From: Xanthomarina sp. F2636L
GTDB lineage: Bacteria > Bacteroidota > Bacteroidia > Flavobacteriales > Flavobacteriaceae
Length of the DNA stretch: 64,000 bases
Direction of reading: 5' to 3'
Assembly: GCF_026410195.1 (NCBI RefSeq)
Contig: NZ_JAPMLM010000068.1
Span: 253,001-317,000, forward strand
A program made the position numbers and the translations under genes. Every line of letters begins with the position of its first letter. Position 1 is the first letter of the stretch. Shown here one piece after another: positions 1-64,000 of the stretch. The notes under the pieces were generated by a model. It saw only the letters and a program-made list of their open reading frames with translations. It did not search any database and was not told where the DNA came from.

Positions 1-556
1 AAACACTAAAGATTATGGTAATATTCCCCATAATAGAGAAAGAATTTTTATAATAGCATTTGATAAAAATATTTATACAGAAAATTATAAATACTTTGAA
101 TTTCCAAAAAAACAAGAATTAACAAATACAATTAAACATATTATCTCAAAAGAAAAAGTAGATGAAAAATTCTATTATAGAGAAGACAAATATATGTATG
201 AAATGTTAAAAGATACAATGAAGAGTGATTCAACTGTTTATCAATTTAGAAGACAATATGTTCGTGAAAACAAATCTAATGTTTGCCCTACACTTACAGC
301 TAATATGGGTACTGGAGGACATAATGTACCGTTAATAAAAACTGATTTTGGATTTAGAAAATTAACACCTAAAGAGTGTTTTAATTTTCAAGGTTTTCCT
401 GACGATTTTAAGCTTCCTAGTATTGCTAATTCACATCTATATAAACAAGCTGGTAATTCTGTAAGTGTCCCTGTTATATATAATATTGCTGGTAATATTT
501 TAAAAGTTATGCAAGGAAAAGATGTTAGAAAGCAAAAAGAGTTAGAGCTTTTTTAA
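1..556 (+). CDS. DNA (cytosine-5-)-methyltransferase, C-terminal part (cut by window start)
   Basis: The reading frame is open from base 2, so the gene begins before the window; an ATG at 194 is internal. The visible part has C5-methyltransferase motif VIII (IPHNRERIFI, bases about 26-55), a PTLTANMGTGGHNVP segment, motif IX (RKLTPKECFNFQGFPDDF) and motif X (YKQAGNSVSVPV). The catalytic PC motif and SAM-binding motif I lie outside the window. The family transfers a methyl group from SAM to C5 of cytosine in a short target site. It is convergent with, and overlaps by about 15 bases, a nuclease-like gene on the other strand, so it is probably the modification half of a type II restriction-modification locus. 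The target sequence cannot be read from this fragment. Confidence 0.93.
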   Translation, partial: NTKDYGNIPHNRERIFIIAFDKNIYTENYKYFEFPKKQELTNTIKHIISKEKVDEKFYYREDKYMYEMLKDTMKSDSTVYQFRRQYVRENKSNVCPTLTANMGTGGHNVPLIKTDFGFRKLTPKECFNFQGFPDDFKLPSIANSHLYKQAGNSVSVPVIYNIAGNILKVMQGKDVRKQKELELF

Positions 557-1303
557 AATACTTGTAAAAAAATTAAAGTCACGTAAATCACCACATTGAA
601 TATAAAAATTATCAGCGTCCATTTTAATTTTCCCGTTCAACATTGAGTTTTGAGGCAAAAAATAATTTTTATTAATTATATGTTTGATTGTAGCTAAACT
701 GCAAACACCTCCAAAATCATAAAACCAACTTTCGTTAAATATGATTTTCTTTAATATGTTTTTATCAATTTCATTAGAATAAAAAAGCTTTTCTTTTTGT
801 AGTACATTTTTAATATCTGGCTTTATTCTAACCATTAAAAAATAATCATATTGTTCACTTGACGAATTATGTATATTAGGTATATATTCACCTTTAGTAT
901 TCCAATCTTTTTTTTCAAGCAATAAAAGGTTGGAGAAAAAAGCTGCAGATTTAATATTTATTTTTTTTTGTTTATATACTAAATCTGTATCATCCCAAAC
1001 ACCTTTACCATATACCCCTGTATCTGGCGATTCTAATTCTGTAAAGCCAAGATTAATTAATTCATTATAAGTAACAAATTCAGCAATCTTCCCTTGAAAA
1101 GTATTCGCAAACAACTCTCCCTTTTTCCTTGAATATTGCCCGCCAGAACGATGATCTCTATGATGCCCATCACCAAAAACCATATTATAAGCAAATTCAA
1201 AACAAACCTCAATGATACTGCCATTTATGTTATTTTGAATAAAAGGCCGTTTATTATTTATATAGTACTCATTAGAATTTTTAATATCTAATTTCATCAG
1301 CAA
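542..1303 (-). CDS. PD-(D/E)XK-like restriction endonuclease candidate A
   Basis: A 253-aa protein with no family name I recognise. The core fits a PD-(D/E)XK nuclease: a helix with GKIAEF, then DDTDLV, then INIKSA, giving E, D and K in the right order. Before the core lies a segment FEFA...HHRDHRSGGQYSRKKGE that is recognisably shared with the gene at 2203-3051 (FEFA...H...R.G.R...E). Its 3' end overlaps the end of the methyltransferase gene, and its start is 5 bases after the stop of the gene at 1309-2136, so both are probably co-transcribed. A second ATG two codons in is an equally good start. Restriction function is inferred from context and the nuclease core, not from a named homologue. 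Confidence 0.7.
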   Translation of the reverse strand: MLMKLDIKNSNEYYINNKRPFIQNNINGSIIEVCFEFAYNMVFGDGHHRDHRSGGQYSRKKGELFANTFQGKIAEFVTYNELINLGFTELESPDTGVYGKGVWDDTDLVYKQKKINIKSAAFFSNLLLLEKKDWNTKGEYIPNIHNSSSEQYDYFLMVRIKPDIKNVLQKEKLFYSNEIDKNILKKIIFNESWFYDFGGVCSLATIKHIINKNYFLPQNSMLNGKIKMDADNFYIQCGDLRDFNFFTSILKKL

Positions 1304-1308
1304 GTTGT

Positions 1309-2136
1309 TTAAGCTTTAAAGAGATTATTAATGACATAATTCTCGGATATGTTAATTAAATATTTTTTTGCTTTTTCTTCATCATCTACTAATTCTCTTA
1401 AATTTATATTTTCAAGTGAATCTAGATGCATAACTTCCAATAGCATATTGTTTTTCAATAATGCATCTGGTCTTAATCTCAATTCAAGTCTCTTTTTTGA
1501 TTTATAGAGTTTCACATTACCTATTGTAGAATCGATATAATTTTTGGTATAAATACTAGTGCCACTAATTCTTTGTTCGTCAATTATTACATTTTTTAAT
1601 TCTTCGGGGTTTACTTTTAAACCTGCTAAATAAAAGGTCATTCCAGCTCTTAAGAAGAAGAAATAGTATATATCATTTATGGGGTAATCTTTTTCAACGG
1701 ATTTTAATTTTACTTCAACAATTTCTAACCATTTTTTTACAGCTTCTAAATATTTTTTTTCTTTAAATTGCTGGTCTAAATTGTTACCTGAACCTTTAAA
1801 GTTTTGCGCAAGAGATGTCTCTCCAGAATCTGCAGACAATAATGCGCCATTATAATCTATTTTACAGGAAAGCATTTTAACATCAGCTCCCCATTTTTCT
1901 TCTTTATTATATATATCAATTGGGTAGGAACCACTTCCAACTGATTCAACACCGAGAGCTTGAACCATCCATTGTTCTATATGTTCTTTAGCAATTTGAT
2001 ATGGTAATGCTTGTTGTCCTAAAATTGGTTCTGGTTGACCCAACATTGATTTTGCTAATGAAAATCTCATTACTTTCATTGCTTTTTCATCAAATATTTC
2101 TTTTAGTTCTTCGGTATTTAGAGCTGTTAAAACCAT
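1309..2136 (-). CDS. Putative PD-(D/E)XK nuclease or restriction subunit
   Basis: A 275-aa protein. Residues around 85-110 contain GSGSYPIDI followed ten residues later by ADVKML, which fits the PD-x(10)-DxK active site of restriction-type nucleases. No signal peptide or membrane segment is visible. It is not obviously related to the two other nuclease-like proteins beside it. It sits 5 bases upstream of the candidate A gene and about 66 bases downstream of the candidate B gene on the same strand, all behind a controller-type regulator. It could be the actual restriction enzyme paired with the cytosine methyltransferase, or a specificity or partner subunit. The family name is unknown to me. 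Confidence 0.65.
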   Translation of the reverse strand: MVLTALNTEELKEIFDEKAMKVMRFSLAKSMLGQPEPILGQQALPYQIAKEHIEQWMVQALGVESVGSGSYPIDIYNKEEKWGADVKMLSCKIDYNGALLSADSGETSLAQNFKGSGNNLDQQFKEKKYLEAVKKWLEIVEVKLKSVEKDYPINDIYYFFFLRAGMTFYLAGLKVNPEELKNVIIDEQRISGTSIYTKNYIDSTIGNVKLYKSKKRLELRLRPDALLKNNMLLEVMHLDSLENINLRELVDDEEKAKKYLINISENYVINNLFKA

Positions 2137-2202
2137 TGTTATTTTAAAAATTATATTGTGTGAGGTTTGTAATTATTTTAATTGTTCATAATGTTTTGTT
2201 TA

Positions 2203-3051
2203 TTAGAATCTATTTATAATTCTTTTCCAATCACTATTTTTATTTTTCATTTCATTTACACTTGCTACATACCGATAGCCATCAAAATTTAGTCCTGGAA
2301 TACTTTCTACTTTTTTTAAATCCTTATGATAACTATAGCCACATATCCATATAGGTATATTATCTAATTCATTTATTTTTCTAAATCCTTTTTCTTCATT
2401 TTTAATTAAGTATTTACTAACCCTCTTAAAAAATGAATGATTTCTTAAAATTCTAAATAAGTGATCAGAAGGTAAGCCCACTCTAACAAAGATGTATATA
2501 TCAGATTTTCTATCCCTATTCTCATACTCTATCGGTGGTATTACGTTCCAACAAGATTTCCATTTACTAGATTTAACAGCAACATCGATTTTAATGTCTC
2601 TTTTCCCATCTTCTTCAATTATTCCTGTAAAATCTTGTGCAGTTATGCTATCTGGATGAGCTTCCATATCTAAATCTATTTCTATATTAAATTGATCTTT
2701 TAAAAATTTCTGCACCCCAAACTCTGCTAATATTCCAAGTATAAAATCATCAGCTGTTTGCATTTCACTTCTAACACCCCTAATACCCGTACCGTGACTA
2801 CTTTTAACCGAGTATGCCATTTTGATAGCAAATTCAAAACACTTTGTATATTCACCAATGGTTAGATAAACCACTCTCTGATTTTTTTCTTTCTGCCATT
2901 TTTTAAGTTGCTTCTTATCAAAACACCATCTTCCCTTAATTTTTTCTCCATTAATTTCGCCACTTGACTTATGGTAATTGTCAAAATGTTTTTCTTCTAT
3001 TTCGAGAAAAGCGATTGCTTCTTTTCTAGTAAGCTTATTTTTTGTCTTCAT
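2203..3051 (-). CDS. Putative restriction endonuclease candidate B with N-terminal helix-turn-helix
   Basis: A 282-aa protein. Residues about 5-55 (LTRKEAIAFLEI ... RWCFDKKQLKKWQKEK) look like an excisionase/MerR-type winged helix. The rest matches the layout of the protein at 542-1303: FEFAIKMA, a His/Arg-rich stretch, GILAEFG, then DFTG and IDVAVKSSK, giving E, D and K for a PD-(D/E)XK nuclease. Its start codon lies within the last 17 bases of the XRE regulator gene upstream, so the two are translationally linked. It probably belongs to the same restriction operon. The fused DNA-binding domain could contribute site recognition; that is inference. Confidence 0.68.
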   Translation of the reverse strand: MKTKNKLTRKEAIAFLEIEEKHFDNYHKSSGEINGEKIKGRWCFDKKQLKKWQKEKNQRVVYLTIGEYTKCFEFAIKMAYSVKSSHGTGIRGVRSEMQTADDFILGILAEFGVQKFLKDQFNIEIDLDMEAHPDSITAQDFTGIIEEDGKRDIKIDVAVKSSKWKSCWNVIPPIEYENRDRKSDIYIFVRVGLPSDHLFRILRNHSFFKRVSKYLIKNEEKGFRKINELDNIPIWICGYSYHKDLKKVESIPGLNFDGYRYVASVNEMKNKNSDWKRIINRF

Positions 3052-3271
3052 TATAGAACTTGAATAAATCGTTTAAATCGACTTCTAAAGCATTAGCTAT
3101 TTTCTCAATATTTAAAAGTGTTATGTTTTTTTCTGCACGTTCAATCATACCTATATAGGTTCTATGCAAATCAGCTTTATGAGCCAATTCTTCTTGTGAG
3201 ATTCCTTTTATCTTTCTAATTCCACGTACTTTCGCACCAAATTTTAATAGGATTTTTTGTTTTGTTTTCAT
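3035..3271 (-). CDS. XRE-family regulator, probable restriction-modification controller (C) protein
   Basis: A 78-aa protein that is essentially one helix-turn-helix domain: GISQEELAHKADLHRTYIGMIERAEKNITLLNIEKIANALEVDLNDLF. Size and the RTYIGMIERAEKN segment are typical of C proteins, which bind just upstream of their own gene and time restriction enzyme expression after methylation. It is the first gene of the minus-strand nuclease operon and overlaps the next gene by 17 bases, as C genes often overlap their restriction genes. A short palindrome (ACTTTAGT, 3296-3303) upstream might be part of a C-box, but this is weak. Confidence 0.85.
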   Translation of the reverse strand: MKTKQKILLKFGAKVRGIRKIKGISQEELAHKADLHRTYIGMIERAEKNITLLNIEKIANALEVDLNDLFKFYNEDKK

Positions 3272-3396
3272 GGTAAATAATATTGAATAAAGCTAACTTT
3301 AGTATTCAGTTACTACAACATACTATAATTAGCATTCTATGTGTTTCGAATGGTTTTTAATTATGTTAAACAAATACTTTTACACCCTAATTTGCA

Positions 3397-3404
3397 TATA
3401 TTTG
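3397..3404 (+). promoter_or_regulatory. Bacteroidota -7 promoter element for the DNA glycosylase gene
   Basis: TATATTTG matches the Bacteroidota -7 consensus TAnnTTTG and lies 17 bases before the ATG at 3422, which gives a very short leader. No clear TTTG -33 element is seen at the usual 19-base spacing, so the call rests on the -7 box alone. Confidence 0.4.
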
Positions 3405-3421
3405 AATAAATAATTTTAAAA

Positions 3422-4039
3422 ATGGATATGTATTTAGAAGAACTAAAGTCAAGTGATAAAGTTATGAGGGAATTAATTGAAAGGCTTCCAAAATTTAACC
3501 TAGATATGAGTTGCAATCCATTTTATGATTTAGTTCGCTCAATTATTTCTCAACAACTTTCAGTTAAAGCTGCTAGTACTATTTACAGTAGATTTATTAA
3601 TTTAATTGGTGAAAATTATAGTGCTTTAGAATTAAATATGATAAATATTGATGAGCTAAAGTCAGTTGGTATTTCTACTTCAAAATGTAATTATATAAAA
3701 AATGTTGCCAGCAAATTATTAGATGAGCCAGGATTCTTTAATAGATTAAAAAAATCCCCTAATGAAGAAGTAATAAAAGATATTACTACGATAAAAGGTG
3801 TCGGAATTTGGACGGCTCAAATGTTTTTAATGTTCTCATTAGGAAGAATCGATGTCTTACCAACTGCCGATATAGGTATTCAAAATGCCGTTCAAAAATT
3901 TTACCAACTTGATGCTAAACCGAGTATTCATTTATTAGAAAAAATTGCTTTAAAATGGAAACCATATCGTACAATTGCTTGTTGGTATTTATGGCAGGGT
4001 TTAGATGCTAAAATTGTATTGAAAAAGAATCTTATTTAA
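3422..4039 (+). CDS. DNA-3-methyladenine glycosylase II (AlkA-like, HhH-GPD)
   Basis: A 205-aa base excision repair enzyme that would cleave alkylated purines from DNA. The HhH-GPD signature is visible: an SIISQQLSVKAA helix near residues 40-52, the hairpin IKGVGIWTAQMF, and the catalytic Asp in LPTADIGIQ about 20 residues later. Length is normal for the short AlkA type without the N-terminal domain. It is transcribed alone, opposite to both neighbours, between the restriction locus and the mobile-element replication genes, so it is probably island cargo. The ATG at 3422 is chosen because it directly follows a good -7 element. Confidence 0.88.
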   Translation: MDMYLEELKSSDKVMRELIERLPKFNLDMSCNPFYDLVRSIISQQLSVKAASTIYSRFINLIGENYSALELNMINIDELKSVGISTSKCNYIKNVASKLLDEPGFFNRLKKSPNEEVIKDITTIKGVGIWTAQMFLMFSLGRIDVLPTADIGIQNAVQKFYQLDAKPSIHLLEKIALKWKPYRTIACWYLWQGLDAKIVLKKNLI

Positions 4040-4128
4040 CATCAAATAGAATAAGAATTTAATGTTTATCAAATAATTAAAACAAACTTATTCAATTATA
4101 CTTTAGAGATTATTAATTAAGTAAAAAA

Positions 4129-6414
4129 TTATTTCCCCTCATTTTCCTTAATTCCCTCATTGCCTTGAAACGTGTTGTTTAAGTAATTACCATGAGAGAT
4201 TCTTTCTATAAGATTCACTTTTACAAAGTCTGTAATATAGCCTTCTGCTGTTTTAGGGTTAATATTTAGTTTTATTGCCAAGTCATTGTACTCTTTTGTT
4301 GTAAACTTAAAAGGTAGTTTATTTAAAAATTGTTCTTTACGGTTGTTATTTTTAATTGGATTATCATCAATAGGTAAACTTGAAAACACTTTGCTACTGT
4401 GCTTTATTAATACTTTTACCATTGCCATAGCATTTTTAAAGTCTTCATCTAAACATAATCTTGGGTTTGAAATATCACCATCTTCTGTAATTCGTAGCGC
4501 TGTAAAAATCATCATAAATCGAAATGCTATTAAACCCATACGTCTTACTGTTGCTACATATTCTTCGGATTGAACACTTAAATATAAGTTTTGGATGTTT
4601 GAAAAATATTCATTGAACTCTTGCTGTTGATCTGGTGTAAGCTCAATTTTTATTTCACTATCAGCTTTTAATGTTTCATAAATATCAAAAAACTGCTCTC
4701 CTAATTGCTTATAGTATTCTCCTACGCCATTGTCGGTTTTATCTTCAAATACATTTTTCCATTTTGGAGATATATCAAGATAATAGAATATAAATCTGCT
4801 AAACAATCCATTTTCAGCATTAGGCATTAATGATAAAACTTGTTTTGGTGTGCCTGATAATACAGTAGATAAACAAGGGGTTTCCATATCTACATATTCT
4901 CTATCTGTTCTTCTATAATAGCTTATTGTTTCGTGATGAAAGGCTTTGCGAAACCCATCGCTGTAATTCCCGTAATCTGTTTTAAAAGCTTGTGACAAGG
5001 TATCTCCCTCTGTTTCAAAAATAATCCCTCTTGCTTTACTATCTGCTAATAATTGAAATACGCCTGTTGTACTATTATTTGCAGGAATAAACAGCATTTT
5101 TTCTGGTGGCTTTTGAGGTTTTTCTAAATTCTCGTCTTTGTTTTTATTCTTATTGTAATCTGCTAAATCACTTTCGTAATTACTTTTTAAAACTTTAGCT
5201 TCTTCACGCAATGATAAATGTACCGGATAAATAATGCTTTTGCACCATTTTAATTTTCCTTTACCTGCAGATGCAGGTGCTGTTACGAATAAGAACAAAT
5301 TAGAATACACTTTTTCTTTATCATATATTCCATAAACCTTATGTAAACAGACACTCATACAAGTTAATGTCCCTAATAACAACATATCTTTCTCCTGATT
5401 TGTAGAACCAAAATGAGTAGCATTTTTAAGTATTTCGGGTAAGGTTTTATAAATGGATTCTGGAAAAGTTGGAAGTTTTTCTGTTTCGTTTTTATTAATT
5501 TCCACTACCGTATTATTAGGTGTAATTCTTTCCTTCTTTAAACTAACTCCAGCTTGGTTGGCATGATAATAAAACGTAGCAATATTTACACCTGAACCAT
5601 TAGCATTTAAACAGCTTGTGTATTGATTATCGCATTCTTTAGTATCATATTTTGAGTGCTGTTTGCTTATTCTATGAAAATAATCTCTACCCGATTCACC
5701 ATATTCATCGGATATAGCAAAACCTATATTTCTCCAATTTTCGTAACTTGAAGTTATATCAATCCCATTTACTTCAATTTCTGATATGTAATTTTCGAAT
5801 TCATTATTAATTGGTGTTAAAGGGGATTTAGGATTTGAGGGTATTTTTTTAGAAGGTTCTTCTGTTTTTCTTACAATATAAGTTTCTGCATCTTTATTAA
5901 AATAACAGTCGGGATCATAGGACATAAAACACAATCTTGAAATATCACTTCCGGACGTATCAATATCTATATTTAGGGCTTGTTCGTAATAATCTACAAC
6001 TTGCTTGTAGGCCTCTTTATGCTCTTCTTTTGTGGAGTTTACAGGAACTATAATTTTTATTCCATTACCACTTGGACTTATAAACGCTGCATAGGTATAA
6101 ACTGCTAAATGTATAATTGGTATTATTCTGCTTAATTCGGATTCAGAAAGTTTATCAATGTCCAGGATAACAAAACCACTATATTCTGAAATAGTGTCAG
6201 CTTTTCTTGTTGTATTAAATACACCCGAAGCTGTAAAACCTAAAAGGTGTTTTTTTAATTCGTTGGCTTCATTAGTATTGCCATTCTTATTTAGGTTACG
6301 AATAGATTCTATTTGGTTTTTATATTTACCTTCTTTTATGTCATTTATAATTTGCTGTAATGGAATATCTTCCACCTTATTCGCAAAGTTTTTGAAAATT
6401 GAAATATTTGGCAT
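4129..6414 (-). CDS. VirE N-terminal / PriCT-2 / DUF3987 mobile-element replication protein (BT4734-like)
   Basis: A 761-aa multidomain protein common in Bacteroidota islands. Residues about 1-190 match the VirE N-terminal (BT4734/BF3469) domain, with SGFVILDIDKL and SPSGNGIKIIVPV. Residues about 215-290 (YENWRNIGFAISDEYGE ... ATFYYHANQAG) match the primase C-terminal PriCT-2 domain. From about 320 a DUF3987 primase/helicase-like domain follows, with a P-loop-like APASAGKGKLKW. It probably starts or supports replication of the excised element. Two helix-turn-helix genes lie directly upstream on the same strand, the usual arrangement for such elements. Confidence 0.85.
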   Translation of the reverse strand: MPNISIFKNFANKVEDIPLQQIINDIKEGKYKNQIESIRNLNKNGNTNEANELKKHLLGFTASGVFNTTRKADTISEYSGFVILDIDKLSESELSRIIPIIHLAVYTYAAFISPSGNGIKIIVPVNSTKEEHKEAYKQVVDYYEQALNIDIDTSGSDISRLCFMSYDPDCYFNKDAETYIVRKTEEPSKKIPSNPKSPLTPINNEFENYISEIEVNGIDITSSYENWRNIGFAISDEYGESGRDYFHRISKQHSKYDTKECDNQYTSCLNANGSGVNIATFYYHANQAGVSLKKERITPNNTVVEINKNETEKLPTFPESIYKTLPEILKNATHFGSTNQEKDMLLLGTLTCMSVCLHKVYGIYDKEKVYSNLFLFVTAPASAGKGKLKWCKSIIYPVHLSLREEAKVLKSNYESDLADYNKNKNKDENLEKPQKPPEKMLFIPANNSTTGVFQLLADSKARGIIFETEGDTLSQAFKTDYGNYSDGFRKAFHHETISYYRRTDREYVDMETPCLSTVLSGTPKQVLSLMPNAENGLFSRFIFYYLDISPKWKNVFEDKTDNGVGEYYKQLGEQFFDIYETLKADSEIKIELTPDQQQEFNEYFSNIQNLYLSVQSEEYVATVRRMGLIAFRFMMIFTALRITEDGDISNPRLCLDEDFKNAMAMVKVLIKHSSKVFSSLPIDDNPIKNNNRKEQFLNKLPFKFTTKEYNDLAIKLNINPKTAEGYITDFVKVNLIERISHGNYLNNTFQGNEGIKENEGK

Positions 6415-6440
6415 CTTGTTGTGTTTTAAAAGTGAATGAA

Positions 6441-6725
6441 TTATTTAGTGCTAGTGGGCTTATAATTATCGTCTAATAGTTTGTTAATATCACTTAAACG
6501 GTAATACAATTTATTGCCTATTTGTGAAAATGCTATGACGTTATTGTCTCTCCAATTTTGTGCTGTTTTATGGCTTATTTTGAATAGCTGTAATAAATCG
6601 GCATTGTCGAGTAAAATAAGTTCTGGGTCTTGTGTTATGTTGTTTTCAAGCTTGTTTACAAGCGACTGAAAACGTTCGAATAACTTATTCCATTCTTGAA
6701 TAGATATATCTTGAAATGGTTCCAT
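6441..6725 (-). CDS. Helix-turn-helix (HTH_17-type) excisionase-like protein
   Basis: A 94-aa protein. The C-terminal half, LLQLFKISHKTAQNWRDN ... KLYYRLSDINKLLDD, is an excisionase/MerR-type winged helix; the N-terminal half is helical. Its ATG shares one base with the stop codon of the upstream gene (TAATG), so the two are translationally coupled. Such small proteins beside VirE-type genes usually regulate excision or element transfer. A transcriptional regulator is equally possible. Confidence 0.8.
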   Translation of the reverse strand: MEPFQDISIQEWNKLFERFQSLVNKLENNITQDPELILLDNADLLQLFKISHKTAQNWRDNNVIAFSQIGNKLYYRLSDINKLLDDNYKPTSTK

Positions 6726-7027
6726 TATTGCTTATTTTTTACATTGTTAATAGCAATTAATGCTTGGTCTATTTCATCGGTTTTATACCTAATAAGATTT
6801 CCTAATCGGTAAGGTTTGAGAATGCCTTTTTTATTCCAATCGGTAAGGGTTACTAATGATACTTTTAGGATTTTGGCTACTTCCTGACGGGTGAGATATT
6901 CAGGAGGTTTAATGGGTTGGAAATTTTGAGCTATGATTTTTAATTCGGCTCTTACGTCATTGATAATGTCTTCTTTTAATTCGGCAGGAGTTATACCGAA
7001 TACTTGGGTGATTTTACTTTGTTCCAT
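6725..7027 (-). CDS. Helix-turn-helix (HTH_17-type) excisionase-like protein, second copy
   Basis: A 100-aa protein with the same fold as its downstream neighbour: PEYLTRQEVAKILKVSLVTLTDWNKKGILKPYRLGNLIRY carries the helix-turn-helix and wing, followed by a short helix. The N-terminal 45 residues are predicted helical and may dimerise. It starts the three-gene run HTH-HTH-VirE and is coupled to the next gene by a TAATG overlap. It probably acts as a recombination directionality factor or regulator of the element. Confidence 0.8.
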   Translation of the reverse strand: MEQSKITQVFGITPAELKEDIINDVRAELKIIAQNFQPIKPPEYLTRQEVAKILKVSLVTLTDWNKKGILKPYRLGNLIRYKTDEIDQALIAINNVKNKQ

Positions 7028-7095
7028 CGTTTTACAATTATATTTTGTTTTACGATGCTAAATAAGTACAAAGCTTATTCGGTAAAAATTCGGAT

Positions 7096-9423
7096 TTATT
7101 CGGGTTTGTTCGCTAGAAGTTCGTTTTGATAAATATTGATTAAATCTGAAACATCAATACTGTAGATTTGAGGGTTAGACAAATTACTCTTGGACTTAAT
7201 ACCTGCCTTGTATTCATCATTTAAAAATGTAATGTAATTTTTTAATAGTAGCCTATTTTTAAAAATAATGGATTTACATTTTTCATCTCTAAAAATAGCA
7301 TTACATATAGCTTGAAAACTTCTTTCGGGTTTATTATTCACATTTATTGCAGACAACTCCTGAAGCGTGTTATTAAACCATTCTTGAGCCTCTTGGTTTA
7401 AAAAAATACTACTTTTATATTGAATAGTCTTTTTATCGGTTACTAAATCATTGTTTTCCGACTCATTGCTTTCAGATTTTTCATTCTCTGGTTTTTCTTT
7501 AATAAAAAATTGATGTGTTTCTAATAGCTTATTCTTTGCTAAAATCTTCTCATAAACTTTTTCATTTGAAATTTTATTAACCTCTTTTTCAAGGATGTCA
7601 TATAAGTAAGTGTGTTCAAAATTCCGTTTATTAATTGATTGGATAGTATTAGATATAAACTCGACTGCTTGATGTTCTAAATAAGGTGTATGATTAAGAC
7701 TGATAAATTTAATTAAGTTATGGTATGCCTTAAAATTATTCTCAATTTCACCTTTAACTATATTTAGTTTATTGTCATTTAATCCTAATATTTGGTCGGC
7801 TGTTAAATCATCAAAATAAATAGTTGCCGTGTTCAATAATCTTTCAATTGAATTTATTAGAATATAGGCATAACTACCTGCATTATTTTTTAGATTATCA
7901 TCATAAGAAAAGAAGTCTGAAAACTTCTGTTTATATACAGCTCTTAAATCATATGTATGTTTTATTTCATCTCTTAAGGTTTGTTTATTATAAATCCTTG
8001 ATAAGTCAACTTTCCTCTTTTTAAGCTCTTCTAAATAAGGCATTTTCTGTGAAGCAGGGTTTATAACAACACTAGAAGCTTTAGAAAACTTCATAAAGAA
8101 AAGAGTATATCCAGTTAAGATGTATAAATTTATTTTTTTGTCAAATATCATGTAGGTTGATTTTATTGGCCGGTTATCATCCTTAATGAATTCAAAAAGT
8201 TCTTTTAAAAAATCTGGATTTTTATTTGAATATTGTTGGAAATATTTATTGTTAACATGTAAATTTTGAAACTCTTCAGGGGTGGAATTTTTATCAAATT
8301 TGAATGAGACACTTGAAATTGAATCTTGTTTCTCTTGAGGTATATTGGTTAAATTTTCATCCTTAACAAGATCTATAAGCGTACCAACTATTGAGTCTCC
8401 TAAATATGGATCTTCAAGAAACTCATCTTCTTTACTTATGATTTTAAAAGAATACTTATTTAATTTAGGCTCAAGGAATTCTATTTTTCTACGAAGTGTA
8501 ACTTTATATTTTTCTGTATTACCAATAAACTCACTGTAATTATAATTTCTTTTTAAAACTCTATTCTTTTTAGGGTCTGAAAAATATTTAATTTCTGATT
8601 TTAAAAAATCTAACTCATTTGCTTCGGGAATCTCTTTAAAATAATTTGACATTCTAATTGAGAAATGAGCTATGTAAACATCACTTGGACAATCAAAATA
8701 ATAAATATTATCTTCTTTAGATTGTGAATACAAATCATCGATAATTTTTAATATTTGACTTTTAATTATATCTATATTATCTTCATATTTCAATTCAATT
8801 TCGTGATATGCTTCTGCACTACCACAGTTTCGTGCTTCTCGAAAGATATCCACTTTTATCTTTTCCAGCTCTTTGAATAGATATAATAATTTGGAATATA
8901 CATCTAGGTTTTCAAAATCAGCAGGCTCTTTTACATCATCACCCTTTTTGATAAATGTTGTTTTTTTAGATTCTAAAAAAGAGATTAATTCGTTGGCATG
9001 ATAATTTATAAAGAAATATAAAAAATTCTTTTGGGCATTTTTCTTTTTTAAAATATCCACACTATCACCCATAAAAGGGTCATGTGGTAAAATGACATCT
9101 AAATATTGAAAATACTCGGATGAATTAACTTTACTTTCTAATACATCCTTAATATTAATATTGAAGAGATCTAGCCATTCTTGAATATTATCAACTCCAA
9201 AATTTGGGATAAAATCAAGCCTATTTATTTCATGTACTAAATATTCTAAATAGTTGTCGTCAGAACCACCAGATTTACTTAATTTTAATAAAACATCTGA
9301 TTTAATTTGAATTATACATTCTTGCAAATGCCCTCGAACTGAAAGAGGCGAACGGGTTTTAAGTATGTTATCATCAGACAGCAACTCACAAAACTTCTCA
9401 AAACCAATATAATTTTCACTCAT
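7096..9423 (-). CDS. Large mobile-element protein of unknown function
   Basis: A 775-aa protein I do not recognise. It is soluble-looking, with no signal peptide, rich in Lys, Asn, Asp and Ile, and has long predicted helices and an acidic low-complexity stretch near residues 655-675 (NEKSESNESENND). No nuclease, helicase or P-loop motif is visible. It lies between the integrase and the HTH pair on the same strand, a place where Bacteroidota islands often carry a conserved large hypothetical gene. A role in element maintenance or host takeover is possible but unsupported. Confidence 0.75.
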   Translation of the reverse strand: MSENYIGFEKFCELLSDDNILKTRSPLSVRGHLQECIIQIKSDVLLKLSKSGGSDDNYLEYLVHEINRLDFIPNFGVDNIQEWLDLFNINIKDVLESKVNSSEYFQYLDVILPHDPFMGDSVDILKKKNAQKNFLYFFINYHANELISFLESKKTTFIKKGDDVKEPADFENLDVYSKLLYLFKELEKIKVDIFREARNCGSAEAYHEIELKYEDNIDIIKSQILKIIDDLYSQSKEDNIYYFDCPSDVYIAHFSIRMSNYFKEIPEANELDFLKSEIKYFSDPKKNRVLKRNYNYSEFIGNTEKYKVTLRRKIEFLEPKLNKYSFKIISKEDEFLEDPYLGDSIVGTLIDLVKDENLTNIPQEKQDSISSVSFKFDKNSTPEEFQNLHVNNKYFQQYSNKNPDFLKELFEFIKDDNRPIKSTYMIFDKKINLYILTGYTLFFMKFSKASSVVINPASQKMPYLEELKKRKVDLSRIYNKQTLRDEIKHTYDLRAVYKQKFSDFFSYDDNLKNNAGSYAYILINSIERLLNTATIYFDDLTADQILGLNDNKLNIVKGEIENNFKAYHNLIKFISLNHTPYLEHQAVEFISNTIQSINKRNFEHTYLYDILEKEVNKISNEKVYEKILAKNKLLETHQFFIKEKPENEKSESNESENNDLVTDKKTIQYKSSIFLNQEAQEWFNNTLQELSAINVNNKPERSFQAICNAIFRDEKCKSIIFKNRLLLKNYITFLNDEYKAGIKSKSNLSNPQIYSIDVSDLINIYQNELLANKPE

Positions 9424-9523
9424 AGGATTAGAATATAAAACTTAAATTTATTAAACCTTATCCTACTTTTCTACTTTCATATTCATTTTTTCCAAATTAT
9501 CTTCTTCGTTCTGCTTTAACCAA

Positions 9524-10831
9524 TTAAACATTAAAGAAACCTCCCTTTATAATATGCGCTGCTCTTTCCTGGTTTTTAATACGGATATATTTATAAAACT
9601 CTTTTTCTGTAGTATGACCACTAAACAGCATGATATCAAAGACACTCATACCTGCCTTATACTTATTAGTACAAAAACTACGTCTTGCCGTGTGTGATTT
9701 AATGAGGTCATATTTAGAAATCATTTCGGTTTTATATTCACCTCCTTTTGTGTATTCGCATTTTACAAGCTCATCCCATTCCAACATTTGCCCAACCTGC
9801 TTGATATTTTCATTTAAGTCTTGTTCTTGAATTTTTTTAGGTGGATGGCCATTGTATCTACTATCCATTATATCCTGCATTTCCTTGGTTATAGGGCAAT
9901 GTACTATTCTACTATATTTACGATTTTTCTTTTGGCGTATTTTAAAACACTTGAAGCCATCAATATCAACAATATCTTCATTCTTCAGTCCATTGTAATC
10001 GCTTATGCGTTGCCCTGTATAACACCCAAACAAAAAGACATCCCTGGCATGTTCAAGCTCTGGATATTTTGATAAATCGTGTTCATACATTTTTTTGATT
10101 TCATCATCAGTTAAATAAATCTCCGTGGTTGTTTCTTTCTTTACCTTGAAATCATCACTTTTAAATCGTTGGTTACTTGTGTAACCTTCAATAAGTGCAT
10201 AGTTTAAGAATGTCTTTATAGTTTTAAGATGTTTGCCAATGGTGTTAAGCGAATAGTCATTAGCTTCCATAAACCTATTAAACTTATTGTAAAAGGACAT
10301 ATCTATAAACTCAAACATTAAGGTTTGATTATAGTGCTTTTGATATTCCTCTAAACGCTTTTTAGTTTGCTTGTAGGACCTAATTGTTATAATAGATATT
10401 TCTCCTTCTTTTATTTCAATAAACTCGTCTATGACATCAAAAAAGGTCATGCCTTTTTTATTTTTAACCTTATGAGGAGTAATCTTCTTTGTTTTGATAT
10501 CTAATGCGTATTTTAAAAGGTGTTTAGGGACGATATCATGCTCTTTGGATAACTCATTATACTTTTTATTTATGAACTTCTCTAAATCGCTTAAATGACC
10601 GTTAACCTCATCTTTATTAGAAATGCCAGCTTTGTTTTTTATGCGTTGTTTATTGAAATCCCAATCATCAAAACAGCTCTTATAACCGCTTGAATACTTG
10701 AATTTATTACTTCCGTAAGTAAAGTGCAGATAAATTATACTTTGTTTCTTCTTGTTTTTCAGTAAGTTTGCATTCGAGTCTTTAAATGCAAATCTCACAG
10801 TCCCTTTAGACCTCTCTATTATAGTACTCAT
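9524..10831 (-). CDS. Tyrosine recombinase / integrase of the island
   Basis: Site-specific recombinase that would integrate and excise the island. After an N-terminal arm-type DNA-binding domain and a SAM-like core-binding domain (about residues 100-200) comes the catalytic domain, with Arg in CYTGQRISDYNGL, Lys in the FKIRQKKNRKY hairpin, HTARR, SGHTTEKEF and the nucleophile Tyr in YKYIRI. Two starts are possible: an upstream ATG at 10882 adds a 17-residue leader with two near repeats of HPI/HPF, while the ATG at 10831 begins directly at the arm domain (MSTIIERSKGTVRF). I prefer 10831. It is the last gene before the putative attachment site. Confidence 0.9.
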   Translation of the reverse strand: MSTIIERSKGTVRFAFKDSNANLLKNKKKQSIIYLHFTYGSNKFKYSSGYKSCFDDWDFNKQRIKNKAGISNKDEVNGHLSDLEKFINKKYNELSKEHDIVPKHLLKYALDIKTKKITPHKVKNKKGMTFFDVIDEFIEIKEGEISIITIRSYKQTKKRLEEYQKHYNQTLMFEFIDMSFYNKFNRFMEANDYSLNTIGKHLKTIKTFLNYALIEGYTSNQRFKSDDFKVKKETTTEIYLTDDEIKKMYEHDLSKYPELEHARDVFLFGCYTGQRISDYNGLKNEDIVDIDGFKCFKIRQKKNRKYSRIVHCPITKEMQDIMDSRYNGHPPKKIQEQDLNENIKQVGQMLEWDELVKCEYTKGGEYKTEMISKYDLIKSHTARRSFCTNKYKAGMSVFDIMLFSGHTTEKEFYKYIRIKNQERAAHIIKGGFFNV

Positions 10832-11010
10832 ACGGCTTTGTTTACAATAAAGATAAGCAAAAGGGTGCAAAATAGGGTGCAATTGCGCCCTTATTTATTA
10901 ACAATTCACTTTACTAAAACAACATCACAAAACACGATAAACCCTTATGATTAGTGACGTCAACCATGTATTGAGTAAAAATAGAAAGAAACGACAAAGT
11001 ATAATATAGT

Positions 11011-11026
11011 ACTGGAGGCACCACCA
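11011..11026 (+). repeat. Candidate attachment site: tRNA 3'-end remnant
   Basis: The bases ACTGGAGGCACCACCA read like the end of a tRNA: ACTGG (T-stem 3' strand), AGGCACC (acceptor strand), a discriminator A and an encoded CCA. The rest of a tRNA is absent upstream: there is no T-loop or matching 5' strand. It lies on the integrase side of the island, directly before a strong terminator, as expected for an att copy left when an element inserts into a tRNA 3' end. The intact tRNA (5' strand GGTGCCT) would lie at the other end, outside the window. The remaining bases of 10883-11290 hold no gene that I can see. Confidence 0.4.
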
Positions 11027-11028
11027 CT

Positions 11029-11057
11029 AAAAACCCGAACAAATGTTCGGGTTTTTT
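11029..11057 (+). terminator. Rho-independent terminator
   Basis: Stem ACCCGAAC (11033-11040) and GTTCGGGT (11045-11052), loop AAAT, extended by A/T pairs and followed by a T run. There is no complete gene just upstream on the plus strand, so it is probably the old terminator of the tRNA whose 3' end remains at 11011-11026. Confidence 0.75.
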
Positions 11058-11290
11058 GGTTTTATACATTTTACTTAATACCATACCTCTTCTGTATTAA
11101 TATAAATGAAGCACAAGTACTTAATTAGTTTTCTTAACCTTCTTCATTTTTCCATTTTTATTAAATCATATCTCACAATTGACATAAATCATTATTTTTT
11201 ATAAAAATTACATGTAATTTTATAGCTAAAACCCTTAGCTGTAAAACACATTTATGGAGATAACAGTTAGGGGCTTGAAAACTTCTATTT

Positions 11291-11788
11291 ATGTCTATAT
11301 TTAAAAAGGTAATGATAATTATCTTACTTGGTCTACTAGGTCTTGTTCTATATATTTTACTGTTTTACAATCCGTGTAACTACAGTCATTTTAAATTTAA
11401 AAGTCCCGACAACTATAACCTTTTAATTGCAAACGAAGGAAGCCATTTTAAAGATTCTGTGGTCCGTGTACTTATACAGCATTACCACTCAAAACCTGTA
11501 AGCATTAAAACAATCCCCTTGAGCTTCTTACCTGAAACAGACGTTAAAGATCAGGATGCCATACTAATTATTCATTCCTGGTACACTTGGAAACCCCCTC
11601 TAGAAGTAGAAAAATTCATTCACAAGCATCGTGATTGCTTAAACAACATCGTGATGTTAGGCACCTCACACCAAGGAAACCTCAAAATGGAAGAGCTAGA
11701 CGCCATTACCGGTCCATCAAAAATGACTGATGTAAAAAGCTACACATCAAAAATCATTGATAAACTCACCCCATTACTTAATAATTGA
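11291..11788 (+). CDS. Membrane-anchored protein with a flavodoxin-like fold (hypothetical)
   Basis: A 165-aa protein. Residues 5-27 form one hydrophobic segment (KKVMIIILLGLLGLVLYILLF), likely a membrane anchor. The rest alternates strands and helices like a flavodoxin: YNLLIANEGSHFKDSVVRVL, DAILIIHSWYTWKPPLEVEKF, NIVMLGTSHQG. The first loop lacks the classic T/S-rich FMN phosphate loop, so FMN binding is uncertain. It stands alone between the island end and the signalling locus. I do not recognise a named family. Confidence 0.7.
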   Translation: MSIFKKVMIIILLGLLGLVLYILLFYNPCNYSHFKFKSPDNYNLLIANEGSHFKDSVVRVLIQHYHSKPVSIKTIPLSFLPETDVKDQDAILIIHSWYTWKPPLEVEKFIHKHRDCLNNIVMLGTSHQGNLKMEELDAITGPSKMTDVKSYTSKIIDKLTPLLNN

Positions 11789-12269
11789 CATCAATTGAAG
11801 CATGTAAATTTTTCATATATAATGATTCTCAAAACTAATCTTCATTTACTATTGAAAGTTAATAATAACGTTGATATCATCTCACCTATTAATGTCTAAA
11901 TAATATGGCTAAATGCAGTTGCTAAACACATTTGATTATAAATACGTTAAATAAGGCTCTATTTAACCTGTTATCATTTTCTTAAACTTTGACCTGTAAA
12001 TATGACAATGTTAATCATTGTGTATAATCTATCGTAAATTCGATACTAAATATTTTTCGCCAAAAACTGCTATTATTTTTTTAACACTATTTAACCCAAA
12101 TTAAAAAGCAACTCTTATAAGAGTTGCTTTTAATCCGGCCTACTTTTACATAAACCTTCTCGCTATTAATCAATCACTACTAATTATTTATGTTAATATT
12201 TAATGCAACTACAATATTACGGTAGCATCTAACTTTATTAACCTTTGTCTTTTATTTTTTATTTTATTA
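11789..12269. other. Intergenic region, no gene seen
   Basis: AT-rich spacer of about 480 bases between the anchored protein and the minus-strand STAS-like genes. It holds a short inverted repeat, ACAATG-TTAAT-CATTGT (12005-12021), of unknown role, and the terminator at 12104-12131. I see no open frame or tRNA-like fold. Confidence 0.5.
12104..12131 (-). terminator. Rho-independent terminator of the STAS-like operon
   Basis: A perfect inverted repeat with AAAAGCAACTCTT and AAGAGTTGCTTTT arms and a very short loop. Read on the minus strand it is followed by further T-rich sequence. It lies about 140 bases past the stop of the gene at 12270-12713 and probably ends that transcript. Confidence 0.7.
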
Positions 12270-12713
12270 TTAATAAACCATACCACATAAATTTGAAAAG
12301 TTCTTATTATTTTGGTTTATACAGAATTCTTTTGCCGACTCCATATCACTAAAAACACCAAAGGGTGTAATTGGATCGTATATTCTTTTATATGAGCCTA
12401 TTAGTATTCTTATTCCTATGGAGTTTTGTATATAGGCTTCAGAAATTCTTAACGCGACTAATGATGGTGTTTTAGCAAATAAATTAGCTGCTGCTGAAGA
12501 AAAAGTACCTCGAGAACCTCTTACATCAATTATAAACGACCTAGCTTTACCGTTACATAATTTAGTAATGGCTTTTATATAAAGTTTAACCCTTTCTGAA
12601 CTCAATTTAAAGTTAGCACTATCATTGGAAAGTTGACAATAAAGAATATCATTATCATCTATCCAAAATTTTGCGTGTTCAATCTCAATGACATTTTCCA
12701 AATTAATTATCAT
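12270..12713 (-). CDS. STAS/SpoIIAA-like small protein, paralogue 1
   Basis: A 147-aa protein from a flavobacterial family that I believe databases list as DUF7793 (not checked). It opens with KFWIDDNDILYCQL, has a central FIIDVRGSRGTF strand-turn where SpoIIAA-like proteins carry their switch residue, and ends with SEAYIQNSI, LIGSYKRIYDPITPFGVF and AKEFC. The same landmarks recur in the upstream neighbour, so the two are tandem paralogues; the genes overlap by 11 bases. It lies downstream of a sigma54 promoter and a sigma54 activator gene. A phosphorylation-switched partner role, as for anti-sigma antagonists, is inference. Confidence 0.78.
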   Translation of the reverse strand: MIINLENVIEIEHAKFWIDDNDILYCQLSNDSANFKLSSERVKLYIKAITKLCNGKARSFIIDVRGSRGTFSSAAANLFAKTPSLVALRISEAYIQNSIGIRILIGSYKRIYDPITPFGVFSDMESAKEFCINQNNKNFSNLCGMVY

Positions 12714-13125
12714 TTCTTACAGCATTAAAAAACATGTTGTTTCTATTACAAAATTCTATAGCCATTTTTTTACCATTAAATATAGTAATTGGCAAAATAG
12801 AGTTACCAAACAGAGTATATGATGAAAGTAAAAATTTTAAGTAACAGTTACCTACTAAATATGCTTCTGACAATACATTGTTTTTAATTTCAGAACTATT
12901 ATTTATAAGTTTAAACAACTTTATCGTAGGCGAACTCCTCAATTCTTCAAAATTGAATAAGATTGGTTTATAACTACCATCAGACAAAACAGAGATAGCT
13001 TCAATAAAAGTTTTTTCTAAATCTACTTTAGAATAATTTTCATCGAAATCTCTATATATTTTACAATAAATTATATTTTGGTCTACCCAAAATTTAATAT
13101 TGTCCGTCAGCATTTCGTTTTTCAT
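12703..13125 (-). CDS. STAS/SpoIIAA-like small protein, paralogue 2
   Basis: A 140-aa protein related to its neighbour: KFWVDQNIIYCKI, SEAYLVGN, LLSSYTLFGNSILPITIF and AIEFCNRNN align with the matching parts of the protein at 12270-12713. The central strand-turn differs (LFNFEELRSSPT in place of IDVRGSRGTF), so the likely switch site has diverged and the pair may have split roles. The ATG lies about 13 bases after the predicted start of transcription from the sigma54 promoter at 13150-13165. It is the first gene of a two-gene operon. Confidence 0.75.
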   Translation of the reverse strand: MKNEMLTDNIKFWVDQNIIYCKIYRDFDENYSKVDLEKTFIEAISVLSDGSYKPILFNFEELRSSPTIKLFKLINNSSEIKNNVLSEAYLVGNCYLKFLLSSYTLFGNSILPITIFNGKKMAIEFCNRNNMFFNAVRNDN

Positions 13126-13149
13126 TCGTATAACTTTAAAGAACTAAAG

Positions 13150-13165
13150 TCAAATGGAGTGCCAA
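13150..13165 (-). promoter_or_regulatory. Sigma54 (-24/-12) promoter of the STAS-like operon
   Basis: On the minus strand the sequence reads TTGGCAC, five bases, then TTGAC. This matches TTGGCACRNNNNTTGCW at all seven -24 positions and at TTG of the -12 element, with A in place of the conserved C. Transcription would start near 13139, just before the ATG at 13125. The gene immediately upstream encodes a sigma54 activator, which supports the call. Confidence 0.7.
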
Positions 13166-13253
13166 AAATTATTTATGACTGAATTTAAAACATAAAACAC
13201 TAATAATTAATGATTTATTTGTTTTGAATAATTTTTAATGAAATTTCAGACTA

Positions 13254-13265
13254 ACGGTATACCGT
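13254..13265. promoter_or_regulatory. Candidate upstream activator site 1
   Basis: Perfect 12-base palindrome ACGGTATACCGT about 115 bases upstream of the predicted sigma54 start site, where enhancer-binding proteins usually bind. A near copy lies at 13293-13304. Confidence 0.55.
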
Positions 13266-13292
13266 GTATTTCTATGCGTAAAAATGATAATC

Positions 13293-13304
13293 ACGGATTA
13301 CCGT
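13293..13304. promoter_or_regulatory. Candidate upstream activator site 2
   Basis: ACGG-ATTA-CCGT repeats the arms of the palindrome at 13254-13265, with centres 39 bases apart (close to four helical turns). It lies just past the stop codon of the sigma54 activator gene and about 155 bases upstream of the predicted start site. Confidence 0.5.
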
Positions 13305-13307
13305 TAC

Positions 13308-16300
13308 TTATTTAGGTTTAGAAATACCGAGTTTTGTCATTTTATCACGTAAGGTACTTGGCTTTAAATCTAGTAAAATAGATGCGCCATGAGGCCCACT
13401 TATTTTCCAATTACACTGCTCTAATACTTGAAGAATATGATTACGCTGTGCCTTATCTAACGATAAATCTCTATTATTAATTGGTTTTGTATTTTGTGTT
13501 GAAGATTCAAAACCTGGAATTAATAGCGTATTATTGGTTGACAATATAGAAGCTCTTTCTATTAAATTTTCGAGTTCTCTAATATTTCCAGGCCACTTGT
13601 ACGCTTTAAGTTTACTCATAGATTCGTCTGTTATAAACTTAATACTTTTTCCATAGGCTTTATTAAACTTATCTACAAAATGCTCTACTAGTAAAGGTAT
13701 ATCGTCTATTCGTTTTCTTAATGGCGGCACCTCTATTGGAAACACATTCAATCGGAAATATAAGTCTTCTCTAAATCGCTTATTATCAACCTCTTCTTTT
13801 AGGTTTCGGTTAGTTGCGGCAATAACTCTAACATCCAATTTTTTTAATCCAGATGTACCACCAACAACCTCAATTTCTCCCTCTTGTAAAAATCTTAATA
13901 TTTTGGGTTGCATATCTAGTGGCAACTCTCCAATTTCATCTAAAAATAAGGTACCTCCATCTGCAAGTTCAAATTTTCCAATTTTATCAGTAATGGCTCC
14001 TGTAAAAGACCCTTTTTTATGTCCAAACAATTCACTCTCTATAAGTTCTCTAGGAATAGCAGAACAATTAACTTTAATTAATGGTTTATTGTTTCGTAAA
14101 CTCGTATTATGAATAGCTCTTGCTAATAATTCTTTACCAGTACCAGATTCTCCTAATAATAGTACAGTAGCTGTTGTTGGTGCCACTTTTTCTACCTCAC
14201 TTAGTAAATTACTAAATTCGGCACTTCCATACACCATTTCTTCGTAGTTAAACACTAAGTCTAACTCATTTCTAAGGTAAACGTTTTCTTGCTCCAATTG
14301 ATTTCGCAATACATTCAGCTCCTTATTAACTTGTTTAAGTTGTTCGTTTGCTTTCGCTATTTTATTTTCGGCTATTTTACGGTCAGTTATATCTTGAATA
14401 GTACCAATCATTTTTACAGGATTACCTTCACTATCCAATATTAATTTACCTAATCCATGCACCCATTTTTCTTTATCATCAACATGATTTACAATTCGGT
14501 ATTCCCTATTAAACTTTTCATGCTTTATTAATATATTATTTTCGAAATAATTAAGCATTTGTTCTCTTTCATCAGGATGAATGATACTAACCCAGCCATT
14601 AAGATCCCTTATATAGGACTTATTTATATCCATTATTTTATCCAAAATATCAGAACTTTCCCACATCATGGTCTGAATGTCTAGAGAATATGATCCAATA
14701 TTCCCAACTATTTGAGATTGTTTTAAATTATACTCACTATCAATAAGCTTCATTTCAACTACCTTACGCTCAGTAATATCTTGAATGGTACCGAAAAAAT
14801 TAGCAACTTGCCCGTTAACATAAGTTACTTCACCTAAACCATGAATCCATTTTAATTCCTTATTATTTTTGGTTAGTATTCTGTATTCTAAATCAAATTT
14901 CTCTCCTGTTTTTATACTTCTTTCTAGCATCTCTTGATTGATAGCAGAGTCGTCTGGATGTCTAATTTCTCTCCAAATTTCAGGGGATAGCTCACTATCT
15001 AAATCAACTCCTACAATGTCTTTAAAAGCAGATGAGGCTTCAAGTATTTGAGTATTTATATCAAAATTATAACTGCCTATTTTTGCTAATTTTTGTGCCA
15101 CTAAAAGTGATTTTTCACTTTCTTTTAATTTTATTTCTGCATTCCTACGTTGTGTAATGTCTTGTACTATGGAAAAATTTGCAATTTTCTCACCTTCTTC
15201 ATTAAAAATACTTGAAATTGAAATACGTACAGGAAAATATTTTCCATTTTTATGCATATAAACAATTTCATAGTCTCTTTCATTTTTGTCTTGAATTAAG
15301 AGTTCATAACGCTCATCATTTTCTTTTTTTAATTCAGGTGACCAAAATGGATATGGCCGCTTAACACCAAGTAATTCTTTTTCAGTAAAACCTGTCATTT
15401 CACAAAAGGAAGGGTTTACTCTAATTATTTCTGAGTTCAAATTTATTACAAGTAAACCTTCTCCCATTGATTTTAAAAGACCTGCAGAAAATTCTTTTTC
15501 CTTTTTTACTTCTCTAATATTTTTTTTAGTTTCAGTGACATCTCTACAAATAGCAAGTATTCTTCCATCTTTTTGCATTTTTGCTGATATTTCTGCTACC
15601 AATATCGATTTGTCTTTTCGAATGATCTCTCTATCAAAAATTAATGGTTTCTCCTTAAGCAGTTCTTTATATCTTTCTGAATTTATAACAAAATCGCCTA
15701 CAACTAAATCTTTTATATTCAATTTTTGAAATTCTTTTTTAGTATATCCTAAATTTATATATGAAGATTTATTAAAGCTATGTATTGTTCCGTCTAATGA
15801 ATAAGACATTATCGCATCACTAGCTTGATTTATTAAGGCTTTATAAGATTCATCTTTCTTTTTAATTTCTGCAACAGTTCTAGATTTTTCTATGGCTATA
15901 CGCACTAAGTTAACGGCAAAATTAAGCTCATTAATTTCATCCAATGAGGGTGTAGATATGGACTTACTATAAATTGCAAAAGTCCCTAAAACAATCTTGT
16001 TTTTTGAAAAAATGGGCAAAGACCAACAGGATTTTAAACCGTATTCTAATGCAATGTCTTTATAGTCTTTCCATAATTTATCTTTACTAATATCTGAAAC
16101 AATAACAGGTTTTTTAATAAATGCGGCAGTACCACAGGATCCAGTATTTTTACCAATGGGAACTCGTTTTATAGCTAAATTATATGATTTAGGCATAGAT
16201 GGCGCAGACTCTAGATTTAGATGTATTCCATCTTCATCAAGCAAACTAATAGAACCAAAATAATTTGGATGAACAGATTCGTAATTTAAAAGCAAGCGAT

Positions 16301-16889
16301 CAAAAATATTACCTAAAGATGTGTTAACAGCTAATAAATCTAAGATTTCGTTTTTATGAATTAATAATTGTTCGGCTTTTTTACGTTCTGAAATTTCATT
16401 TTCAAGATCTAAATTTTTTTGCTCTAACTTACTAATAAGACGCTTGCTATAAAGCTTTAAAACTTCTTGTTCTGTAAATTCTGATTTTTTTATAGGTTTT
16501 GTCTTAGATACTTCATTTTTAAAAATATCTTGAATCACCTGTAGGATTTTATCTTGATCTGTAGGCTTTCTTAAAAAATGAACTGCACCAAGTTTTATAG
16601 CAAAATCTTCATCCAGTTTTTCAGTATAAGTAGAGGTGTAAAAAACGAAAGGGATCTCTTTAAATAATTTTTCATTTTTACAAGCTTGGCAAAACATATA
16701 GCCATCCATTACTGGCATTAAAATATCTGAAATAATAAGATCTACTTGTTTGTTTTCCTGAAGTTTTTCAAGCCCTTCGCTCCCATTATTAGCTTCAATA
16801 ACCAAATAACCTGCTTCTTCAAGAATTACTCGAAGCAAGTATAAGTTTTCAAACGTATCATCTACAATTAAAATAGTCTTATTATTCAT
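13308..16889 (-). CDS. Sigma54-dependent activator with REC-GAF-4xPAS sensory region
   Basis: A 1193-aa cytoplasmic regulator. Order: receiver (1-125, phosphoacceptor Asp55 in SDILMPVMDG), coiled linker, GAF (about 185-335), four PAS domains (about 345-855, the last two being similar PAS_3 types ending in QDIT-RK), a short coiled coil, AAA+ sigma54-interaction domain (about 895-1120; Walker A GESGTGKE, GSFTGA loop, Walker B GGTLFLDEIGE) and a Fis-type helix-turn-helix (about 1140-1193). GSFTGA replaces the commoner GAFTGA. Such proteins bind upstream sites and drive RNA polymerase-sigma54. It starts 3 bases after the lone receiver gene and probably activates the promoter at 13150-13165. The size and number of sensory domains are unusual. 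Confidence 0.93.
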   Translation of the reverse strand: MNNKTILIVDDTFENLYLLRVILEEAGYLVIEANNGSEGLEKLQENKQVDLIISDILMPVMDGYMFCQACKNEKLFKEIPFVFYTSTYTEKLDEDFAIKLGAVHFLRKPTDQDKILQVIQDIFKNEVSKTKPIKKSEFTEQEVLKLYSKRLISKLEQKNLDLENEISERKKAEQLLIHKNEILDLLAVNTSLGNIFDRLLLNYESVHPNYFGSISLLDEDGIHLNLESAPSMPKSYNLAIKRVPIGKNTGSCGTAAFIKKPVIVSDISKDKLWKDYKDIALEYGLKSCWSLPIFSKNKIVLGTFAIYSKSISTPSLDEINELNFAVNLVRIAIEKSRTVAEIKKKDESYKALINQASDAIMSYSLDGTIHSFNKSSYINLGYTKKEFQKLNIKDLVVGDFVINSERYKELLKEKPLIFDREIIRKDKSILVAEISAKMQKDGRILAICRDVTETKKNIREVKKEKEFSAGLLKSMGEGLLVINLNSEIIRVNPSFCEMTGFTEKELLGVKRPYPFWSPELKKENDERYELLIQDKNERDYEIVYMHKNGKYFPVRISISSIFNEEGEKIANFSIVQDITQRRNAEIKLKESEKSLLVAQKLAKIGSYNFDINTQILEASSAFKDIVGVDLDSELSPEIWREIRHPDDSAINQEMLERSIKTGEKFDLEYRILTKNNKELKWIHGLGEVTYVNGQVANFFGTIQDITERKVVEMKLIDSEYNLKQSQIVGNIGSYSLDIQTMMWESSDILDKIMDINKSYIRDLNGWVSIIHPDEREQMLNYFENNILIKHEKFNREYRIVNHVDDKEKWVHGLGKLILDSEGNPVKMIGTIQDITDRKIAENKIAKANEQLKQVNKELNVLRNQLEQENVYLRNELDLVFNYEEMVYGSAEFSNLLSEVEKVAPTTATVLLLGESGTGKELLARAIHNTSLRNNKPLIKVNCSAIPRELIESELFGHKKGSFTGAITDKIGKFELADGGTLFLDEIGELPLDMQPKILRFLQEGEIEVVGGTSGLKKLDVRVIAATNRNLKEEVDNKRFREDLYFRLNVFPIEVPPLRKRIDDIPLLVEHFVDKFNKAYGKSIKFITDESMSKLKAYKWPGNIRELENLIERASILSTNNTLLIPGFESSTQNTKPINNRDLSLDKAQRNHILQVLEQCNWKISGPHGASILLDLKPSTLRDKMTKLGISKPK

Positions 16890-16892
16890 TTC

Positions 16893-17264
16893 TTATTTTG
16901 AATTGACAATATGCTTCATTTGGTTTACAAAAGTTTCTGGATTAATTGGTTTCTCCAAATAACCATCTGCACCTGCATCAAGTGCTTTTTCTTTATCTCC
17001 TCCCATAGCATACGAAGTTACCGCTATAATAGTTGTGTTTTTAGGCAGACCATTATGTCTTAATTTATTACATATTTCGTAACCATCCATATCTGGAAGT
17101 TGTATGTCTATTAAAATAATTTCAGGGTTGTTTTCATGAGCAAGCCTTAATCCATCTACCCCATTAAACGCTTCAATTACAGTGTAATTACTTTGTGTTA
17201 GCAAGTAAGACAACATATACATGTTTTGCTCATTATCCTCTATAATTAAAATAGTTGATTTCAT
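16893..17264 (-). CDS. Single-domain response regulator (CheY-like receiver)
   Basis: A 123-aa receiver with no output domain. The acidic pocket is IEDN (Glu9, Asp10), the phosphoacceptor is Asp53 in LIDIQLPDMDGYE, the switch Thr/Ser is in AVTSYA and the conserved Lys is in LEKP. It lies between the histidine kinase and the sigma54 activator on the same strand, 3 bases before the latter, so it is probably a phosphate relay or sink between the kinase and the activator receiver. It resembles DivK-type regulators. Confidence 0.92.
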   Translation of the reverse strand: MKSTILIIEDNEQNMYMLSYLLTQSNYTVIEAFNGVDGLRLAHENNPEIILIDIQLPDMDGYEICNKLRHNGLPKNTTIIAVTSYAMGGDKEKALDAGADGYLEKPINPETFVNQMKHIVNSK

Positions 17265-17344
17265 AATCTAATAAATATTTTATGACCTGATGTTTAAATA
17301 TACTACAATTCTTTTAACAATTTAAAATTTAGTTTTTTATTGAA

Positions 17345-20300
17345 CTATGTATTTTTAGAAGCCTTAATAGGAATTTTAAAAGTAAAGTTACTTCCTTCTC
17401 CTTTTTTACTTTTTACATGGATAGATCCCCCTAATTTTTCAATTATGTTTTTACAAATTGCCAATCCAAGACCTGTACCTTCATGATTTCTACTTAACCC
17501 GGCATCTATTTGAATAAAAGGCATAAATAATTTATTAAGATCCTTTTTACTAATCCCAATGCCTTGATCTATTACTTGTGTTATTAACAAACTATCCAAA
17601 ACATCTACTTTTACAGTAATGCCTCCTTTATTAGAGAATTTAATAGCATTGGATAGTAAATTAAGTAACACCTGCTCAACTCTACGCTCATCACTATTTA
17701 AAATAATTTCCATCTCAGATATTTCTGAGTTTATGACTAACCCTTTTTTAAGGGCTTGTGGTTTTAAAAAGTCAATAGTCTTTTCTAATGTGGATAAATA
17801 ATTAAACGGATAGAATGACACTTTTAATTTTCCTGCCTCAATTTTAGAAATATCCAAAACATCGTTAATTAAGCCTAATAAGTGCTGACTGCTATTTTTA
17901 ACCATAGACAGCTGCTTTTTCTGCTCCTCATTTAACGGGCCTGCATATTCTTTTAATAGAATTCCAGTAAAACCAATAATAGAGTTCATTGGTGTTCTTA
18001 ATTCATGAGACATAGTTGCTAAAAATGCGGACTTCATTAAATCTGCAGATTGTGCTTTTATTTTTTCTTTTTCTAATTCAGACGTTCTAAACTCTACTAA
18101 CTCTTCGAGATTATTTCTATATTTTTCTAATTCTGCTTCGGCATGTTTCTTTTCTGTTATATCTATAACAGTAATCATAATATGTTCTTCATTATTTAAA
18201 TCAAGTGCTTGTAATGAGATTAATATAAAAAGTTCTTTTTCATCTGGCATTTTGTAATTTAATTCAACATTTGATACATATCCTTTTTCACTAAACTCGC
18301 TCCATAATAAGGTTTCATTATCGAGATTTTTTTGATCATCAAGAGTGAATAAACCCATTTCTTCAGCAGTTTTCTCTAACATGTTTTCTCTTTTAATTCC
18401 AACAATGTTTGCCAATGCTTCGTTTACTTCAATAATCTTTTTTTCTTTATTAAGTATCGCTTTTCCAATAACATTAGATTTAAATGCTTTAGAAAATTTT
18501 TCTTCACTTTCTTTTATTGTTATTTCTGCTTTTTTACGTGCTGTAATATCTCTTACAACTCCAATTAGAAATTTATTTCCACTATCGTCTATAAATCGTG
18601 TTTTTTTGGTAGAAACAATTCGAGTTTCCATTCCTTCTAAAGTTATAGATTCTTCATTAATGTTTTCTACACCAGTTAACAACACCTGCTTATCAATACT
18701 AAAAAACATTTCCCGTTCATCAAAAGACACGTTTTCAGCTAGTGTTTTTCCAATTATTTCTGATCTTGAAAGGTTAAAAAAGTTGCAAAAAGAATCATTT
18801 ACTAGTAAAATACGGCTTTGTTCATCTTTTACAAATACTAGATCACCTATATTATTTAAAATATTATCAAGATATTTTTTACTTTTAATGATTTGCTCTT
18901 CGGCATTTTTTGATTCAGTGATATCTCTTATAGTTCCAATTAAAAAATTTTTACCGCTTTCATCTATGTACCTGTTTTTTTTGATTGAAATGATTCTTGT
19001 TTCTCCTCCTTTACCAATAAAACTAACTTCACTAACATTTTCAATCCCTTTTGAGATTACTTGACTATCAATTTTTAAATATCTTTCTCTTTCCTCAACC
19101 GGAGTATCTTCAGCGAAGGTTTTACCTAAGATCTCTTCTTTTGTACGATTAAATAATTTATAGAATGCGTCATTTGCAATAAGAAAATGGCTTTTATCAT
19201 CTTTTACAAATACTGGGTCCCCTATATTATTTATAATGTTTTCGAGATAGCTTTTATTTTTTATTAATTGATCTTCAGCCTTTTTGCGCTCTGTAATGTC
19301 TGTAAAAAATATTGTCAGTCCTTCTTTTGAAGGATATACTCTATTTTCAAACCATCTATCAATGGGTTCATAGTAAGTTTCAAAATATTGTTTTTCTTGA
19401 GTTTCTACTGCTTTATAATATGCTTTATAAAAAGGAAGACCTATACCTTCAGGAAATTCGGTCCAAACATGTTTACCTATTAAACTTTCTGGAGATTTTC
19501 CTAAAAATTCAGCTGCTTTAATATTTATATAAGTATAATGCCAATTGGTATCTAGCGCCACAAATCCATCTGAAATAAGATTTAAAGTAGTTTCAATTTG
19601 AGAAGTTAATTTTTTCTCTACCTGATTTTTCTCAGCTTTAAGATTAATATATTTTGTTCGATAATTAATAATAGAAAAAACATCTCGATTTTGGTTTGCA
19701 ATAAATGTGGCATTCGTTTCATTATTATCTAAATACTTTAAATAAACATATAGAATAATTGAAAATATAAGTGCTGAAAAAGACTTACCTATAATATGCC
19801 CAACCAAGGAAGAATTAAAATCGGGTGCACCAAATTTTAAAATAACATTAAAAGCAAAAGCATCAATAATTAAAACTGAAAGCAGAGAAATAAAAAGAAT
19901 ATAAAAGAACGGCAGTTTGCTATTTCTTGAAATCAAATATTGATATATAATAGCAAGTAAAATAAAATCAAAAAACAAGATAATGGTACCTGTTATAAAG
20001 TACTTATAATCTAAAATGAATATAGATTTTGCTTGATTATTTTCAATTAATCCAATAACACTTTCTTGCAAATAGGTAATACCAAATAAAGCAGATATCA
20101 AGAAGTTTGAAATTACAATCCCAATTATAAGAGCTCTTGCACTAGTAACTCCTTCTTTTATATAAATTAGTAAAACAGCAAATAAAACAGCTGAAAAAAT
20201 AATTATAGATCCTGGGTAAATGGTATACTTATCTAAAATTTCAAGGCTTATATAAGCATCAGAAAACACTAGAAGGTATTGTAAAGTTCCAAGTAGTATA

Positions 20301-20401
20301 TATAAAGGTGCCAAACCTAATTTAGATCTAAGCTTAAATAATAAGAGTATAGTTGAAGAAAAAAATAAAAACTCTGCAAATATGGTCGTATAGATATTCA
20401 T
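17345..20401 (-). CDS. Membrane PAS histidine kinase
   Basis: A 1018-aa sensor kinase. Residues 1-225 contain about seven hydrophobic segments, forming an N-terminal membrane sensor. Four PAS domains follow (about 265-375, 380-500, 505-625, 630-745). The second and third are near duplicates: both carry IGD(P/L)VFVKD, EEILGKT or SEIIGKT, and FLIG-(T/V)-(I/V)RDIT. A coiled coil leads to HisKA with MSHELRTPMNSIIGF (phosphorylated His) and an HATPase domain with LLNLLSNAIKFS, DQGIGI and GTGLGLAI. No receiver is fused. It is the first gene of the signalling run; the lone receiver starts 80 bases after its stop. Confidence 0.92.
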   Translation of the reverse strand: MNIYTTIFAEFLFFSSTILLLFKLRSKLGLAPLYILLGTLQYLLVFSDAYISLEILDKYTIYPGSIIIFSAVLFAVLLIYIKEGVTSARALIIGIVISNFLISALFGITYLQESVIGLIENNQAKSIFILDYKYFITGTIILFFDFILLAIIYQYLISRNSKLPFFYILFISLLSVLIIDAFAFNVILKFGAPDFNSSLVGHIIGKSFSALIFSIILYVYLKYLDNNETNATFIANQNRDVFSIINYRTKYINLKAEKNQVEKKLTSQIETTLNLISDGFVALDTNWHYTYINIKAAEFLGKSPESLIGKHVWTEFPEGIGLPFYKAYYKAVETQEKQYFETYYEPIDRWFENRVYPSKEGLTIFFTDITERKKAEDQLIKNKSYLENIINNIGDPVFVKDDKSHFLIANDAFYKLFNRTKEEILGKTFAEDTPVEERERYLKIDSQVISKGIENVSEVSFIGKGGETRIISIKKNRYIDESGKNFLIGTIRDITESKNAEEQIIKSKKYLDNILNNIGDLVFVKDEQSRILLVNDSFCNFFNLSRSEIIGKTLAENVSFDEREMFFSIDKQVLLTGVENINEESITLEGMETRIVSTKKTRFIDDSGNKFLIGVVRDITARKKAEITIKESEEKFSKAFKSNVIGKAILNKEKKIIEVNEALANIVGIKRENMLEKTAEEMGLFTLDDQKNLDNETLLWSEFSEKGYVSNVELNYKMPDEKELFILISLQALDLNNEEHIMITVIDITEKKHAEAELEKYRNNLEELVEFRTSELEKEKIKAQSADLMKSAFLATMSHELRTPMNSIIGFTGILLKEYAGPLNEEQKKQLSMVKNSSQHLLGLINDVLDISKIEAGKLKVSFYPFNYLSTLEKTIDFLKPQALKKGLVINSEISEMEIILNSDERRVEQVLLNLLSNAIKFSNKGGITVKVDVLDSLLITQVIDQGIGISKKDLNKLFMPFIQIDAGLSRNHEGTGLGLAICKNIIEKLGGSIHVKSKKGEGSNFTFKIPIKASKNT

Positions 20402-20860
20402 ATCGTATTTTAGGTTAAGCTTTATAGAGTTTTAGTTTAGATTAAAACTCAAATTTAGATTGGCATTTAAATTACACTTAAATATTTAACTCCTTATTTA
20501 AATAGGATTAAGAAAGCAATTACAATTAAAACATTAACATCAACAAGCCGTAAAATATACTGAGCATTAAGCTTTTACCCTAAATATAATATTTTAATTT
20601 ATGAATAAAAATAATAAGAATAAAATCTATTTTAAGACAAGTAACTTTTTTTCCGTTAATCACTTTTTAACTTACTAAGTCAATATGGAATCTTTTAAAA
20701 ACTTCAAATTAATATAACTGAAAAGAAGGAAATTGCTCAAACCCTAGTCTGGAATAAATATAATTACAAACAGCTCTCAAGGTATTTTTACAATTTTATG
20801 TAAACTTTAATAAACAACCACGACTTAAATCGTTACATTCATCTTCCAAAAGTAAAAACT
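20402..20860. other. Divergent intergenic region with a possible operator
   Basis: About 460 AT-rich bases between the kinase and the arsenosugar-type operon. I see no gene. Near the operon start is a near-palindrome ACGACTTAAATCGT (20820-20833, six of seven pairs) followed by TACATTCA (20834-20841), a poor match to the TAnnTTTG box. This could be promoter plus operator for the operon, but it is weak. Confidence 0.35.
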
Positions 20861-21196
20861 ATGCAAAAGACATATTACGATCCAGCTGATCTTAGAAAAT
20901 TCGGTAAAATCTCAGAATGGAACGAAGAGCTTGGCTCAAAATTTTTCGAATATTATAATTCTGTTTTTAAAGAAGGAAAACTTTCAGAAAGAGAAAAATC
21001 GTTAATCGCCTTAGCTGTAGCCCATACCATTCAATGTCCTTATTGTATTGACGCCTATACTGGAGATGGTTTACAAAGAGGCATTACCAAAGAAGAAATG
21101 ATGGAATCTCTACACGTAGCTTCGGCTATTCGTGGTGGCGCTTCTTTAGTTCATGGCGTCCAAATGATGAATAAAGTGAATAAATTAGACGGTTAA
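20861..21196 (+). CDS. Arsenosugar biosynthesis-associated peroxidase-like protein (AhpD/CMD fold)
   Basis: A 111-aa carboxymuconolactone decarboxylase/AhpD-type protein. The core SLIALAVAHTIQCPYCIDAYT carries the CxxC pair and the following region has GITKEEMMESLHVASAIRGG. It is very close to the small peroxidase-like family found next to arsS genes in many bacteria. It lies 57 bases upstream of arsS. AhpD-type proteins use the two Cys for thiol redox chemistry; the exact role in arsenosugar formation is unknown, perhaps protecting or reducing a trivalent arsenical. Confidence 0.88.
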   Translation: MQKTYYDPADLRKFGKISEWNEELGSKFFEYYNSVFKEGKLSEREKSLIALAVAHTIQCPYCIDAYTGDGLQRGITKEEMMESLHVASAIRGGASLVHGVQMMNKVNKLDG

Positions 21197-21253
21197 AGTG
21201 GGCATCGCCCTCTCTTTTATTCCTCAAGAATTACAAATAAGATATCTCTATTA

Positions 21254-22321
21254 ATGGCAACAAAATCCTTACATAAACTAGGAAGTGATTTAGCACAAAG
21301 TAATAAGCAATTAAAAATACTCTCTAACGGTATCTTTAAAAATGGCGAATTACCGACGTTTAAAGATAAAATATCTGAGTCGGGTCAATTCCCTCTTAAA
21401 GCAAAAAAATTAGAGATTTTACAAATTAATGTTGGCTATATGTGTAATCAAGTTTGCGATCATTGCCATGTAGATGCCGGACCAGACAGAAAAGAAATCA
21501 TGACAAGAGACACCATGAAACAGTGTCTTGAGCTTATAGAAAAATCTGAAGCTCATACCTTAGATTTAACTGGTGGCGCGCCAGAAATGAATCCAGATTT
21601 TAGATGGTTTGTAGAGGAGGCAGCAAAAGTTGGAATTAAAGATTTTATTGTACGCTCCAATCTAACCATTATTAGAGCCAACAAAAAATATTACGATTTA
21701 CCAGACTTTTTTAAAAAACATAATATTCACGTAGTCTCCTCAATGCCACATTGGACTAAAGGAAAAACAGACAAGCAAAGAGGTTCTGGCGTTTTTGATA
21801 AATCGATTAAAGCTTTACAGGATTTAAATGCCGTTGGCTACGGAATGCCAGGAAGCCATTTAAAATTAGATTTAGTTTACAATCCTTCAGGTGCATTTTT
21901 ACCAGGAAATCAGTCAGCTATGGAAAAAGACTTCAAAAAAACTTTACTTGAAGATTTTAATATTCAATTCCACAATCTGTTTGCTATTACAAATTTACCA
22001 ATTGCACGTTTTCTGGATTATCTAATTGCTAGTGATAATTACGAAGATTATATGTATTCCTTAGTGGAAGCCTATAATCCTGCAGCTGTTTCAAACCTTA
22101 TGTGTAAAAACACATTATCTATTAGTTGGGATGGTTATTTATTTGATTGCGATTTCAATCAAATGCTGGAACTACCTGTAAACAGTAAATCGAAACATGT
22201 TTCAGAGTTTAATCAAGAGCTATTGGAAGGACGAAACATTGTTATTTCCCAACACTGTTACGGCTGTACGGCTGGTGCTGGAAGCAGTTGCCAAGGTAAT
22301 ATTATTCCTGAAAACGCATAG
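21254..22321 (+). CDS. arsS: Arsenosugar biosynthesis radical SAM protein ArsS
   Basis: A 355-aa radical SAM enzyme. The 4Fe-4S motif CNQVCDHC (Cys64, 68, 71) is followed by HVDAGPDRKE, and the C-terminus has the family signature CYGCTAGAGSSCQGN. The cyanobacterial ArsS is known to join dimethylarsenite to the 5'-deoxyadenosyl radical, giving the precursor of arsenosugars. This copy has Cys where some relatives carry selenocysteine. It follows the peroxidase-like gene and precedes rhodanese and glycosyltransferase genes of the same pathway. No arsenite methyltransferase (ArsM) gene is seen in the window. Confidence 0.93.
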   Translation: MATKSLHKLGSDLAQSNKQLKILSNGIFKNGELPTFKDKISESGQFPLKAKKLEILQINVGYMCNQVCDHCHVDAGPDRKEIMTRDTMKQCLELIEKSEAHTLDLTGGAPEMNPDFRWFVEEAAKVGIKDFIVRSNLTIIRANKKYYDLPDFFKKHNIHVVSSMPHWTKGKTDKQRGSGVFDKSIKALQDLNAVGYGMPGSHLKLDLVYNPSGAFLPGNQSAMEKDFKKTLLEDFNIQFHNLFAITNLPIARFLDYLIASDNYEDYMYSLVEAYNPAAVSNLMCKNTLSISWDGYLFDCDFNQMLELPVNSKSKHVSEFNQELLEGRNIVISQHCYGCTAGAGSSCQGNIIPENA

Positions 22322-22332
22322 AATTCATAAGT

Positions 22333-22833
22333 ATGAAACCACAAATCGTCTTTATATTAACACTCTTTTCAGTTATCCAGATAGGCTTTACTCAGGAATC
22401 CCTGTCTGAATTATTAAAAAAGCACAATACACATCAAATCCCTTATATGTCTGTTGAAGAATTAGCCATGCCTAAAACAAAGGCCATTATTTTAGATGCC
22501 CGCGAGTATGAAGAATACCAAGTAAGTCATCTAAAAAATGCTGTTTTTGTTGGCTTTAATGATTTTAATTTAGAAAACACCAGCAAACAAATTGAAAACA
22601 AACAACAGAATATAGTGGTTTATTGTTCGCTAGGAATTCGCTCCGAAAATATTGCTGAAAAACTTTCAAAAGCAGGCTATACCAACATCTACAATCTATA
22701 CGGAGGTATTTTTGAATGGAAAAACAAAGGCTTTGATGTCTATGATACTAATGAAACCAAAACTGAAAAGGTTCATGCTTTTTCTCCCGAATGGAGTAAA
22801 TGGCTAACTTCAGGAAAAAAAGTTTTTAAATAA
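22333..22833 (+). CDS. Exported rhodanese-like protein
   Basis: A 166-aa protein with a likely signal peptide (MKPQIVFILTLFSVIQIGFTQ) and one rhodanese domain: ILDAREYEEYQVSHLKNA, active-site Cys in VYCSLGIRSE, and GGIFEWKNKG. Rhodaneses move sulfur between thiols. It begins 12 bases after arsS, so it belongs to that operon, and similar genes accompany arsS in other flavobacteria. A link to thio-arsenicals is possible but inferred. The periplasmic location is at odds with a direct step in the cytosolic ArsS reaction. Confidence 0.87.
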   Translation: MKPQIVFILTLFSVIQIGFTQESLSELLKKHNTHQIPYMSVEELAMPKTKAIILDAREYEEYQVSHLKNAVFVGFNDFNLENTSKQIENKQQNIVVYCSLGIRSENIAEKLSKAGYTNIYNLYGGIFEWKNKGFDVYDTNETKTEKVHAFSPEWSKWLTSGKKVFK

Positions 22834-22841
22834 TTTAATCC

Positions 22842-23516
22842 ATGAGAATATTAAGTACAAAAGACACAAATAGTGCTAATGATATGAATTTCGATTTTCA
22901 TTTTCCAACCTCTAAAAAAGCCATCATCATTTTTGCTAGAAATCCTGAACTAGGAAAATGTAAAACCCGTTTAGCAGAAACTATTGGAGACCATGCTGCT
23001 TTAAACGTATATAAATATTTATTACAACATACGGCTAATATCACCGAAAAAGTAACAGCAGATAAATTTGTATTTTACTCCGAACATATTCATAAAAACG
23101 ATATTTGGGATGAAGATATCTTTATAAAAAAACTCCAACAAGGCTCAGATTTAGGTGTAAGAATGAAAAATGCTTTTTTGGAGCTATTTAATTCCGGATA
23201 TGAGAAAATAGTTATTCTGGGAAGTGATATTTTAGATTTAAAATCAGAACATATCTCCAAAGCATTTCATACATTAGACACACAGGATGTTGTTATTGGT
23301 CCAGCTTTTGACGGAGGGTATTATTTACTGGGAATGAAACAACTTCATCCTCATATTTTTGAAAATAAACGCTGGGGAACCCATACAGTTTTAAAAGATA
23401 CTTTAGAGGATTTAAAACAGTTAAACACCTACCAATTAGAAACATTAAATGATATTGACACTTTTGAAGACCTCAATAAAAATAACATACTTAAAGAATT
23501 AATTACCAATGATTAA
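22842..23516 (+). CDS. TIGR04282-type arsenosugar biosynthesis glycosyltransferase
   Basis: A 224-aa nucleotide-sugar transferase-like protein of the DUF2064 type. Visible landmarks are IIIFARNPELGKCKTRLAE, ILGSDILDL (metal-binding region), and GPAFDGGYYLLGM. This family is known from its tight association with ArsS. It probably adds a sugar unit to the dimethylarsinoyl riboside or makes the aglycone. It starts 9 bases after the rhodanese gene and overlaps the phosphorylase gene by 8 bases. An in-frame ATG at 22884 is an alternative start. Confidence 0.88.
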   Translation: MRILSTKDTNSANDMNFDFHFPTSKKAIIIFARNPELGKCKTRLAETIGDHAALNVYKYLLQHTANITEKVTADKFVFYSEHIHKNDIWDEDIFIKKLQQGSDLGVRMKNAFLELFNSGYEKIVILGSDILDLKSEHISKAFHTLDTQDVVIGPAFDGGYYLLGMKQLHPHIFENKRWGTHTVLKDTLEDLKQLNTYQLETLNDIDTFEDLNKNNILKELITND

Positions 23517-24321
23517 ATTTATTACAGAAACAGCAGAATACCTTGAAGAAAAAGGTTTTAAAAATCCCGAAATAGGCATCATTCTTGGCACTGGCTTAGG
23601 CAAATTAATTAACGATATAGACATTATTGCCGAAGTTAGTTATAACCACATTCCAAACTTTCCAACGGCAACCGTAGAGTTCCATAAAGGAAAACTAATT
23701 TACGGAAACTTAGAAGGTAAAAAAGTGATTGTTATGCAAGGCCGTTTTCATATTTATGAAGGCTACACCCTGCAGGACGTGACCTATCCCGTTCGGGTTA
23801 TGGAAAAATTAGGAATAAAAACCTTGCTGGTTTCCAATGCTTCGGGCGCTATAAACAATAGCTTTAAAAAAGGAGAATTAATGCTAATTGAAGATCATAT
23901 TAATCTTCAAGGCAGCTCTCCTCTGGCATTTAGAGGTGTAGAACTTTTAGGAGAACGTTTTACAGACATGAGCGAGCCCTATAATAAAAAATTAAATACA
24001 ACATTTAAAGATATTGCCAAGACTAATAATATTGCCTTGCACCAAGGTGTTTATGCTAGTGTGGTTGGACCTCAACTAGAAACCAGAGCAGAATATAGAA
24101 TGTTAAAAATTATCGGGGCAGATGCAGTAGGCATGAGTACGGTTCCGGAAATTATTGTTGCCAATCATTTAAAACTAAAAGCTGCTGCTGTCTCAGTTTT
24201 AACAGATGAATGTGACCCAGACAATTTAAAACCAGTAAATATTGACGAGATTATTGAAATGGCAGGTAAAGCCGAGCCGCAAATGATTGTTTTATTTAAA
24301 GAATTAATCAAAACACTTTAG
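23509..24321 (+). CDS. Purine-nucleoside phosphorylase
   Basis: A 270-aa trimeric-type purine nucleoside phosphorylase. Visible motifs are IILGTGLGKL (phosphate loop), MQGRFHIYEGY, SNASGAIN, and the base site GPQLETRAEYRML with VGMSTVPEI. The normal reaction is phosphorolysis of inosine or guanosine. It overlaps the TIGR04282 gene by 8 bases and so lies inside the arsenosugar-type operon. Removing adenine from the ArsS product would free the ribosyl arsenical for the glycosyltransferases; that role is inference, and general purine salvage is equally possible. Confidence 0.92.
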   Translation: MIKFITETAEYLEEKGFKNPEIGIILGTGLGKLINDIDIIAEVSYNHIPNFPTATVEFHKGKLIYGNLEGKKVIVMQGRFHIYEGYTLQDVTYPVRVMEKLGIKTLLVSNASGAINNSFKKGELMLIEDHINLQGSSPLAFRGVELLGERFTDMSEPYNKKLNTTFKDIAKTNNIALHQGVYASVVGPQLETRAEYRMLKIIGADAVGMSTVPEIIVANHLKLKAAAVSVLTDECDPDNLKPVNIDEIIEMAGKAEPQMIVLFKELIKTL

Positions 24322-24334
24322 TTCTAAACAAGAC

Positions 24335-25234
24335 ATGGAAAAGTATTTAGACATAATAGCTAACTCTTACTCGGGTTATTGGAATTATCTTAAATCTGAG
24401 ATTCTTTCCTATGGCTATTGGGATAATTACTTCTATGGATTAATAATTATTTCCTTAGCTGTTTGGATGCTTGAGATAGCCTTTCCATGGCGCGAAAATC
24501 AGGGTATTTTTAGAAAGGATTTTTGGTTAGATACTTTTTATATGTTTTTCAACTTCTTTTTGTTGAATTTGATTGTTTTTATAGCCTTATCCAATACCGT
24601 AGCGGAAATTTTTGACGATCTTCTTGGACTTGTTGGAATATCGCTTGATAATTTTAAATTAATAGAAGTCAATGCGCTTCCAAAACCCTTGGGATTATTT
24701 GTCTTTTTTATTGTGGCAGATTTTGTCCAATGGAATACCCACAGACTATTACATCGGGTGCCATGGTTATGGAATTTTCATAAAGTACATCACTCCGTTA
24801 AAGAAATGGGCTTTGCAGCGCACTTGCGCTATCACTGGATGGAACCTGTAGTTTATAAATCTATTTTATACATTCCTCTAGCTATAATCGGAGGCTTTGA
24901 AGCTCAAGATGTCGCTTTTGTTCATTTTTTTAATATCACGATTGGACATTTAAATCATGCAAATTTAGGTTGGGATTATGGCAAACTAAAATACATATTC
25001 AACAATCCTAAAATGCATATTTGGCATCATGCCAAAGAACTACCAAAACATGCACGATATGGCGTAAATTACGGCTTAACCCTAAGTATCTGGGATTATA
25101 TTTTTAAAACCAATTACATTCCAGAGAATGGTCGCGACATAGAACTAGGCTTTTATGGAGACGAAACCTTTCCTAAAGACTTTGTTAGTCAAGAAATATA
25201 CCCGATTAAATTCAAAGAAAAAGATGAAAACTAA
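24335..25234 (+). CDS. Sterol desaturase / fatty acid hydroxylase family membrane di-iron protein
   Basis: A 299-aa integral membrane protein with hydrophobic segments in residues 30-160 and the His clusters of the family: HRLLH, HKVHHS and HIWHH. These bind two irons and activate oxygen for hydroxylation or desaturation of lipids. It starts 13 bases after the phosphorylase gene and overlaps the DUF547 gene by 11 bases. Members are common in arsS gene clusters; a lipid substrate that ends as an arsenolipid is an attractive inference with no direct proof here. Confidence 0.9.
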   Translation: MEKYLDIIANSYSGYWNYLKSEILSYGYWDNYFYGLIIISLAVWMLEIAFPWRENQGIFRKDFWLDTFYMFFNFFLLNLIVFIALSNTVAEIFDDLLGLVGISLDNFKLIEVNALPKPLGLFVFFIVADFVQWNTHRLLHRVPWLWNFHKVHHSVKEMGFAAHLRYHWMEPVVYKSILYIPLAIIGGFEAQDVAFVHFFNITIGHLNHANLGWDYGKLKYIFNNPKMHIWHHAKELPKHARYGVNYGLTLSIWDYIFKTNYIPENGRDIELGFYGDETFPKDFVSQEIYPIKFKEKDEN

Positions 25235-25937
25235 ACAAATCCTGTCAATGTTGCTCTTTATGGTTTTTGTCTTTTTTCAGAAAGTCGAGGCTCAAATAAT
25301 TAATTACAACACCTGGAGTACATTTCTTGAAAAACACGTAAATAGTTTTGGGGAAGTCAACTATCAAGCCATTCAGATAGATCAAGATTTATTAGAAGCT
25401 AGCTTAAAATCGTTTTCTAAAACGAAACCAGAAAGCTCCTGGTCTAAAGACGAAACCTTGGCTTATTGGATTAATGCCTATAATGCTTTTACCATAAAAC
25501 TGATTATAGATAATTACCCGATTAAAAGCATCAAAGACTTAAAAAATCCGTGGGATCAAAAATTCATTCCTATTGGAAAACAATCTATGTCTTTAAATGA
25601 AATTGAACACGAAATTCTTAGAAAAATGAATGAACCCAGAATTCATTTTGCCATCGTTTGTGCTTCAAAATCTTGTCCTAAATTATTAAATAAAGCCTAC
25701 CTCCCATCCAAATTAGATTTGCAATTAACAGTTGCTACAGAAGATTTTCTTTCAGACGAAAGCAAAAACAATATTTCTAAAGACCAAATAACTATTTCGA
25801 AGATTTTTAAATGGTTTTCTGAAGATTTCACGCAAAACGGAAGTCTCATAGAATTTTTAAACAAGTATACTAGCGTTCAAATTTCGAAAAAAGCTAAAAA
25901 GAAATTCATGAATTACAATTGGGAATTGAATGAGTAA
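25224..25937 (+). CDS. DUF547 exported protein
   Basis: A DUF547 protein of 237 aa from the ATG at 25224. This start gives a clear signal peptide (MKTKQILSMLLFMVFVFFQKVEA) and an 11-base overlap with the gene before; an upstream ATG at 25155 would add 23 charged residues before the signal peptide and is unlikely. DUF547 landmarks are LAYWINAYNAFTIKLI, HFAIVCASKSCPKL and ISKIFKWFSEDF. The domain resembles a papain-like Cys protease or transglutaminase (Cys in CASKSCP), but its role is unknown. It is a regular companion of arsS in flavobacteria. Confidence 0.88.
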   Translation: MKTKQILSMLLFMVFVFFQKVEAQIINYNTWSTFLEKHVNSFGEVNYQAIQIDQDLLEASLKSFSKTKPESSWSKDETLAYWINAYNAFTIKLIIDNYPIKSIKDLKNPWDQKFIPIGKQSMSLNEIEHEILRKMNEPRIHFAIVCASKSCPKLLNKAYLPSKLDLQLTVATEDFLSDESKNNISKDQITISKIFKWFSEDFTQNGSLIEFLNKYTSVQISKKAKKKFMNYNWELNE

Positions 25938-26649
25938 ACATCAAATTTCAATAATAATTCCCATGTTAAACGAAGCAGAAAACATCAAAAACCTGCTTCG
26001 GCATCTTACTCAGAATTCCCATCTAGAAAACATTTCAGAAATTATTGTGGTAGATGGAGGAAGCACAGATAGCTCTCAAAACATTGTGGAGACCATTATT
26101 TCTTCAAAAGCAACTAAACACAATTTACAACTTTTAAATTCTCAAAAAGGCAGAGCCAGACAAATGAATTTAGGGGCTAAAAATGCATCTGGAGACATCT
26201 TATATTTTCTTCATGCCGATTCTTTTCCTCCTAAAAACTTCGACAAACTAATTATTCAACAAGTTCAGGAATCTCATTTAGCGGGTTGTTTTAAAATGAC
26301 TTTTAACAGCAATCATTGGTGGTTAAAATTAGCCAGTTGGCTCACCCAATTTTCATGGCGCGCATGTAGAGGTGGCGATCAAAGTCAGTTTATAACAAAA
26401 AGGCTTTTCAATGAAATTGGTGGTTTTAATGAAGAATTTATCATTTACGAAGACAACGATCTCATTAATAAATTATATGCTAAAAAACAATTTGTTGTAA
26501 TTCAAGAATGGCTAACAACTTCCGATAGACGCTATAAAACTCACGGAATCTGGAAGTTACAATATCACTTCTGGGCTATTTATATAAAAAAATGGTTTGG
26601 AGCTTCAGCTCAAGAACTTCACAGCTATTATAAAAAACACATTGCTTAA
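25930..26649 (+). CDS. TIGR04283-type arsenosugar biosynthesis glycosyltransferase (GT2)
   Basis: A 239-aa family 2 glycosyltransferase with ISIIIPMLNEAENIKNLL, EIIVVDGGSTD, KGRARQMNLGAK, ILYFLHADS (metal-binding region) and GGDQSQFI. This matches the second glycosyltransferase family that travels with ArsS. It overlaps the DUF547 gene by 8 bases and closes the operon. It probably transfers a sugar to or from the arsenical riboside. No membrane segment is clear, although the C-terminus has a hydrophobic, aromatic stretch that may sit on the membrane. Confidence 0.88.
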   Translation: MSKHQISIIIPMLNEAENIKNLLRHLTQNSHLENISEIIVVDGGSTDSSQNIVETIISSKATKHNLQLLNSQKGRARQMNLGAKNASGDILYFLHADSFPPKNFDKLIIQQVQESHLAGCFKMTFNSNHWWLKLASWLTQFSWRACRGGDQSQFITKRLFNEIGGFNEEFIIYEDNDLINKLYAKKQFVVIQEWLTTSDRRYKTHGIWKLQYHFWAIYIKKWFGASAQELHSYYKKHIA

Positions 26650-26688
26650 AACTTGTTGATAAGCTCTAATATTCTCACTTAAAATCAA

Positions 26689-26718
26689 TTGATTTATTAA
26701 TTTGGTTTCTTACTTTTG
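26689..26718 (+). promoter_or_regulatory. Bacteroidota promoter of the pyruvate carboxylase gene
   Basis: ATTG (-33, ending 26691), 19 bases, then TACTTTTG (26711-26718), which matches TAnnTTTG. The spacing is canonical. Transcription would start near 26725, leaving a leader of about 35 bases before the ATG at 26762, and separating this gene from the arsenosugar-type operon. Confidence 0.55.
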
Positions 26719-26761
26719 AAGGATTCAGACACAAACGGATTTCCAAAACACACAACCAAAA

Positions 26762-29700
26762 ATGAAAATAAAAAAAGTATTAGTTGCAAACAGAGGAGAA
26801 ATTGCTATCAGGATTTTTAGAGCCTGTACAGAAATTAATGTCAAAACCGTTGGTGTTTACACCTATGAAGACAGATACTCATTACATAGATATAAAGCAG
26901 ACGAATCTTACCAGATAGGAGAAGACAACGATCCATTAAAACCTTATTTAAACATTAATGAAATTGTAAAAGTGGCTCTGGAATGTGGAGCAGACGCCAT
27001 CCATCCTGGATATGGTTTTCTATCAGAAAATGCAAATTTTGCAAAAACCTGTGAAGAAAATGGAATTGTTTTTATTGGTCCAAAAGTCTCGGTTTTAAAA
27101 GCCTTAGGAGATAAAATAACAGCTAAAGAAGTGGCTGTAGCTAATAATATTCCCATTATTAGAAGTAACGACAAACCTTTAAAAGATGTTGAAACGGCTT
27201 TAAGTGAGGCCGAAATAATTGGCTACCCAATCATGCTAAAAGCCGCTTCGGGTGGTGGAGGTCGTGGGATGCGAGTTATAAGAGAAGCCGAAGAGTTAAA
27301 AAGTGCTTTCAACTCCAGTAAGAGAGAAGCTTTAAACGCCTTTGGAGATGATACTGTTTTTTTAGAAAAATTTGTTGAAAATCCAAAACATATAGAAATT
27401 CAAATTGTAGCAGATAACTTTGGAAATACCGTCCATTTATTTGAACGAGACTGCTCGGTGCAACGTCGCTATCAAAAAGTGATTGAATTTGCACCGTCAT
27501 ACGATTTAAAGCAACAAACCAAAGATGCTTTATACAAATATGCCATTGATATTTGTAAAGCAGTAGATTATAACAATATTGGTACCGTTGAGTTTCTAGT
27601 AGACGACGATGATTCTATTTATTTTATTGAAGTTAATCCAAGAATTCAAGTGGAACATACCGTCACTGAAGTAGTCACTAATATAGACTTGGTTAAAACA
27701 CAATTATTTATTGCCGGAGGCTATAAATTAGCCGATCAGCAAATAAAAATTCCAAATCAGGAGGCTGTAAAAGTTACCGGATATGCGTTACAATGTAGAA
27801 TTACTACCGAAGATCCACAAAACGATTTTAAACCAGATTATGGTAAAATAACAACCTATAGAAGTGCGGCTGGTTTTGGAATTCGTCTAGATGCAGGATC
27901 TCTTTATCAAGGTGCTGTAGTATCTCCTTTCTTCGATTCTATGTTAGTAAAAATCACTGCAAATAGTAGAACTTTAGATGGAGCTTGTAGAAAAATGCGT
28001 CGTGCCTTAACAGAGTTTAGAATTAGAGGCGTAAAAACAAATATGCCTTTCTTGGACAACATTTTAAAACATGAAACATTTAGAAAAGGAGACGTTACCG
28101 TTAATTTTATAAAACAAAACCCCGATTTATTTACATTCAAGGCTCCTAGGAATAGAGCGACAAAACTAGTTACTTATTTAGGTGATGTTATTGTAAACGG
28201 GAATCAGGATGTTAAAAAACCAGACCCTACCAAAACCTTCGTAAAACCAATAGTTCCTAAGTTTGAAGCTAATGGTGGTTACCCACAAGGAACAAAAGAC
28301 TTTCTTACTAAATTGGGACCTGATAAATTTTCCGAATGGTTAAAAGCCGAAAAGAAAATTCACTTTACAGATACTACCATGCGAGATGCGCATCAGAGCT
28401 TATTAGCGACTAGAATGCGAACTTTCGATATGCTAAAAGTAGCTGAAGGTTATGCCAAAAACAATCCAGACGTTTTTAGTATGGAAGTTTGGGGAGGTGC
28501 TACTTTTGATGTTTGCCTACGTTTTTTACAAGAAAACCCGTGGGAACGCTTACAACTATTGCGTAAAGCTATGCCAAACCTACTGCTTCAAATGTTACTT
28601 AGAGGTTCTAATGGGGTTGGATATACAGCTTATCCAGATAATTTAATTGAAAAATTTGTCGAGCAGTCTTGGGAAAATGGTGTCGATCTTTTTAGAATTT
28701 TTGACTCTCTAAACTGGATGAAATCTATTGCTCCTTGCATCGAATATGTTAGAACTAAAACTGAAGGTTTAGCCGAAGGTTCTATTTGTTATACGGGAGA
28801 TATCTTAAATCCAGAAAACAAAAAATACAATCTAAAATACTATACCAATTTAGCCAAAGACATAGAAAATGCTGGCGCACATATTCTGGCTATTAAAGAT
28901 ATGGCAGGCTTATTAAAACCATATGCGGCATACGAATTAATTTCAGCTTTAAAACAAGAAGTTAATATTCCAATCCATTTACACACACACGATACCTCTT
29001 CGATACAATCTGCTACATATTTAAAAGCTATAGAAGCTGGAGTAGATGTTGTAGATGTTGCTCTTGGTGGCTTGTCTGGTTTAACTTCTCAACCTAATTT
29101 TAATTCAATTGTGGAAATGATGAAATTCCACGAACGTGAAAATCCTTTAAATATCGATTCTTTAAATGATTATTCAAATTACTGGGAAACCGTAAGAGAC
29201 CATTATTACCCGTTTGAATCCGGACTTAAAGCAGGTTCTGGGGAAGTCTTTAAGCATGAAATTCCAGGAGGTCAGTATTCAAATTTAAAACCTCAAGCTC
29301 AAGCTCTGGGATTAGAAGACAGATTCCATGAAATTACGGCTATGTACGCCGATGTAAATATGCTTTTTGGCGACATTATAAAAGTAACACCAAGCTCCAA
29401 AGTAGTTGGAGATATGGCGCAATATTTAGTCAGCAACAATTTAACAGTTCAAGACGTATTAGAGCGTGGAGACTCGATTTCCTTTCCACAATCTGTTGTA
29501 AGTTTCTTTAAAGGCGATTTGGGCCAACCTGTAGGAGGTTTCCCTAAAGATCTTCAGAAATTAATTTTAAGAGATGAAAAGCCTTATACCGAAAGACCAA
29601 ATGCTCATATGGAGCCTTTAAATATTGAAACAGAATACAAAGAATTTAGATCTAAATTTGAACAGGATTTAAGCAGACCTATCAATATAACCGATTTCCT

Positions 29701-30214
29701 ATCCTATAAATTATATCCAAAGGTATTTACAGATTCTTACAATAAGCATCTTAAATATGATAATTTGATGAATTTACCTACCAAAAATTTCTTTTATGGT
29801 ATGGAAGTAGGCGAAGAGATTATTGTAGAGCTCGACAAAGGTAAAACGCTTCTTATTAATTTAGAATCCGTTGGAGAATCTAATGAAGACGGCTTGGTTA
29901 CTGTTTATTTTAAAGTAAATGGCCAAGGTAGAGCTGTTCAAATAAAAGACGAATCCATTAAGGTTGATAAAGTAGAACATGTAAAAGCAGATAAATCAAA
30001 TTCAAAAGAAATTGGAGCTCCTTTACAAGGAATGCTTTCAAATATTCTAGTAAAAGAAGGGGAAAAAGTTGCTAAAAATCAACCATTATTTATCATAGAA
30101 GCCATGAAAATGGAAACCACCATTACGGCTAACGAGGCTGCTATAATAGGAAGCCTTGTTCTTAAACCAGGCGTTATGGTAAATTCGGAAGATTTGGTGA
30201 TTACTCTAAGCTAA
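26762..30214 (+). CDS. pyc: Pyruvate carboxylase
   Basis: An 1150-aa single-chain enzyme that makes oxaloacetate from pyruvate, bicarbonate and ATP. Domains in order: biotin carboxylase (1-450; KVLVANRGEIAIRI, ATP-grasp loop AASGGGGRGMR, FIEVNPRIQVEHTVTE), carboxyltransferase (about 530-800; FTDTTMRDAHQSLLATRMRT, metal site HLHTHDTS), allosteric linker, and biotin carrier (biotinylated Lys about 1116 in EAMKMETT). It is full length. It has its own promoter, and a terminator follows 27 bases after the stop, so it is monocistronic. Its role is anaplerosis. Confidence 0.97.
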   Translation: MKIKKVLVANRGEIAIRIFRACTEINVKTVGVYTYEDRYSLHRYKADESYQIGEDNDPLKPYLNINEIVKVALECGADAIHPGYGFLSENANFAKTCEENGIVFIGPKVSVLKALGDKITAKEVAVANNIPIIRSNDKPLKDVETALSEAEIIGYPIMLKAASGGGGRGMRVIREAEELKSAFNSSKREALNAFGDDTVFLEKFVENPKHIEIQIVADNFGNTVHLFERDCSVQRRYQKVIEFAPSYDLKQQTKDALYKYAIDICKAVDYNNIGTVEFLVDDDDSIYFIEVNPRIQVEHTVTEVVTNIDLVKTQLFIAGGYKLADQQIKIPNQEAVKVTGYALQCRITTEDPQNDFKPDYGKITTYRSAAGFGIRLDAGSLYQGAVVSPFFDSMLVKITANSRTLDGACRKMRRALTEFRIRGVKTNMPFLDNILKHETFRKGDVTVNFIKQNPDLFTFKAPRNRATKLVTYLGDVIVNGNQDVKKPDPTKTFVKPIVPKFEANGGYPQGTKDFLTKLGPDKFSEWLKAEKKIHFTDTTMRDAHQSLLATRMRTFDMLKVAEGYAKNNPDVFSMEVWGGATFDVCLRFLQENPWERLQLLRKAMPNLLLQMLLRGSNGVGYTAYPDNLIEKFVEQSWENGVDLFRIFDSLNWMKSIAPCIEYVRTKTEGLAEGSICYTGDILNPENKKYNLKYYTNLAKDIENAGAHILAIKDMAGLLKPYAAYELISALKQEVNIPIHLHTHDTSSIQSATYLKAIEAGVDVVDVALGGLSGLTSQPNFNSIVEMMKFHERENPLNIDSLNDYSNYWETVRDHYYPFESGLKAGSGEVFKHEIPGGQYSNLKPQAQALGLEDRFHEITAMYADVNMLFGDIIKVTPSSKVVGDMAQYLVSNNLTVQDVLERGDSISFPQSVVSFFKGDLGQPVGGFPKDLQKLILRDEKPYTERPNAHMEPLNIETEYKEFRSKFEQDLSRPINITDFLSYKLYPKVFTDSYNKHLKYDNLMNLPTKNFFYGMEVGEEIIVELDKGKTLLINLESVGESNEDGLVTVYFKVNGQGRAVQIKDESIKVDKVEHVKADKSNSKEIGAPLQGMLSNILVKEGEKVAKNQPLFIIEAMKMETTITANEAAIIGSLVLKPGVMVNSEDLVITLS

Positions 30215-30240
30215 CTTAAAAAGTAGAAACTAATAAAATA

Positions 30241-30277
30241 TCTATTATTGAAACCTTATTTGTGTTTCAATAATAGA
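30241..30277 (+). terminator. Rho-independent terminator after pyruvate carboxylase
   Basis: A 14-base perfect stem (TCTATTATTGAAAC, 30241-30254, and its complement at 30264-30277) with a nine-base loop, followed by TTTTTC. Confidence 0.8.
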
Positions 30278-30431
30278 TTTTTCTATTTTAAATACATCTC
30301 TTTAGACTTAAAAAACAAAACTTCAAAATATAGCGCATAAGTGTTAATTTATCTCTAAATTTAAACAAATTGAGATGTTTTTATTAAGGTTTTATAGAAC
30401 TTTCGACTAAGCATTCAACTAAAGCACAAAC

Positions 30432-31730
30432 ATGGAGCATATTGTTATTATTGGCAACGGAATATCCGGAGTTACTGCTGCAAGACATATTAGGAAGCTA
30501 TCCGATAAAAAAATTACTATAATTTCTTCAGAAACGGAACACTTTTTTTCTCGTACGGCTTTAATGTATGTGTATATGGGACATATGAAATTTGAACATC
30601 TTAAACCCTACGAATACTGGTTCTGGAAAAAAAATAGAATAGAACTTCAACAAGGATTTGTTAAAACTATTGATGTGAAGTCTAAAACGCTCCATTTTAC
30701 AGAAGGATTCACCATGACTTACGATAAACTTGTAATTGCTACCGGTAGTAAACCTAATAAATTTGGATGGAAAGGTGAAGACTTGAATGGAGTTCAAGGT
30801 TTATATAGCAAGCAAGACTTAGAGAATTTAGAAATCTACGCACCCAATAACAAAACTTGCAGGCATGCCGTAATTGTTGGTGGCGGTCTTATTGGAATTG
30901 AATTAGCAGAAATGCTAAATTCCAGAAATATTCCTGTAACTTTTTTAGTTCGAGAATCTAGTTTTTGGAATGGTGTTTTACCCCAAGGCGAAAGTGAAAT
31001 GCTTAATAAACATATTAAAAATCATCATATAGACTTAAGATTATCTTCAAACCTAAAAGAAATAATTTCAGACCAAAACGGAAAAGTTAAATCTATTATC
31101 ATTCAAGAAACCGGTGAAGAAATTTCATGCGATTTTGTAGGCTTAACAACTGGTGTTTCACCTAATATTGATTTTATTAAAGAGTCGGAAATAGAAACTA
31201 AGAAAGGAGTTTTAGTGAATCGATTTTTGGAAACAAGCATTCCAGACATTTATGCAATTGGAGATTGTGCGGAGCAACGTGAAGCTATTGGCAATCGTCC
31301 GGTAATTGAAGCCGTTTGGTATACAGGACGAATGATGGGAGAAACTTTAGCACAAACCCTTTGTGGAAACAAATTAGAATACAAGCCTGGACATTGGTTT
31401 AATTCTGCCAAGTTTTTTGATATAGAATACCAAACATACGGTTGGGTGTTTCCGGAACCAAAAGAAAACCATGCACATTTTCATTGGATACATCAAGACG
31501 ATTCAAAATGCATTACCATGGAATATAATACCATTACTAATGAGTTTTTAGGAATTAACACTTTTGGTATTAGAATGCGTCATGAGGTTTTTGATACCTG
31601 GTTATCCGAAAAACAAACTATAGATTATGTCATTTCTCATTTAGAAGCAGCTAATTTTGATCCGGAATTTTATAAGCATTTTGAAAAAGACATTCAGGCT
31701 TCATTTAAAAACACACTACAAACCATCTAA
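30432..31730 (+). CDS. NAD(P)/FAD-dependent oxidoreductase (pyridine nucleotide-disulfide type)
   Basis: A 432-aa flavoprotein. FAD site: IVIIGNGISGVTAARHIRKL; second dinucleotide fold: HAVIVGGGLIGIELAEML; C-terminal FAD contact: IYAIGDCAEQRE. It resembles nitrite reductase or rubredoxin reductase-type flavoproteins, without the redox Cys pair of disulfide reductases. It starts the plus-strand run with the membrane Fe-S protein, whose ATG is two bases after its stop. Together they may pass electrons from NAD(P)H to a membrane acceptor. A link with the nearby arsenosugar-type operon is plausible from gene neighbourhood only. Confidence 0.88.
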   Translation: MEHIVIIGNGISGVTAARHIRKLSDKKITIISSETEHFFSRTALMYVYMGHMKFEHLKPYEYWFWKKNRIELQQGFVKTIDVKSKTLHFTEGFTMTYDKLVIATGSKPNKFGWKGEDLNGVQGLYSKQDLENLEIYAPNNKTCRHAVIVGGGLIGIELAEMLNSRNIPVTFLVRESSFWNGVLPQGESEMLNKHIKNHHIDLRLSSNLKEIISDQNGKVKSIIIQETGEEISCDFVGLTTGVSPNIDFIKESEIETKKGVLVNRFLETSIPDIYAIGDCAEQREAIGNRPVIEAVWYTGRMMGETLAQTLCGNKLEYKPGHWFNSAKFFDIEYQTYGWVFPEPKENHAHFHWIHQDDSKCITMEYNTITNEFLGINTFGIRMRHEVFDTWLSEKQTIDYVISHLEAANFDPEFYKHFEKDIQASFKNTLQTI

Positions 31731-31732
31731 GC

Positions 31733-33319
31733 ATGAACACTAAATTAAATTCTAGCTTATCCTTGGCAAAACCAGACCAAGACCTTTCAACCAAACAAAA
31801 AATTGCTGTTGGATTAGGAGCTATTGGGCTTTTTATTTTGTTTTTAGCATTTTTAAATATAGACTTCCCAAACAGAGTTCTATTTCTTAGCGCAGCCCTA
31901 GGCCTTATTACCATTGGAACCATTGTATTTGCAAATAGTGCATATCTTAAAAAAACTGAAGGGATAAAAAACGATGGGGTTTGGTTTAAATCTATTTCGT
32001 CACGTGGAATTTTAGGTTGGATTACCGGAATTATTTTAACTGCATTTTATATTGTTTTATATTTTTACCCACAATATCTTGGACTGGGAATGGATGGTGC
32101 TGCAAACACGGGTTTAATCTCCTTATTCGATCCATTAAGCCAATTATTAAGCGGCAGACCTGCCAGTCAGTGGTTTGTTTACGGAACCTTTTACACCTTA
32201 GCAATTTTAATTTTTGGCTATAAGTTTCTATTAAAATACAGACATAATCGATACGAGCAAATTAGAACAGGATCCGTCATGTTTTTTCAATTAGCATTTG
32301 CTTTTTTAATTCCTGAATTCATGTATCGTTTAAATTCAGGTTTACCATATTACGACTTGAAAAATATCTGGCCATTGAATTACTATCTTTTTGACGAGTG
32401 GTCTGTAAAAAGTTTCCTTTCTAATGGAAATATTGGCTTGGCATTATTACTCTTTGGAATTGCATCTATCTTTATAATTACACCCATCTTAACCTATAAA
32501 TATGGTAAACGCTGGTATTGTTCTTGGGTTTGTGGTTGTGGTGGCTTAGCTGAAACAGCAGGAGATTCATTTAGACAATTAAGCGACAAAAGCTTAAAAG
32601 CATGGCGACTTGAGCGCTGGTTAGTTCACACCGTTTTAGTATTTTCAGTGGTAATGACTATTGCCACAGTTTACACATATCTAGGTTATGATAGTAATAA
32701 TTTCTGGTTAACCAGAGGTGTTTTTATTAGTTTAGCTATTGCTTTTTTAAGTCTGGTGTTTTTATTAACAATGATTTTTAAAAGAGACGCTTTGGGTAAA
32801 GATGCTAAATACGGAGCTATAGGTTATTTTATAACCATAGCTTTATTGTTAATCTTATATTTTACAGGAACAACGCATGAAGTCTTTTTTATAAATAGTG
32901 GCAACTTAAGATCGGCTTATGGATTTTATATTGGCTCCATCTTTTCCGGAGTTGTGGGAACTGGCTTCTACCCTATTTTTGGAAACAGAGTTTGGTGTAG
33001 ATTTGGTTGTCCAATGGCGGCTATTTTAGGGTTTCAACAACGTTTATTGTCTAAATTTAGAATTACAACCAATGGCGGACAGTGCATTTCTTGCGGCAAT
33101 TGTTCTACGTATTGCGAAATGGGAATTGATGTAAGAGCTTATGCTCAAAAAGGAGAAAACATTGTTCGATCAAGTTGTGTTGGTTGTGGAATTTGCTCTG
33201 CAGTTTGTCCTCGTGGTGTTCTTAAATTAGAGAATGACTCCATGAAAGGACGCATTAATCCAACCGAAATTTTATTAGGAAATGATGTAGATTTAATGGA
33301 CCTAATTAACCAAAAATAA
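31733..33319 (+). CDS. Membrane 4Fe-4S protein of the NapH/CcoG/NosR type
   Basis: A 528-aa integral membrane protein with about eight hydrophobic segments. It carries the paired CxxxCG/CP motifs of NapH-like proteins (RWYCSWVCGCGG and RVWCRFGCPMA) and two classical 4Fe-4S clusters near the C-terminus (CISCGNCSTYC and CVGCGICSAVC). Such proteins move electrons across or along the membrane. It lies two bases after a flavoprotein gene, which may be its electron donor. The terminal acceptor is not known from sequence. Confidence 0.9.
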   Translation: MNTKLNSSLSLAKPDQDLSTKQKIAVGLGAIGLFILFLAFLNIDFPNRVLFLSAALGLITIGTIVFANSAYLKKTEGIKNDGVWFKSISSRGILGWITGIILTAFYIVLYFYPQYLGLGMDGAANTGLISLFDPLSQLLSGRPASQWFVYGTFYTLAILIFGYKFLLKYRHNRYEQIRTGSVMFFQLAFAFLIPEFMYRLNSGLPYYDLKNIWPLNYYLFDEWSVKSFLSNGNIGLALLLFGIASIFIITPILTYKYGKRWYCSWVCGCGGLAETAGDSFRQLSDKSLKAWRLERWLVHTVLVFSVVMTIATVYTYLGYDSNNFWLTRGVFISLAIAFLSLVFLLTMIFKRDALGKDAKYGAIGYFITIALLLILYFTGTTHEVFFINSGNLRSAYGFYIGSIFSGVVGTGFYPIFGNRVWCRFGCPMAAILGFQQRLLSKFRITTNGGQCISCGNCSTYCEMGIDVRAYAQKGENIVRSSCVGCGICSAVCPRGVLKLENDSMKGRINPTEILLGNDVDLMDLINQK

Positions 33320-33362
33320 AGCAAAACTATACTTATTTTTGCACAGTCTTTTAAAACATTCC

Positions 33363-34052
33363 ATGAACCAAATAAAAGTTATTATCCCTGCTTTTAATGA
33401 AGCCGAATCTATTGCTAAGGTCATTAACGATATTCCTAAAATTGTTGATGAAGTAATTGTGGTCAGTAATAATTCTACAGATCAAACTGAAACTAATGCA
33501 CAACAAGCTGGAGCTACTGTTTTATCTGAAAACAGAAAAGGATATGGCTATGCCTGTTTAAAGGGAATGGATTATATTTCTAAATTAGAGAACAAACCGA
33601 ATATCATTGTGTTTCTAGATGGCGATTATAGCGATTATCCTGAAGAACTGACAAAAATTGTTCAGCCCATTCTAGAAGATAATGCCGATTTTGTAATTGG
33701 AGCACGTGTTAAGCGACTTAGAGAAAATGGATCTATGACCAACCCTCAAATTTTTGGGAATTGGTTGGCCACAACTTTAATGAAATTCATGTTTCAGTCA
33801 ACTTTTACAGATTTAGGCCCTTTTAGAGCCATTAAATACGATAAATTATTGGCGCTTAATATGGAAGACAAGACCTATGGCTGGACCGTGGAAATGCAAT
33901 TGAAAGTATTGAAACAAAAAATGACTTATATTGAAATTCCTGTAAATTACCGAAATAGAATTGGTGTTTCTAAAGTATCAGGAACCCTAAAAGGAGCGGT
34001 TATGGCAGGTGTTAAAATATTAGGATGGATTTTTAAATACAGTTTTAAATGA
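33363..34052 (+). CDS. Dolichyl-phosphate mannose synthase-like glycosyltransferase (GT2)
   Basis: A GT2 enzyme of 229 aa from the ATG at 33363, where the family motif starts at once (MNQIKVIIPAFNEAESI); an upstream ATG at 33339 adds eight residues and is less likely. Landmarks are DEVIVVSNNSTDQTET, KGYGYACLKGMDYI and FLDGDYSDYPEE (metal site). It looks like enzymes that load a sugar on a polyprenyl phosphate. Its stop overlaps the start of the next glycosyltransferase (ATGA), so the two are translationally coupled. Confidence 0.9.
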   Translation: MNQIKVIIPAFNEAESIAKVINDIPKIVDEVIVVSNNSTDQTETNAQQAGATVLSENRKGYGYACLKGMDYISKLENKPNIIVFLDGDYSDYPEELTKIVQPILEDNADFVIGARVKRLRENGSMTNPQIFGNWLATTLMKFMFQSTFTDLGPFRAIKYDKLLALNMEDKTYGWTVEMQLKVLKQKMTYIEIPVNYRNRIGVSKVSGTLKGAVMAGVKILGWIFKYSFK

Positions 34053-35542
34053 TGTTTTTAATAGGGCTTATTATTGTTATTTACACCATCTCCTTAGTGC
34101 TTATATTTCTATATGCTTTGGCACAACTTAATTTATTATCAAATTATTTATCCGCCAGAAAAACAAAAACCAACGAAGCTAAATTCGACTTTTCAAAACC
34201 AAATGAAATTCCTTTAGTTACTATCCAACTTCCTGTATATAACGAAATATACGTGATGGAACGTTTGCTGGAAAATATCTCTAAAATAGAGTATCCAAAA
34301 GACAAATTAGAAATCCAGGTGTTGGACGATTCAACAGATGAAAGCTTAGAGTCCACAAGATTACTTATTAAAAACTTAAAGAAAACAGGTATAGATATCG
34401 TTCATATTTGTAGAACCAATAGAACAGGTTTTAAAGCTGGTGCCCTTAAAGAAGGTTTAAAAGTTGCTAAGGGAGAGTTTATAGCCATTTTTGATGCCGA
34501 TTTTCTTCCAAAATCTAACTGGTTACAACAAACTGTCCTGTATTTTAAAGATAAAAAACTTGGTGTGGTTCAAACCCGATGGGGACATTTAAACAGAGAT
34601 TATTCCGTGTTAACAAGAATACAAGCTTTTGCTTTAGATGCGCATTTTACCTTAGAACAAGTTGGCCGAAATAGCAAAGGGCATTTTATTAATTTTAATG
34701 GAACTGCTGGAGTTTGGCGAAAAACCTGTATTCTAGATGCCGGAAACTGGGAAGGAGATACACTAACAGAAGATTTAGATTTAAGTTATAGAGCACAATT
34801 AAAAGACTGGAAATTCAAATATTTGGAAGACATTGAAACTCCAGCAGAACTTCCAATAGTTATTAGCGCTGCACGTTCTCAACAATTTAGATGGAACAAA
34901 GGTGGCGCCGAGAATTTTAAGAAAATGGCTGGAAAAGTGATTTCAAATAAACATATTTCCACTAAAACAAAAGTACATGGCTTGTTACATTTATTAAACT
35001 CCACCATGTTCTTAAACGTGCTAATTGTAGCTATTTTAAGTATTCCAATGTTATATATTAAAAACGAATATATGCAGCTTAAGCCATACTTTTATGTCAT
35101 GAGTTTTTTTGTATTAAGTTCTTTAATTTTCTTTATATGTTATTGGTTTATGTACAAGAAAATTTATGGAAGTGGTTTTAAAAATTTCATGAAGTACATG
35201 TTCATGTTTTTTACCTTTTTCTCAGTAGCCATGGGGTTTTCATTGCATAATTCTATAGCAGTAATTGAAGGTCATTTAGGAAAACGAAGTGACTTTATAC
35301 GAACCCCAAAATTCAATATTAATTCGGTTTCAGATTCTTGGAAAAACAATAAATACCTCAACAAAAACATTTCTATTTATGTGGTTTTTGAAGGTCTGCT
35401 AACTCTCTATTTTGCGTTTGGCATGTACTTAGCTTTTGTTGTTGGAGATCATGGAGGAGACTTTGGATTATTCCCTTTTCACCTCATGTTGTTTCTTGGT
35501 TTTGGATTTGTATTTTTTAAATCTATAACTTCTCGAGTTTAA
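34049..35542 (+). CDS. Processive membrane glycosyltransferase (cellulose synthase/glucomannan synthase-like GT2)
   Basis: A 497-aa membrane GT2. An N-terminal membrane helix (residues 1-25) precedes the catalytic domain with VTIQLPVYNE, VLDDSTDES, IFDADFLPK (DxD), TEDLDLSYRA (base) and QQFRWNKGG (the QxxRW motif of processive enzymes); four or more hydrophobic segments follow from about residue 310. It probably polymerises or adds hexoses at the inner membrane. It is coupled to the GT2 before it, and its 3' end overlaps by four bases the amidohydrolase gene on the other strand. Confidence 0.9.
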   Translation: MMFLIGLIIVIYTISLVLIFLYALAQLNLLSNYLSARKTKTNEAKFDFSKPNEIPLVTIQLPVYNEIYVMERLLENISKIEYPKDKLEIQVLDDSTDESLESTRLLIKNLKKTGIDIVHICRTNRTGFKAGALKEGLKVAKGEFIAIFDADFLPKSNWLQQTVLYFKDKKLGVVQTRWGHLNRDYSVLTRIQAFALDAHFTLEQVGRNSKGHFINFNGTAGVWRKTCILDAGNWEGDTLTEDLDLSYRAQLKDWKFKYLEDIETPAELPIVISAARSQQFRWNKGGAENFKKMAGKVISNKHISTKTKVHGLLHLLNSTMFLNVLIVAILSIPMLYIKNEYMQLKPYFYVMSFFVLSSLIFFICYWFMYKKIYGSGFKNFMKYMFMFFTFFSVAMGFSLHNSIAVIEGHLGKRSDFIRTPKFNINSVSDSWKNNKYLNKNISIYVVFEGLLTLYFAFGMYLAFVVGDHGGDFGLFPFHLMLFLGFGFVFFKSITSRV

Positions 35543-36348
35543 AGTTTTGTAACATCAATCTTAAAAAGCTCGGCTGCATTTTTCCAACGTATTAATTCTT
35601 TCTTATCGTCTGCAAGTTCTAATTGATCCATGAATTTTAAATAAGATTTCATATTAGAAATTGGCCAATCTGTTCCATATAACAAGTAATTTGGATCTCC
35701 TGCATAAGTAATCATTTCTTCAATTTCCTTCTTCATAAAACGCTCAAACTTATCGGAAAAATCTCCAAGTACTAAACCTGAAATGTCAGCGTAGACATTT
35801 TTGTTTTTATAAACTACTTCCATACAATCTCTAATCCAAGGATTTCCAACATGACAGATAACAATCTTTAAATCTGGAAAATCTACAGCTAAATCGTCTA
35901 TATGCAATGGATGCGAATATTTCACTTTACCAGTTGGCGCATAAGTATCTCCTGAATGAAACATTACTGGAACATCATATTCTATAGCCATTTCGTACCA
36001 TACCTTCAATCTGCTATCGTTGGGATAAAATGGCTCATAACCTGGATAAAATTTTAATGCTTTTATCAGTCCTTTTTCAAGATATTCGCCTATTCCTCTA
36101 ATATCTCTATGATTATAATTAAGATAACTTATTCCAGAAACAACACCTAAATTATTTCGCCCCTTAATGGCCTCAACGACTTGTTTGGTACTAGGTCTAT
36201 GCTCATTGACTTTATAAGAGGTTAAAACCAAAGAGTAATCGACCTTGTTTTTAATCATTGTTTCAGTAAGAAGATTTAAACAATCCTCAAGAGAAACAAC
36301 TCTATCTTCATGGTAATTGTTTATGTGGGTATGTACATCTATAATCAT
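35539..36348 (-). CDS. Amidohydrolase family protein (amidohydrolase_2)
   Basis: A 269-aa TIM-barrel metal hydrolase or decarboxylase-like protein. The metal site starts with IIDVHTHIN, with later ligands in MFHSGDTY, IVICHVGNPW and the Asp of YGTDWP. The family includes lactonases and ACMSD-type decarboxylases; the substrate is not clear. It is transcribed with the serine hydrolase gene upstream (19-base gap). Confidence 0.88.
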   Translation of the reverse strand: MIIDVHTHINNYHEDRVVSLEDCLNLLTETMIKNKVDYSLVLTSYKVNEHRPSTKQVVEAIKGRNNLGVVSGISYLNYNHRDIRGIGEYLEKGLIKALKFYPGYEPFYPNDSRLKVWYEMAIEYDVPVMFHSGDTYAPTGKVKYSHPLHIDDLAVDFPDLKIVICHVGNPWIRDCMEVVYKNKNVYADISGLVLGDFSDKFERFMKKEIEEMITYAGDPNYLLYGTDWPISNMKSYLKFMDQLELADDKKELIRWKNAAELFKIDVTKL

Positions 36349-36367
36349 ATTCTGAATTCATTTCTTA

Positions 36368-37597
36368 CTATTCCGTTATACTAACTAATTCTTGATCAGC
36401 TTCATCTTTTTTAAACGACGAAGCAATAGCTCTAAACATTTCTATATGTGATGTATCGTTACTTGGAATATAAGAATCATCGTTATATTTTGGGTTGGCA
36501 GATAATTTTACAATTACTGTTTTGGTAGTTGGGTTAATATAGATATACTGTCCGTAAACTCCCATTGCCATATATTCCCCTTGCTCACTTGAAGGAATCC
36601 ACCATTGATAGCCATAACCAAAACCTTCTCCCGGTTGTACATGCGGTGCATCTGGAGTTGTGGAAGCTTCTACCCAGCTTTTTGGTACTATTTGCTGGCC
36701 ATTAAAAACCCCTTCATTTATAAATAAAGAACCCACTTTGGCATAATCTCTTAAAGTTAAATTTAAACCACCAAGAACCATTTCCATATTCTCGCCGTCT
36801 AACAACCAATAGCCATTATATTCCATGCCTAAGGGATTATATAATTTTTCTTGCATGTATTCTGTAATAGTTTTTCCGGTAGCTCTTTTAAGAACCATTC
36901 CTAGTACATGTGTATTTATACTTACATAATGATTAACTGTACCTGGCTCTAGTTCGCGCTCTAAAGTAGTTGCAAACTCGTCTTGAGAATCTCCCAAAGC
37001 AAAACCTCTTCCCCAACGATTAATATCGCTATTAAAATCGCCATAATCCTCGTTAAATTTAACACCAGTAGACATTTGCAAAACATCCTTAATCCTTACA
37101 CCTTCATAGGCAGAACCTTTTAATTCTGGAGCATAATTATCTACTGGCTCTTCAATACTTTTGATATCTCCTTCTTCAACGGCTATTCCCATTAAAGCTG
37201 AAATCACAGATTTTGCCATAGACCAAGAAATATTTCTAGTAGCTTCTGTATTGCCTAAATAGTAATTTTCATAAACAAGACTGTCGTTTTGAATTACCAA
37301 GAAACCTGTTGTCCAAGAATCTTCTAGAAACTTATTAGTATTGTATGTCTCTCCATCAAACTGAAAGCTTTTGGGCAGGTCTAAAGCAGTTCCTTTTGCA
37401 TAGGGGTGTTTAGTTGATGGTGCTTCTAATTCTGAAACTGGCCAAACAGCATCAAAAGACCTAAAATTATGTACAATTTGATCTTCCTCAAAAAGATGCA
37501 TACTTAGGTTTAGCATTTTGAATTTCGGGTAAAACCAAACAGCAAAAACAATAAGTACAAAGAGTAGTCCTAGAGCAATTTTTTTCCAAGTTTTCAT
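36368..37597 (-). CDS. Serine hydrolase (class C beta-lactamase-like) with N-terminal membrane anchor
   Basis: A 409-aa protein. An N-terminal hydrophobic segment (KKIALGLLFVLIVFAVWFYP) anchors it to the membrane with the enzyme outside. The active site SxxK is in SWSMAKSVISALMG, the tyrosine motif is around NHYVSINTHVLG, and the C-terminal GYGYQWW is typical of the family. Members are esterases, D-amino acid peptidases or penicillin-binding-like hydrolases. It starts the minus-strand pair with the amidohydrolase. A specific substrate cannot be given. Confidence 0.9.
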   Translation of the reverse strand: MKTWKKIALGLLFVLIVFAVWFYPKFKMLNLSMHLFEEDQIVHNFRSFDAVWPVSELEAPSTKHPYAKGTALDLPKSFQFDGETYNTNKFLEDSWTTGFLVIQNDSLVYENYYLGNTEATRNISWSMAKSVISALMGIAVEEGDIKSIEEPVDNYAPELKGSAYEGVRIKDVLQMSTGVKFNEDYGDFNSDINRWGRGFALGDSQDEFATTLERELEPGTVNHYVSINTHVLGMVLKRATGKTITEYMQEKLYNPLGMEYNGYWLLDGENMEMVLGGLNLTLRDYAKVGSLFINEGVFNGQQIVPKSWVEASTTPDAPHVQPGEGFGYGYQWWIPSSEQGEYMAMGVYGQYIYINPTTKTVIVKLSANPKYNDDSYIPSNDTSHIEMFRAIASSFKKDEADQELVSITE

Positions 37598-37685
37598 GAT
37601 TCATTTTTATTAAAAAACAGTTGGTAAGATAACATCTAAAAACTATTTTATTAAACGAATTGTCTATTTTATTTATCTTTGAATA

Positions 37686-39068
37686 ATGCTGATAAACCCT
37701 ACTTATTTAAAACTAAATAAGATACCTATAATCTTTGGACTTATAAGCATGCTTTTCTATGGTAGTTTTGCTTATAATTTGCAAAGAACAGACTCCATCA
37801 AGCTAATTACTTTGTACCTGGCTTTGTTTTTTTTATTCTACAAACTAGTTCAAATTAATAAAAGCAATTTGAAGTTTTTAACGCTACTGGCTTTTGCTTT
37901 TCGAGCTGTTTTTATTTTAGCTATCCCGAATCTTTCACAGGATTTTTATCGGTTTATTTGGGATGGACGTCTAATTTTAGAAGGTATAAACCCTTATCTT
38001 TTTACACCGGATTCATATTTTTTAAAAGGAGAGTTTCCATTTTCTCAAGCCAAGGAACTACATGATGGGATGGGAAGTTTAAGCGCCAGTCACTTCTCAA
38101 ACTACCCTCCTTTAAATCAGCTGTGCTTTGCATTGGCTAATCTAATTCCTGGTCAGAGTATTTTAAGTACTGTTATTGGACTTAGAATACTGATTATTGC
38201 AGCCGATTTTGGCACACTTTACTTCGGAAAAAAACTACTTAAGAAATTAAAACTCCCAACTTATAGCATCTTTTGGTATCTGTTAAATCCGTTTATTATT
38301 ATCGAACTTACTGGGAATCTTCATTTTGAAGGTGTTATGATTTTCTTCCTGGTTTTGAGTTTATATTTACTACAAACACATAAATGGAAACTAGCAGCAG
38401 TAATTTTTGCATGTTCCGTCTCTATAAAACTTATTCCACTTATATTCCTCCCACTAGTATGGCAATGGTTTATAAAGCCACAGGATGATAATATTTCAAA
38501 TCGTTTAAAAATCGCAAAACTTATTGGTTTTTATTCTATTGTTGGCATCGTTACCTTAGTATTATTTTTACCCTTTTACTCTTCAGAATTTATAGATAAC
38601 TATGCGCAAACCGTTGGTTTATGGTTTCAGAATTTTGAGTTTAATGGGAGTTTATATTATATAGCCAGAGAGCTTGGTTATATTATAACGGGTTATAATC
38701 AGATAGCTATTATTGGGACAGCTTCGGCCATATTGGTGTTTGTATTTGTAATTGGACTTAGTTTATTTAGAAAAAATGCTTCTATGCAGCAGCTTATTAC
38801 AGCCATGCTTTTCGTCTTATCTTTCTATTATTTTACAGCTACTACCGTTCATCCATGGTATTTAGCAACATTATTATTTTTAAGTGTTTTTACAAAATAT
38901 AAGTTCCCTCTGGTTTGGAGTCTAATCATTATTTTAAGCTATTTAGCCTATGCTAATCCAAACAATTTAGAAAACTTATGGCTTATTGCATTGGAATATA
39001 TTATAGTTTATAGTGTATTTTTATACGAAATTTTTAAAACGAAATCTGTTGAAAATAAATTTTCCTAA
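37686..39068 (+). CDS. Polytopic membrane glycosyltransferase (GT87/DUF2029-like mannosyltransferase)
   Basis: A 460-aa protein with about eleven hydrophobic segments. An early loop holds SQDFYRFIWDGRLILEGINPY, in which the acidic residues are typical of GT-C enzymes that use lipid-linked sugars, and NPFIIIELTGNLHFEG follows. It probably transfers mannose or a related sugar from a polyprenyl phosphate to a lipid or glycan on the outer face of the inner membrane. This fits the DPM-like GT2 at 33363, which could supply the donor; the link is inference. A TATCTTTG box ends only five bases before the ATG. Confidence 0.85.
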   Translation: MLINPTYLKLNKIPIIFGLISMLFYGSFAYNLQRTDSIKLITLYLALFFLFYKLVQINKSNLKFLTLLAFAFRAVFILAIPNLSQDFYRFIWDGRLILEGINPYLFTPDSYFLKGEFPFSQAKELHDGMGSLSASHFSNYPPLNQLCFALANLIPGQSILSTVIGLRILIIAADFGTLYFGKKLLKKLKLPTYSIFWYLLNPFIIIELTGNLHFEGVMIFFLVLSLYLLQTHKWKLAAVIFACSVSIKLIPLIFLPLVWQWFIKPQDDNISNRLKIAKLIGFYSIVGIVTLVLFLPFYSSEFIDNYAQTVGLWFQNFEFNGSLYYIARELGYIITGYNQIAIIGTASAILVFVFVIGLSLFRKNASMQQLITAMLFVLSFYYFTATTVHPWYLATLLFLSVFTKYKFPLVWSLIIILSYLAYANPNNLENLWLIALEYIIVYSVFLYEIFKTKSVENKFS

Positions 39069-39870
39069 AATACTTAGACGAGTAGCTCGCGTTATTGCTG
39101 CACTCTTTATTTTATATACGCTCTCCTTGGTTTTTGTTTATTTTAAACAAGAGCGCTTCTTTTTCAATCCGAAATTACTAGCTAAAAATTATAAATTTGA
39201 ATTTAAGGAAACCTTTGAAGAACTGAATATTCCAGTAGCAAGAAACATAAGTTTAAATGCGGTTTTGTTTAAAGCTGAAAACCCGAAAGGCGTTATTTTA
39301 TATTTACATGGAAACGCTGGAGCTATTCACGATTGGGGAAAACGCGCTGATTTATATTTGGAAAACAACTACGATATTTTATTTGTAGATTATAGAGGTT
39401 ATGGAAAAAGCGACGGAAGTTATAGCTGTTCTGAAGAGCTATTTAATGATATGCAAAAGGTTTACGATTTCACAAAAACACGCTACAATGAAAATGAGAT
39501 TGTTGTTTTAGGCTTTTCTTTGGGCTCTGGATTGGCTAGCTACTTAGCGGCCAACAACAATCCGAAAATGCTTATTTTAAATGCCCCTTACTACTCATGG
39601 AAAACCTTAATTTCTGAAGAAATTGCGCCTCCTATCCCAGAATTTATTATAAAATATAATATTCCAACATATCAATTTGTGAAACAAGTAACTTGTCCGA
39701 TCAAGATTTTTTACGGGACTAGAGATTTTTTAATTCACCCAGAAACAAATGCTAAAAAACTTCAAGTATTACAGCCAGAAAATATTAAATTATTTGCCAT
39801 TGTAGATGCAGGACATAATGGCCTGCATATTACAAGGCAATACTATCAATATTTAAAAACAATACTGTAG
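39049..39870 (+). CDS. Membrane-anchored alpha/beta hydrolase
   Basis: An alpha/beta hydrolase with an N-terminal membrane helix (RVIAALFILYTLSLVFVYF). The oxyanion region is LYLHGNAGAIHDW, the nucleophile Ser is in VLGFSLGSGLAS, the acid Asp in YGTRDFLIHPE and the His in DAGHNGLH. It resembles the BEM46/YfhR-type hydrolases. A TTG at 39049 leaves a 20-base overlap with the gene before and begins with a basic stretch (KINFPKILRR) ahead of the helix; a GTG at 39013 is possible but would overlap by 56 bases. The substrate is unknown. Confidence 0.87.
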   Translation: MKINFPKILRRVARVIAALFILYTLSLVFVYFKQERFFFNPKLLAKNYKFEFKETFEELNIPVARNISLNAVLFKAENPKGVILYLHGNAGAIHDWGKRADLYLENNYDILFVDYRGYGKSDGSYSCSEELFNDMQKVYDFTKTRYNENEIVVLGFSLGSGLASYLAANNNPKMLILNAPYYSWKTLISEEIAPPIPEFIIKYNIPTYQFVKQVTCPIKIFYGTRDFLIHPETNAKKLQVLQPENIKLFAIVDAGHNGLHITRQYYQYLKTIL

Positions 39871-39942
39871 CTAAATACTAAAGATTTTGTTTTAGAGACA
39901 CATTCTATGTGAATTAACTGCAAAAACAAATCCCGTTTAAAA

Positions 39943-40170
39943 CTAAAGCGGCTTTAAGCTTTCTACTCTATAAATTATAGAATCATCGTGGCTGCCATTA
40001 ACCTCAATAAATCTGATTTTAAAAGACTTATTAATATAGCTTTCGTCATTTTTCAAATCGAACTGACTTAGAACTCTTGGATGTATCTCGTCGAATACGA
40101 GTTCTTCTCCATTTTCAAACAAAAAAGTATAAAAGCCATCTTTATATTCTAAAAACTCAGCTTCTCTCAT
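39943..40170 (-). CDS. Small hypothetical protein
   Basis: A 75-aa soluble acidic protein of unknown family (FLEYKDGFYTFLFENGEELVFDEIHPRVL ...), with strand-rich, small beta-barrel-like patterning. It lies 14 bases after the acidic-tail gene on the same strand and probably ends the polyamine operon transcript. Confidence 0.6.
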   Translation of the reverse strand: MREAEFLEYKDGFYTFLFENGEELVFDEIHPRVLSQFDLKNDESYINKSFKIRFIEVNGSHDDSIIYRVESLKPL

Positions 40171-40184
40171 GGTACTATTTTTTT

Positions 40185-40526
40185 TTAATCTTCATCGTCA
40201 TCTTCGTCCACTTCGTCAATAACGTCGTCATCATCGGCTTCGTCATCGTCAAAGTCTAGATCTTTTACAGCTTCATCGTCTTCTATTACCTCCTCTTCTT
40301 CAGCTTCCTCTTCAGAATAGTCTTCCATAGCCTGAACCAATCTAACTCCTACTTTTACTAGGTAAATAGTGTCTTCGGTTTTAACCTCAACAGCTTCAAC
40401 CATTTCATTTTTGATGTTTCTGAAGGAAATAATATCCTCATCATCATAACCATCAGGAAATTTTTCAACTAAAAGATCTAAGATATCTTCGTTTAATTTT
40501 TGATAATCTACAATTACTCGTTTCAT
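40185..40526 (-). CDS. Acidic-tailed hypothetical protein
   Basis: A 113-aa protein. Residues 1-72 form a small globular domain (MKRVIVDYQKLNEDILDLL ... EDTIYLVKVGVRLV); residues 73-113 are almost only Asp and Glu. The layout recalls the RNA polymerase delta subunit of Firmicutes (small domain plus acidic tail), but I see no sequence match that proves this. It lies 10 bases after the deoxyhypusine-synthase-like gene, in the same operon. A nucleic-acid mimic or polyamine-binding tail would be a guess. Confidence 0.75.
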   Translation of the reverse strand: MKRVIVDYQKLNEDILDLLVEKFPDGYDDEDIISFRNIKNEMVEAVEVKTEDTIYLVKVGVRLVQAMEDYSEEEAEEEEVIEDDEAVKDLDFDDDEADDDDVIDEVDEDDDED

Positions 40527-40536
40527 TTTAAATAGG

Positions 40537-41511
40537 TTACATGTCTAATAAATACGCAAATATTAATGGTGCAACAATGGTTGCATCGCTTTCAATTATA
40601 AATTTTGGAGTGTCAATATTTAGTTTTCCCCAAGTAATTTTTTCATTTGGAACCGCTCCAGAATAAGATCCATAACTTGTTGTAGAATCACTAATCTGGC
40701 AGAAATAACTCCAGAAAGGAGTTTCAGGCTGTTCCATATCTTGATATAACATGGGAACTACACAGATTGGAAAATCTCCAGAAATACCTCCTCCTATTTG
40801 GAAGAAGCCAATTCCTTTGTCAGAGTTTTTTGGATACCAATCTGCAAGGAAAGTCATATATTCAATTCCCGATTTCATGGTACTTGCTTTTAATTCTCCT
40901 TTAATAACGTAGCTTGCAAAAATATTCCCCATAGTACTATCTTCCCATCCCGGGCAAATAATTGGTAAATTTTTCTCTGCAGCAGCGTACATCCAAGAAT
41001 CTTTTAAATCTATTTCATAATACTCTTCTAAAACACCAGAAAGCAGCATTTTGTACATATACTCATGTGGTAAATATCTCTCTCCTTTAGCTTCGGCATC
41101 TTTCCAGATTTTTACAATATGTTTTTGTAAACGTCTAAAAGCTTCTTCTTCTGGAATACAAGTATCTGTAACTCTGTTAAGACCTTTTTCCATTAAGTCC
41201 CATTCTTCTTGAGGTGTTAAATCTCTATAGTTTGGCACACGTTTATAATGAGAATGCGCTACCAAATTCATAATATCTTCTTCTAAATTAGCTCCAGTAC
41301 ATGAAATAATATGCACTTTATCTTGACGAATCATTTCGGCAAAAATCTTTCCTATCTCAGCCGTACTCATTGCTCCTGCAAGAGACACTAACATTTTAGC
41401 TCCAGAGTTCAATTGGTCTTCGTACCCTTTTGCTGCATCCACCAAGGCTGCTGCATTAAAGTGTAAGTAATATTTTTCTATAAAATTTGAAATTGCTCCT
41501 TTAGTACTCAT
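40537..41511 (-). CDS. Deoxyhypusine synthase-like enzyme, probable homospermidine synthase
   Basis: A 324-aa NAD-dependent enzyme of the deoxyhypusine synthase family. Family features are VSLAGAMSTAEIG, ISCTGANLEED and the active Lys (Lys296) in EKITWGKLNID, which matches the SWGK of eukaryotic enzymes that holds the aminobutyl intermediate. Bacteria lack eIF5A, so it should act on a free amine. Homospermidine is the main polyamine of many flavobacteria, and the two genes upstream make putrescine, so homospermidine synthesis from two putrescines is the best guess. It overlaps the agmatinase gene by 11 bases. Confidence 0.88.
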   Translation of the reverse strand: MSTKGAISNFIEKYYLHFNAAALVDAAKGYEDQLNSGAKMLVSLAGAMSTAEIGKIFAEMIRQDKVHIISCTGANLEEDIMNLVAHSHYKRVPNYRDLTPQEEWDLMEKGLNRVTDTCIPEEEAFRRLQKHIVKIWKDAEAKGERYLPHEYMYKMLLSGVLEEYYEIDLKDSWMYAAAEKNLPIICPGWEDSTMGNIFASYVIKGELKASTMKSGIEYMTFLADWYPKNSDKGIGFFQIGGGISGDFPICVVPMLYQDMEQPETPFWSYFCQISDSTTSYGSYSGAVPNEKITWGKLNIDTPKFIIESDATIVAPLIFAYLLDM

Positions 41512-42442
41512 CTTCTTCGTTGAATTTAGAATTAGTATTTTTATTTAGGTTTGAATTATCGAAGGAATTATCAAATTCATCCTCCACACCTTCATTTTGA
41601 AATTTATAACTTAACATTTTATAATACAATTTTGCAGCTAAGAAATCTGAAGATTTTTCAGTATCATTAGGACATAACTCAACAATATCGAAACCTACTA
41701 CATTTTTATCGGCAAAAATTTGTTTTAAAAAATCTAGTGTTTCATACCATAAAAGTCCTCCTGGCTCTGGAGTTCCGGTGCTTGGCATAATCGACGGATC
41801 GAAAGCATCTAAGTCTATAGTTATAAACACATTCTCTGTCATTTGATCGATAGCAGAGTCCATCCAGGTATCATCTATTGCCATTTCGTGTGCAAAATAA
41901 GTTTTCTCTTTATCCATAACGGTTGTTTCTACAACATCCATAGATCGAATTCCTACCTGAATTAAGTTTGTATTTTGGCTAGCTTCATACACAGCGCAAG
42001 CATGGTTGCATTTTGAACCATGATATTCTTTGCGTAAATCTGCATGAGCATCAATTTGTAAAACGGTTAGATTATCAAAACACTCGTTAAATGCTCTAAT
42101 AGTTCCTATTGAAATAGAGTGTTCTCCTCCAAAAGCAGTAACAAACTTATTTCTTTTAATATACTTTTTTGTTGCCTGATGAACGGCGTCTACCATAGCT
42201 TCTGGCGATGAGTTTTCTGTAACGGCATCTGCCAAATAAACTCCTTGCTGATACACTTCAGTTTCAGTTTCAATGTCGTAAAGCTCCATGTTTTCTGAAG
42301 CGTTTAAAAAAGCTTCCGGACCTTTATCGGCTCCTTTTTGCCAAGTACTTGTACCATCGTAAGGCACAGGAATCAAAACTATTTTAGCACTATCTAATTT
42401 TGAATATTCTTCTGGAATCCCAGCGTAAGTTTTCTTACTCAT
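41501..42442 (-). CDS. speB: Agmatinase
   Basis: A 313-aa ureohydrolase that would split agmatine into putrescine and urea. The two-manganese site is complete: GGEHSIS, DAHADLR and TIDLDAFDPSIMPSTG. The last 25 residues are Asn/Asp/Glu-rich and look like a disordered tail. The gene follows arginine decarboxylase after 69 bases and overlaps the next gene by 11 bases. Other members of the family act on guanidinobutyrate or arginine, but the neighbouring decarboxylase favours agmatine. Confidence 0.92.
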   Translation of the reverse strand: MSKKTYAGIPEEYSKLDSAKIVLIPVPYDGTSTWQKGADKGPEAFLNASENMELYDIETETEVYQQGVYLADAVTENSSPEAMVDAVHQATKKYIKRNKFVTAFGGEHSISIGTIRAFNECFDNLTVLQIDAHADLRKEYHGSKCNHACAVYEASQNTNLIQVGIRSMDVVETTVMDKEKTYFAHEMAIDDTWMDSAIDQMTENVFITIDLDAFDPSIMPSTGTPEPGGLLWYETLDFLKQIFADKNVVGFDIVELCPNDTEKSSDFLAAKLYYKMLSYKFQNEGVEDEFDNSFDNSNLNKNTNSKFNEEDEY

Positions 42443-42511
42443 TTTTAAATTTTATTTTTTTGGTGTAACATGCCAATCGCGATGTCTTAATTATTAATTT
42501 TTATGCTTTGG

Positions 42512-43921
42512 TTATTTCTCGCTCTTGTCTTGATAACCTAAAATTTTAAGTAAATCTTCACTTTTTTGTTGTTCGCTAAATAATTCGGTCGAGATGTTTC
42601 CATCTGCATCCTTATTAATTAAAATATGTTTTGGTGAAGGTATTAAACAGTGTTGCAATCCTCCAAATCCTCCAATAGTTTCTTGGTAAGCTCCAGTATT
42701 AAAGAAGCCAAGATATAAAGGTTTTTCTTTATTGTATTTTGGTAAATAGATAGCGTTCATATGCTGTTCGCTGTTGTAATAATCGTCGCTATCACAAGTT
42801 AAACCACCCAACAACACACGCTCGTAACTTTCATGCCATCTATTAATTGGTAACATTATAAACCGCTTATTAATAGCCCAAGTATCTGGTAGGGTTGTAA
42901 TAAAAGACGAATTAATCATGTTCCACTTCTCACGATCGTTTTGTTGCTTTTGGTAAAGTACTTCATAAATAGCACCACCACTTTCACCTACGGTAAAACT
43001 ACCAAATTCGGTAAAAATATTTGGAACAGGAACTTCTTCTTGCTCACAAAATGATTTGATTTGATTGATAATTTCATCAACCATATACTCATAATCAAAA
43101 TCGAATGCCAAAGAGTTTTTAATAGGAAATCCTCCGCCAATATTTAAACTATCTAAAGACGGGCAAATTTGTTTTAAACTGGTATAAACTTTTAAACATT
43201 TAGAAAGCTCATTCCAATAGTATGCATTATCTCTAATCCCTGTATTGATAAAAAAGTGAAGCATCTTAAGTTTCACTTTCTTATTATCTTTAATCTGTCT
43301 GTTGTAAAAGGGTACTATGTTTTTGTAGCCAATTCCAAGACGTGAAGTATAAAATTCAAATTTTGGTTCTTCTTCAGAAGCTATTCGAATTCCAATATTG
43401 TATTTGCCTTTAATTTCTTCGGAAAGCAACTCTATTTCTTCGTAATTATCAATAATTGGAATACAATTTTTATGTCCATTATTTATTAGTCTAGCAATAT
43501 TTGTAACATATTGTGCACGTTTAAAACCATTACTAATTACATATGTTTTGTCTGTGATTTTCCCTTCGGCTTTTAAGTTTTCAACAATATCAATATCGAA
43601 AGCAGAAGAGGTTTCAATATGAATATCGTTACTTAAAGCTTCGTTTAAAACATGCTTAAAATGCGAGCTTTTTGTACAATAACAATAATGGTATTTGCCT
43701 TTATATTTATGATTTTTTATAGCCTTTGCAAACCATTCTTTTGCTCGACCAATATTATTAGAAATCTGTGGTAAATAAGTGAATTTTAACGGTGTTCCGT
43801 ATTCTTCTACTAAACCCATTAAATCTATATCATGAAATTGAAGATGTTTATCTTCTAACTTAAATTCTTCCTGAGGGAAATAAAAAGTTTGATTGATTAA
43901 ATCAATATATTTTGTATTCAT
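42512..43921 (-). CDS. speA: Arginine decarboxylase (PLP fold type III)
   Basis: A 469-aa PLP enzyme that would make agmatine from arginine. The PLP Lys is in YCYCTKSSHFKH, the phosphate-binding glycines in NIGGGFPI, and the second substrate region in GAYQETIGGFGG. It is shorter than the 630-aa E. coli SpeA and lacks its inserted helical bundle, which is normal for the Bacteroidota form. It is the first gene of the polyamine operon; agmatinase follows. Related enzymes decarboxylate diaminopimelate or ornithine; agmatinase next door decides for arginine. Confidence 0.9.
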   Translation of the reverse strand: MNTKYIDLINQTFYFPQEEFKLEDKHLQFHDIDLMGLVEEYGTPLKFTYLPQISNNIGRAKEWFAKAIKNHKYKGKYHYCYCTKSSHFKHVLNEALSNDIHIETSSAFDIDIVENLKAEGKITDKTYVISNGFKRAQYVTNIARLINNGHKNCIPIIDNYEEIELLSEEIKGKYNIGIRIASEEEPKFEFYTSRLGIGYKNIVPFYNRQIKDNKKVKLKMLHFFINTGIRDNAYYWNELSKCLKVYTSLKQICPSLDSLNIGGGFPIKNSLAFDFDYEYMVDEIINQIKSFCEQEEVPVPNIFTEFGSFTVGESGGAIYEVLYQKQQNDREKWNMINSSFITTLPDTWAINKRFIMLPINRWHESYERVLLGGLTCDSDDYYNSEQHMNAIYLPKYNKEKPLYLGFFNTGAYQETIGGFGGLQHCLIPSPKHILINKDADGNISTELFSEQQKSEDLLKILGYQDKSEK

Positions 43922-44017
43922 TTTGTGTTTTTAAAATTGTAATTATTCAAATTAATGGAAACTAAACCCTTAAAGGTAAACAATAATGAATACAAATCAA
44001 ACTTGAATTTGGCTTTG

Positions 44018-44205
44018 AGTTGTAGGCATAAAGCCATAGATATGCTGACTAGCACATATGGATAAGATGGAAGATAGCTTTAAAATTCGGTTGCTTAATC
44101 TGTAAGCTGCTTTTGAGGATGACTTCCTAATTCTCAAAAGCCCGAACATAGAAACACAGTTCAATTTGTTCAGCTAAATATGCTGCAAAAGAAATACTTT
44201 TTTTT
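44018..44205 (+). ncRNA. Structured RNA candidate with 6S RNA-like fold
   Basis: The span folds into a rod about 175 bases long. Closing helix: 44020-44030 with 44179-44188 (TTGTAGgCATA and TATGCTGCAA, ten pairs, one G-U, one bulge). Second helix: 44044-44049 with 44168-44174. After a large open central region: TTCGG (44086-44090) with CCGAA (44142-44146), a small hairpin GCTTA/TAAGC (44093-44107), and GCTTTTGAG (44109-44117) with CTCAAAAGC (44133-44141). A T run (44198-44205) follows. Size, end pairing, central bubble and terminal hairpin match 6S RNA, which binds the main RNA polymerase. A near -7 box (TGAATTTG, 44004-44011) would start transcription at about 44018. The rest of 43922-44413 has no gene. 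Confidence 0.45.
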
Positions 44206-44413
44206 ATAAAATTATTCTTTTTTCAAAAAATTTTTGGGTTTTTATTTTTTGTAAAAAACCTTTAAAAATCGGACGCTAAACAACTGGTTGAAACATAATT
44301 ACAACATCAATATAAAAATTCGTAATTTAGAGCTTTAGCAAAAGAGTTTGTTTGCTTTCAAAAGTTTAAATAGTTGAAAACAAACATGAATTTATAATTT
44401 TAAAACATTAAAA

Positions 44414-44653
44414 ATGTCAGAACAAGTTCAATTAGTACCAAACAATTCCCTTATTACAAAAACACCTGAAGAAGGCAGACAATTAGCTGTAAAAATGGCA
44501 AGACTTATTATTAAAGTAACTCAGCCAGATGCTAAAGTAAGAGAGAGATTACGTCCTGTTTATGCCGAAGACGCTGCTATGTTGCTAGCTGTAGGCCAAA
44601 CCGTAGCAACCGAATTTGCTACTATTGCAGCCGCCAATAATTATTGGAAATAA
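44414..44653 (+). CDS. Small conserved-looking hypothetical protein
   Basis: A 79-aa protein, mostly helical, with no signal peptide: TPEEGRQLAVKMARLIIKVTQPDAKVRERLRPVYAEDAAMLLAVGQTVATEFATIAAANNYWK. I do not recognise it. Codon use looks normal, and the gene is followed after 17 bases by a strong terminator, so it is probably real and monocistronic. About 200 AT-rich bases separate it from the RNA candidate upstream. Confidence 0.7.
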   Translation: MSEQVQLVPNNSLITKTPEEGRQLAVKMARLIIKVTQPDAKVRERLRPVYAEDAAMLLAVGQTVATEFATIAAANNYWK

Positions 44654-44670
44654 TTTAAAAAATGCATAAA

Positions 44671-44717
44671 AAAAATCAACTAATTAGAATTCAATAACTT
44701 CTAATTAGTTGATTTTT
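44671..44717. terminator. Bidirectional terminator
   Basis: A 19-base perfect inverted repeat (44671-44689 with 44699-44717; core ATCAACTAATTAGAA) with flanking A and T runs. It serves the small plus-strand gene at 44414-44653 and the minus-strand pseudouridine-synthase-like gene ending at 44739. Confidence 0.85.
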
Positions 44718-44738
44718 ATAATTAAGAGGGAAAAGGAA

Positions 44739-45647
44739 CTACAACATTTTCAGAGTGTTTAATTCTTGCTCTGTGAGGTGTTTCCAATGTCCTCTAGGAA
44801 TATCTTTTTTGGTGAGATGCCCAATAGCTACGCAGTCTACACTAATAATATCGTACTTTAACTCGTCGAAAATAGTTCTTAGAATGGTGTTTCCTGTATT
44901 TTTAATTTTTAGACCTATCTCTTTTTTAGATGCTCCTTCAATGTAACTAATCTCTTCAACAGCAATTAATTTTCCATCTACTTTAAAACCTTCTCTAATT
45001 TTTTTAAGATCGTCAATCTTCAAATTTTTATCTAATTCAATATGAAATAAACGCGGTACGCCATGTTTAGAATTAGTAAATTTTGCTGCCACATTGTCGT
45101 CGTTAGTAAACAATAGAAGTCCTTTAGAATTTCTACCTAAACGGCCTATTGGTTTTATTCTTGAATCTGTTGCATTGGCAACTAAATCCATAACCGTTCT
45201 TCCCTTACCTTCTGCCGTAGTTGTTGCAAAACCTTTAGGTTTATTAAGTAATACGTATGCTTTCTTTTCCGGGGTTATTCTTCTACCGTCGTAACGAACG
45301 TCGTCTTCCAACTTCACTTTATAACCCATTTCGGTTACAATCTTCCCGTTAACAGATACTAAACCAATAGCAATATGCTCATCTGCTTCTCTACGAGAAC
45401 AAATACCAGAATTAGCGATATATTTATTTAAACGAATTTCGTTTGAATTGGATTTCTTTGGCGCTGACTTTTTATTCTCCTGAGCTTTTGAAGAAGAAAA
45501 CGCTTGTTTTTTTAAAGGCGAATTTCCTCTGGCATAACTTTTCTGTTTATCCGAACCGGCTCCACGACTTGATTGGCTAGCTCCTCCTTTTTCCTGTCCT
45601 CTTCCAGAAGACTTTCTCTTACTACTGCTACCTTGATGTCTACTCAT
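44739..45647 (-). CDS. RsuA/RluB-family pseudouridine synthase-like protein lacking the catalytic Asp
   Basis: A 302-aa protein: a disordered Ser/Lys/Arg/Gly-rich leader (1-68), an S4 RNA-binding domain (about 70-115, IRLNKYIANSGICSRREADEHI) and a pseudouridine synthase domain (about 128-290). The key motif normally reads GRLDxxTxGLLL; here it is GRLGRNSKGLLLFTND, with Gly171 in place of the catalytic Asp. The gene is otherwise intact. So it may bind rRNA without modifying it, or act in another way. The basic leader suggests ribosome contact. A terminator follows, and the prenyltransferase gene lies about 100 bases upstream on the same strand. Confidence 0.88.
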   Translation of the reverse strand: MSRHQGSSSKRKSSGRGQEKGGASQSSRGAGSDKQKSYARGNSPLKKQAFSSSKAQENKKSAPKKSNSNEIRLNKYIANSGICSRREADEHIAIGLVSVNGKIVTEMGYKVKLEDDVRYDGRRITPEKKAYVLLNKPKGFATTTAEGKGRTVMDLVANATDSRIKPIGRLGRNSKGLLLFTNDDNVAAKFTNSKHGVPRLFHIELDKNLKIDDLKKIREGFKVDGKLIAVEEISYIEGASKKEIGLKIKNTGNTILRTIFDELKYDIISVDCVAIGHLTKKDIPRGHWKHLTEQELNTLKML

Positions 45648-45753
45648 ATTCTTTTCCCATAAAAACGGGAATATTTTTTTAATTAAAACTTTCTAAATGT
45701 TGGCACAAAGATACAGAAAGACCTTTTGCTTTCAAGCATCTAAGCCATAAATA

Positions 45754-46656
45754 TTAAATTCTATTAAGTACTAAGTCTATATTTATTAGCATGATACTGA
45801 AAACACCAGCTACAATAATAAACTTTAAAATGTTGTGTAATAATAAATAGTGAGTCTTAGTTTTCGATGCCCAAAGCAGAATAATAAACAGAAGTAATAA
45901 GAAAGCACTCAAATAAAAGAAATATACCATTTGTCCCACATGAAAGTGAAACAATAAATAATAAGTTGGAATAGTAGTTAATAAAGCTAGGATAGTTAGC
46001 ATGACTTTTGAAACATTTTCGCCATAAACAATAGGAATGGTTTGATAATTTAAAACCAAATCTCCTTTTATATTTTCTAAATCTTTGGTCAATTCTCGCA
46101 TAGAAATAATTAGAAACAGAAAGGCTGCATGGACAAAAATTACATGTTCAAAGTTTTTATAATATATAAAAATGGCAAAAAATGGTGTAATGGTTAAGAT
46201 TGCCGAAGTTAAATTTCCAATAAATGGTAGTTTTTTTAATTTATGCGAATAAAACCAAATAGCGAAAATATATAACGAAAAGAAGACAACAGCTCGAAAC
46301 GAAACATAACTAGCCATAATTACAGCCATAAAGTTAAGCACAAAATACAGAGACAATTTGGTATTCTGACTAACCAATCTATCTAATTGAGACTTTTGTG
46401 GCCGATTGATTAAGTCCTTTTCCGAATCGTAGAAATTATTAATAATATAACCACCTGCAATAGTAGCAGCAGATGCCAGCACCAACATTAAAAGGTTTAC
46501 ATCTAAAACAACTTCCCGTAAGGATAAATCGTGAGCAAGAATATAAATAGCTGTTAAATACTGAGCAAAAACAACAATAAGAATATTATATCCTCTAACT
46601 ACAGAAAACATGCTGAAAAACTTAAGTAGAATGTGTTTCTGTCTTCTGGTAAACAT
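45754..46656 (-). CDS. UbiA-family prenyltransferase
   Basis: A 300-aa membrane protein with about eight hydrophobic segments. The first Asp-rich motif of UbiA enzymes is NNFYDSEKDLINRP and the second lies around LTKDLENIKGD. Flavobacterial members are usually named geranylgeranylglycerol-phosphate geranylgeranyltransferase, but the true acceptor (quinone, heme or lipid head) is uncertain. Two mevalonate pathway genes lie just upstream on the same strand, which supports isoprenoid use. Confidence 0.87.
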   Translation of the reverse strand: MFTRRQKHILLKFFSMFSVVRGYNILIVVFAQYLTAIYILAHDLSLREVVLDVNLLMLVLASAATIAGGYIINNFYDSEKDLINRPQKSQLDRLVSQNTKLSLYFVLNFMAVIMASYVSFRAVVFFSLYIFAIWFYSHKLKKLPFIGNLTSAILTITPFFAIFIYYKNFEHVIFVHAAFLFLIISMRELTKDLENIKGDLVLNYQTIPIVYGENVSKVMLTILALLTTIPTYYLLFHFHVGQMVYFFYLSAFLLLLFIILLWASKTKTHYLLLHNILKFIIVAGVFSIMLINIDLVLNRI

Positions 46657-46709
46657 TTGTCTAAAGTAAAATAAGATTCTCTGACATTGGTAAGAATAGT
46701 ATTGGTTAC

Positions 46710-47639
46710 CTAAAAATTATAAACCACTTCTAAGTTATAATCTTTAAGAGATTGTTTTGCTTTGTCAATATCCTCCGTAAAACCAAGAATATATCCGCCA
46801 CCTCCAGAACCGCAAAGTTTTAGGTAGTATTCATTTGTTTCGATACCTTTTTTCCATAGTTCATGAAACTGCTGAGGAATCATAGGCTTAAAGTGACTTA
46901 ACACCACTTTTGACAATTTTTTAGTATTCCCAAATAAGGATTTAATATCGCCTTTAAGAAAATCGTCTACACAAGCATCTGTATGTTTAATAAACTGATT
47001 TTTAAGCATGTTTCTAAAGCCTTCTTGCTTCATGTTTTCCATAAAAATACTCACCATTGGAGCGGTTTCTCCTGTAATACCACTATCAATTAAAAAAACC
47101 GCATTTTTACCTTCGGTATTTTGAGAAGGAATTCCTGTAGCTTCAATATTATCTTTAGAATTAATAAGAATTGGAATACTTAAATAACTATTTAAAGGAT
47201 CTAATCCTGAAGATTTTCCATGGAAAAAAGACTCCATAGCAGAGAAAATTGCTTTTAATTTTAATAGTTTTTCTCTAGTTAAATTCTCTAGAACTGTTAT
47301 TTTATCGAAGGCATATTGATCGTAAATAGCAGCTACTAATGCGCCACTACTTCCAACTCCGTATCCTTGAGGTATTGAAGAATCAAAATACATTCCAGCA
47401 TCGACATCTTGCTGAAGTTTTTCAAAGTCGAAGCTAACTAAAGAGGCATCCACATTTTTAAGAAAAGCCACGAAACGACGCAAACCTTCGTTAGATTTTA
47501 TAGCGACTTCAGAAGTGCCATCTCCCATTTTTAATGCACCATTATAAAAATTATAAGGTATTGATAAACCTTTGGAATCTTTGATGATTCCATATTCTCC
47601 GAAGAGTAATATTTTTGAGTAAAAAAGGGGTCCTTTCAT
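46710..47639 (-). CDS. Mevalonate kinase (GHMP kinase)
   Basis: A GHMP kinase of 309 aa from the ATG at 47639 (MKGPLFYSKILLFGEYGI); a longer frame adds nine residues from 47666. The ATP loop is PQGYGVGSSGALVAAIYD, and the C-terminal GHMP motif is LKLCGSGGGGYILGF. It would phosphorylate mevalonate in the route to isopentenyl diphosphate. It lies about 60 bases after the diphosphomevalonate decarboxylase gene. A phosphomevalonate kinase role cannot be excluded from sequence alone. Confidence 0.87.
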   Translation of the reverse strand: MKGPLFYSKILLFGEYGIIKDSKGLSIPYNFYNGALKMGDGTSEVAIKSNEGLRRFVAFLKNVDASLVSFDFEKLQQDVDAGMYFDSSIPQGYGVGSSGALVAAIYDQYAFDKITVLENLTREKLLKLKAIFSAMESFFHGKSSGLDPLNSYLSIPILINSKDNIEATGIPSQNTEGKNAVFLIDSGITGETAPMVSIFMENMKQEGFRNMLKNQFIKHTDACVDDFLKGDIKSLFGNTKKLSKVVLSHFKPMIPQQFHELWKKGIETNEYYLKLCGSGGGGYILGFTEDIDKAKQSLKDYNLEVVYNF

Positions 47640-47702
47640 AAAATAGTATTCAGTCTCAGCGTACAATAATTAACAACTGTTATTCAAATATACGTAATAA
47701 AA

Positions 47703-48782
47703 TTATAATTGGTTTGCACCAAATCCAATTTGATCGCAAATATATTGTTCGTTTTGACAATATGCAACTAATTCATTCTTAATGAAGTCTAAGATAACAT
47801 TAGCTTCTTTTTTAGGATAAAGCACATGCACATTTGCGCCAGCATCCAAGGTAAATCCAATATGCAAACCTGTTCTTTCTCTAAAACTCCAGATTTTATT
47901 GATAATTTCAAGTGTATTAGGTTTCATTAAAATAAAATACGGCATACTTGTCATCATCATGGCATGCAAGGTCAGAGCTTCACTTTCCATCAAAGCTATA
48001 AACTTGTTTAAATCTCCAGATTCAAGAATGGGTTTTAGTTTTTCAAGATTTTCATGCGCTTGCTTAAAACGGTTTTCTGCATAGGGATGCGCATGCATTA
48101 AATTATGCCCAACGGTACTGCTAACTTGTTTTTCGCCTTTATCAACTAGTAGAATAGTATCTTGATAGTCTTTAAAATTCTCATGAACCTGATATGGATA
48201 TTTTGTTCCATATAAATCGCTACTTCCCGATATAGCATCCGTTTGCCCCCAAACTATTATATCGCCTTCAAGACTTCTACAAGCAGAACCAGAACCTAAA
48301 CGTGCTAAAAAAGATGCTTTTTGATTAAAATAATTGGTTGTCATTTTTGGTTTTAATTGCTTTTCCATGCTCATGAAGCATAAAGCCAAAGCACTCATTC
48401 CCGAAGCAGAAGATGCAATTCCAGAACTATGAGGAAAGGTGTTTGAGGTTTCAATTTTAAAGTGATAATTCTTCAGAAAAGGTAAATAAACATGGATTCG
48501 TTTTAAAAAGGTTTCGATTTTTGGTTTAAAATCGTCTTTCTTTTCACCATCTAGATATACTTCAAATGAAAAATCAGTATCTGACTCTTTTGTTCTATAT
48601 GATAATTCGGTAATGGTTTTACAGTTATTCAAAGTAAAACTAATAGATGGGTTTGCCGGAATTTGGTTTTCCTTTTTTCCCCAGTATTTTACTAAAGCAA
48701 TATTACTTGGCGATTCCCAAGTAACTTTTCCAGTTTCAAGTGTTTTTGAATATGCGCTAGGTATAAAATCTGTCTCTGTCAT
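47703..48782 (-). CDS. mvaD: Diphosphomevalonate decarboxylase
   Basis: A 359-aa GHMP-fold enzyme that makes isopentenyl diphosphate from mevalonate diphosphate with ATP. Signatures are SPSNIALVKYWGKKE, NPSISFTLNN, HSSGIASSASGMSALAL (ATP loop), RLGSGSACRSLEGD and the catalytic Asp region FTLDAGANVH. It is full length and is the first gene of the minus-strand isoprenoid run (mvaD, kinase, UbiA). Confidence 0.93.
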   Translation of the reverse strand: MTETDFIPSAYSKTLETGKVTWESPSNIALVKYWGKKENQIPANPSISFTLNNCKTITELSYRTKESDTDFSFEVYLDGEKKDDFKPKIETFLKRIHVYLPFLKNYHFKIETSNTFPHSSGIASSASGMSALALCFMSMEKQLKPKMTTNYFNQKASFLARLGSGSACRSLEGDIIVWGQTDAISGSSDLYGTKYPYQVHENFKDYQDTILLVDKGEKQVSSTVGHNLMHAHPYAENRFKQAHENLEKLKPILESGDLNKFIALMESEALTLHAMMMTSMPYFILMKPNTLEIINKIWSFRERTGLHIGFTLDAGANVHVLYPKKEANVILDFIKNELVAYCQNEQYICDQIGFGANQL

Positions 48783-48802
48783 TTACTGTTTTTATTCTAA
48801 AA

Positions 48803-48830
48803 AAAAAGACTGTCTGAGGACAGGTTTTTT
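48803..48830 (-). terminator. Terminator after the toxin-antitoxin/DUF1697 operon
   Basis: An imperfect hairpin with a GACTGTC/GACAGGT core, a TGAG loop and flanking A and T runs. On the minus strand it comes 36 bases after the DUF1697 stop and before the mvaD start. Confidence 0.65.
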
Positions 48831-48866
48831 ATTTGTTTACTTATGAGATGCAAAAATAAGGAATAT

Positions 48867-49415
48867 CTAAGGTTCTTTTTCACTTTTCAAAGACATTGCT
48901 ATTAACTTTAGCATCGTATTATAATTTCTAGCGGTTGCAAATGTATTGAGTTTACCTTCAAAATAATTTACATTGAATTTAGCCTTTCCATAACCTTTCC
49001 CACTAAAAAAATAAATACAATTCTTTATGATTTTATATTCTTCGTCCTCATAAACTTTCTTAGAAGCAACTTTAATTAAGTCTGGACTTGGTGTGTTGTG
49101 CAGCATGACAAAATAACTTGACTTCTTTTTTTCTTCCGAAAATGGACAGGTATCAAAAATACATTCCAAATCCTGTCTTGTTTTTGCTAAAACAGATACT
49201 TCATATCCAAATTTTTTAAAAATGGTAGTCTTGACAATTTCTTCTATATCTAATAGACTCTTTTCTGAAGACTGTAAAACAATATTTCCACTTTGTATAT
49301 ACGTTTCTACATTTTTAAAACCTGTATTAGATAGTAATTCACGCAAATCTGCCATGAGGATTTTTTTATGTCCCCCAACGTTAATTCCTTTTAGAAAAAT
49401 GATGTAATTATTCAA
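48867..49415 (-). CDS. DUF1697 protein
   Basis: A 182-aa DUF1697 protein. Landmarks are YIIFLKGINVGGHKKILMADLRELL, FKNVETYIQSGNIVL and the C-terminal FNVNYFEGKLNTFATARNYNTM. Function is unknown. The start is a TTG at 49415, directly after the stop of the toxin gene (TAATTG), so it is translated from the same message as the toxin-antitoxin pair. Confidence 0.87.
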   Translation of the reverse strand: MNNYIIFLKGINVGGHKKILMADLRELLSNTGFKNVETYIQSGNIVLQSSEKSLLDIEEIVKTTIFKKFGYEVSVLAKTRQDLECIFDTCPFSEEKKKSSYFVMLHNTPSPDLIKVASKKVYEDEEYKIIKNCIYFFSGKGYGKAKFNVNYFEGKLNTFATARNYNTMLKLIAMSLKSEKEP

Positions 49416-49688
49416 TTAAAAGTCTTGATTTTGGTTTAGGATTCTATAAACTATAATGTTATTGTTTTCCTTAACTCTATAGTGGATCGTATAATTAAAA
49501 TGTTCAAATTTGATAAACCTTACAGCCTTGTATCGCTCTTGAAAAGCTCTGGGCATAGAAATTATTAACCTTAATTGATTAACCAGATCATCTAAAAACT
49601 CCTCTTCTCTGTTAATTAATTTAAAATAACATTGAGCACGATACAACTCTAGTTTCGCCTCTTCCGAAAATTCATAATTTTCTTCCAT
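49416..49688 (-). CDS. RelE/ParE-family toxin
   Basis: A 90-aa protein: FSEEAKLELYRAQCYFK opens the fold and ERYKAVRFIKFEHFNYTIHYRV ... IIVYRIL closes it, as in ParE/RelE toxins. It overlaps the upstream antitoxin gene by 17 bases. RelE types cut mRNA on the ribosome and ParE types poison gyrase; the sequence does not decide between them. Confidence 0.85.
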   Translation of the reverse strand: MEENYEFSEEAKLELYRAQCYFKLINREEEFLDDLVNQLRLIISMPRAFQERYKAVRFIKFEHFNYTIHYRVKENNNIIVYRILNQNQDF

Positions 49689-49923
49689 ACTCTTTAAGAA
49701 CTTGATCGAATGAATATGTTTTCAACAATCCTTTTTCATCTCGCTCAATCATATCATCAATCATTGCTTTATACGCTTCAGACGGTTCACTATAGCGCAT
49801 AGCAGTGTTTTCCAAAGTATATTCTAGATAGTTTTTTAACGAACGCTTTTGAAGTTTTGCTTGCTTTTCGAGGATTTCGATGGCTTTATTATCTAATTCG
49901 ATTAACTTTTTTGTCTTTCCCAT
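49672..49923 (-). CDS. Antitoxin of the RelE/ParE pair
   Basis: An 83-aa protein. The N-terminus (KLIELDNKAIEILEKQAKLQKRSLKNYLEYTLENTA) resembles a ribbon-helix-helix DNA-binding domain, and the charged C-terminus (DEKGLLKTYSFDQVLKEYGRKL) would wrap the toxin. It is the first gene of the pair and probably represses its own promoter. Confidence 0.82.
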   Translation of the reverse strand: MGKTKKLIELDNKAIEILEKQAKLQKRSLKNYLEYTLENTAMRYSEPSEAYKAMIDDMIERDEKGLLKTYSFDQVLKEYGRKL

Positions 49924-49962
49924 AATACATAAATCATATATAGTAAATATATATAAAATATA

Positions 49963-51174
49963 TTAATTACATATAGACTTAGCCACAATAAAAGCACCTG
50001 TCCAGGCGTTCTGAAAATTAAAACCTCCAGTAACAGCGTCTATATTGAGGACTTCTCCTGCTAAATAAAGATTTTTATGACGTTTACTTTCAAAGGTTTT
50101 AAAATTGATTTCTTTTAAATCGACACCTCCAGCTGTAACAAATTCTTCTTTAAAAGTACTTTTTCCATCTACCTGAAAAACAGCTTGTGTTAATTGTGAC
50201 GCTAAGTTTTCTAATTGCTGTTTGTTTAAATCGGCCCAACGTGTGTTCTTATCCATTTTAGAAGCTAAAACTAACTTATGCCATAAGCGCTTGGGCAGTT
50301 CAAACTGAGTGGATTTAAAAACAGTTTTCTTAGCTAGATCCTGTTTTAATTCTTTTAACCTTTCCATACAATCTTCTAAAGATTGCCTGATAAAATTAAT
50401 TTCAATTTCAAATTTATATTGCTGTTTTGCCAATTCAATGGCTCCAAAAGCTGATAGTTTTAAAATAGCTGGAGCGCTCATTCCTACGTGGGTAATAAGC
50501 AAAGGACCTTCACTCCATAAATCTGTTCCTAACACTTTAACCTCAACATTTAAAGCTACCACTCCGGGAATATCTTTAATCCGTTCGTCTTTTATATCGA
50601 AAGTAAAAAGTGAAGGAACCGGTTGAATGATGCTGTGTCCCAAATTTTCAAGTAGTTTCCATATTTTTGGATTGCTTCCGGTAGCTATAACCAGTTTTTC
50701 AGCAGAAAAAGTCCCTTGTGATGTTTCTAAATTCCAAAGTGAGTCTTTTTTGCTTACGGTTTTTAAAGCATGATTATACAAAACCTCAACTTTGAATTTC
50801 TCTGCTTCAGTTAAAAAACAATCTATAATTGTTTGAGACGAATTAGACTCTGGAAACATTCTACCATCTTCTTCAATTTTTAAAAGAACACCTCGTTTTT
50901 CAAACCATTCAATGGTATCTCCTGTCATAAATTGATGAAAAGGACCTAACAATTCCTTGTCACCTCGTGGGTAATTTAAAACTAACTCTTGTGGAATAAA
51001 TTCGGCGTGTGTTACATTGCAGCGTCCGCCTCCAGAAATCTTCACCTTTTGTAAACCTTCTTTTCCACGTTCTAGAATGGCAACACTTAACTTCGGGTTT
51101 TGTTCAGCAATATTAATTGCTGCAAAAAATCCAGCTGCACCTCCTCCAATTATAATGACATCTTTTTTAATCAT
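49963..51174 (-). CDS. HI0933/BaiN-type NAD(P)/FAD-dependent oxidoreductase
   Basis: A 403-aa flavoprotein of the HI0933 family. The FAD fold is DVIIIGGGAAGFFAAINIAE, followed by ILERGKEGLQKVKISGGGRCNVTH, with a C-terminal FVTAGGVDLKEI and LYLAGEVLNIDAVTGGFNFQ. The physiological reaction of most members is not known; BaiN reduces bile acid intermediates. It overlaps by four bases the phosphodiesterase gene upstream. Confidence 0.92.
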   Translation of the reverse strand: MIKKDVIIIGGGAAGFFAAINIAEQNPKLSVAILERGKEGLQKVKISGGGRCNVTHAEFIPQELVLNYPRGDKELLGPFHQFMTGDTIEWFEKRGVLLKIEEDGRMFPESNSSQTIIDCFLTEAEKFKVEVLYNHALKTVSKKDSLWNLETSQGTFSAEKLVIATGSNPKIWKLLENLGHSIIQPVPSLFTFDIKDERIKDIPGVVALNVEVKVLGTDLWSEGPLLITHVGMSAPAILKLSAFGAIELAKQQYKFEIEINFIRQSLEDCMERLKELKQDLAKKTVFKSTQFELPKRLWHKLVLASKMDKNTRWADLNKQQLENLASQLTQAVFQVDGKSTFKEEFVTAGGVDLKEINFKTFESKRHKNLYLAGEVLNIDAVTGGFNFQNAWTGAFIVAKSICN

Positions 51175-51860
51175 AATCTATCTGGAACATCCGATATTAT
51201 ACCATCTACTCCATAACTCTTCATACGTTTTATAGTTTTTTCGTCGTTAACAGTCCAGGTAAACACTTTAAAACCTTCGGTTTGTGCACGATGGACATTT
51301 TCTTTTGTAAGTAAAGCAAAATTAGGGTGAATAGCTACGGCCCTGATGGTTTCTGCAAACTCTAAAGCTTCAGTAACACTGGCTTTAGTTAATACCCCTA
51401 AAGGAATATTCTTGTCTATTTTATAAATTTCTTCAAGCTCTAAATGCTGAAAACTAGACACAAGAAAATCGCTGTATTTCCAGTCTTTTTCTTTAATATA
51501 TTCATGAATGACTTCCGAAGTTTTTAACGCCGTATATCTTCCTTTTAATTCAATATTTAAAAAGCATTTTTTATCAATTAAATCGAGTACTTCTTCTAAA
51601 GTTGGAATTGAAAATTGGTTATTTATTTTTAAAAGTTTTAATTCTGAAAGCGATTGTTTCCCAACTTCACCTGCTCCATTAGTCATTCTATCTAAAGTGA
51701 AATCATGAAAAACAACTAACTCGCCCGATGCACATATATGCACGTCTATTTCAATACCATCCACCTCAAAATCCAAAGCTTTTTGAATGGCTTCCAGCGT
51801 GTTTTCTGCTATATATCCTTTAGCACCACGATGACCTATTTTTAAACAAGAATCTGCCAT
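51171..51860 (-). CDS. Glycerophosphodiester phosphodiesterase
   Basis: A 229-aa GDPD-type TIM barrel. The active site is visible in IGHRGAKGYIAENTLEA, EIDVHICASGELVVFHD and FLNIELKG. There is no signal peptide, so it is cytosolic and should release glycerol-3-phosphate from deacylated phospholipids. It lies between the thioesterase (1-base gap) and the flavoprotein (4-base overlap). Confidence 0.92.
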   Translation of the reverse strand: MADSCLKIGHRGAKGYIAENTLEAIQKALDFEVDGIEIDVHICASGELVVFHDFTLDRMTNGAGEVGKQSLSELKLLKINNQFSIPTLEEVLDLIDKKCFLNIELKGRYTALKTSEVIHEYIKEKDWKYSDFLVSSFQHLELEEIYKIDKNIPLGVLTKASVTEALEFAETIRAVAIHPNFALLTKENVHRAQTEGFKVFTWTVNDEKTIKRMKSYGVDGIISDVPDRL

Positions 51861-51861
51861 T

Positions 51862-52728
51862 TTACTTGATTATTGGACGCATTAAACCTTCTTGCGTAAC
51901 AGAAGCTACGAGCTTTCCATCTCTTGTGAAAATGTTTCCTCTGGCAAATCCTCTAGCATTACTTGTACTTGGAGATTCTAAAGAAAATAGCATCCAATCG
52001 TCTAAATCGAAATCGCGAAAATACCACATGGAATGATCTAAACTGGCCGTTTGTAAATTCCCCCAATGCGCTTTGCTAGCGTGAGGTTGTATGGCAACAG
52101 ACAAAATATTATAATCTGAAATATAGGTTAAAAGTTTTTGTTTAGTAGGCAAATCTAATTGAGATGTATCTCCTTTCAACTTAAACCAGATATCTGTATA
52201 TGGAGGTAAATCTTTTTTATCGAATGGATTTGGTATTGCAGTTGGCTTAAATTCTACCGGTCTCGGAATTTCTAAAAAAGTCTTGGTTTTTTGTGGCAAC
52301 ATGCTTCCATATTGTTCAAGTATATCACTCCAGCTAGCTAAATTTTCAGGTTGAATAATATCTGGGTTCATCTTAATTTGATGTTCGTATCCTTTCTCAT
52401 CTTTATGAAATGAAGCCGACAAAATAAAAATAACTGTATCTTTCTGGCTAGCCGTAACTCGTCTTACAGAAAAACTACCGCCATCTCTCATGGTGCTGAC
52501 TTGATAATTTATTGGCAATTCCAAATTCCCAGCTTCTAAAAAATACGCATGCATGGAATTCAAAATTCTATTGTTAGTTATCGTTCTATAGGCTGCATTT
52601 ATTGCTTGAGCCAATACTTGTCCTCCAAAAACATTGGGACTCCCAACCGTTTCACTACTGCCTTGAAATTGATTTTCAGAACGTTGTTCTAAAATTAAAA
52701 TATCTAATAGATCGTTTACAGATGTCAT
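51862..52728 (-). CDS. tesB: Acyl-CoA thioesterase II
   Basis: A 288-aa double hot-dog thioesterase. Features are VFGGQVLAQAINAA near the N-terminus, LNSMHAYFLEAG, SFSVRRVTASQ and the C-terminal LDHSMWYF and TQEGLMR. It cleaves acyl-CoA to fatty acid and CoA. It begins the minus-strand run thioesterase, phosphodiesterase, flavoprotein. Confidence 0.92.
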   Translation of the reverse strand: MTSVNDLLDILILEQRSENQFQGSSETVGSPNVFGGQVLAQAINAAYRTITNNRILNSMHAYFLEAGNLELPINYQVSTMRDGGSFSVRRVTASQKDTVIFILSASFHKDEKGYEHQIKMNPDIIQPENLASWSDILEQYGSMLPQKTKTFLEIPRPVEFKPTAIPNPFDKKDLPPYTDIWFKLKGDTSQLDLPTKQKLLTYISDYNILSVAIQPHASKAHWGNLQTASLDHSMWYFRDFDLDDWMLFSLESPSTSNARGFARGNIFTRDGKLVASVTQEGLMRPIIK

Positions 52729-52835
52729 AAAAATAGATTTGTATGCTTTATTTTATCAAAACTATTAAATTCATTTTTGGGTTGGTCTCATTTTTATAAT
52801 TAGTTTTGAATATTATCTCATTTTTTTTTAGTTTC

Positions 52836-53648
52836 ATGATTCGTAAAACGATTTTCATTTTGTTTTCTATCCTTCTCCTATCTTCCTGCAATAAAGGTCG
52901 TTTGAATAGAATAGGAAGCTTTCCTTTATCTTTAAAAGAATCATCGGCTGCTGAAAAAGTAGTAGGATCTCCACTAATTTGGACCCTTGAAGATTCTAGA
53001 AACCCAACCGTTCTTTATGGTGTAAATGAAAATGGGAATATTATTAGAGAAATTAAAGTTATTAATGCCACTAATAATGATTGGGAAGACTTAACGAGCG
53101 ACACCTCTGGCAATATTTATATTGGGGATTTTGGAAATAACAGAAAAGATAGAGATTCTTTTATTATTTATAAAATATCAAATCTTAAAAATATAAAACA
53201 ACATGCTATTGCGGAGTTGATATCATTTAAACTTCCGCCAGAAACAAAAACTCTGAATTTTGAAGCTTTTTTTATTTACAAAAAGCACTTCTATCTTATA
53301 AATAAGAAAAACAAAAAAACCATGCTTTTTAAGGTTCCAAATCGTATTGGAAACCATACTGCTGAATATGTTTGCAGTTTTGATCTTGACAGTGAAAAAC
53401 AAAAAATCACATCGGCAGATATTAGTAATGACGGCAAAACTATTGTTTTACTAAACAGTAATATGCTTTGGAAAATAACCGATTTTAATACAGATGATTT
53501 TTGTAACGCTACTATAGAAAACATCGCATTTAATCATTTTTCACAAAAAGAAGGGGTTTGTTTTAAAGACAACAATACGATATATATTACTGACGAGCGC
53601 GTTTCGTTTATTGGAGGCAATATTTACACTTTAAAAATTGGTGATTAA
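52836..53648 (+). CDS. Putative lipoprotein with beta-propeller-like repeats
   Basis: A 270-aa protein from the ATG at 52836; an upstream ATG at 52806 adds ten residues before the signal. The signal peptide ends in a lipobox (LLLSSCNKG), so it should be lipidated and surface or periplasmic. The rest has repeated strand pairs ([56 protein letters not shown]) like a propeller. The function is unknown. It is convergent with the OsmC fusion gene, with a four-base overlap. Confidence 0.8.
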
Positions 53649-54865
53649 TTTAACAACTCAGTTTCAATAATAATTTCACCTTGAAGTGATTTATGCACAG
53701 GACATTTAGATGCTATTTCTTTAAGTCTTTGTTTTTGAGTCTCATCTAAATTTCCAATAAATTTCAATCTCTTTTGAAGATGGTCTATTCGCATTGGTTT
53801 TTCAACATCAAGCATTAAATCATCACTATGCTTTTTTGAATAGGTTATATATGCAAAAACCTCCTGTAAATCCCATTTCTTGCGTTCTGCATAAAGTTTT
53901 AAAGTCATTACTGTGCAAGCAGCAAGTCCTGCACTTAAAAAATCATAAGGCGATGGTCCAAAATCATCCCCGCCAACACTTTCAGGTTCATCTGCAAGAA
54001 AATGATGTTTTTTGGTTTGAATTGAGGTAGTAAAGTTATCTTCTTTCAAATTTAAATGTGCTACTAACTGTTCTCCTTCGGTAGACAACATATCATTATC
54101 TTTGGCATTAAAATAGCGATCTCCCCAAGAACCAACCATATGCCCCACATACATACTATCCTGTTTATTTGAAAGCAGATGATCTGCCTGATCAAGACTT
54201 ATAAAGCTTTTTGGATGGTGTGCATCGAGATACAGTTTCTGTGCATTTTCAATACCAACAATATTATCAAAAGGTGCGTGCATAATCAATAGTGGCTTGC
54301 GTAAATTTTTGGTAATTTCTGGTAAATTTGTTTTACTAAAATCTTCAACAAACTCTTGATTGATTTTAAACGGTCTTCCCCCAATATTAATTTCTACTTC
54401 TCCTTTTTCTCTAACCTCATCGATACCATGGGAAAACAAATGTGTGACATGATCTATTGTAGCTGGTGCTCCAACAGTTGCAACTGCTTTCACATTATCG
54501 AGTTTCGAGGCAGCAACAATAACAGCTGCGCCACCTAAAGAATGTCCAACTAGTAAACCTGGTGCTTCGTAATTTTCTTTAAGAAAATCGCTTACTGCTA
54601 ACAAATCACCAACATTTGCAGAAAAGTGGCTTTCAGAAAATTTACCTTCACTCTTTCCTAATCCTGTAAAATCAAAACGTACAACACCAAATCCATGATT
54701 AGTAAGAGATCTACTAATGTTTTTTACAGCATTAAAATTACTGTTACAAGTAAAACAATGTGCGAAAATGGCATAATTATTGGGTTTTTGATTAGCAGGC
54801 AATTCCAAATATGCTTGCAATTGATGACCTTTTTTGTTCTGAATATTGAGTTTTATTGTATGCAT
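53645..54865 (-). CDS. Bifunctional alpha/beta hydrolase-OsmC protein
   Basis: A 406-aa fusion. Residues 1-250 form an alpha/beta hydrolase (nucleophile Ser in [11 protein letters not shown], His in DQADHLLS); residues about 275-406 form an OsmC domain with its two redox Cys ([11 protein letters not shown] and SKCPVHKSL). OsmC domains reduce organic hydroperoxides. This fusion is common in Bacteroidota, and it sits just upstream of the two Met sulfoxide reductase genes on the same strand order, which fits oxidative defence. Confidence 0.92.
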
Positions 54866-54888
54866 CTTTTCTGTGATATATTATTGTA

Positions 54889-55434
54889 TTATACAGCTTT
54901 CAACTTGTCTGCATGTAATTTACGAAGTTTTGCCAATTTTGGGGTAATTACAAAAGTACAATAGCCTTGTTCTTTATTATTTCTGTAGTAGTCTTGATGT
55001 TCATTTTCAGCTTCATAAAAAATGTTTAGCTTACTTAATTCAGTTACTATTTCATTTTCAAAATACGGAGCTAATTCCTTAAAAACAGTTTCAGCTACTT
55101 CTTTTTGGTCTTGATTATGATAGTAAATTACAGATCTATATTGAGTTCCTCTATCTTCTCCTTGACGATTTAAAGTTGTGGGATCGTGGGTTGTCATAAA
55201 AATGATTAAAATATCTTTATATGAAATAACTCCAGCATCAAAAGTTACTTGAATAACTTCGGCATGACCTGTTAAACCAGAACAAACCTCTCTATATGTT
55301 GGTTTTCCGGGAGCATTTCCACCGGAATATCCAGAAACTACTTTTTCAACTCCTTTCACTTCTTGGAATACGGCTTCTGTACACCAAAAGCAACCTCCAC
55401 CAAACGTGGCAATGTCAATATTTTTATTAGTCAT
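54889..55434 (-). CDS. msrA: Peptide-methionine (S)-S-oxide reductase MsrA
   Basis: A 181-aa enzyme that reduces the S form of Met sulfoxide. The catalytic Cys is in FGGGCFWCTEAVF, with GYSGGN and the substrate region GHAEVIQV. It overlaps msrB by eight bases and follows it in one operon. It is full length. Confidence 0.95.
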   Translation of the reverse strand: MTNKNIDIATFGGGCFWCTEAVFQEVKGVEKVVSGYSGGNAPGKPTYREVCSGLTGHAEVIQVTFDAGVISYKDILIIFMTTHDPTTLNRQGEDRGTQYRSVIYYHNQDQKEVAETVFKELAPYFENEIVTELSKLNIFYEAENEHQDYYRNNKEQGYCTFVITPKLAKLRKLHADKLKAV

Positions 55435-55882
55435 TTATCTTCCTTTCTAATAGTATAGACTCAGAATTTACACAATATCTCAGTCCACTTGGTTCCGGAC
55501 CATCTGGAAAAACATGTCCTAAATGCGCATCGCAGGTGTTACACATAATCTCTACGCGAACCATACCAAATGTAGAGTCTTTTTCATATTTAATGGCATT
55601 TGGTTTAATTGGTTGTGTAAAACTTGGCCATCCAGAACTCGATTCAAATTTTATAGTAGAATCAAATAAAGGTGTATGACAACAGAGACAGTTATACTTT
55701 CCAGCTTCATGTGCTGAACAAAGGGCTCCACTATGTGGTGCCTCGGTTCCTTTTTGTCTTGTAATTCTATACTGCTCTGGACTTAGCTGAGCTTGCCATT
55801 CGGCATCAGATTTCTCCACACGTTTGTCTGGTGTTGGATTTCCTTTTACCGAAAAATTAATAATATCTTTCCAAGTTAACAT
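55427..55882 (-). CDS. msrB: Peptide-methionine (R)-S-oxide reductase MsrB
   Basis: A 151-aa enzyme from the ATG at 55882 (MLTWKDIINFSVKG), the usual start of the family; an upstream ATG at 55927 adds 15 basic residues. Two zinc CxxC pairs are CLCC and CNTC, and the catalytic Cys is in LRYCVNSES. It reduces the R form of Met sulfoxide. It is the first gene of the msrB-msrA operon. Confidence 0.94.
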   Translation of the reverse strand: MLTWKDIINFSVKGNPTPDKRVEKSDAEWQAQLSPEQYRITRQKGTEAPHSGALCSAHEAGKYNCLCCHTPLFDSTIKFESSSGWPSFTQPIKPNAIKYEKDSTFGMVRVEIMCNTCDAHLGHVFPDGPEPSGLRYCVNSESILLERKIND

Positions 55883-55984
55883 AATAGCTTTCCTTTTGTT
55901 TTTAATTCGTAGTAAAATACTTTTCATTTTTTTTAGTCGGCAAATTTGCTTTCTTCTTACAATATAATAGTATTGAAAACAAAA

Positions 55985-56012
55985 AAAGCTTCAACATGAA
56001 TGTTGAAGCTTT
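55985..56012. terminator. Terminator of the tRNA-Leu gene
   Basis: A 12-base perfect stem (AAAGCTTCAACA, 55985-55996, and its complement at 56001-56012) with a TGAA loop. On the minus strand a T run follows. It lies 12 bases past the tRNA 3' end. Confidence 0.8.
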
Positions 56013-56023
56013 TACTTATTTCG

Positions 56024-56105
56024 TGCGGGCGGGGAGACTCGAACTCCCACACCTCGCGGCACCAGATCCTAAGTCTGGCGTGTCTACCAATTCCACCACG
56101 CCCGC
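56024..56105 (-). tRNA. tRNA-Leu (anticodon UAG)
   Basis: An 82-base tRNA on the minus strand. The acceptor strands GCGGGCG (56105-56099) and CGCCCGC (56031-56025) pair fully. The anticodon arm is CCAGA-CTTAGGA-TCTGG, giving anticodon TAG (UAG). There is a long variable arm (TGCCGCGAGGTG region), as expected for class II Leu tRNAs, and the T-arm carries GTTCGAGTC. No CCA is encoded. Confidence 0.95.
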
Positions 56106-56179
56106 GATAAGGAGTGCAAATATAAAAATTAGTTTTAATATACAAACGTATCTAACCATAAAAGTTCTACTTGTTTTTG

Positions 56180-56187
56180 TATTTTTG
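56180..56187 (+). promoter_or_regulatory. Bacteroidota -7 promoter element for the dipeptidase gene
   Basis: TATTTTTG matches TAnnTTTG and lies 23 bases before the ATG at 56211. I see no clear TTTG at the -33 position. Confidence 0.35.
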
Positions 56188-56210
56188 ATGAAATTCAAAA
56201 AAAATTTAAA

Positions 56211-57599
56211 ATGAATAACATATCCACCTACATTGGCGAGCATAAAGAGCGTTTTTTAAACGAGCTTCTAGATTTGCTTAAAATCCCATCTATTAGCGCA
56301 GACTCTGCATACAAAAAAGATGTTTTACATACAGCCGACGTTGTAAAAACTAGATTAGAAGAAGCTGGCTGTGACCATGTTGAAATCTGTGAAACAGCTG
56401 GTTATCCAATTGTTTATGGCGAAAAAATAATAGACAAAAATTTACCAACCGTTTTAGTTTATGGCCATTATGATGTACAACCACCAGATCCATTAAACTT
56501 GTGGAACTCTCCTCCTTTTGAACCAGTGATTAAAAAAACAGAGCTGCATCCTGAAGGTGCTATTTTTGCTCGTGGTGCCTGCGATGATAAAGGACAGATG
56601 TACATGCATGTAAAGGCCATGGAGTTTATGACCAAAACAAACCAATTGCCATGTAATGTGAAATTTATGATTGAAGGTGAAGAGGAAGTAGGAAGTTCTA
56701 ACTTGGCCATTTTTGTTAAAAACAATCAAGAGAAATTAAAAAACGACGTGATTTTAATTTCAGATACTGGTATGATTGCTAAAGATGTACCTTCTATTAC
56801 TACAGGTCTTAGAGGTTTGAGCTATGTAGAGGTTGAGGTTACTGGTCCAAATAGAGATTTACACTCTGGTTTATATGGAGGAGCTGTTGCTAATCCAATA
56901 AATGTTTTAACAAAAATGATTGCTTCCCTGCATGATGAAAACAATCATATTACGATTCCTGGTTTTTATGATAAAGTAGAAGAACTTTCAAAAGAAGAGC
57001 GCGCTGAAATGGCTAAAGCACCATTTTCCTTAGAAGCTTATAAAAAATCTTTAGATATAGATGCTGTTTATGGCGAGGCAGGATATACAACCAACGAAAG
57101 AAATTCCATTCGTCCAACTTTAGATGTTAATGGAATTTGGGGTGGTTATACTGGTGAAGGTGCAAAAACAGTAATTGCTAGTCAAGCTTTTGCAAAAATA
57201 TCGATGCGATTAGTACCACATCAAGACTGGGAAGAAATTACTCAATTGTTCAAAAAGCATTTTGAAAGTATAGCTCCAGAAGGTGTTAAAGTTGAAGTAA
57301 AACCTCATCATGGAGGTCAAGGTTACGTGACTCCAATTGATAGTATTGGCTATCAAGCAGCAAGTAAAGCCTATTTTGATACTTTTGGCAAAACACCAAT
57401 TCCACAACGTAGTGGAGGAAGTATTCCAATTGTTTCGTTATTTGAACAGGAATTAAAAAGTAAAACCATTCTTATGGGGTTCGGTTTAGATAGCGATGCC
57501 ATTCACTCACCTAATGAGCATTTTGGATTGTTCAACTATTATAGAGGCATCGAAACTATTCCTTTATTTTATAAATATTTTACTGAGTTAAGTAAGTAA
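56211..57599 (+). CDS. M20-family dipeptidase
   Basis: A 462-aa zinc peptidase. The metal-binding motifs are VYGHYDVQPPDP, ARGACDDKGQMYMHVKA and EGEEEVGS; the lid domain starts near residue 200 (LRGLSYVEVEVTG). There is no signal peptide, so it is cytosolic. It should cleave dipeptides such as carnosine-like or Cys-Gly peptides. It is monocistronic, followed by a terminator. Confidence 0.93.
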   Translation: MNNISTYIGEHKERFLNELLDLLKIPSISADSAYKKDVLHTADVVKTRLEEAGCDHVEICETAGYPIVYGEKIIDKNLPTVLVYGHYDVQPPDPLNLWNSPPFEPVIKKTELHPEGAIFARGACDDKGQMYMHVKAMEFMTKTNQLPCNVKFMIEGEEEVGSSNLAIFVKNNQEKLKNDVILISDTGMIAKDVPSITTGLRGLSYVEVEVTGPNRDLHSGLYGGAVANPINVLTKMIASLHDENNHITIPGFYDKVEELSKEERAEMAKAPFSLEAYKKSLDIDAVYGEAGYTTNERNSIRPTLDVNGIWGGYTGEGAKTVIASQAFAKISMRLVPHQDWEEITQLFKKHFESIAPEGVKVEVKPHHGGQGYVTPIDSIGYQAASKAYFDTFGKTPIPQRSGGSIPIVSLFEQELKSKTILMGFGLDSDAIHSPNEHFGLFNYYRGIETIPLFYKYFTELSK

Positions 57600-57622
57600 T
57601 ATTTCTTTCGAAGTAAAAAAAT

Positions 57623-57657
57623 AAAACCCATTCATTTTTATAAAACGAATGGGTTTT
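57623..57657. terminator. Bidirectional terminator
   Basis: Stem AAAACCCATTC (57623-57633) and GAATGGGTTTT (57647-57657), flanked by A and T runs. It serves the dipeptidase on the plus strand and the M28 peptidase on the minus strand. Confidence 0.8.
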
Positions 57658-57708
57658 TTAATTATTTAAAAACACACTTTTTAACTTCCCAAAATATCCT
57701 TAATACAC

Positions 57709-59076
57709 TTATTCTTTTACAACTTTAAACTTAGTAGTTTTTTCTTTCCCTTTAAGCTTTAAATAATAAATACCTGAAGCATAAGAAGACATGTCTATTC
57801 TCGATCTCTTTTTATTTGAAGTTGTTTCCAATATTAATTGTCCCGAAATATTGTATAACTGAATAGAAATAGTTGTTTTTAAAGTAGAGTTTATGGTTAA
57901 AATAGATGTAACTGGATTAGGTGTTATGGTAAAATAATCGGAAACAACATCTTCAATTGCCAGTGTAGTAAACAAAATACAATCGCTCATCTCAGTACAA
58001 GAACCTAAAGTTGTTTCAACAGCATAATTACCAGTAACAATTGGATTAAACGTTTGATTTGTTTCTCCAGATATTAGTGTATTTGTATCACAATTGTACC
58101 ATTGATAGCTAGCCGAATCTTGGTTTGAAGTTAAAGCCACAGAAGAACTTGTTATGGTGTTATCTACTGAAAGTAAGTTTCCTTTAGTAACCATGTAAGC
58201 CATAACTAATTTTGTTAATTCATGGAAGTACGGTAAATCTAAAGTACTTAACCTATCTGCCGATGAATGATAATAAGGTGATTGATCGTTAGTTTCCCAG
58301 GATTCACCAACCAACACTGCTGGATATCCATTGTTCCAAAAAGACGCGTGATCACTGGCTGAAGTTCCAGGGTTTACAACTATAGGATTCAAATTGAAAG
58401 TGTAGGTGTTTAAAAGACTTAACAAATCGTCTTTAATAGTTAATGAGCCATGTAAATCTCTTACATCAATATCAAAATCGTTATCGCCTGTTTCACCTGG
58501 ATTATCACCATCGTAACCTATCATATCCATATTAATCACTCCAAGAATATTTAGATTATTGTTATTAGCCTGGTTGGCATAAAACCTAGACCCTCTTAAT
58601 CCTATTTCTTCTTCATCCCAAAAAGCATAAACAATGGTATTCTCTATGCATTGTGTTGAAAGAATTCTAGCTACTTCCAAAACGGCAGCTGTTCCTGTTG
58701 CATTGTCGTCTGCACAATAATCTGCAATAGCATCATAATGTGCTGTAACTAGGTAGATATTGTCTGGATTTGTTTTCCCTAATTGCGTAGCAATAATGTT
58801 TTTACCAGTTGTATTAAAATCTTGTTCCTCAACAATTAAATTATCAAATTGCAGTAGTCTTTCTTTAATATATTCTGCAGCTAAATCGTTATTTGAATGC
58901 TGCCTATTTATTATAGTCACTTCTGTTCCATCGACAAGAGTAGATTGTTCTCCAGAAAATTCACTAACGGTTAATTCCAGTCTATTTATCTCTACTTTAT
59001 CTATTAGGTTTTGAACTGTTTGCCCAAAAGAGCTTACAGAAATTAATACCAACACAATAATAACAAGTCTTTTCAT
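57709..59076 (-). CDS. Secreted M28 peptidase with type IX secretion sorting domain
   Basis: A 455-aa protein. A signal peptide (MKRLVIIVLVLISVSSFGQ) is followed by an M28 zinc aminopeptidase domain (about 60-300) with metal ligands in LVTAHYDAIADYCADDNATG, WDEEEIGLRGS, NMDMIGYDGD and SASDHASFW. Residues about 305-370 form an Ig-like or PKD-like linker. The last 75 residues (FTITPNPVTSILTINS ... SGIYYLKLKGKEKTTKFKV) are a type A C-terminal sorting domain for the type IX system, so it is secreted or surface bound. It faces the BlaI gene head to head. Confidence 0.93.
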   Translation of the reverse strand: MKRLVIIVLVLISVSSFGQTVQNLIDKVEINRLELTVSEFSGEQSTLVDGTEVTIINRQHSNNDLAAEYIKERLLQFDNLIVEEQDFNTTGKNIIATQLGKTNPDNIYLVTAHYDAIADYCADDNATGTAAVLEVARILSTQCIENTIVYAFWDEEEIGLRGSRFYANQANNNNLNILGVINMDMIGYDGDNPGETGDNDFDIDVRDLHGSLTIKDDLLSLLNTYTFNLNPIVVNPGTSASDHASFWNNGYPAVLVGESWETNDQSPYYHSSADRLSTLDLPYFHELTKLVMAYMVTKGNLLSVDNTITSSSVALTSNQDSASYQWYNCDTNTLISGETNQTFNPIVTGNYAVETTLGSCTEMSDCILFTTLAIEDVVSDYFTITPNPVTSILTINSTLKTTISIQLYNISGQLILETTSNKKRSRIDMSSYASGIYYLKLKGKEKTTKFKVVKE

Positions 59077-59140
59077 CTAATTTTTTGGGCCTTTAATTTG
59101 GGTGTAAAGATAGTTTTTTTAAAAATAAACAATAAAAACA

Positions 59141-59171
59141 TTTGGATTATTTAAATTTTACTCTACATTTG
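59141..59171 (+). promoter_or_regulatory. Promoter of the BlaI/M56 operon
   Basis: TTTG (59141-59144), exactly 19 bases, then TACATTTG (59164-59171). This is a full match to the Bacteroidota -33/-7 consensus. The -7 box lies inside the palindrome at 59162-59175, so a repressor bound there would block the polymerase. Confidence 0.75.
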
Positions 59172-59175
59172 TAGA
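59162..59175. promoter_or_regulatory. BlaI-type operator 1
   Basis: TCTACA-TT-TGTAGA: six-base perfect inverted arms around TT. It contains the TACA/TGTA core of BlaI/MecI operators and covers the -7 box of the promoter. Confidence 0.65.
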
Positions 59176-59181
59176 AGAACC

Positions 59182-59195
59182 TCTAAACTTGTAGA
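59182..59195. promoter_or_regulatory. BlaI-type operator 2
   Basis: TCTAAA-CT-TGTAGA, one mismatch from operator 1 and exactly 20 bases further (two helical turns), ending three bases before the ATG at 59199. Confidence 0.55.
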
Positions 59196-59198
59196 ACA

Positions 59199-59567
59199 AT
59201 GCAAAGCTTATCTAAAACCGAAGAAGATTTAATGAACCACCTATGGAAACTGGAAAAAGCATTTATGAAAGATTTGTTAGATATCTATCCAGAACCAAAG
59301 CCTGCAACTACTACTGTTGCGACTCTATTAAAACGGATGACAGAGAAAGGTTTTATCGATTATAAATTATACGGTAAGTCTAGGGAATACTTTCCATTAG
59401 TAAAAAAGAAAGACTATTTCTCCAAGCATGTTAACGGTTTGATAAAAAACTTTTTTAATGATAGTGCATCTCAATTTGCTTCATTTTTCACTAAAGAAAC
59501 CAACTTAACAAAGGAAGAACTTGAAGATTTAAAAAAATTAATTGATTCCGAAATTAAAAACAAATAG
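59199..59567 (+). CDS. BlaI/MecI/CopY-family repressor
   Basis: A 122-aa winged helix repressor: LSKTEEDLMNHLWKLEKAFMKDLL, then TVATLLKRMTEKGFIDYKLYGKSREYFPLV, and a helical dimer region. Repressors of this family are inactivated by cleavage by their M56 partner, whose gene starts two bases after this stop. Two operator-like palindromes lie in its own promoter, so autoregulation is expected. Confidence 0.92.
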   Translation: MQSLSKTEEDLMNHLWKLEKAFMKDLLDIYPEPKPATTTVATLLKRMTEKGFIDYKLYGKSREYFPLVKKKDYFSKHVNGLIKNFFNDSASQFASFFTKETNLTKEELEDLKKLIDSEIKNK

Positions 59568-59569
59568 CC

Positions 59570-61075
59570 ATGGTAGAATACATCATAAAATCCAGCGCTT
59601 GTCTTGCAATTTTCTTACTCTTTTACAAATTGGTTTTAGAGAAAGAAAACATGCATGTTTTTAAAAGGGTTTACTTATTAGCATCTCTAATAATTTCTAT
59701 AGGGATTCCTTTTATAAGTTTTACGCAGTTTATTGAAGTTCCCATGACTATTAATGAAACTGCAGTTAGCGATTCTACTTCAATGTCTTTAATGAACATT
59801 GATGAGTCAATAATCTATTTACCATATGTTTTATGGTCTGGGTATTTGCTAGGTGTTCTGTTTTTTGGATTAAAATTCAGTTACAACTTATGTAGCATCT
59901 TGCTTAAAATAAGTAGAAATCCGAAGTTAAAAAATCAAAAATCTATAAACGTTTTATTAGAAGAATTAATAGTTCCACACACTTTTTTAAAATATATTTT
60001 TCTAAATAAAACACTTTTTGAAACTCAAAAAATCCCTAAAGAAGTATTGATTCATGAAGAAGCTCACGTTTGTCAGAAGCATTCATTAGACATCTTATTT
60101 ATTGAAATTTTTCAAATTGTATTATGGTTTAATCCGCTTATTTATATCCTAAAAAAGAACATAAAATTAAATCATGAATTTTTAGCAGATAGGGAAGTCA
60201 TTAAAAAAGGAGTCAGTTTATCAACCTATCAACAAATTTTATTGGCATTCTCATCAAATGCTTTAGAACCACAATTGGCAACAGCCATTAATTATTCATC
60301 CATCAAAAAACGATTTACAGTTATGAAAACAACATCATCTAGAACAGCAATTTGGTTAAGAAGTTTATTCCTTCTCCCTTTGTTAGCACTATTAATTTTT
60401 AGCTTTAGCACTAAAAAAATAGTTGCAAAAGAAACGAAACTCATTAATAAAATAACGAAAGAAACACAACATAAAGCTAGTGAAGCAGAGTTTGCTGAAT
60501 ACAATAAGCTAGCAAAACACTACAACATGCAACCTTTAAATGAGCGAGTTGTTAAATTACAAGATGTTGAGCGTATGGAGTACATTTATAAAAAAATGAG
60601 TCAAGAGCAAAAAGCTTTAGCCGAACCATTTCCTAATTGTCCTCCACCTCCTCCACCTCCTCCAGCTCCACCTAAAGCTCCTGAAATGAGAATGGCTCAC
60701 GATTTGCCACCTCCACCTCCAATTCCAGCTAATGCGACAGCTGAGGAAAGAATAAAATACCAGAAAACCATAGACGCTTATAATAACGGAAGTCCTGGTT
60801 ATACATATAAAAATAAAAAGGGAGAAGATGTAACAGTTATACCAGATGAAGATAAAATGATTCCTCCACCTCCTCCTCCAAAATCGCCTTTAGATTTTGT
60901 AATTGAAATGGCAAAGAAGAATACTACATTTTATTTTGAGAAAGAAAAAATCTCGTCTGATGAGGCTATTAAGCTTCTAAAAGAAAATCAGTCTATTAAT
61001 ATTTCATCTAAAAATTCATCCTCTATAAACCCTAAAGTATATTTAAGCAAAGAGCCAATTACAATAGACAATTAA
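59570..61075 (+). CDS. M56-family (BlaR1-like) membrane metallopeptidase with proline-rich tail
   Basis: A 501-aa protein. Hydrophobic segments near 5-25, 35-55, 85-105 and 265-285 surround the zinc protease loop with HEEAH (IHEEAHVCQKH, about residue 165) and HEFLADREV. There is no penicillin-binding sensor domain. The tail outside the last membrane segment (about 290-501) holds three poly-Pro runs (PPPPPPPPAPP, PPPPPIPA, PPPPPPKSP). It probably senses an envelope signal and cleaves the BlaI-type repressor encoded just before it. The terminator at 61103-61122 ends the operon. Confidence 0.9.
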   Translation: MVEYIIKSSACLAIFLLFYKLVLEKENMHVFKRVYLLASLIISIGIPFISFTQFIEVPMTINETAVSDSTSMSLMNIDESIIYLPYVLWSGYLLGVLFFGLKFSYNLCSILLKISRNPKLKNQKSINVLLEELIVPHTFLKYIFLNKTLFETQKIPKEVLIHEEAHVCQKHSLDILFIEIFQIVLWFNPLIYILKKNIKLNHEFLADREVIKKGVSLSTYQQILLAFSSNALEPQLATAINYSSIKKRFTVMKTTSSRTAIWLRSLFLLPLLALLIFSFSTKKIVAKETKLINKITKETQHKASEAEFAEYNKLAKHYNMQPLNERVVKLQDVERMEYIYKKMSQEQKALAEPFPNCPPPPPPPPAPPKAPEMRMAHDLPPPPPIPANATAEERIKYQKTIDAYNNGSPGYTYKNKKGEDVTVIPDEDKMIPPPPPPKSPLDFVIEMAKKNTTFYFEKEKISSDEAIKLLKENQSINISSKNSSSINPKVYLSKEPITIDN

Positions 61076-61102
61076 CATAATTAAACAGATACCAACTATT
61101 TG

Positions 61103-61122
61103 AGCCTCGACATTTCGAGGCT
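61103..61122 (+). terminator. Rho-independent terminator after the BlaI/M56 operon
   Basis: Stem AGCCTCGA (61103-61110), loop CATT, stem TCGAGGCT (61115-61122), then seven T. Confidence 0.85.
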
Positions 61123-61185
61123 TTTTTTGTAACAAACATGGCATAATTGCGTTCTAATAGTCTATCAATCAAAATCAAACAAATC

Positions 61186-62295
61186 ATGTTAAAGAAATTC
61201 TTCATTCTTTGTTCTGGATCAGATTCAGACATCTTAGACACTTGTTCTAATGGCGAACAAAATAAATACGCTGGAATTGGAGCCACTGTATTTTTCACAG
61301 CAGTTATGGCATTTATTGCATCTAGTTATGCTCTTTATACAGTTTTCGACAATCCTTATATTGCTATAAGTTTCGGGCTTATCTGGGGCTTGCTTATTTT
61401 TAATCTAGATCGTTTTATTGTTTCAACCATCAAAAAACGTGATCGCTTTTTAGACGAATTCATCCAAGCTATACCTCGAATTATTTTAGCTGTTATTATA
61501 GCCATTGTTATTTCAAAACCTCTAGAACTAAAAATTTTCGAAAAGGAAATTAATCAGGTTTTATTGGATCAAAAAAATGAGTTAACCCTTGCTAACAAAA
61601 ATCAAATCGCACAACAATTCACTCCAAAGATATCCGATTTAAAAAATCAAATTTCCGGTTTAGAACATCAGGTTTCAATAAAAAATGATGAAGTTAATCA
61701 GCTTTACAGTACTTACATTTCTGAAGCTGAAGGCACTGCTGGAACAAAGTTATTAGGTAAAGGCCCTGTTTACAAAGAAAAAAGAGACAAACACGATGCA
61801 TCTTTAGCCGATTTATCAGAACTTAAAACAGAAAATAAAGCTAAAATCTCACTACTTGAAAGACAAATTTCAGATTTAGAAAAAAGCTACAATCTTCAAG
61901 TTGAAAACACTCAGCCAATAATTAACAGTTTTGATGGTCTAATGGCAAGAATTAATGCCTTGAATACATTGCCTTGGCTACCATCTTTTTTTATATTTTT
62001 ATTGTTTTTGGCTATTGAAACCTCTCCAATAATCACAAAATTATTATCTCCAAAAGGTAGCTACGATTTTAAGCTAGAAGATTCAGAAAACATAATCAGT
62101 ACATGGGCCAAACGAAATGTAAAAGAAAGGCAGGTATTATTGGAAACAGACATGGAATTGAATAATAAGATTTACAGTGATATAGCAGAGGAAGAGGAAC
62201 TCTATAATTACAAACGTAAAAAAGCAAAACAACTTATGCAGTTACAAGCAGATGCCTTTTTTGAAAAACAGCAAAAACACTTAAATAAATTATAA
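61186..62295 (+). CDS. DUF4407 membrane protein
   Basis: A 369-aa protein from the ATG at 61186 (MLKKFFILCSGSDSDIL); a TTG at 61147 would add 13 residues. Hydrophobic segments lie at about 30-55, 60-80 and 95-120 and again near 270-290; between them is a long coiled coil (about 135-255, ISDLKNQISGLEHQVS ... LLERQISDLEKSY). It matches DUF4407, a family of unknown function. The coiled coil probably lies outside the cytosol. Confidence 0.85.
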   Translation: MLKKFFILCSGSDSDILDTCSNGEQNKYAGIGATVFFTAVMAFIASSYALYTVFDNPYIAISFGLIWGLLIFNLDRFIVSTIKKRDRFLDEFIQAIPRIILAVIIAIVISKPLELKIFEKEINQVLLDQKNELTLANKNQIAQQFTPKISDLKNQISGLEHQVSIKNDEVNQLYSTYISEAEGTAGTKLLGKGPVYKEKRDKHDASLADLSELKTENKAKISLLERQISDLEKSYNLQVENTQPIINSFDGLMARINALNTLPWLPSFFIFLLFLAIETSPIITKLLSPKGSYDFKLEDSENIISTWAKRNVKERQVLLETDMELNNKIYSDIAEEEELYNYKRKKAKQLMQLQADAFFEKQQKHLNKL

Positions 62296-62374
62296 TCATT
62301 AGGTTGAATATTTACATATTGTAAACTTTATGTTTATTTTTACAGAAGCCAAAACGTATTTCTCTTATATATTT

Positions 62375-63049
62375 ATGAGTAGTAATCCCTTTCATAAAAT
62401 TGCTATCCTGCCTAATTTAATAATTCAAGGCAAGTCTAAATATGTTTGGAATGTATTTTTAAACAGGCTATACTCCAAAGAAATAGCTTTTGGTTTTAAA
62501 CGGGATTTAAGCGTTACTATAAAAAAGCCTAGAACACTTAAACCCACTACTATTCGCAAGTATATTAAAGAAGACGAGAGTTATTTTACTGACAATCCTA
62601 ATAATGGATTAATCCATAAGTTTAAAAACTGTTATGTTGGGATTACCAAAGAAGAGGTTCCTTGCGCTAGAGTTTGGCTTATTGATGCTTCTGAAAACAA
62701 AAAATTAAAATCTATTTGGGGAAAGAGGTTTCCTCAACTTAATCCTGATGAGGTATTATTAGAAAACGTGTTTACAGTCCCAAAATTTCGAGGCATGGGA
62801 ATAATCCCTGCTTTTCTATATGATGTTGCGGAAAGAAGCAAAGATTTAGGTGCAAAATACGCCATTACTTTTGGGGAAGTAAAAAATGCTAACACCTCAA
62901 GATCTTATAACTATGCTGGCTTTACTCCTTATATAGTGAGAAATGTATCTTATTTTTTATTTATAAAGACAATTAAATTTCAAGAGATTTCAAGTAAACA
63001 TTTAGATTCTTATAATAAATCAATTCAAAGAAAAACCACTTCAAAATAA
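62375..63049 (+). CDS. GNAT-like acetyltransferase
   Basis: A 224-aa protein from the ATG at 62375 (MSSNPFHK); an upstream ATG at 62330 adds 15 residues. The second half has a GNAT acetyl-CoA loop, VFTVPKFRGMGIIPAFLYDVAE, then YAITFGEVKNANTSRSYNYAGF. The N-terminal 75 residues are basic and have no match that I recognise. The substrate is unknown. It ends one base from the convergent acyl-CoA synthetase gene. Confidence 0.75.
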   Translation: MSSNPFHKIAILPNLIIQGKSKYVWNVFLNRLYSKEIAFGFKRDLSVTIKKPRTLKPTTIRKYIKEDESYFTDNPNNGLIHKFKNCYVGITKEEVPCARVWLIDASENKKLKSIWGKRFPQLNPDEVLLENVFTVPKFRGMGIIPAFLYDVAERSKDLGAKYAITFGEVKNANTSRSYNYAGFTPYIVRNVSYFLFIKTIKFQEISSKHLDSYNKSIQRKTTSK

Positions 63050-63050
63050 T

Positions 63051-64000
63051 CTATTTTACTTTTTTACCGGAAGCACTCATTTTCATTGCCTTTTCAAAAC
63101 TTATTTTTTGAGGAATTTTATAAATTGCCAGTTTCTTTGAACATGTTTTTAGTATTTTTTCTTTTAATTGTGCTTCATTAAAAGATCCATTTGCTACTAT
63201 AGTTGCTTGAATGGCTTCTCCAAACAAATCATCGTCGTAGCCAGATATTGTACAATCCATAACCTCTTCAACAGAAAGGATGACTTCTTCAATTTCTTTA
63301 GGACTCACTCTTTTACCTGCTACTTTTAAGATTTCTTTTTTTCTGGCCTTTAAATAATAATAGCCGTCTTCGTCAATTACTGCAACATCGCCAGTGTGAA
63401 GCCAACCCTTTTTAAGAGTCTTTCTCGTGTCTTCTTTTTCTTTAAAGTAACCTAACATGATATTTTTGCCTTTAGCTATTAGTTCACCTTCTTCATGAGC
63501 TCCTAAAGTTTCACCTTTTTCGTTCACGATTTTAAACTTTACGTTTGGTATTGGCTTACCTATTGAACTTATTTTTTCTTTAATCATTTTAGGTTCTAAA
63601 TAAGACAATCTAGCTGTTGCTTCAGTTTGTCCATACATAACATAAAAATCAATGTCTGGAAAAGCTTGAGTAAATTCATCTATAAAAACACTATGTAATT
63701 TTCCACCTGCTTGTGTAACATATCTTAAATCTGGAAAAGACGTTGTTTTAAAGGTTTTAGATTTCTTTAATAGAATTTGAAAATGACTAGGAACACCAGC
63801 AAACCCGGTACATTTATAATTCTTAATATCGCTTATTACAGTACCCAGAAACATAAAACTATTGTTTAAAACAATAGAACCTCCAACTCTTAAATGTGTA
63901 TGCAACAAGGATAACCCATAGCAGTAAAAGAATGGTAAAACCACACACATAATATCTTTTGAAGTGAGGTTTAAATATGAAATGATCGAGTCTGTATTAG
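63051..64000 (-). CDS. Acyl-CoA synthetase / AMP-binding enzyme (cut by window end)
   Basis: The frame stays open to the right edge, so the 5' part lies outside the window; the ATG at 63950 is internal (it continues upstream as TDSIISYLNLTSKDI). The visible part holds YGLSLLHTHLRVGGSIVL, the FYVMYGQTEATARLSYL adenylate motif, GWLHTGDVAVIDEDGYYYLKARKKEILKV in its conserved order, and a C-terminal Lys region SASGKKVK. The enzyme would activate a carboxylic acid with ATP and join it to CoA or a carrier protein. The substrate cannot be told. Confidence 0.9.
   Translation of the reverse strand, partial: NTDSIISYLNLTSKDIMCVVLPFFYCYGLSLLHTHLRVGGSIVLNNSFMFLGTVISDIKNYKCTGFAGVPSHFQILLKKSKTFKTTSFPDLRYVTQAGGKLHSVFIDEFTQAFPDIDFYVMYGQTEATARLSYLEPKMIKEKISSIGKPIPNVKFKIVNEKGETLGAHEEGELIAKGKNIMLGYFKEKEDTRKTLKKGWLHTGDVAVIDEDGYYYLKARKKEILKVAGKRVSPKEIEEVILSVEEVMDCTISGYDDDLFGEAIQATIVANGSFNEAQLKEKILKTCSKKLAIYKIPQKISFEKAMKMSASGKKVK

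Follow-up and report, generated by a model that had tools for sequence, protein, structure and literature searches.

The closest described system to the locus reported here is, by analogy of outline, the syp system of Vibrio fischeri. According to parts of PMC4517449 and PMC3843225, RscS and SypF act through the sigma54-dependent SypG on sypA, the first gene of the locus, which encodes a STAS protein that is in turn acted on by SypE; PMC3843225 also cites Ray et al. 2013, whose title names SypG as sigma54-dependent and refers to a syp enhancer. As outlined there, syp relays a signal through kinases to a sigma54-dependent response regulator that has an enhancer, and a STAS gene comes first in the driven locus; the five-gene block analyzed here, which lies in a 64,000-nucleotide stretch of Xanthomarina sp. 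F2636L (the window), would share these traits. Because the RscS/SypF–SypG–sypA pathway shares this outline, the claim of an initial sequence-only reading that no system of such make-up has been described was too strong. Literature searches on sigma54 with Flavobacteria or Bacteroidetes, T9SS, STAS or PAS gave no description of the module among the matches listed, and searches on DUF7793 and on VUPS with histidine kinase found no paper. Sigma54 predictions in Flavobacteriia do exist (PMC12316311), in a source whose consulted passages show nothing on the module.

On comparative sequence grounds, the block most probably represents a self-contained two-component/sigma54 circuit, for which we estimate a probability of roughly 85%; this figure applies to the circuit alone and excludes the mechanism of its two small proteins, A and B. 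As proposed from the sequence, all five ORFs form a row on the minus strand, at the coordinates of the window's ORF list, and the predicted promoter TTGGCAC-N5-TTG was located between the sigma54 activator (EBP) and A (Table 1); the genes of A and B overlap by 11 bp. The kinase combines VUPS, PAS, HisKA and HATPase domains (Pfam), with the VUPS membrane sensor at residues 16–221, PAS units and the conserved HisKA histidine within SHELRTP (motif from residue 798), and the lone receiver matches Response_reg (Pfam) and carries its Asp in the acceptor strand. In the EBP, Pfam placed Response_reg at residues 6–119, GAF at 194–334, PAS, and Sigma54_activat at 888–1053, the last at 231.6 bits against a cut-off of 20.2 and with the AAA+ motifs GESGTGKE, GSFTGA (an L1 variant) and LFLDE. 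Together with four PAS S-box stretches counted by NCBIfam, this matches the receiver, GAF and four PAS domains that had been read ahead of the AAA+ domain.

Table 1. Features of the block, with positions counted from the first nucleotide of the window
Feature	Position	Strand	Basis
Membrane sensor histidine kinase, 1018 aa	17345..20401	-	ORF, Pfam, motifs
Lone receiver domain, 123 aa	16893..17264	-	ORF, Pfam, ILIDI acceptor strand
Sigma54 activator (EBP), 1193 aa	13308..16889	-	ORF, Pfam, NCBIfam, motifs
Distal putative enhancer site, ACGGTAATCCGT	13293..13304	-	Sequence conservation
Proximal putative enhancer site, ACGGTATACCGT	13254..13265	-	Sequence conservation
Sigma54 -24/-12 promoter (predicted), TTGGCACTCCATTTG	13151..13165	-	Sequence match, position, conservation
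A, DUF7793 paralogue, 140 aa	12703..13125	-	ORF, Pfam, predicted STAS/SpoIIAA fold
B, DUF7793 paralogue, 147 aa	12270..12713	-	ORF, Pfam, predicted STAS fold

The activator had also been called very large for its class. Set beside the genome's three further strong EBPs, which fall outside the clade and have frames of 392–443 aa, it is indeed large; within its own clade, where frames range from 729 to 2184 aa, its 1193 aa are mid-range; an EBP of unusual size was therefore rejected. The C-terminal HTH_8 match is weak (15.2 bits, under the cut-off of 22), and that of the paralogous EBP of the same genome, which has one RpoN gene, lies above the cut-off at 26.6 bits. The HTH carries KPSTLRD, a motif found in 38 of the 39 array-clade rows whose end is intact (the exception reads KASTLRD) and absent from nine array-less EBP rows. 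A kinase gene adjoined the EBP gene for 16 of 16 REC-bearing EBPs versus none of eight REC-less ones, in line with the proposal that the kinase and the receiver-bearing activator belong together. The Fisher test of this association (15/0/0/7, p 5.9e-6) left out L049, whose kinase was found after the test, and L064, in which a hybrid kinase gene lies ~2.7 kb upstream with three ORFs between and was scored as not adjacent; the L071 stretch covers only 1.1 kb upstream, and the kinase is absent from that 1.1 kb. Judged by gene order, the kinase gene travels with the receiver-bearing EBPs.

Sigma54 promoters follow a consensus of GG at −24 and GC at −12, 10 bp apart, with TTGC as the textbook −12 box. 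The predicted promoter has its first T 40 nt ahead of the ATG of A, and the −24/−12 geometry would give A a leader of ~13 nt; 30 of 33 places were read in the search that placed it. The pattern has three matches in the window against 1.65 expected, and a single match is not beyond chance; it is the place, the conservation and the enhancer pair described below that take this promoter beyond chance. A chance −24/−12 match, possible for a lone site, was ruled out for the whole array. The −12 box is TTGA in the window and TTG followed by A, G or T in most relatives. Among 37 arrays, GG was found in all, TTG in 36 (TGG in one) and C after TTG in three, counts that are partly by construction because the scan tolerated only one mismatch. 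The scarcity of the usual C is a point against the circuit reading.

Upstream of the promoter lie two near-palindromes of the ACGGTATACCGT type, 39 bp apart and absent from the sequence-only reading, the proximal one 101 bp upstream of the promoter's TGGC. This pair is very probably the enhancer of the EBP, as suggested by its conservation: across the clade the array consists of two ACGGTATNCCGT sites 39–42 bp apart, then mostly 99–105 bp to TTGGCAY-N5-TTG. By eye, all 25 loci (the window and 24 relatives) have it in the interval that separates the EBP from the first small gene, and the unlinking of the genes in relatives, named beforehand as a refutation, was not borne out when the relatives' loci were compared. 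A strict scan recovered the array in the window and in 23/24 relatives, whereas with scrambled motifs (12 controls, run on 12 of the 24 relatives) no control yielded a single array; the second copy in genome G124 (L044) has the array by eye, with a weaker promoter, and failed the strict scan. In the window's own genome, the double site occurs at two places, both flanked by an EBP gene on one side and a DUF7793 gene on the other, with one further rRNA-like chance match at 2 mismatches and none for the reversed pattern, and the single site is not enriched genome-wide (29 versus 38 for the reversed pattern). Terminator hairpins were rejected as the identity of the palindromes on account of the fixed 39–42 bp spacing, the fixed promoter distance and a second complete array in L049, ahead of a VGIGT secreted-protein gene.

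Linkage in this set of relatives is biased because its loci were selected by B, and a separate search from the EBP (cut at E 1e-100, at most 10 candidates scored per genome) served as a check. It gave 40 matches: 30 were fetched with about 1.5 kb on either side, two more, both 68% identical (the genome's own second copy, L072, and L044), were read separately, and eight at 50–55% were left out of the reading. Some loci are one organism fetched twice (L050 and L133 share the same fused gene). All 21 loci read at an AAA/HTH identity of at least 60% (window included) had the array, against 0 of 9 read at 52–55%. The putative site pair is thus conserved with the EBP clade. In the loci compared, a fixed DNA array accompanies the EBP HTH and sits ahead of A/B or of their stand-ins. 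The comparison thereby supports the proposal that the activator would drive the sigma54 promoter ahead of A and B. Counting against the circuit are the arrays of L143 and L144, which come with no DUF7793 gene, the weaker promoter of L044 and the lack of genome-wide enrichment of the single site.

For the small proteins, B matches DUF7793 (PF25056) at 34.0 bits, above the 26-bit cut-off, and A at 23.6 bits, just below it; hhalign of both families (probability 99.9, 23% identity) identified A and B as true paralogues, and L050 has them fused into one ORF. Besides the window, alignment A4 comprised 22 and alignment A5 18 of the 24 relatives: the fused L050 is missing from both, as is L065, which has no intact small ORF, and A5 also omits four A-less loci. 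The AF2 models (pLDDT 90.4 for A, 89.3 for B) found their best PDB matches in SpoIIAA for A (E 2.0e-4, a modest TM of 0.47 by query length) and in a Dyadobacter STAS protein for B (E 2.0e-4, a likewise modest 0.57). Both models match SpoIIAA, RsbV and RsbS, and that of A additionally matches SiaC, with 8–17% identity in the listed STAS matches. A and B are accordingly predicted to have STAS/SpoIIAA folds, and their description as STAS-like agrees with these structural matches. The idea that DUF7793 always occurs with an EBP was discarded: in the core family the partners are PAS-AraC regulators, and L075 carries another DUF7793 kind near an argS-like gene (named by eye) with no array.

The small proteins had been taken as the output of the system. 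They make up the whole predicted output in the window, which has A/B only, and in four of the 24 relatives (L057, L061, L062 and L070), where A/B and all array parts are likewise intact and no other module gene follows; the other 20 add one or more of a PAS kinase, a receiver and secreted proteins of T9SS or 'VGIGT' type. Because of these additions, A/B are the first output and rarely the sole one. After B, a PAS-kinase homologue, in some loci in pieces, and a receiver each occur in 14/24 relatives, the second module copy of the same genome is complete, and in L155 the array leads to a PAS kinase and a receiver with A/B absent. All this would fit A/B being a by-product, with the downstream genes as the real output of the clade and the window copy as a decayed remnant. 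We consider this unlikely in view of the five loci with intact A/B and array and no other genes; moreover, tblastn of 10801–12300 gave no kinase remnant after B, and a decayed kinase there was rejected. That the near-palindromes are bound by another regulator, the EBP acting elsewhere and the block being merely co-inherited, would be compatible with an array known from sequence alone, but is very improbable: in the loci read, the presence of the array tracks the EBP clade and its recognition helix, and the array remains with the EBP in L143 and L144, which lack a DUF7793 gene (in L154, a wider stretch of L143, no module ORF follows the array).

In the SpoIIAA/RsbV partner switch, a phosphorylatable Ser marks the start of helix 2. 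A and B might form a classical switch of this kind, in which B, regulated by a Ser/Thr kinase and by a phosphatase, titrates an anti-activator or anti-sigma factor elsewhere. The predicted fold and its PDB matches point in this direction, as does position 72 of B, at the helix-2 start, with Ser or Thr in 20 of 23 proteins; the remaining three, however, have Leu or Glu, and A has no conserved Ser there. All eight HATPase_c_2 (PF13581) matches in the genome lie within frames of 360 aa or more, one being the PAS kinase of the second module, so that no stand-alone RsbW/SpoIIAB-type kinase was seen among them, although a divergent one may be present. Nor did the analysis yield a kinase or phosphatase as a partner of A/B, and the neighbours scanned with Pfam included no SpoIIE-type phosphatase. 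A classical switch is therefore doubtful.

In the circuit reading, and going by what is typical of such families, a signal would be sensed by the VUPS-PAS kinase, leading to phosphorylation of the REC of the EBP and/or of the lone receiver, and GAF/PAS ligands would perhaps tune the EBP further. An EBP oligomer would then bind both sites and remodel RNAP-sigma54. A and B would be made next, joined in most relatives by one or more of a second PAS kinase, a receiver and secreted surface proteins. The genome's two clade EBPs scarcely differ in their HTHs and sites, so that through cross-talk the circuit may be less self-contained. Tentatively, A and B may pair and serve as a STAS-type regulatory partner of the PAS signalling proteins of their own module, by feedback or gating. 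More speculatively, DUF7793 could be a new class of STAS-fold partners binding PAS-containing regulators: an A–B heterodimer, made only when the EBP fires, would return to PAS domains in the EBP or its kinase and set a threshold or end the response, and the two modules of the genome would be coupled via their common enhancer sequence. If true, the heterodimer would act at a sigma54 activator as a partner switch with feedback.

With these data, a clade of sigma54 activators from Flavobacteria gains a probable DNA site, promoter and target genes together, and because they lie in one place, the circuit is directly testable. DUF7793, a domain of unknown function, is tied to signalling and given a probable fold, and one of its branches is tied to secreted surface proteins in marine bacteria. 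The Bacteroidota −24/−12 pattern, TTGGCAY-N5-TTG with C rarely next, implies that scans with the textbook consensus may score such promoters low.

Compared with known systems, syp has one single-domain STAS protein, SypA (likened here by description only), whereas this block has two DUF7793 proteins; syp also has the Ser kinase/phosphatase SypE, of which none was seen here, and the EBP here is rich in PAS/GAF. Where syp drives polysaccharide genes, the relatives carry genes for T9SS/VGIGT proteins as well as for a PAS kinase and a receiver; neither syp polysaccharide genes nor SypE were seen among the Pfam-scanned genes, the neighbours in the 24 relatives having been checked only by module-gene similarity and by eye. 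The EBP shares with the NtrC/FhlA/NifA type an AAA+ domain with Walker A, L1 loop and Walker B and a putative C-terminal HTH, and differs in its very variable PAS-rich sensory part, an L1 loop of GSFTGA instead of GAFTGA and its own ACGGTATNCCGT site pair. With SpoIIAA, RsbV and RsbS, A and B have the predicted fold in common, yet they stand apart in their low identity, a Pfam family of their own, a Ser that is not invariant and a dedicated kinase that was not found. The DUF7793 core family belongs to the same Pfam family and has its gene beside a PAS-containing transcription regulator in all 19 loci read (by similarity to the L017 regulator); these are PAS-AraC (HTH_18) regulators, whereas the A/B subfamily adjoins sigma54 EBPs.

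The five minus-strand open reading frames (ORFs) claimed for the module by the sequence-only reading are all present as stated, and the claimed domain content was borne out by Pfam and NCBIfam: a VUPS-PAS-HisKA-HATPase kinase, a lone receiver and a REC-GAF-4xPAS-AAA+-HTH sigma54 activator (EBP), followed by two small DUF7793 proteins, A (just below the Pfam cut-off) and B. Intact motifs are found in the kinase (SHELRTP), the acceptor strands of the receivers (IISDI and ILIDI) and the EBP (GESGTGKE, GSFTGA and LFLDE). Because 80 bp separate the kinase end from the lone receiver start, and 3 bp the receiver end from the EBP start, these three genes look like a single operon; the overlap between A and B is 11 bp. 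The 3.37 Mb genome, which its relatives place in the Flavobacteriaceae, holds one RpoN gene and five strong EBP matches.

As a single match, the promoter motif TTGGCACTCCATTTG means little. Upstream of it, however, lie two near-palindromes, a feature absent from the sequence-only reading, which are spaced by 39 bp, the nearer one standing 101 bp before the promoter TGGC. Among 24 relatives, that is, loci found with the B family, this array of paired sites and promoter lies between the EBP and the first small gene in all 24 by eye and in 23 by a strict scan, which found no second array elsewhere in these loci (7.7-20.4 kb each). The scan did not catch L049 (more degenerate site), where two arrays were seen by eye, one before a VGIGT secreted-protein gene and the other before A-B-kinase-receiver. 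Over 37 non-redundant arrays, the sites are 39-42 bp apart and lie 90-113 bp from the promoter (99-105 bp in 33). All 37 have GGCA and the final G of the -12 box, and 36 have TTG; the next base is C in 3 and G, T or A in the other 34. This uniformity is partly by construction, since the scan tolerated up to two mismatches in each site and a single one in the promoter; 12 scrambled-site controls, run on 12 of the 24 relatives, gave zero arrays.

Features of the window and of related loci
Locus	Feature	Position	Strand	Remark
Window	Candidate sigma54 promoter TTGGCACTCCATTTG	13151-13165		between EBP and A
Window	Near-palindrome ACGGTATACCGT	13254-13265		upstream of promoter, nearer of two
Window	Near-palindrome ACGGTAATCCGT	13293-13304		upstream of promoter
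Window	Tyrosine recombinase (Phage_integrase, SAM-like domain; Pfam)	9524-10882	-	near A/B operon end
L049	Duplicated array	7420-7600 and 9390-9570		
L050	A and B fused, single ORF	9560-10402		same gene as L133
L075	DUF7793-like protein of another kind	9556-9948		adjoins argS-like gene (name by eye); no EBP or array
L154	Array and promoter	5190-5520		strong hairpin and T-run ~120-130 nt on

Across the window's genome, the double site (at most two mismatches, 39-bp spacing) occurs at three places: the window, a second module and a two-mismatch place that, from its sequence, we take to be 16S rRNA. The reversed pattern, searched as a control, occurs nowhere in the genome, and the single enhancer site is not enriched there. 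Exact TTGGCAYN5TTG matches number 33; 30 were examined, and the site pair accompanies two, again the window and the second module. At L091 and L100, the motif lacks the enhancer pair and precedes genes that by eye resemble htpG and a cold-shock gene.

The AAA+HTH part of the EBP, searched against 198 genomes of the family (E cut-off 1e-100), gave 40 matches in 36 genomes; 30 of the matches were fetched with about 1.5 kb on either side. The EBP is at least 60% identical at 21 of these loci, window included; all 21 carry the array and 19 carry DUF7793-like genes. The other nine (52-55% identity) show neither an array nor a DUF7793-like gene in the stretch fetched. Of the remaining ten matches, eight at 50-55% were left out of the array count, and two at 68% were examined separately, namely a second copy in the window's genome, with array, and L044, whose array was seen by eye and has a weaker promoter. 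A branch with good support (100/99), although it carries a long-branch warning, sets the array-less rows apart in the EBP tree. Of the 39 array-clade rows whose HTH end is intact, 38 end in KPSTLRD and one in KASTLRD; KPSTLRD is found in none of nine rows outside, some rows being one organism fetched twice. The most economical explanation would be binding of the array by the EBP.

The second module (L072), about 82 kb away, is a fuller paralogue, comprising array, B, PAS kinase, receiver, T9SS protein and VGIGT protein. Its HTH end and enhancer are near-identical to those of the window, and each EBP may also activate the other module. The gene immediately upstream of the L072 EBP encodes an S74 endosialidase-chaperone domain.

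Downstream of the array, B is the constant member of the small pair: 19 of the 24 relatives have A and B, fused once (L050), four have B alone, and L065 retains a B fragment and no intact small ORF. The fusion suggests that A and B act together. By similarity to module proteins, B is followed in 14 of 24 by a PAS-kinase homologue, which in several cases is truncated or broken up, and likewise in 14 by a receiver; T9SS-type secreted proteins follow in eight (one of them a 201-aa piece) and VGIGT-type proteins also in eight. L049 has an additional VGIGT-type gene before A, with an array to itself. The T9SS assignment comes from NCBIfam tail models, which scored over cut-off in both proteins scanned (L072 and L053); the Pfam tail model stayed below its cut-off in L072. 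None of these genes follows B in four relatives (L057, L061, L062 and L070) or in the window. Most relatives carry further module genes where the window has its tyrosine recombinase, and an insertion may have cut the window's A/B operon short. At L155, a more distant locus, PAS-kinase and receiver homologues come directly after the array; in L154, no same-strand ORF of at least 70 aa follows before an opposite-strand gene, which could reflect a lost output or a small RNA. From this gene content, A/B appear to be a frequent first output of the array promoter, and the PAS kinase and receiver may predate A/B in the module.

Upstream, 16 of the 24 relatives have a REC-bearing EBP, all with a kinase gene directly upstream (in pieces in L065) and 11 with a lone receiver between; none of the eight REC-less EBPs has a kinase gene directly upstream. 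The sensory part is highly variable, with EBP frames of 729-2184 aa.

For A and B, claimed to be STAS-like, AlphaFold2 models built from 19 and 23 aligned sequences were confident (pLDDT 90.4 and 89.3), and the top Foldseek matches in the PDB, with modest scores, were a SpoIIAA-SpoIIAB complex, DUF3478 and a STAS protein from Dyadobacter. B position 72, at the start of helix 2, is Ser or Thr in 20 of 23 sequences and presumably corresponds to the SpoIIAA phospho-site; A has no conserved Ser there, and no separate RsbW-like kinase was found in the window's genome. On two of its marks, classical partner switching does not hold up for A/B. In the core DUF7793 family (L017-L035, the best-scoring loci), a gene like the L017 PAS-AraC regulator adjoins in 19 of 19 examined. 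That DUF7793 proteins stand beside two distinct kinds of PAS-bearing regulator is a lead for the more speculative reading that they are STAS-fold partners which bind such regulators.

Taken at the level of sequence, the proposed regulatory circuit of the module is strongly supported. Literature searches showed no description of it among the papers listed. The syp system of Vibrio fischeri is alike in outline but, by the tests made, not of the same family.
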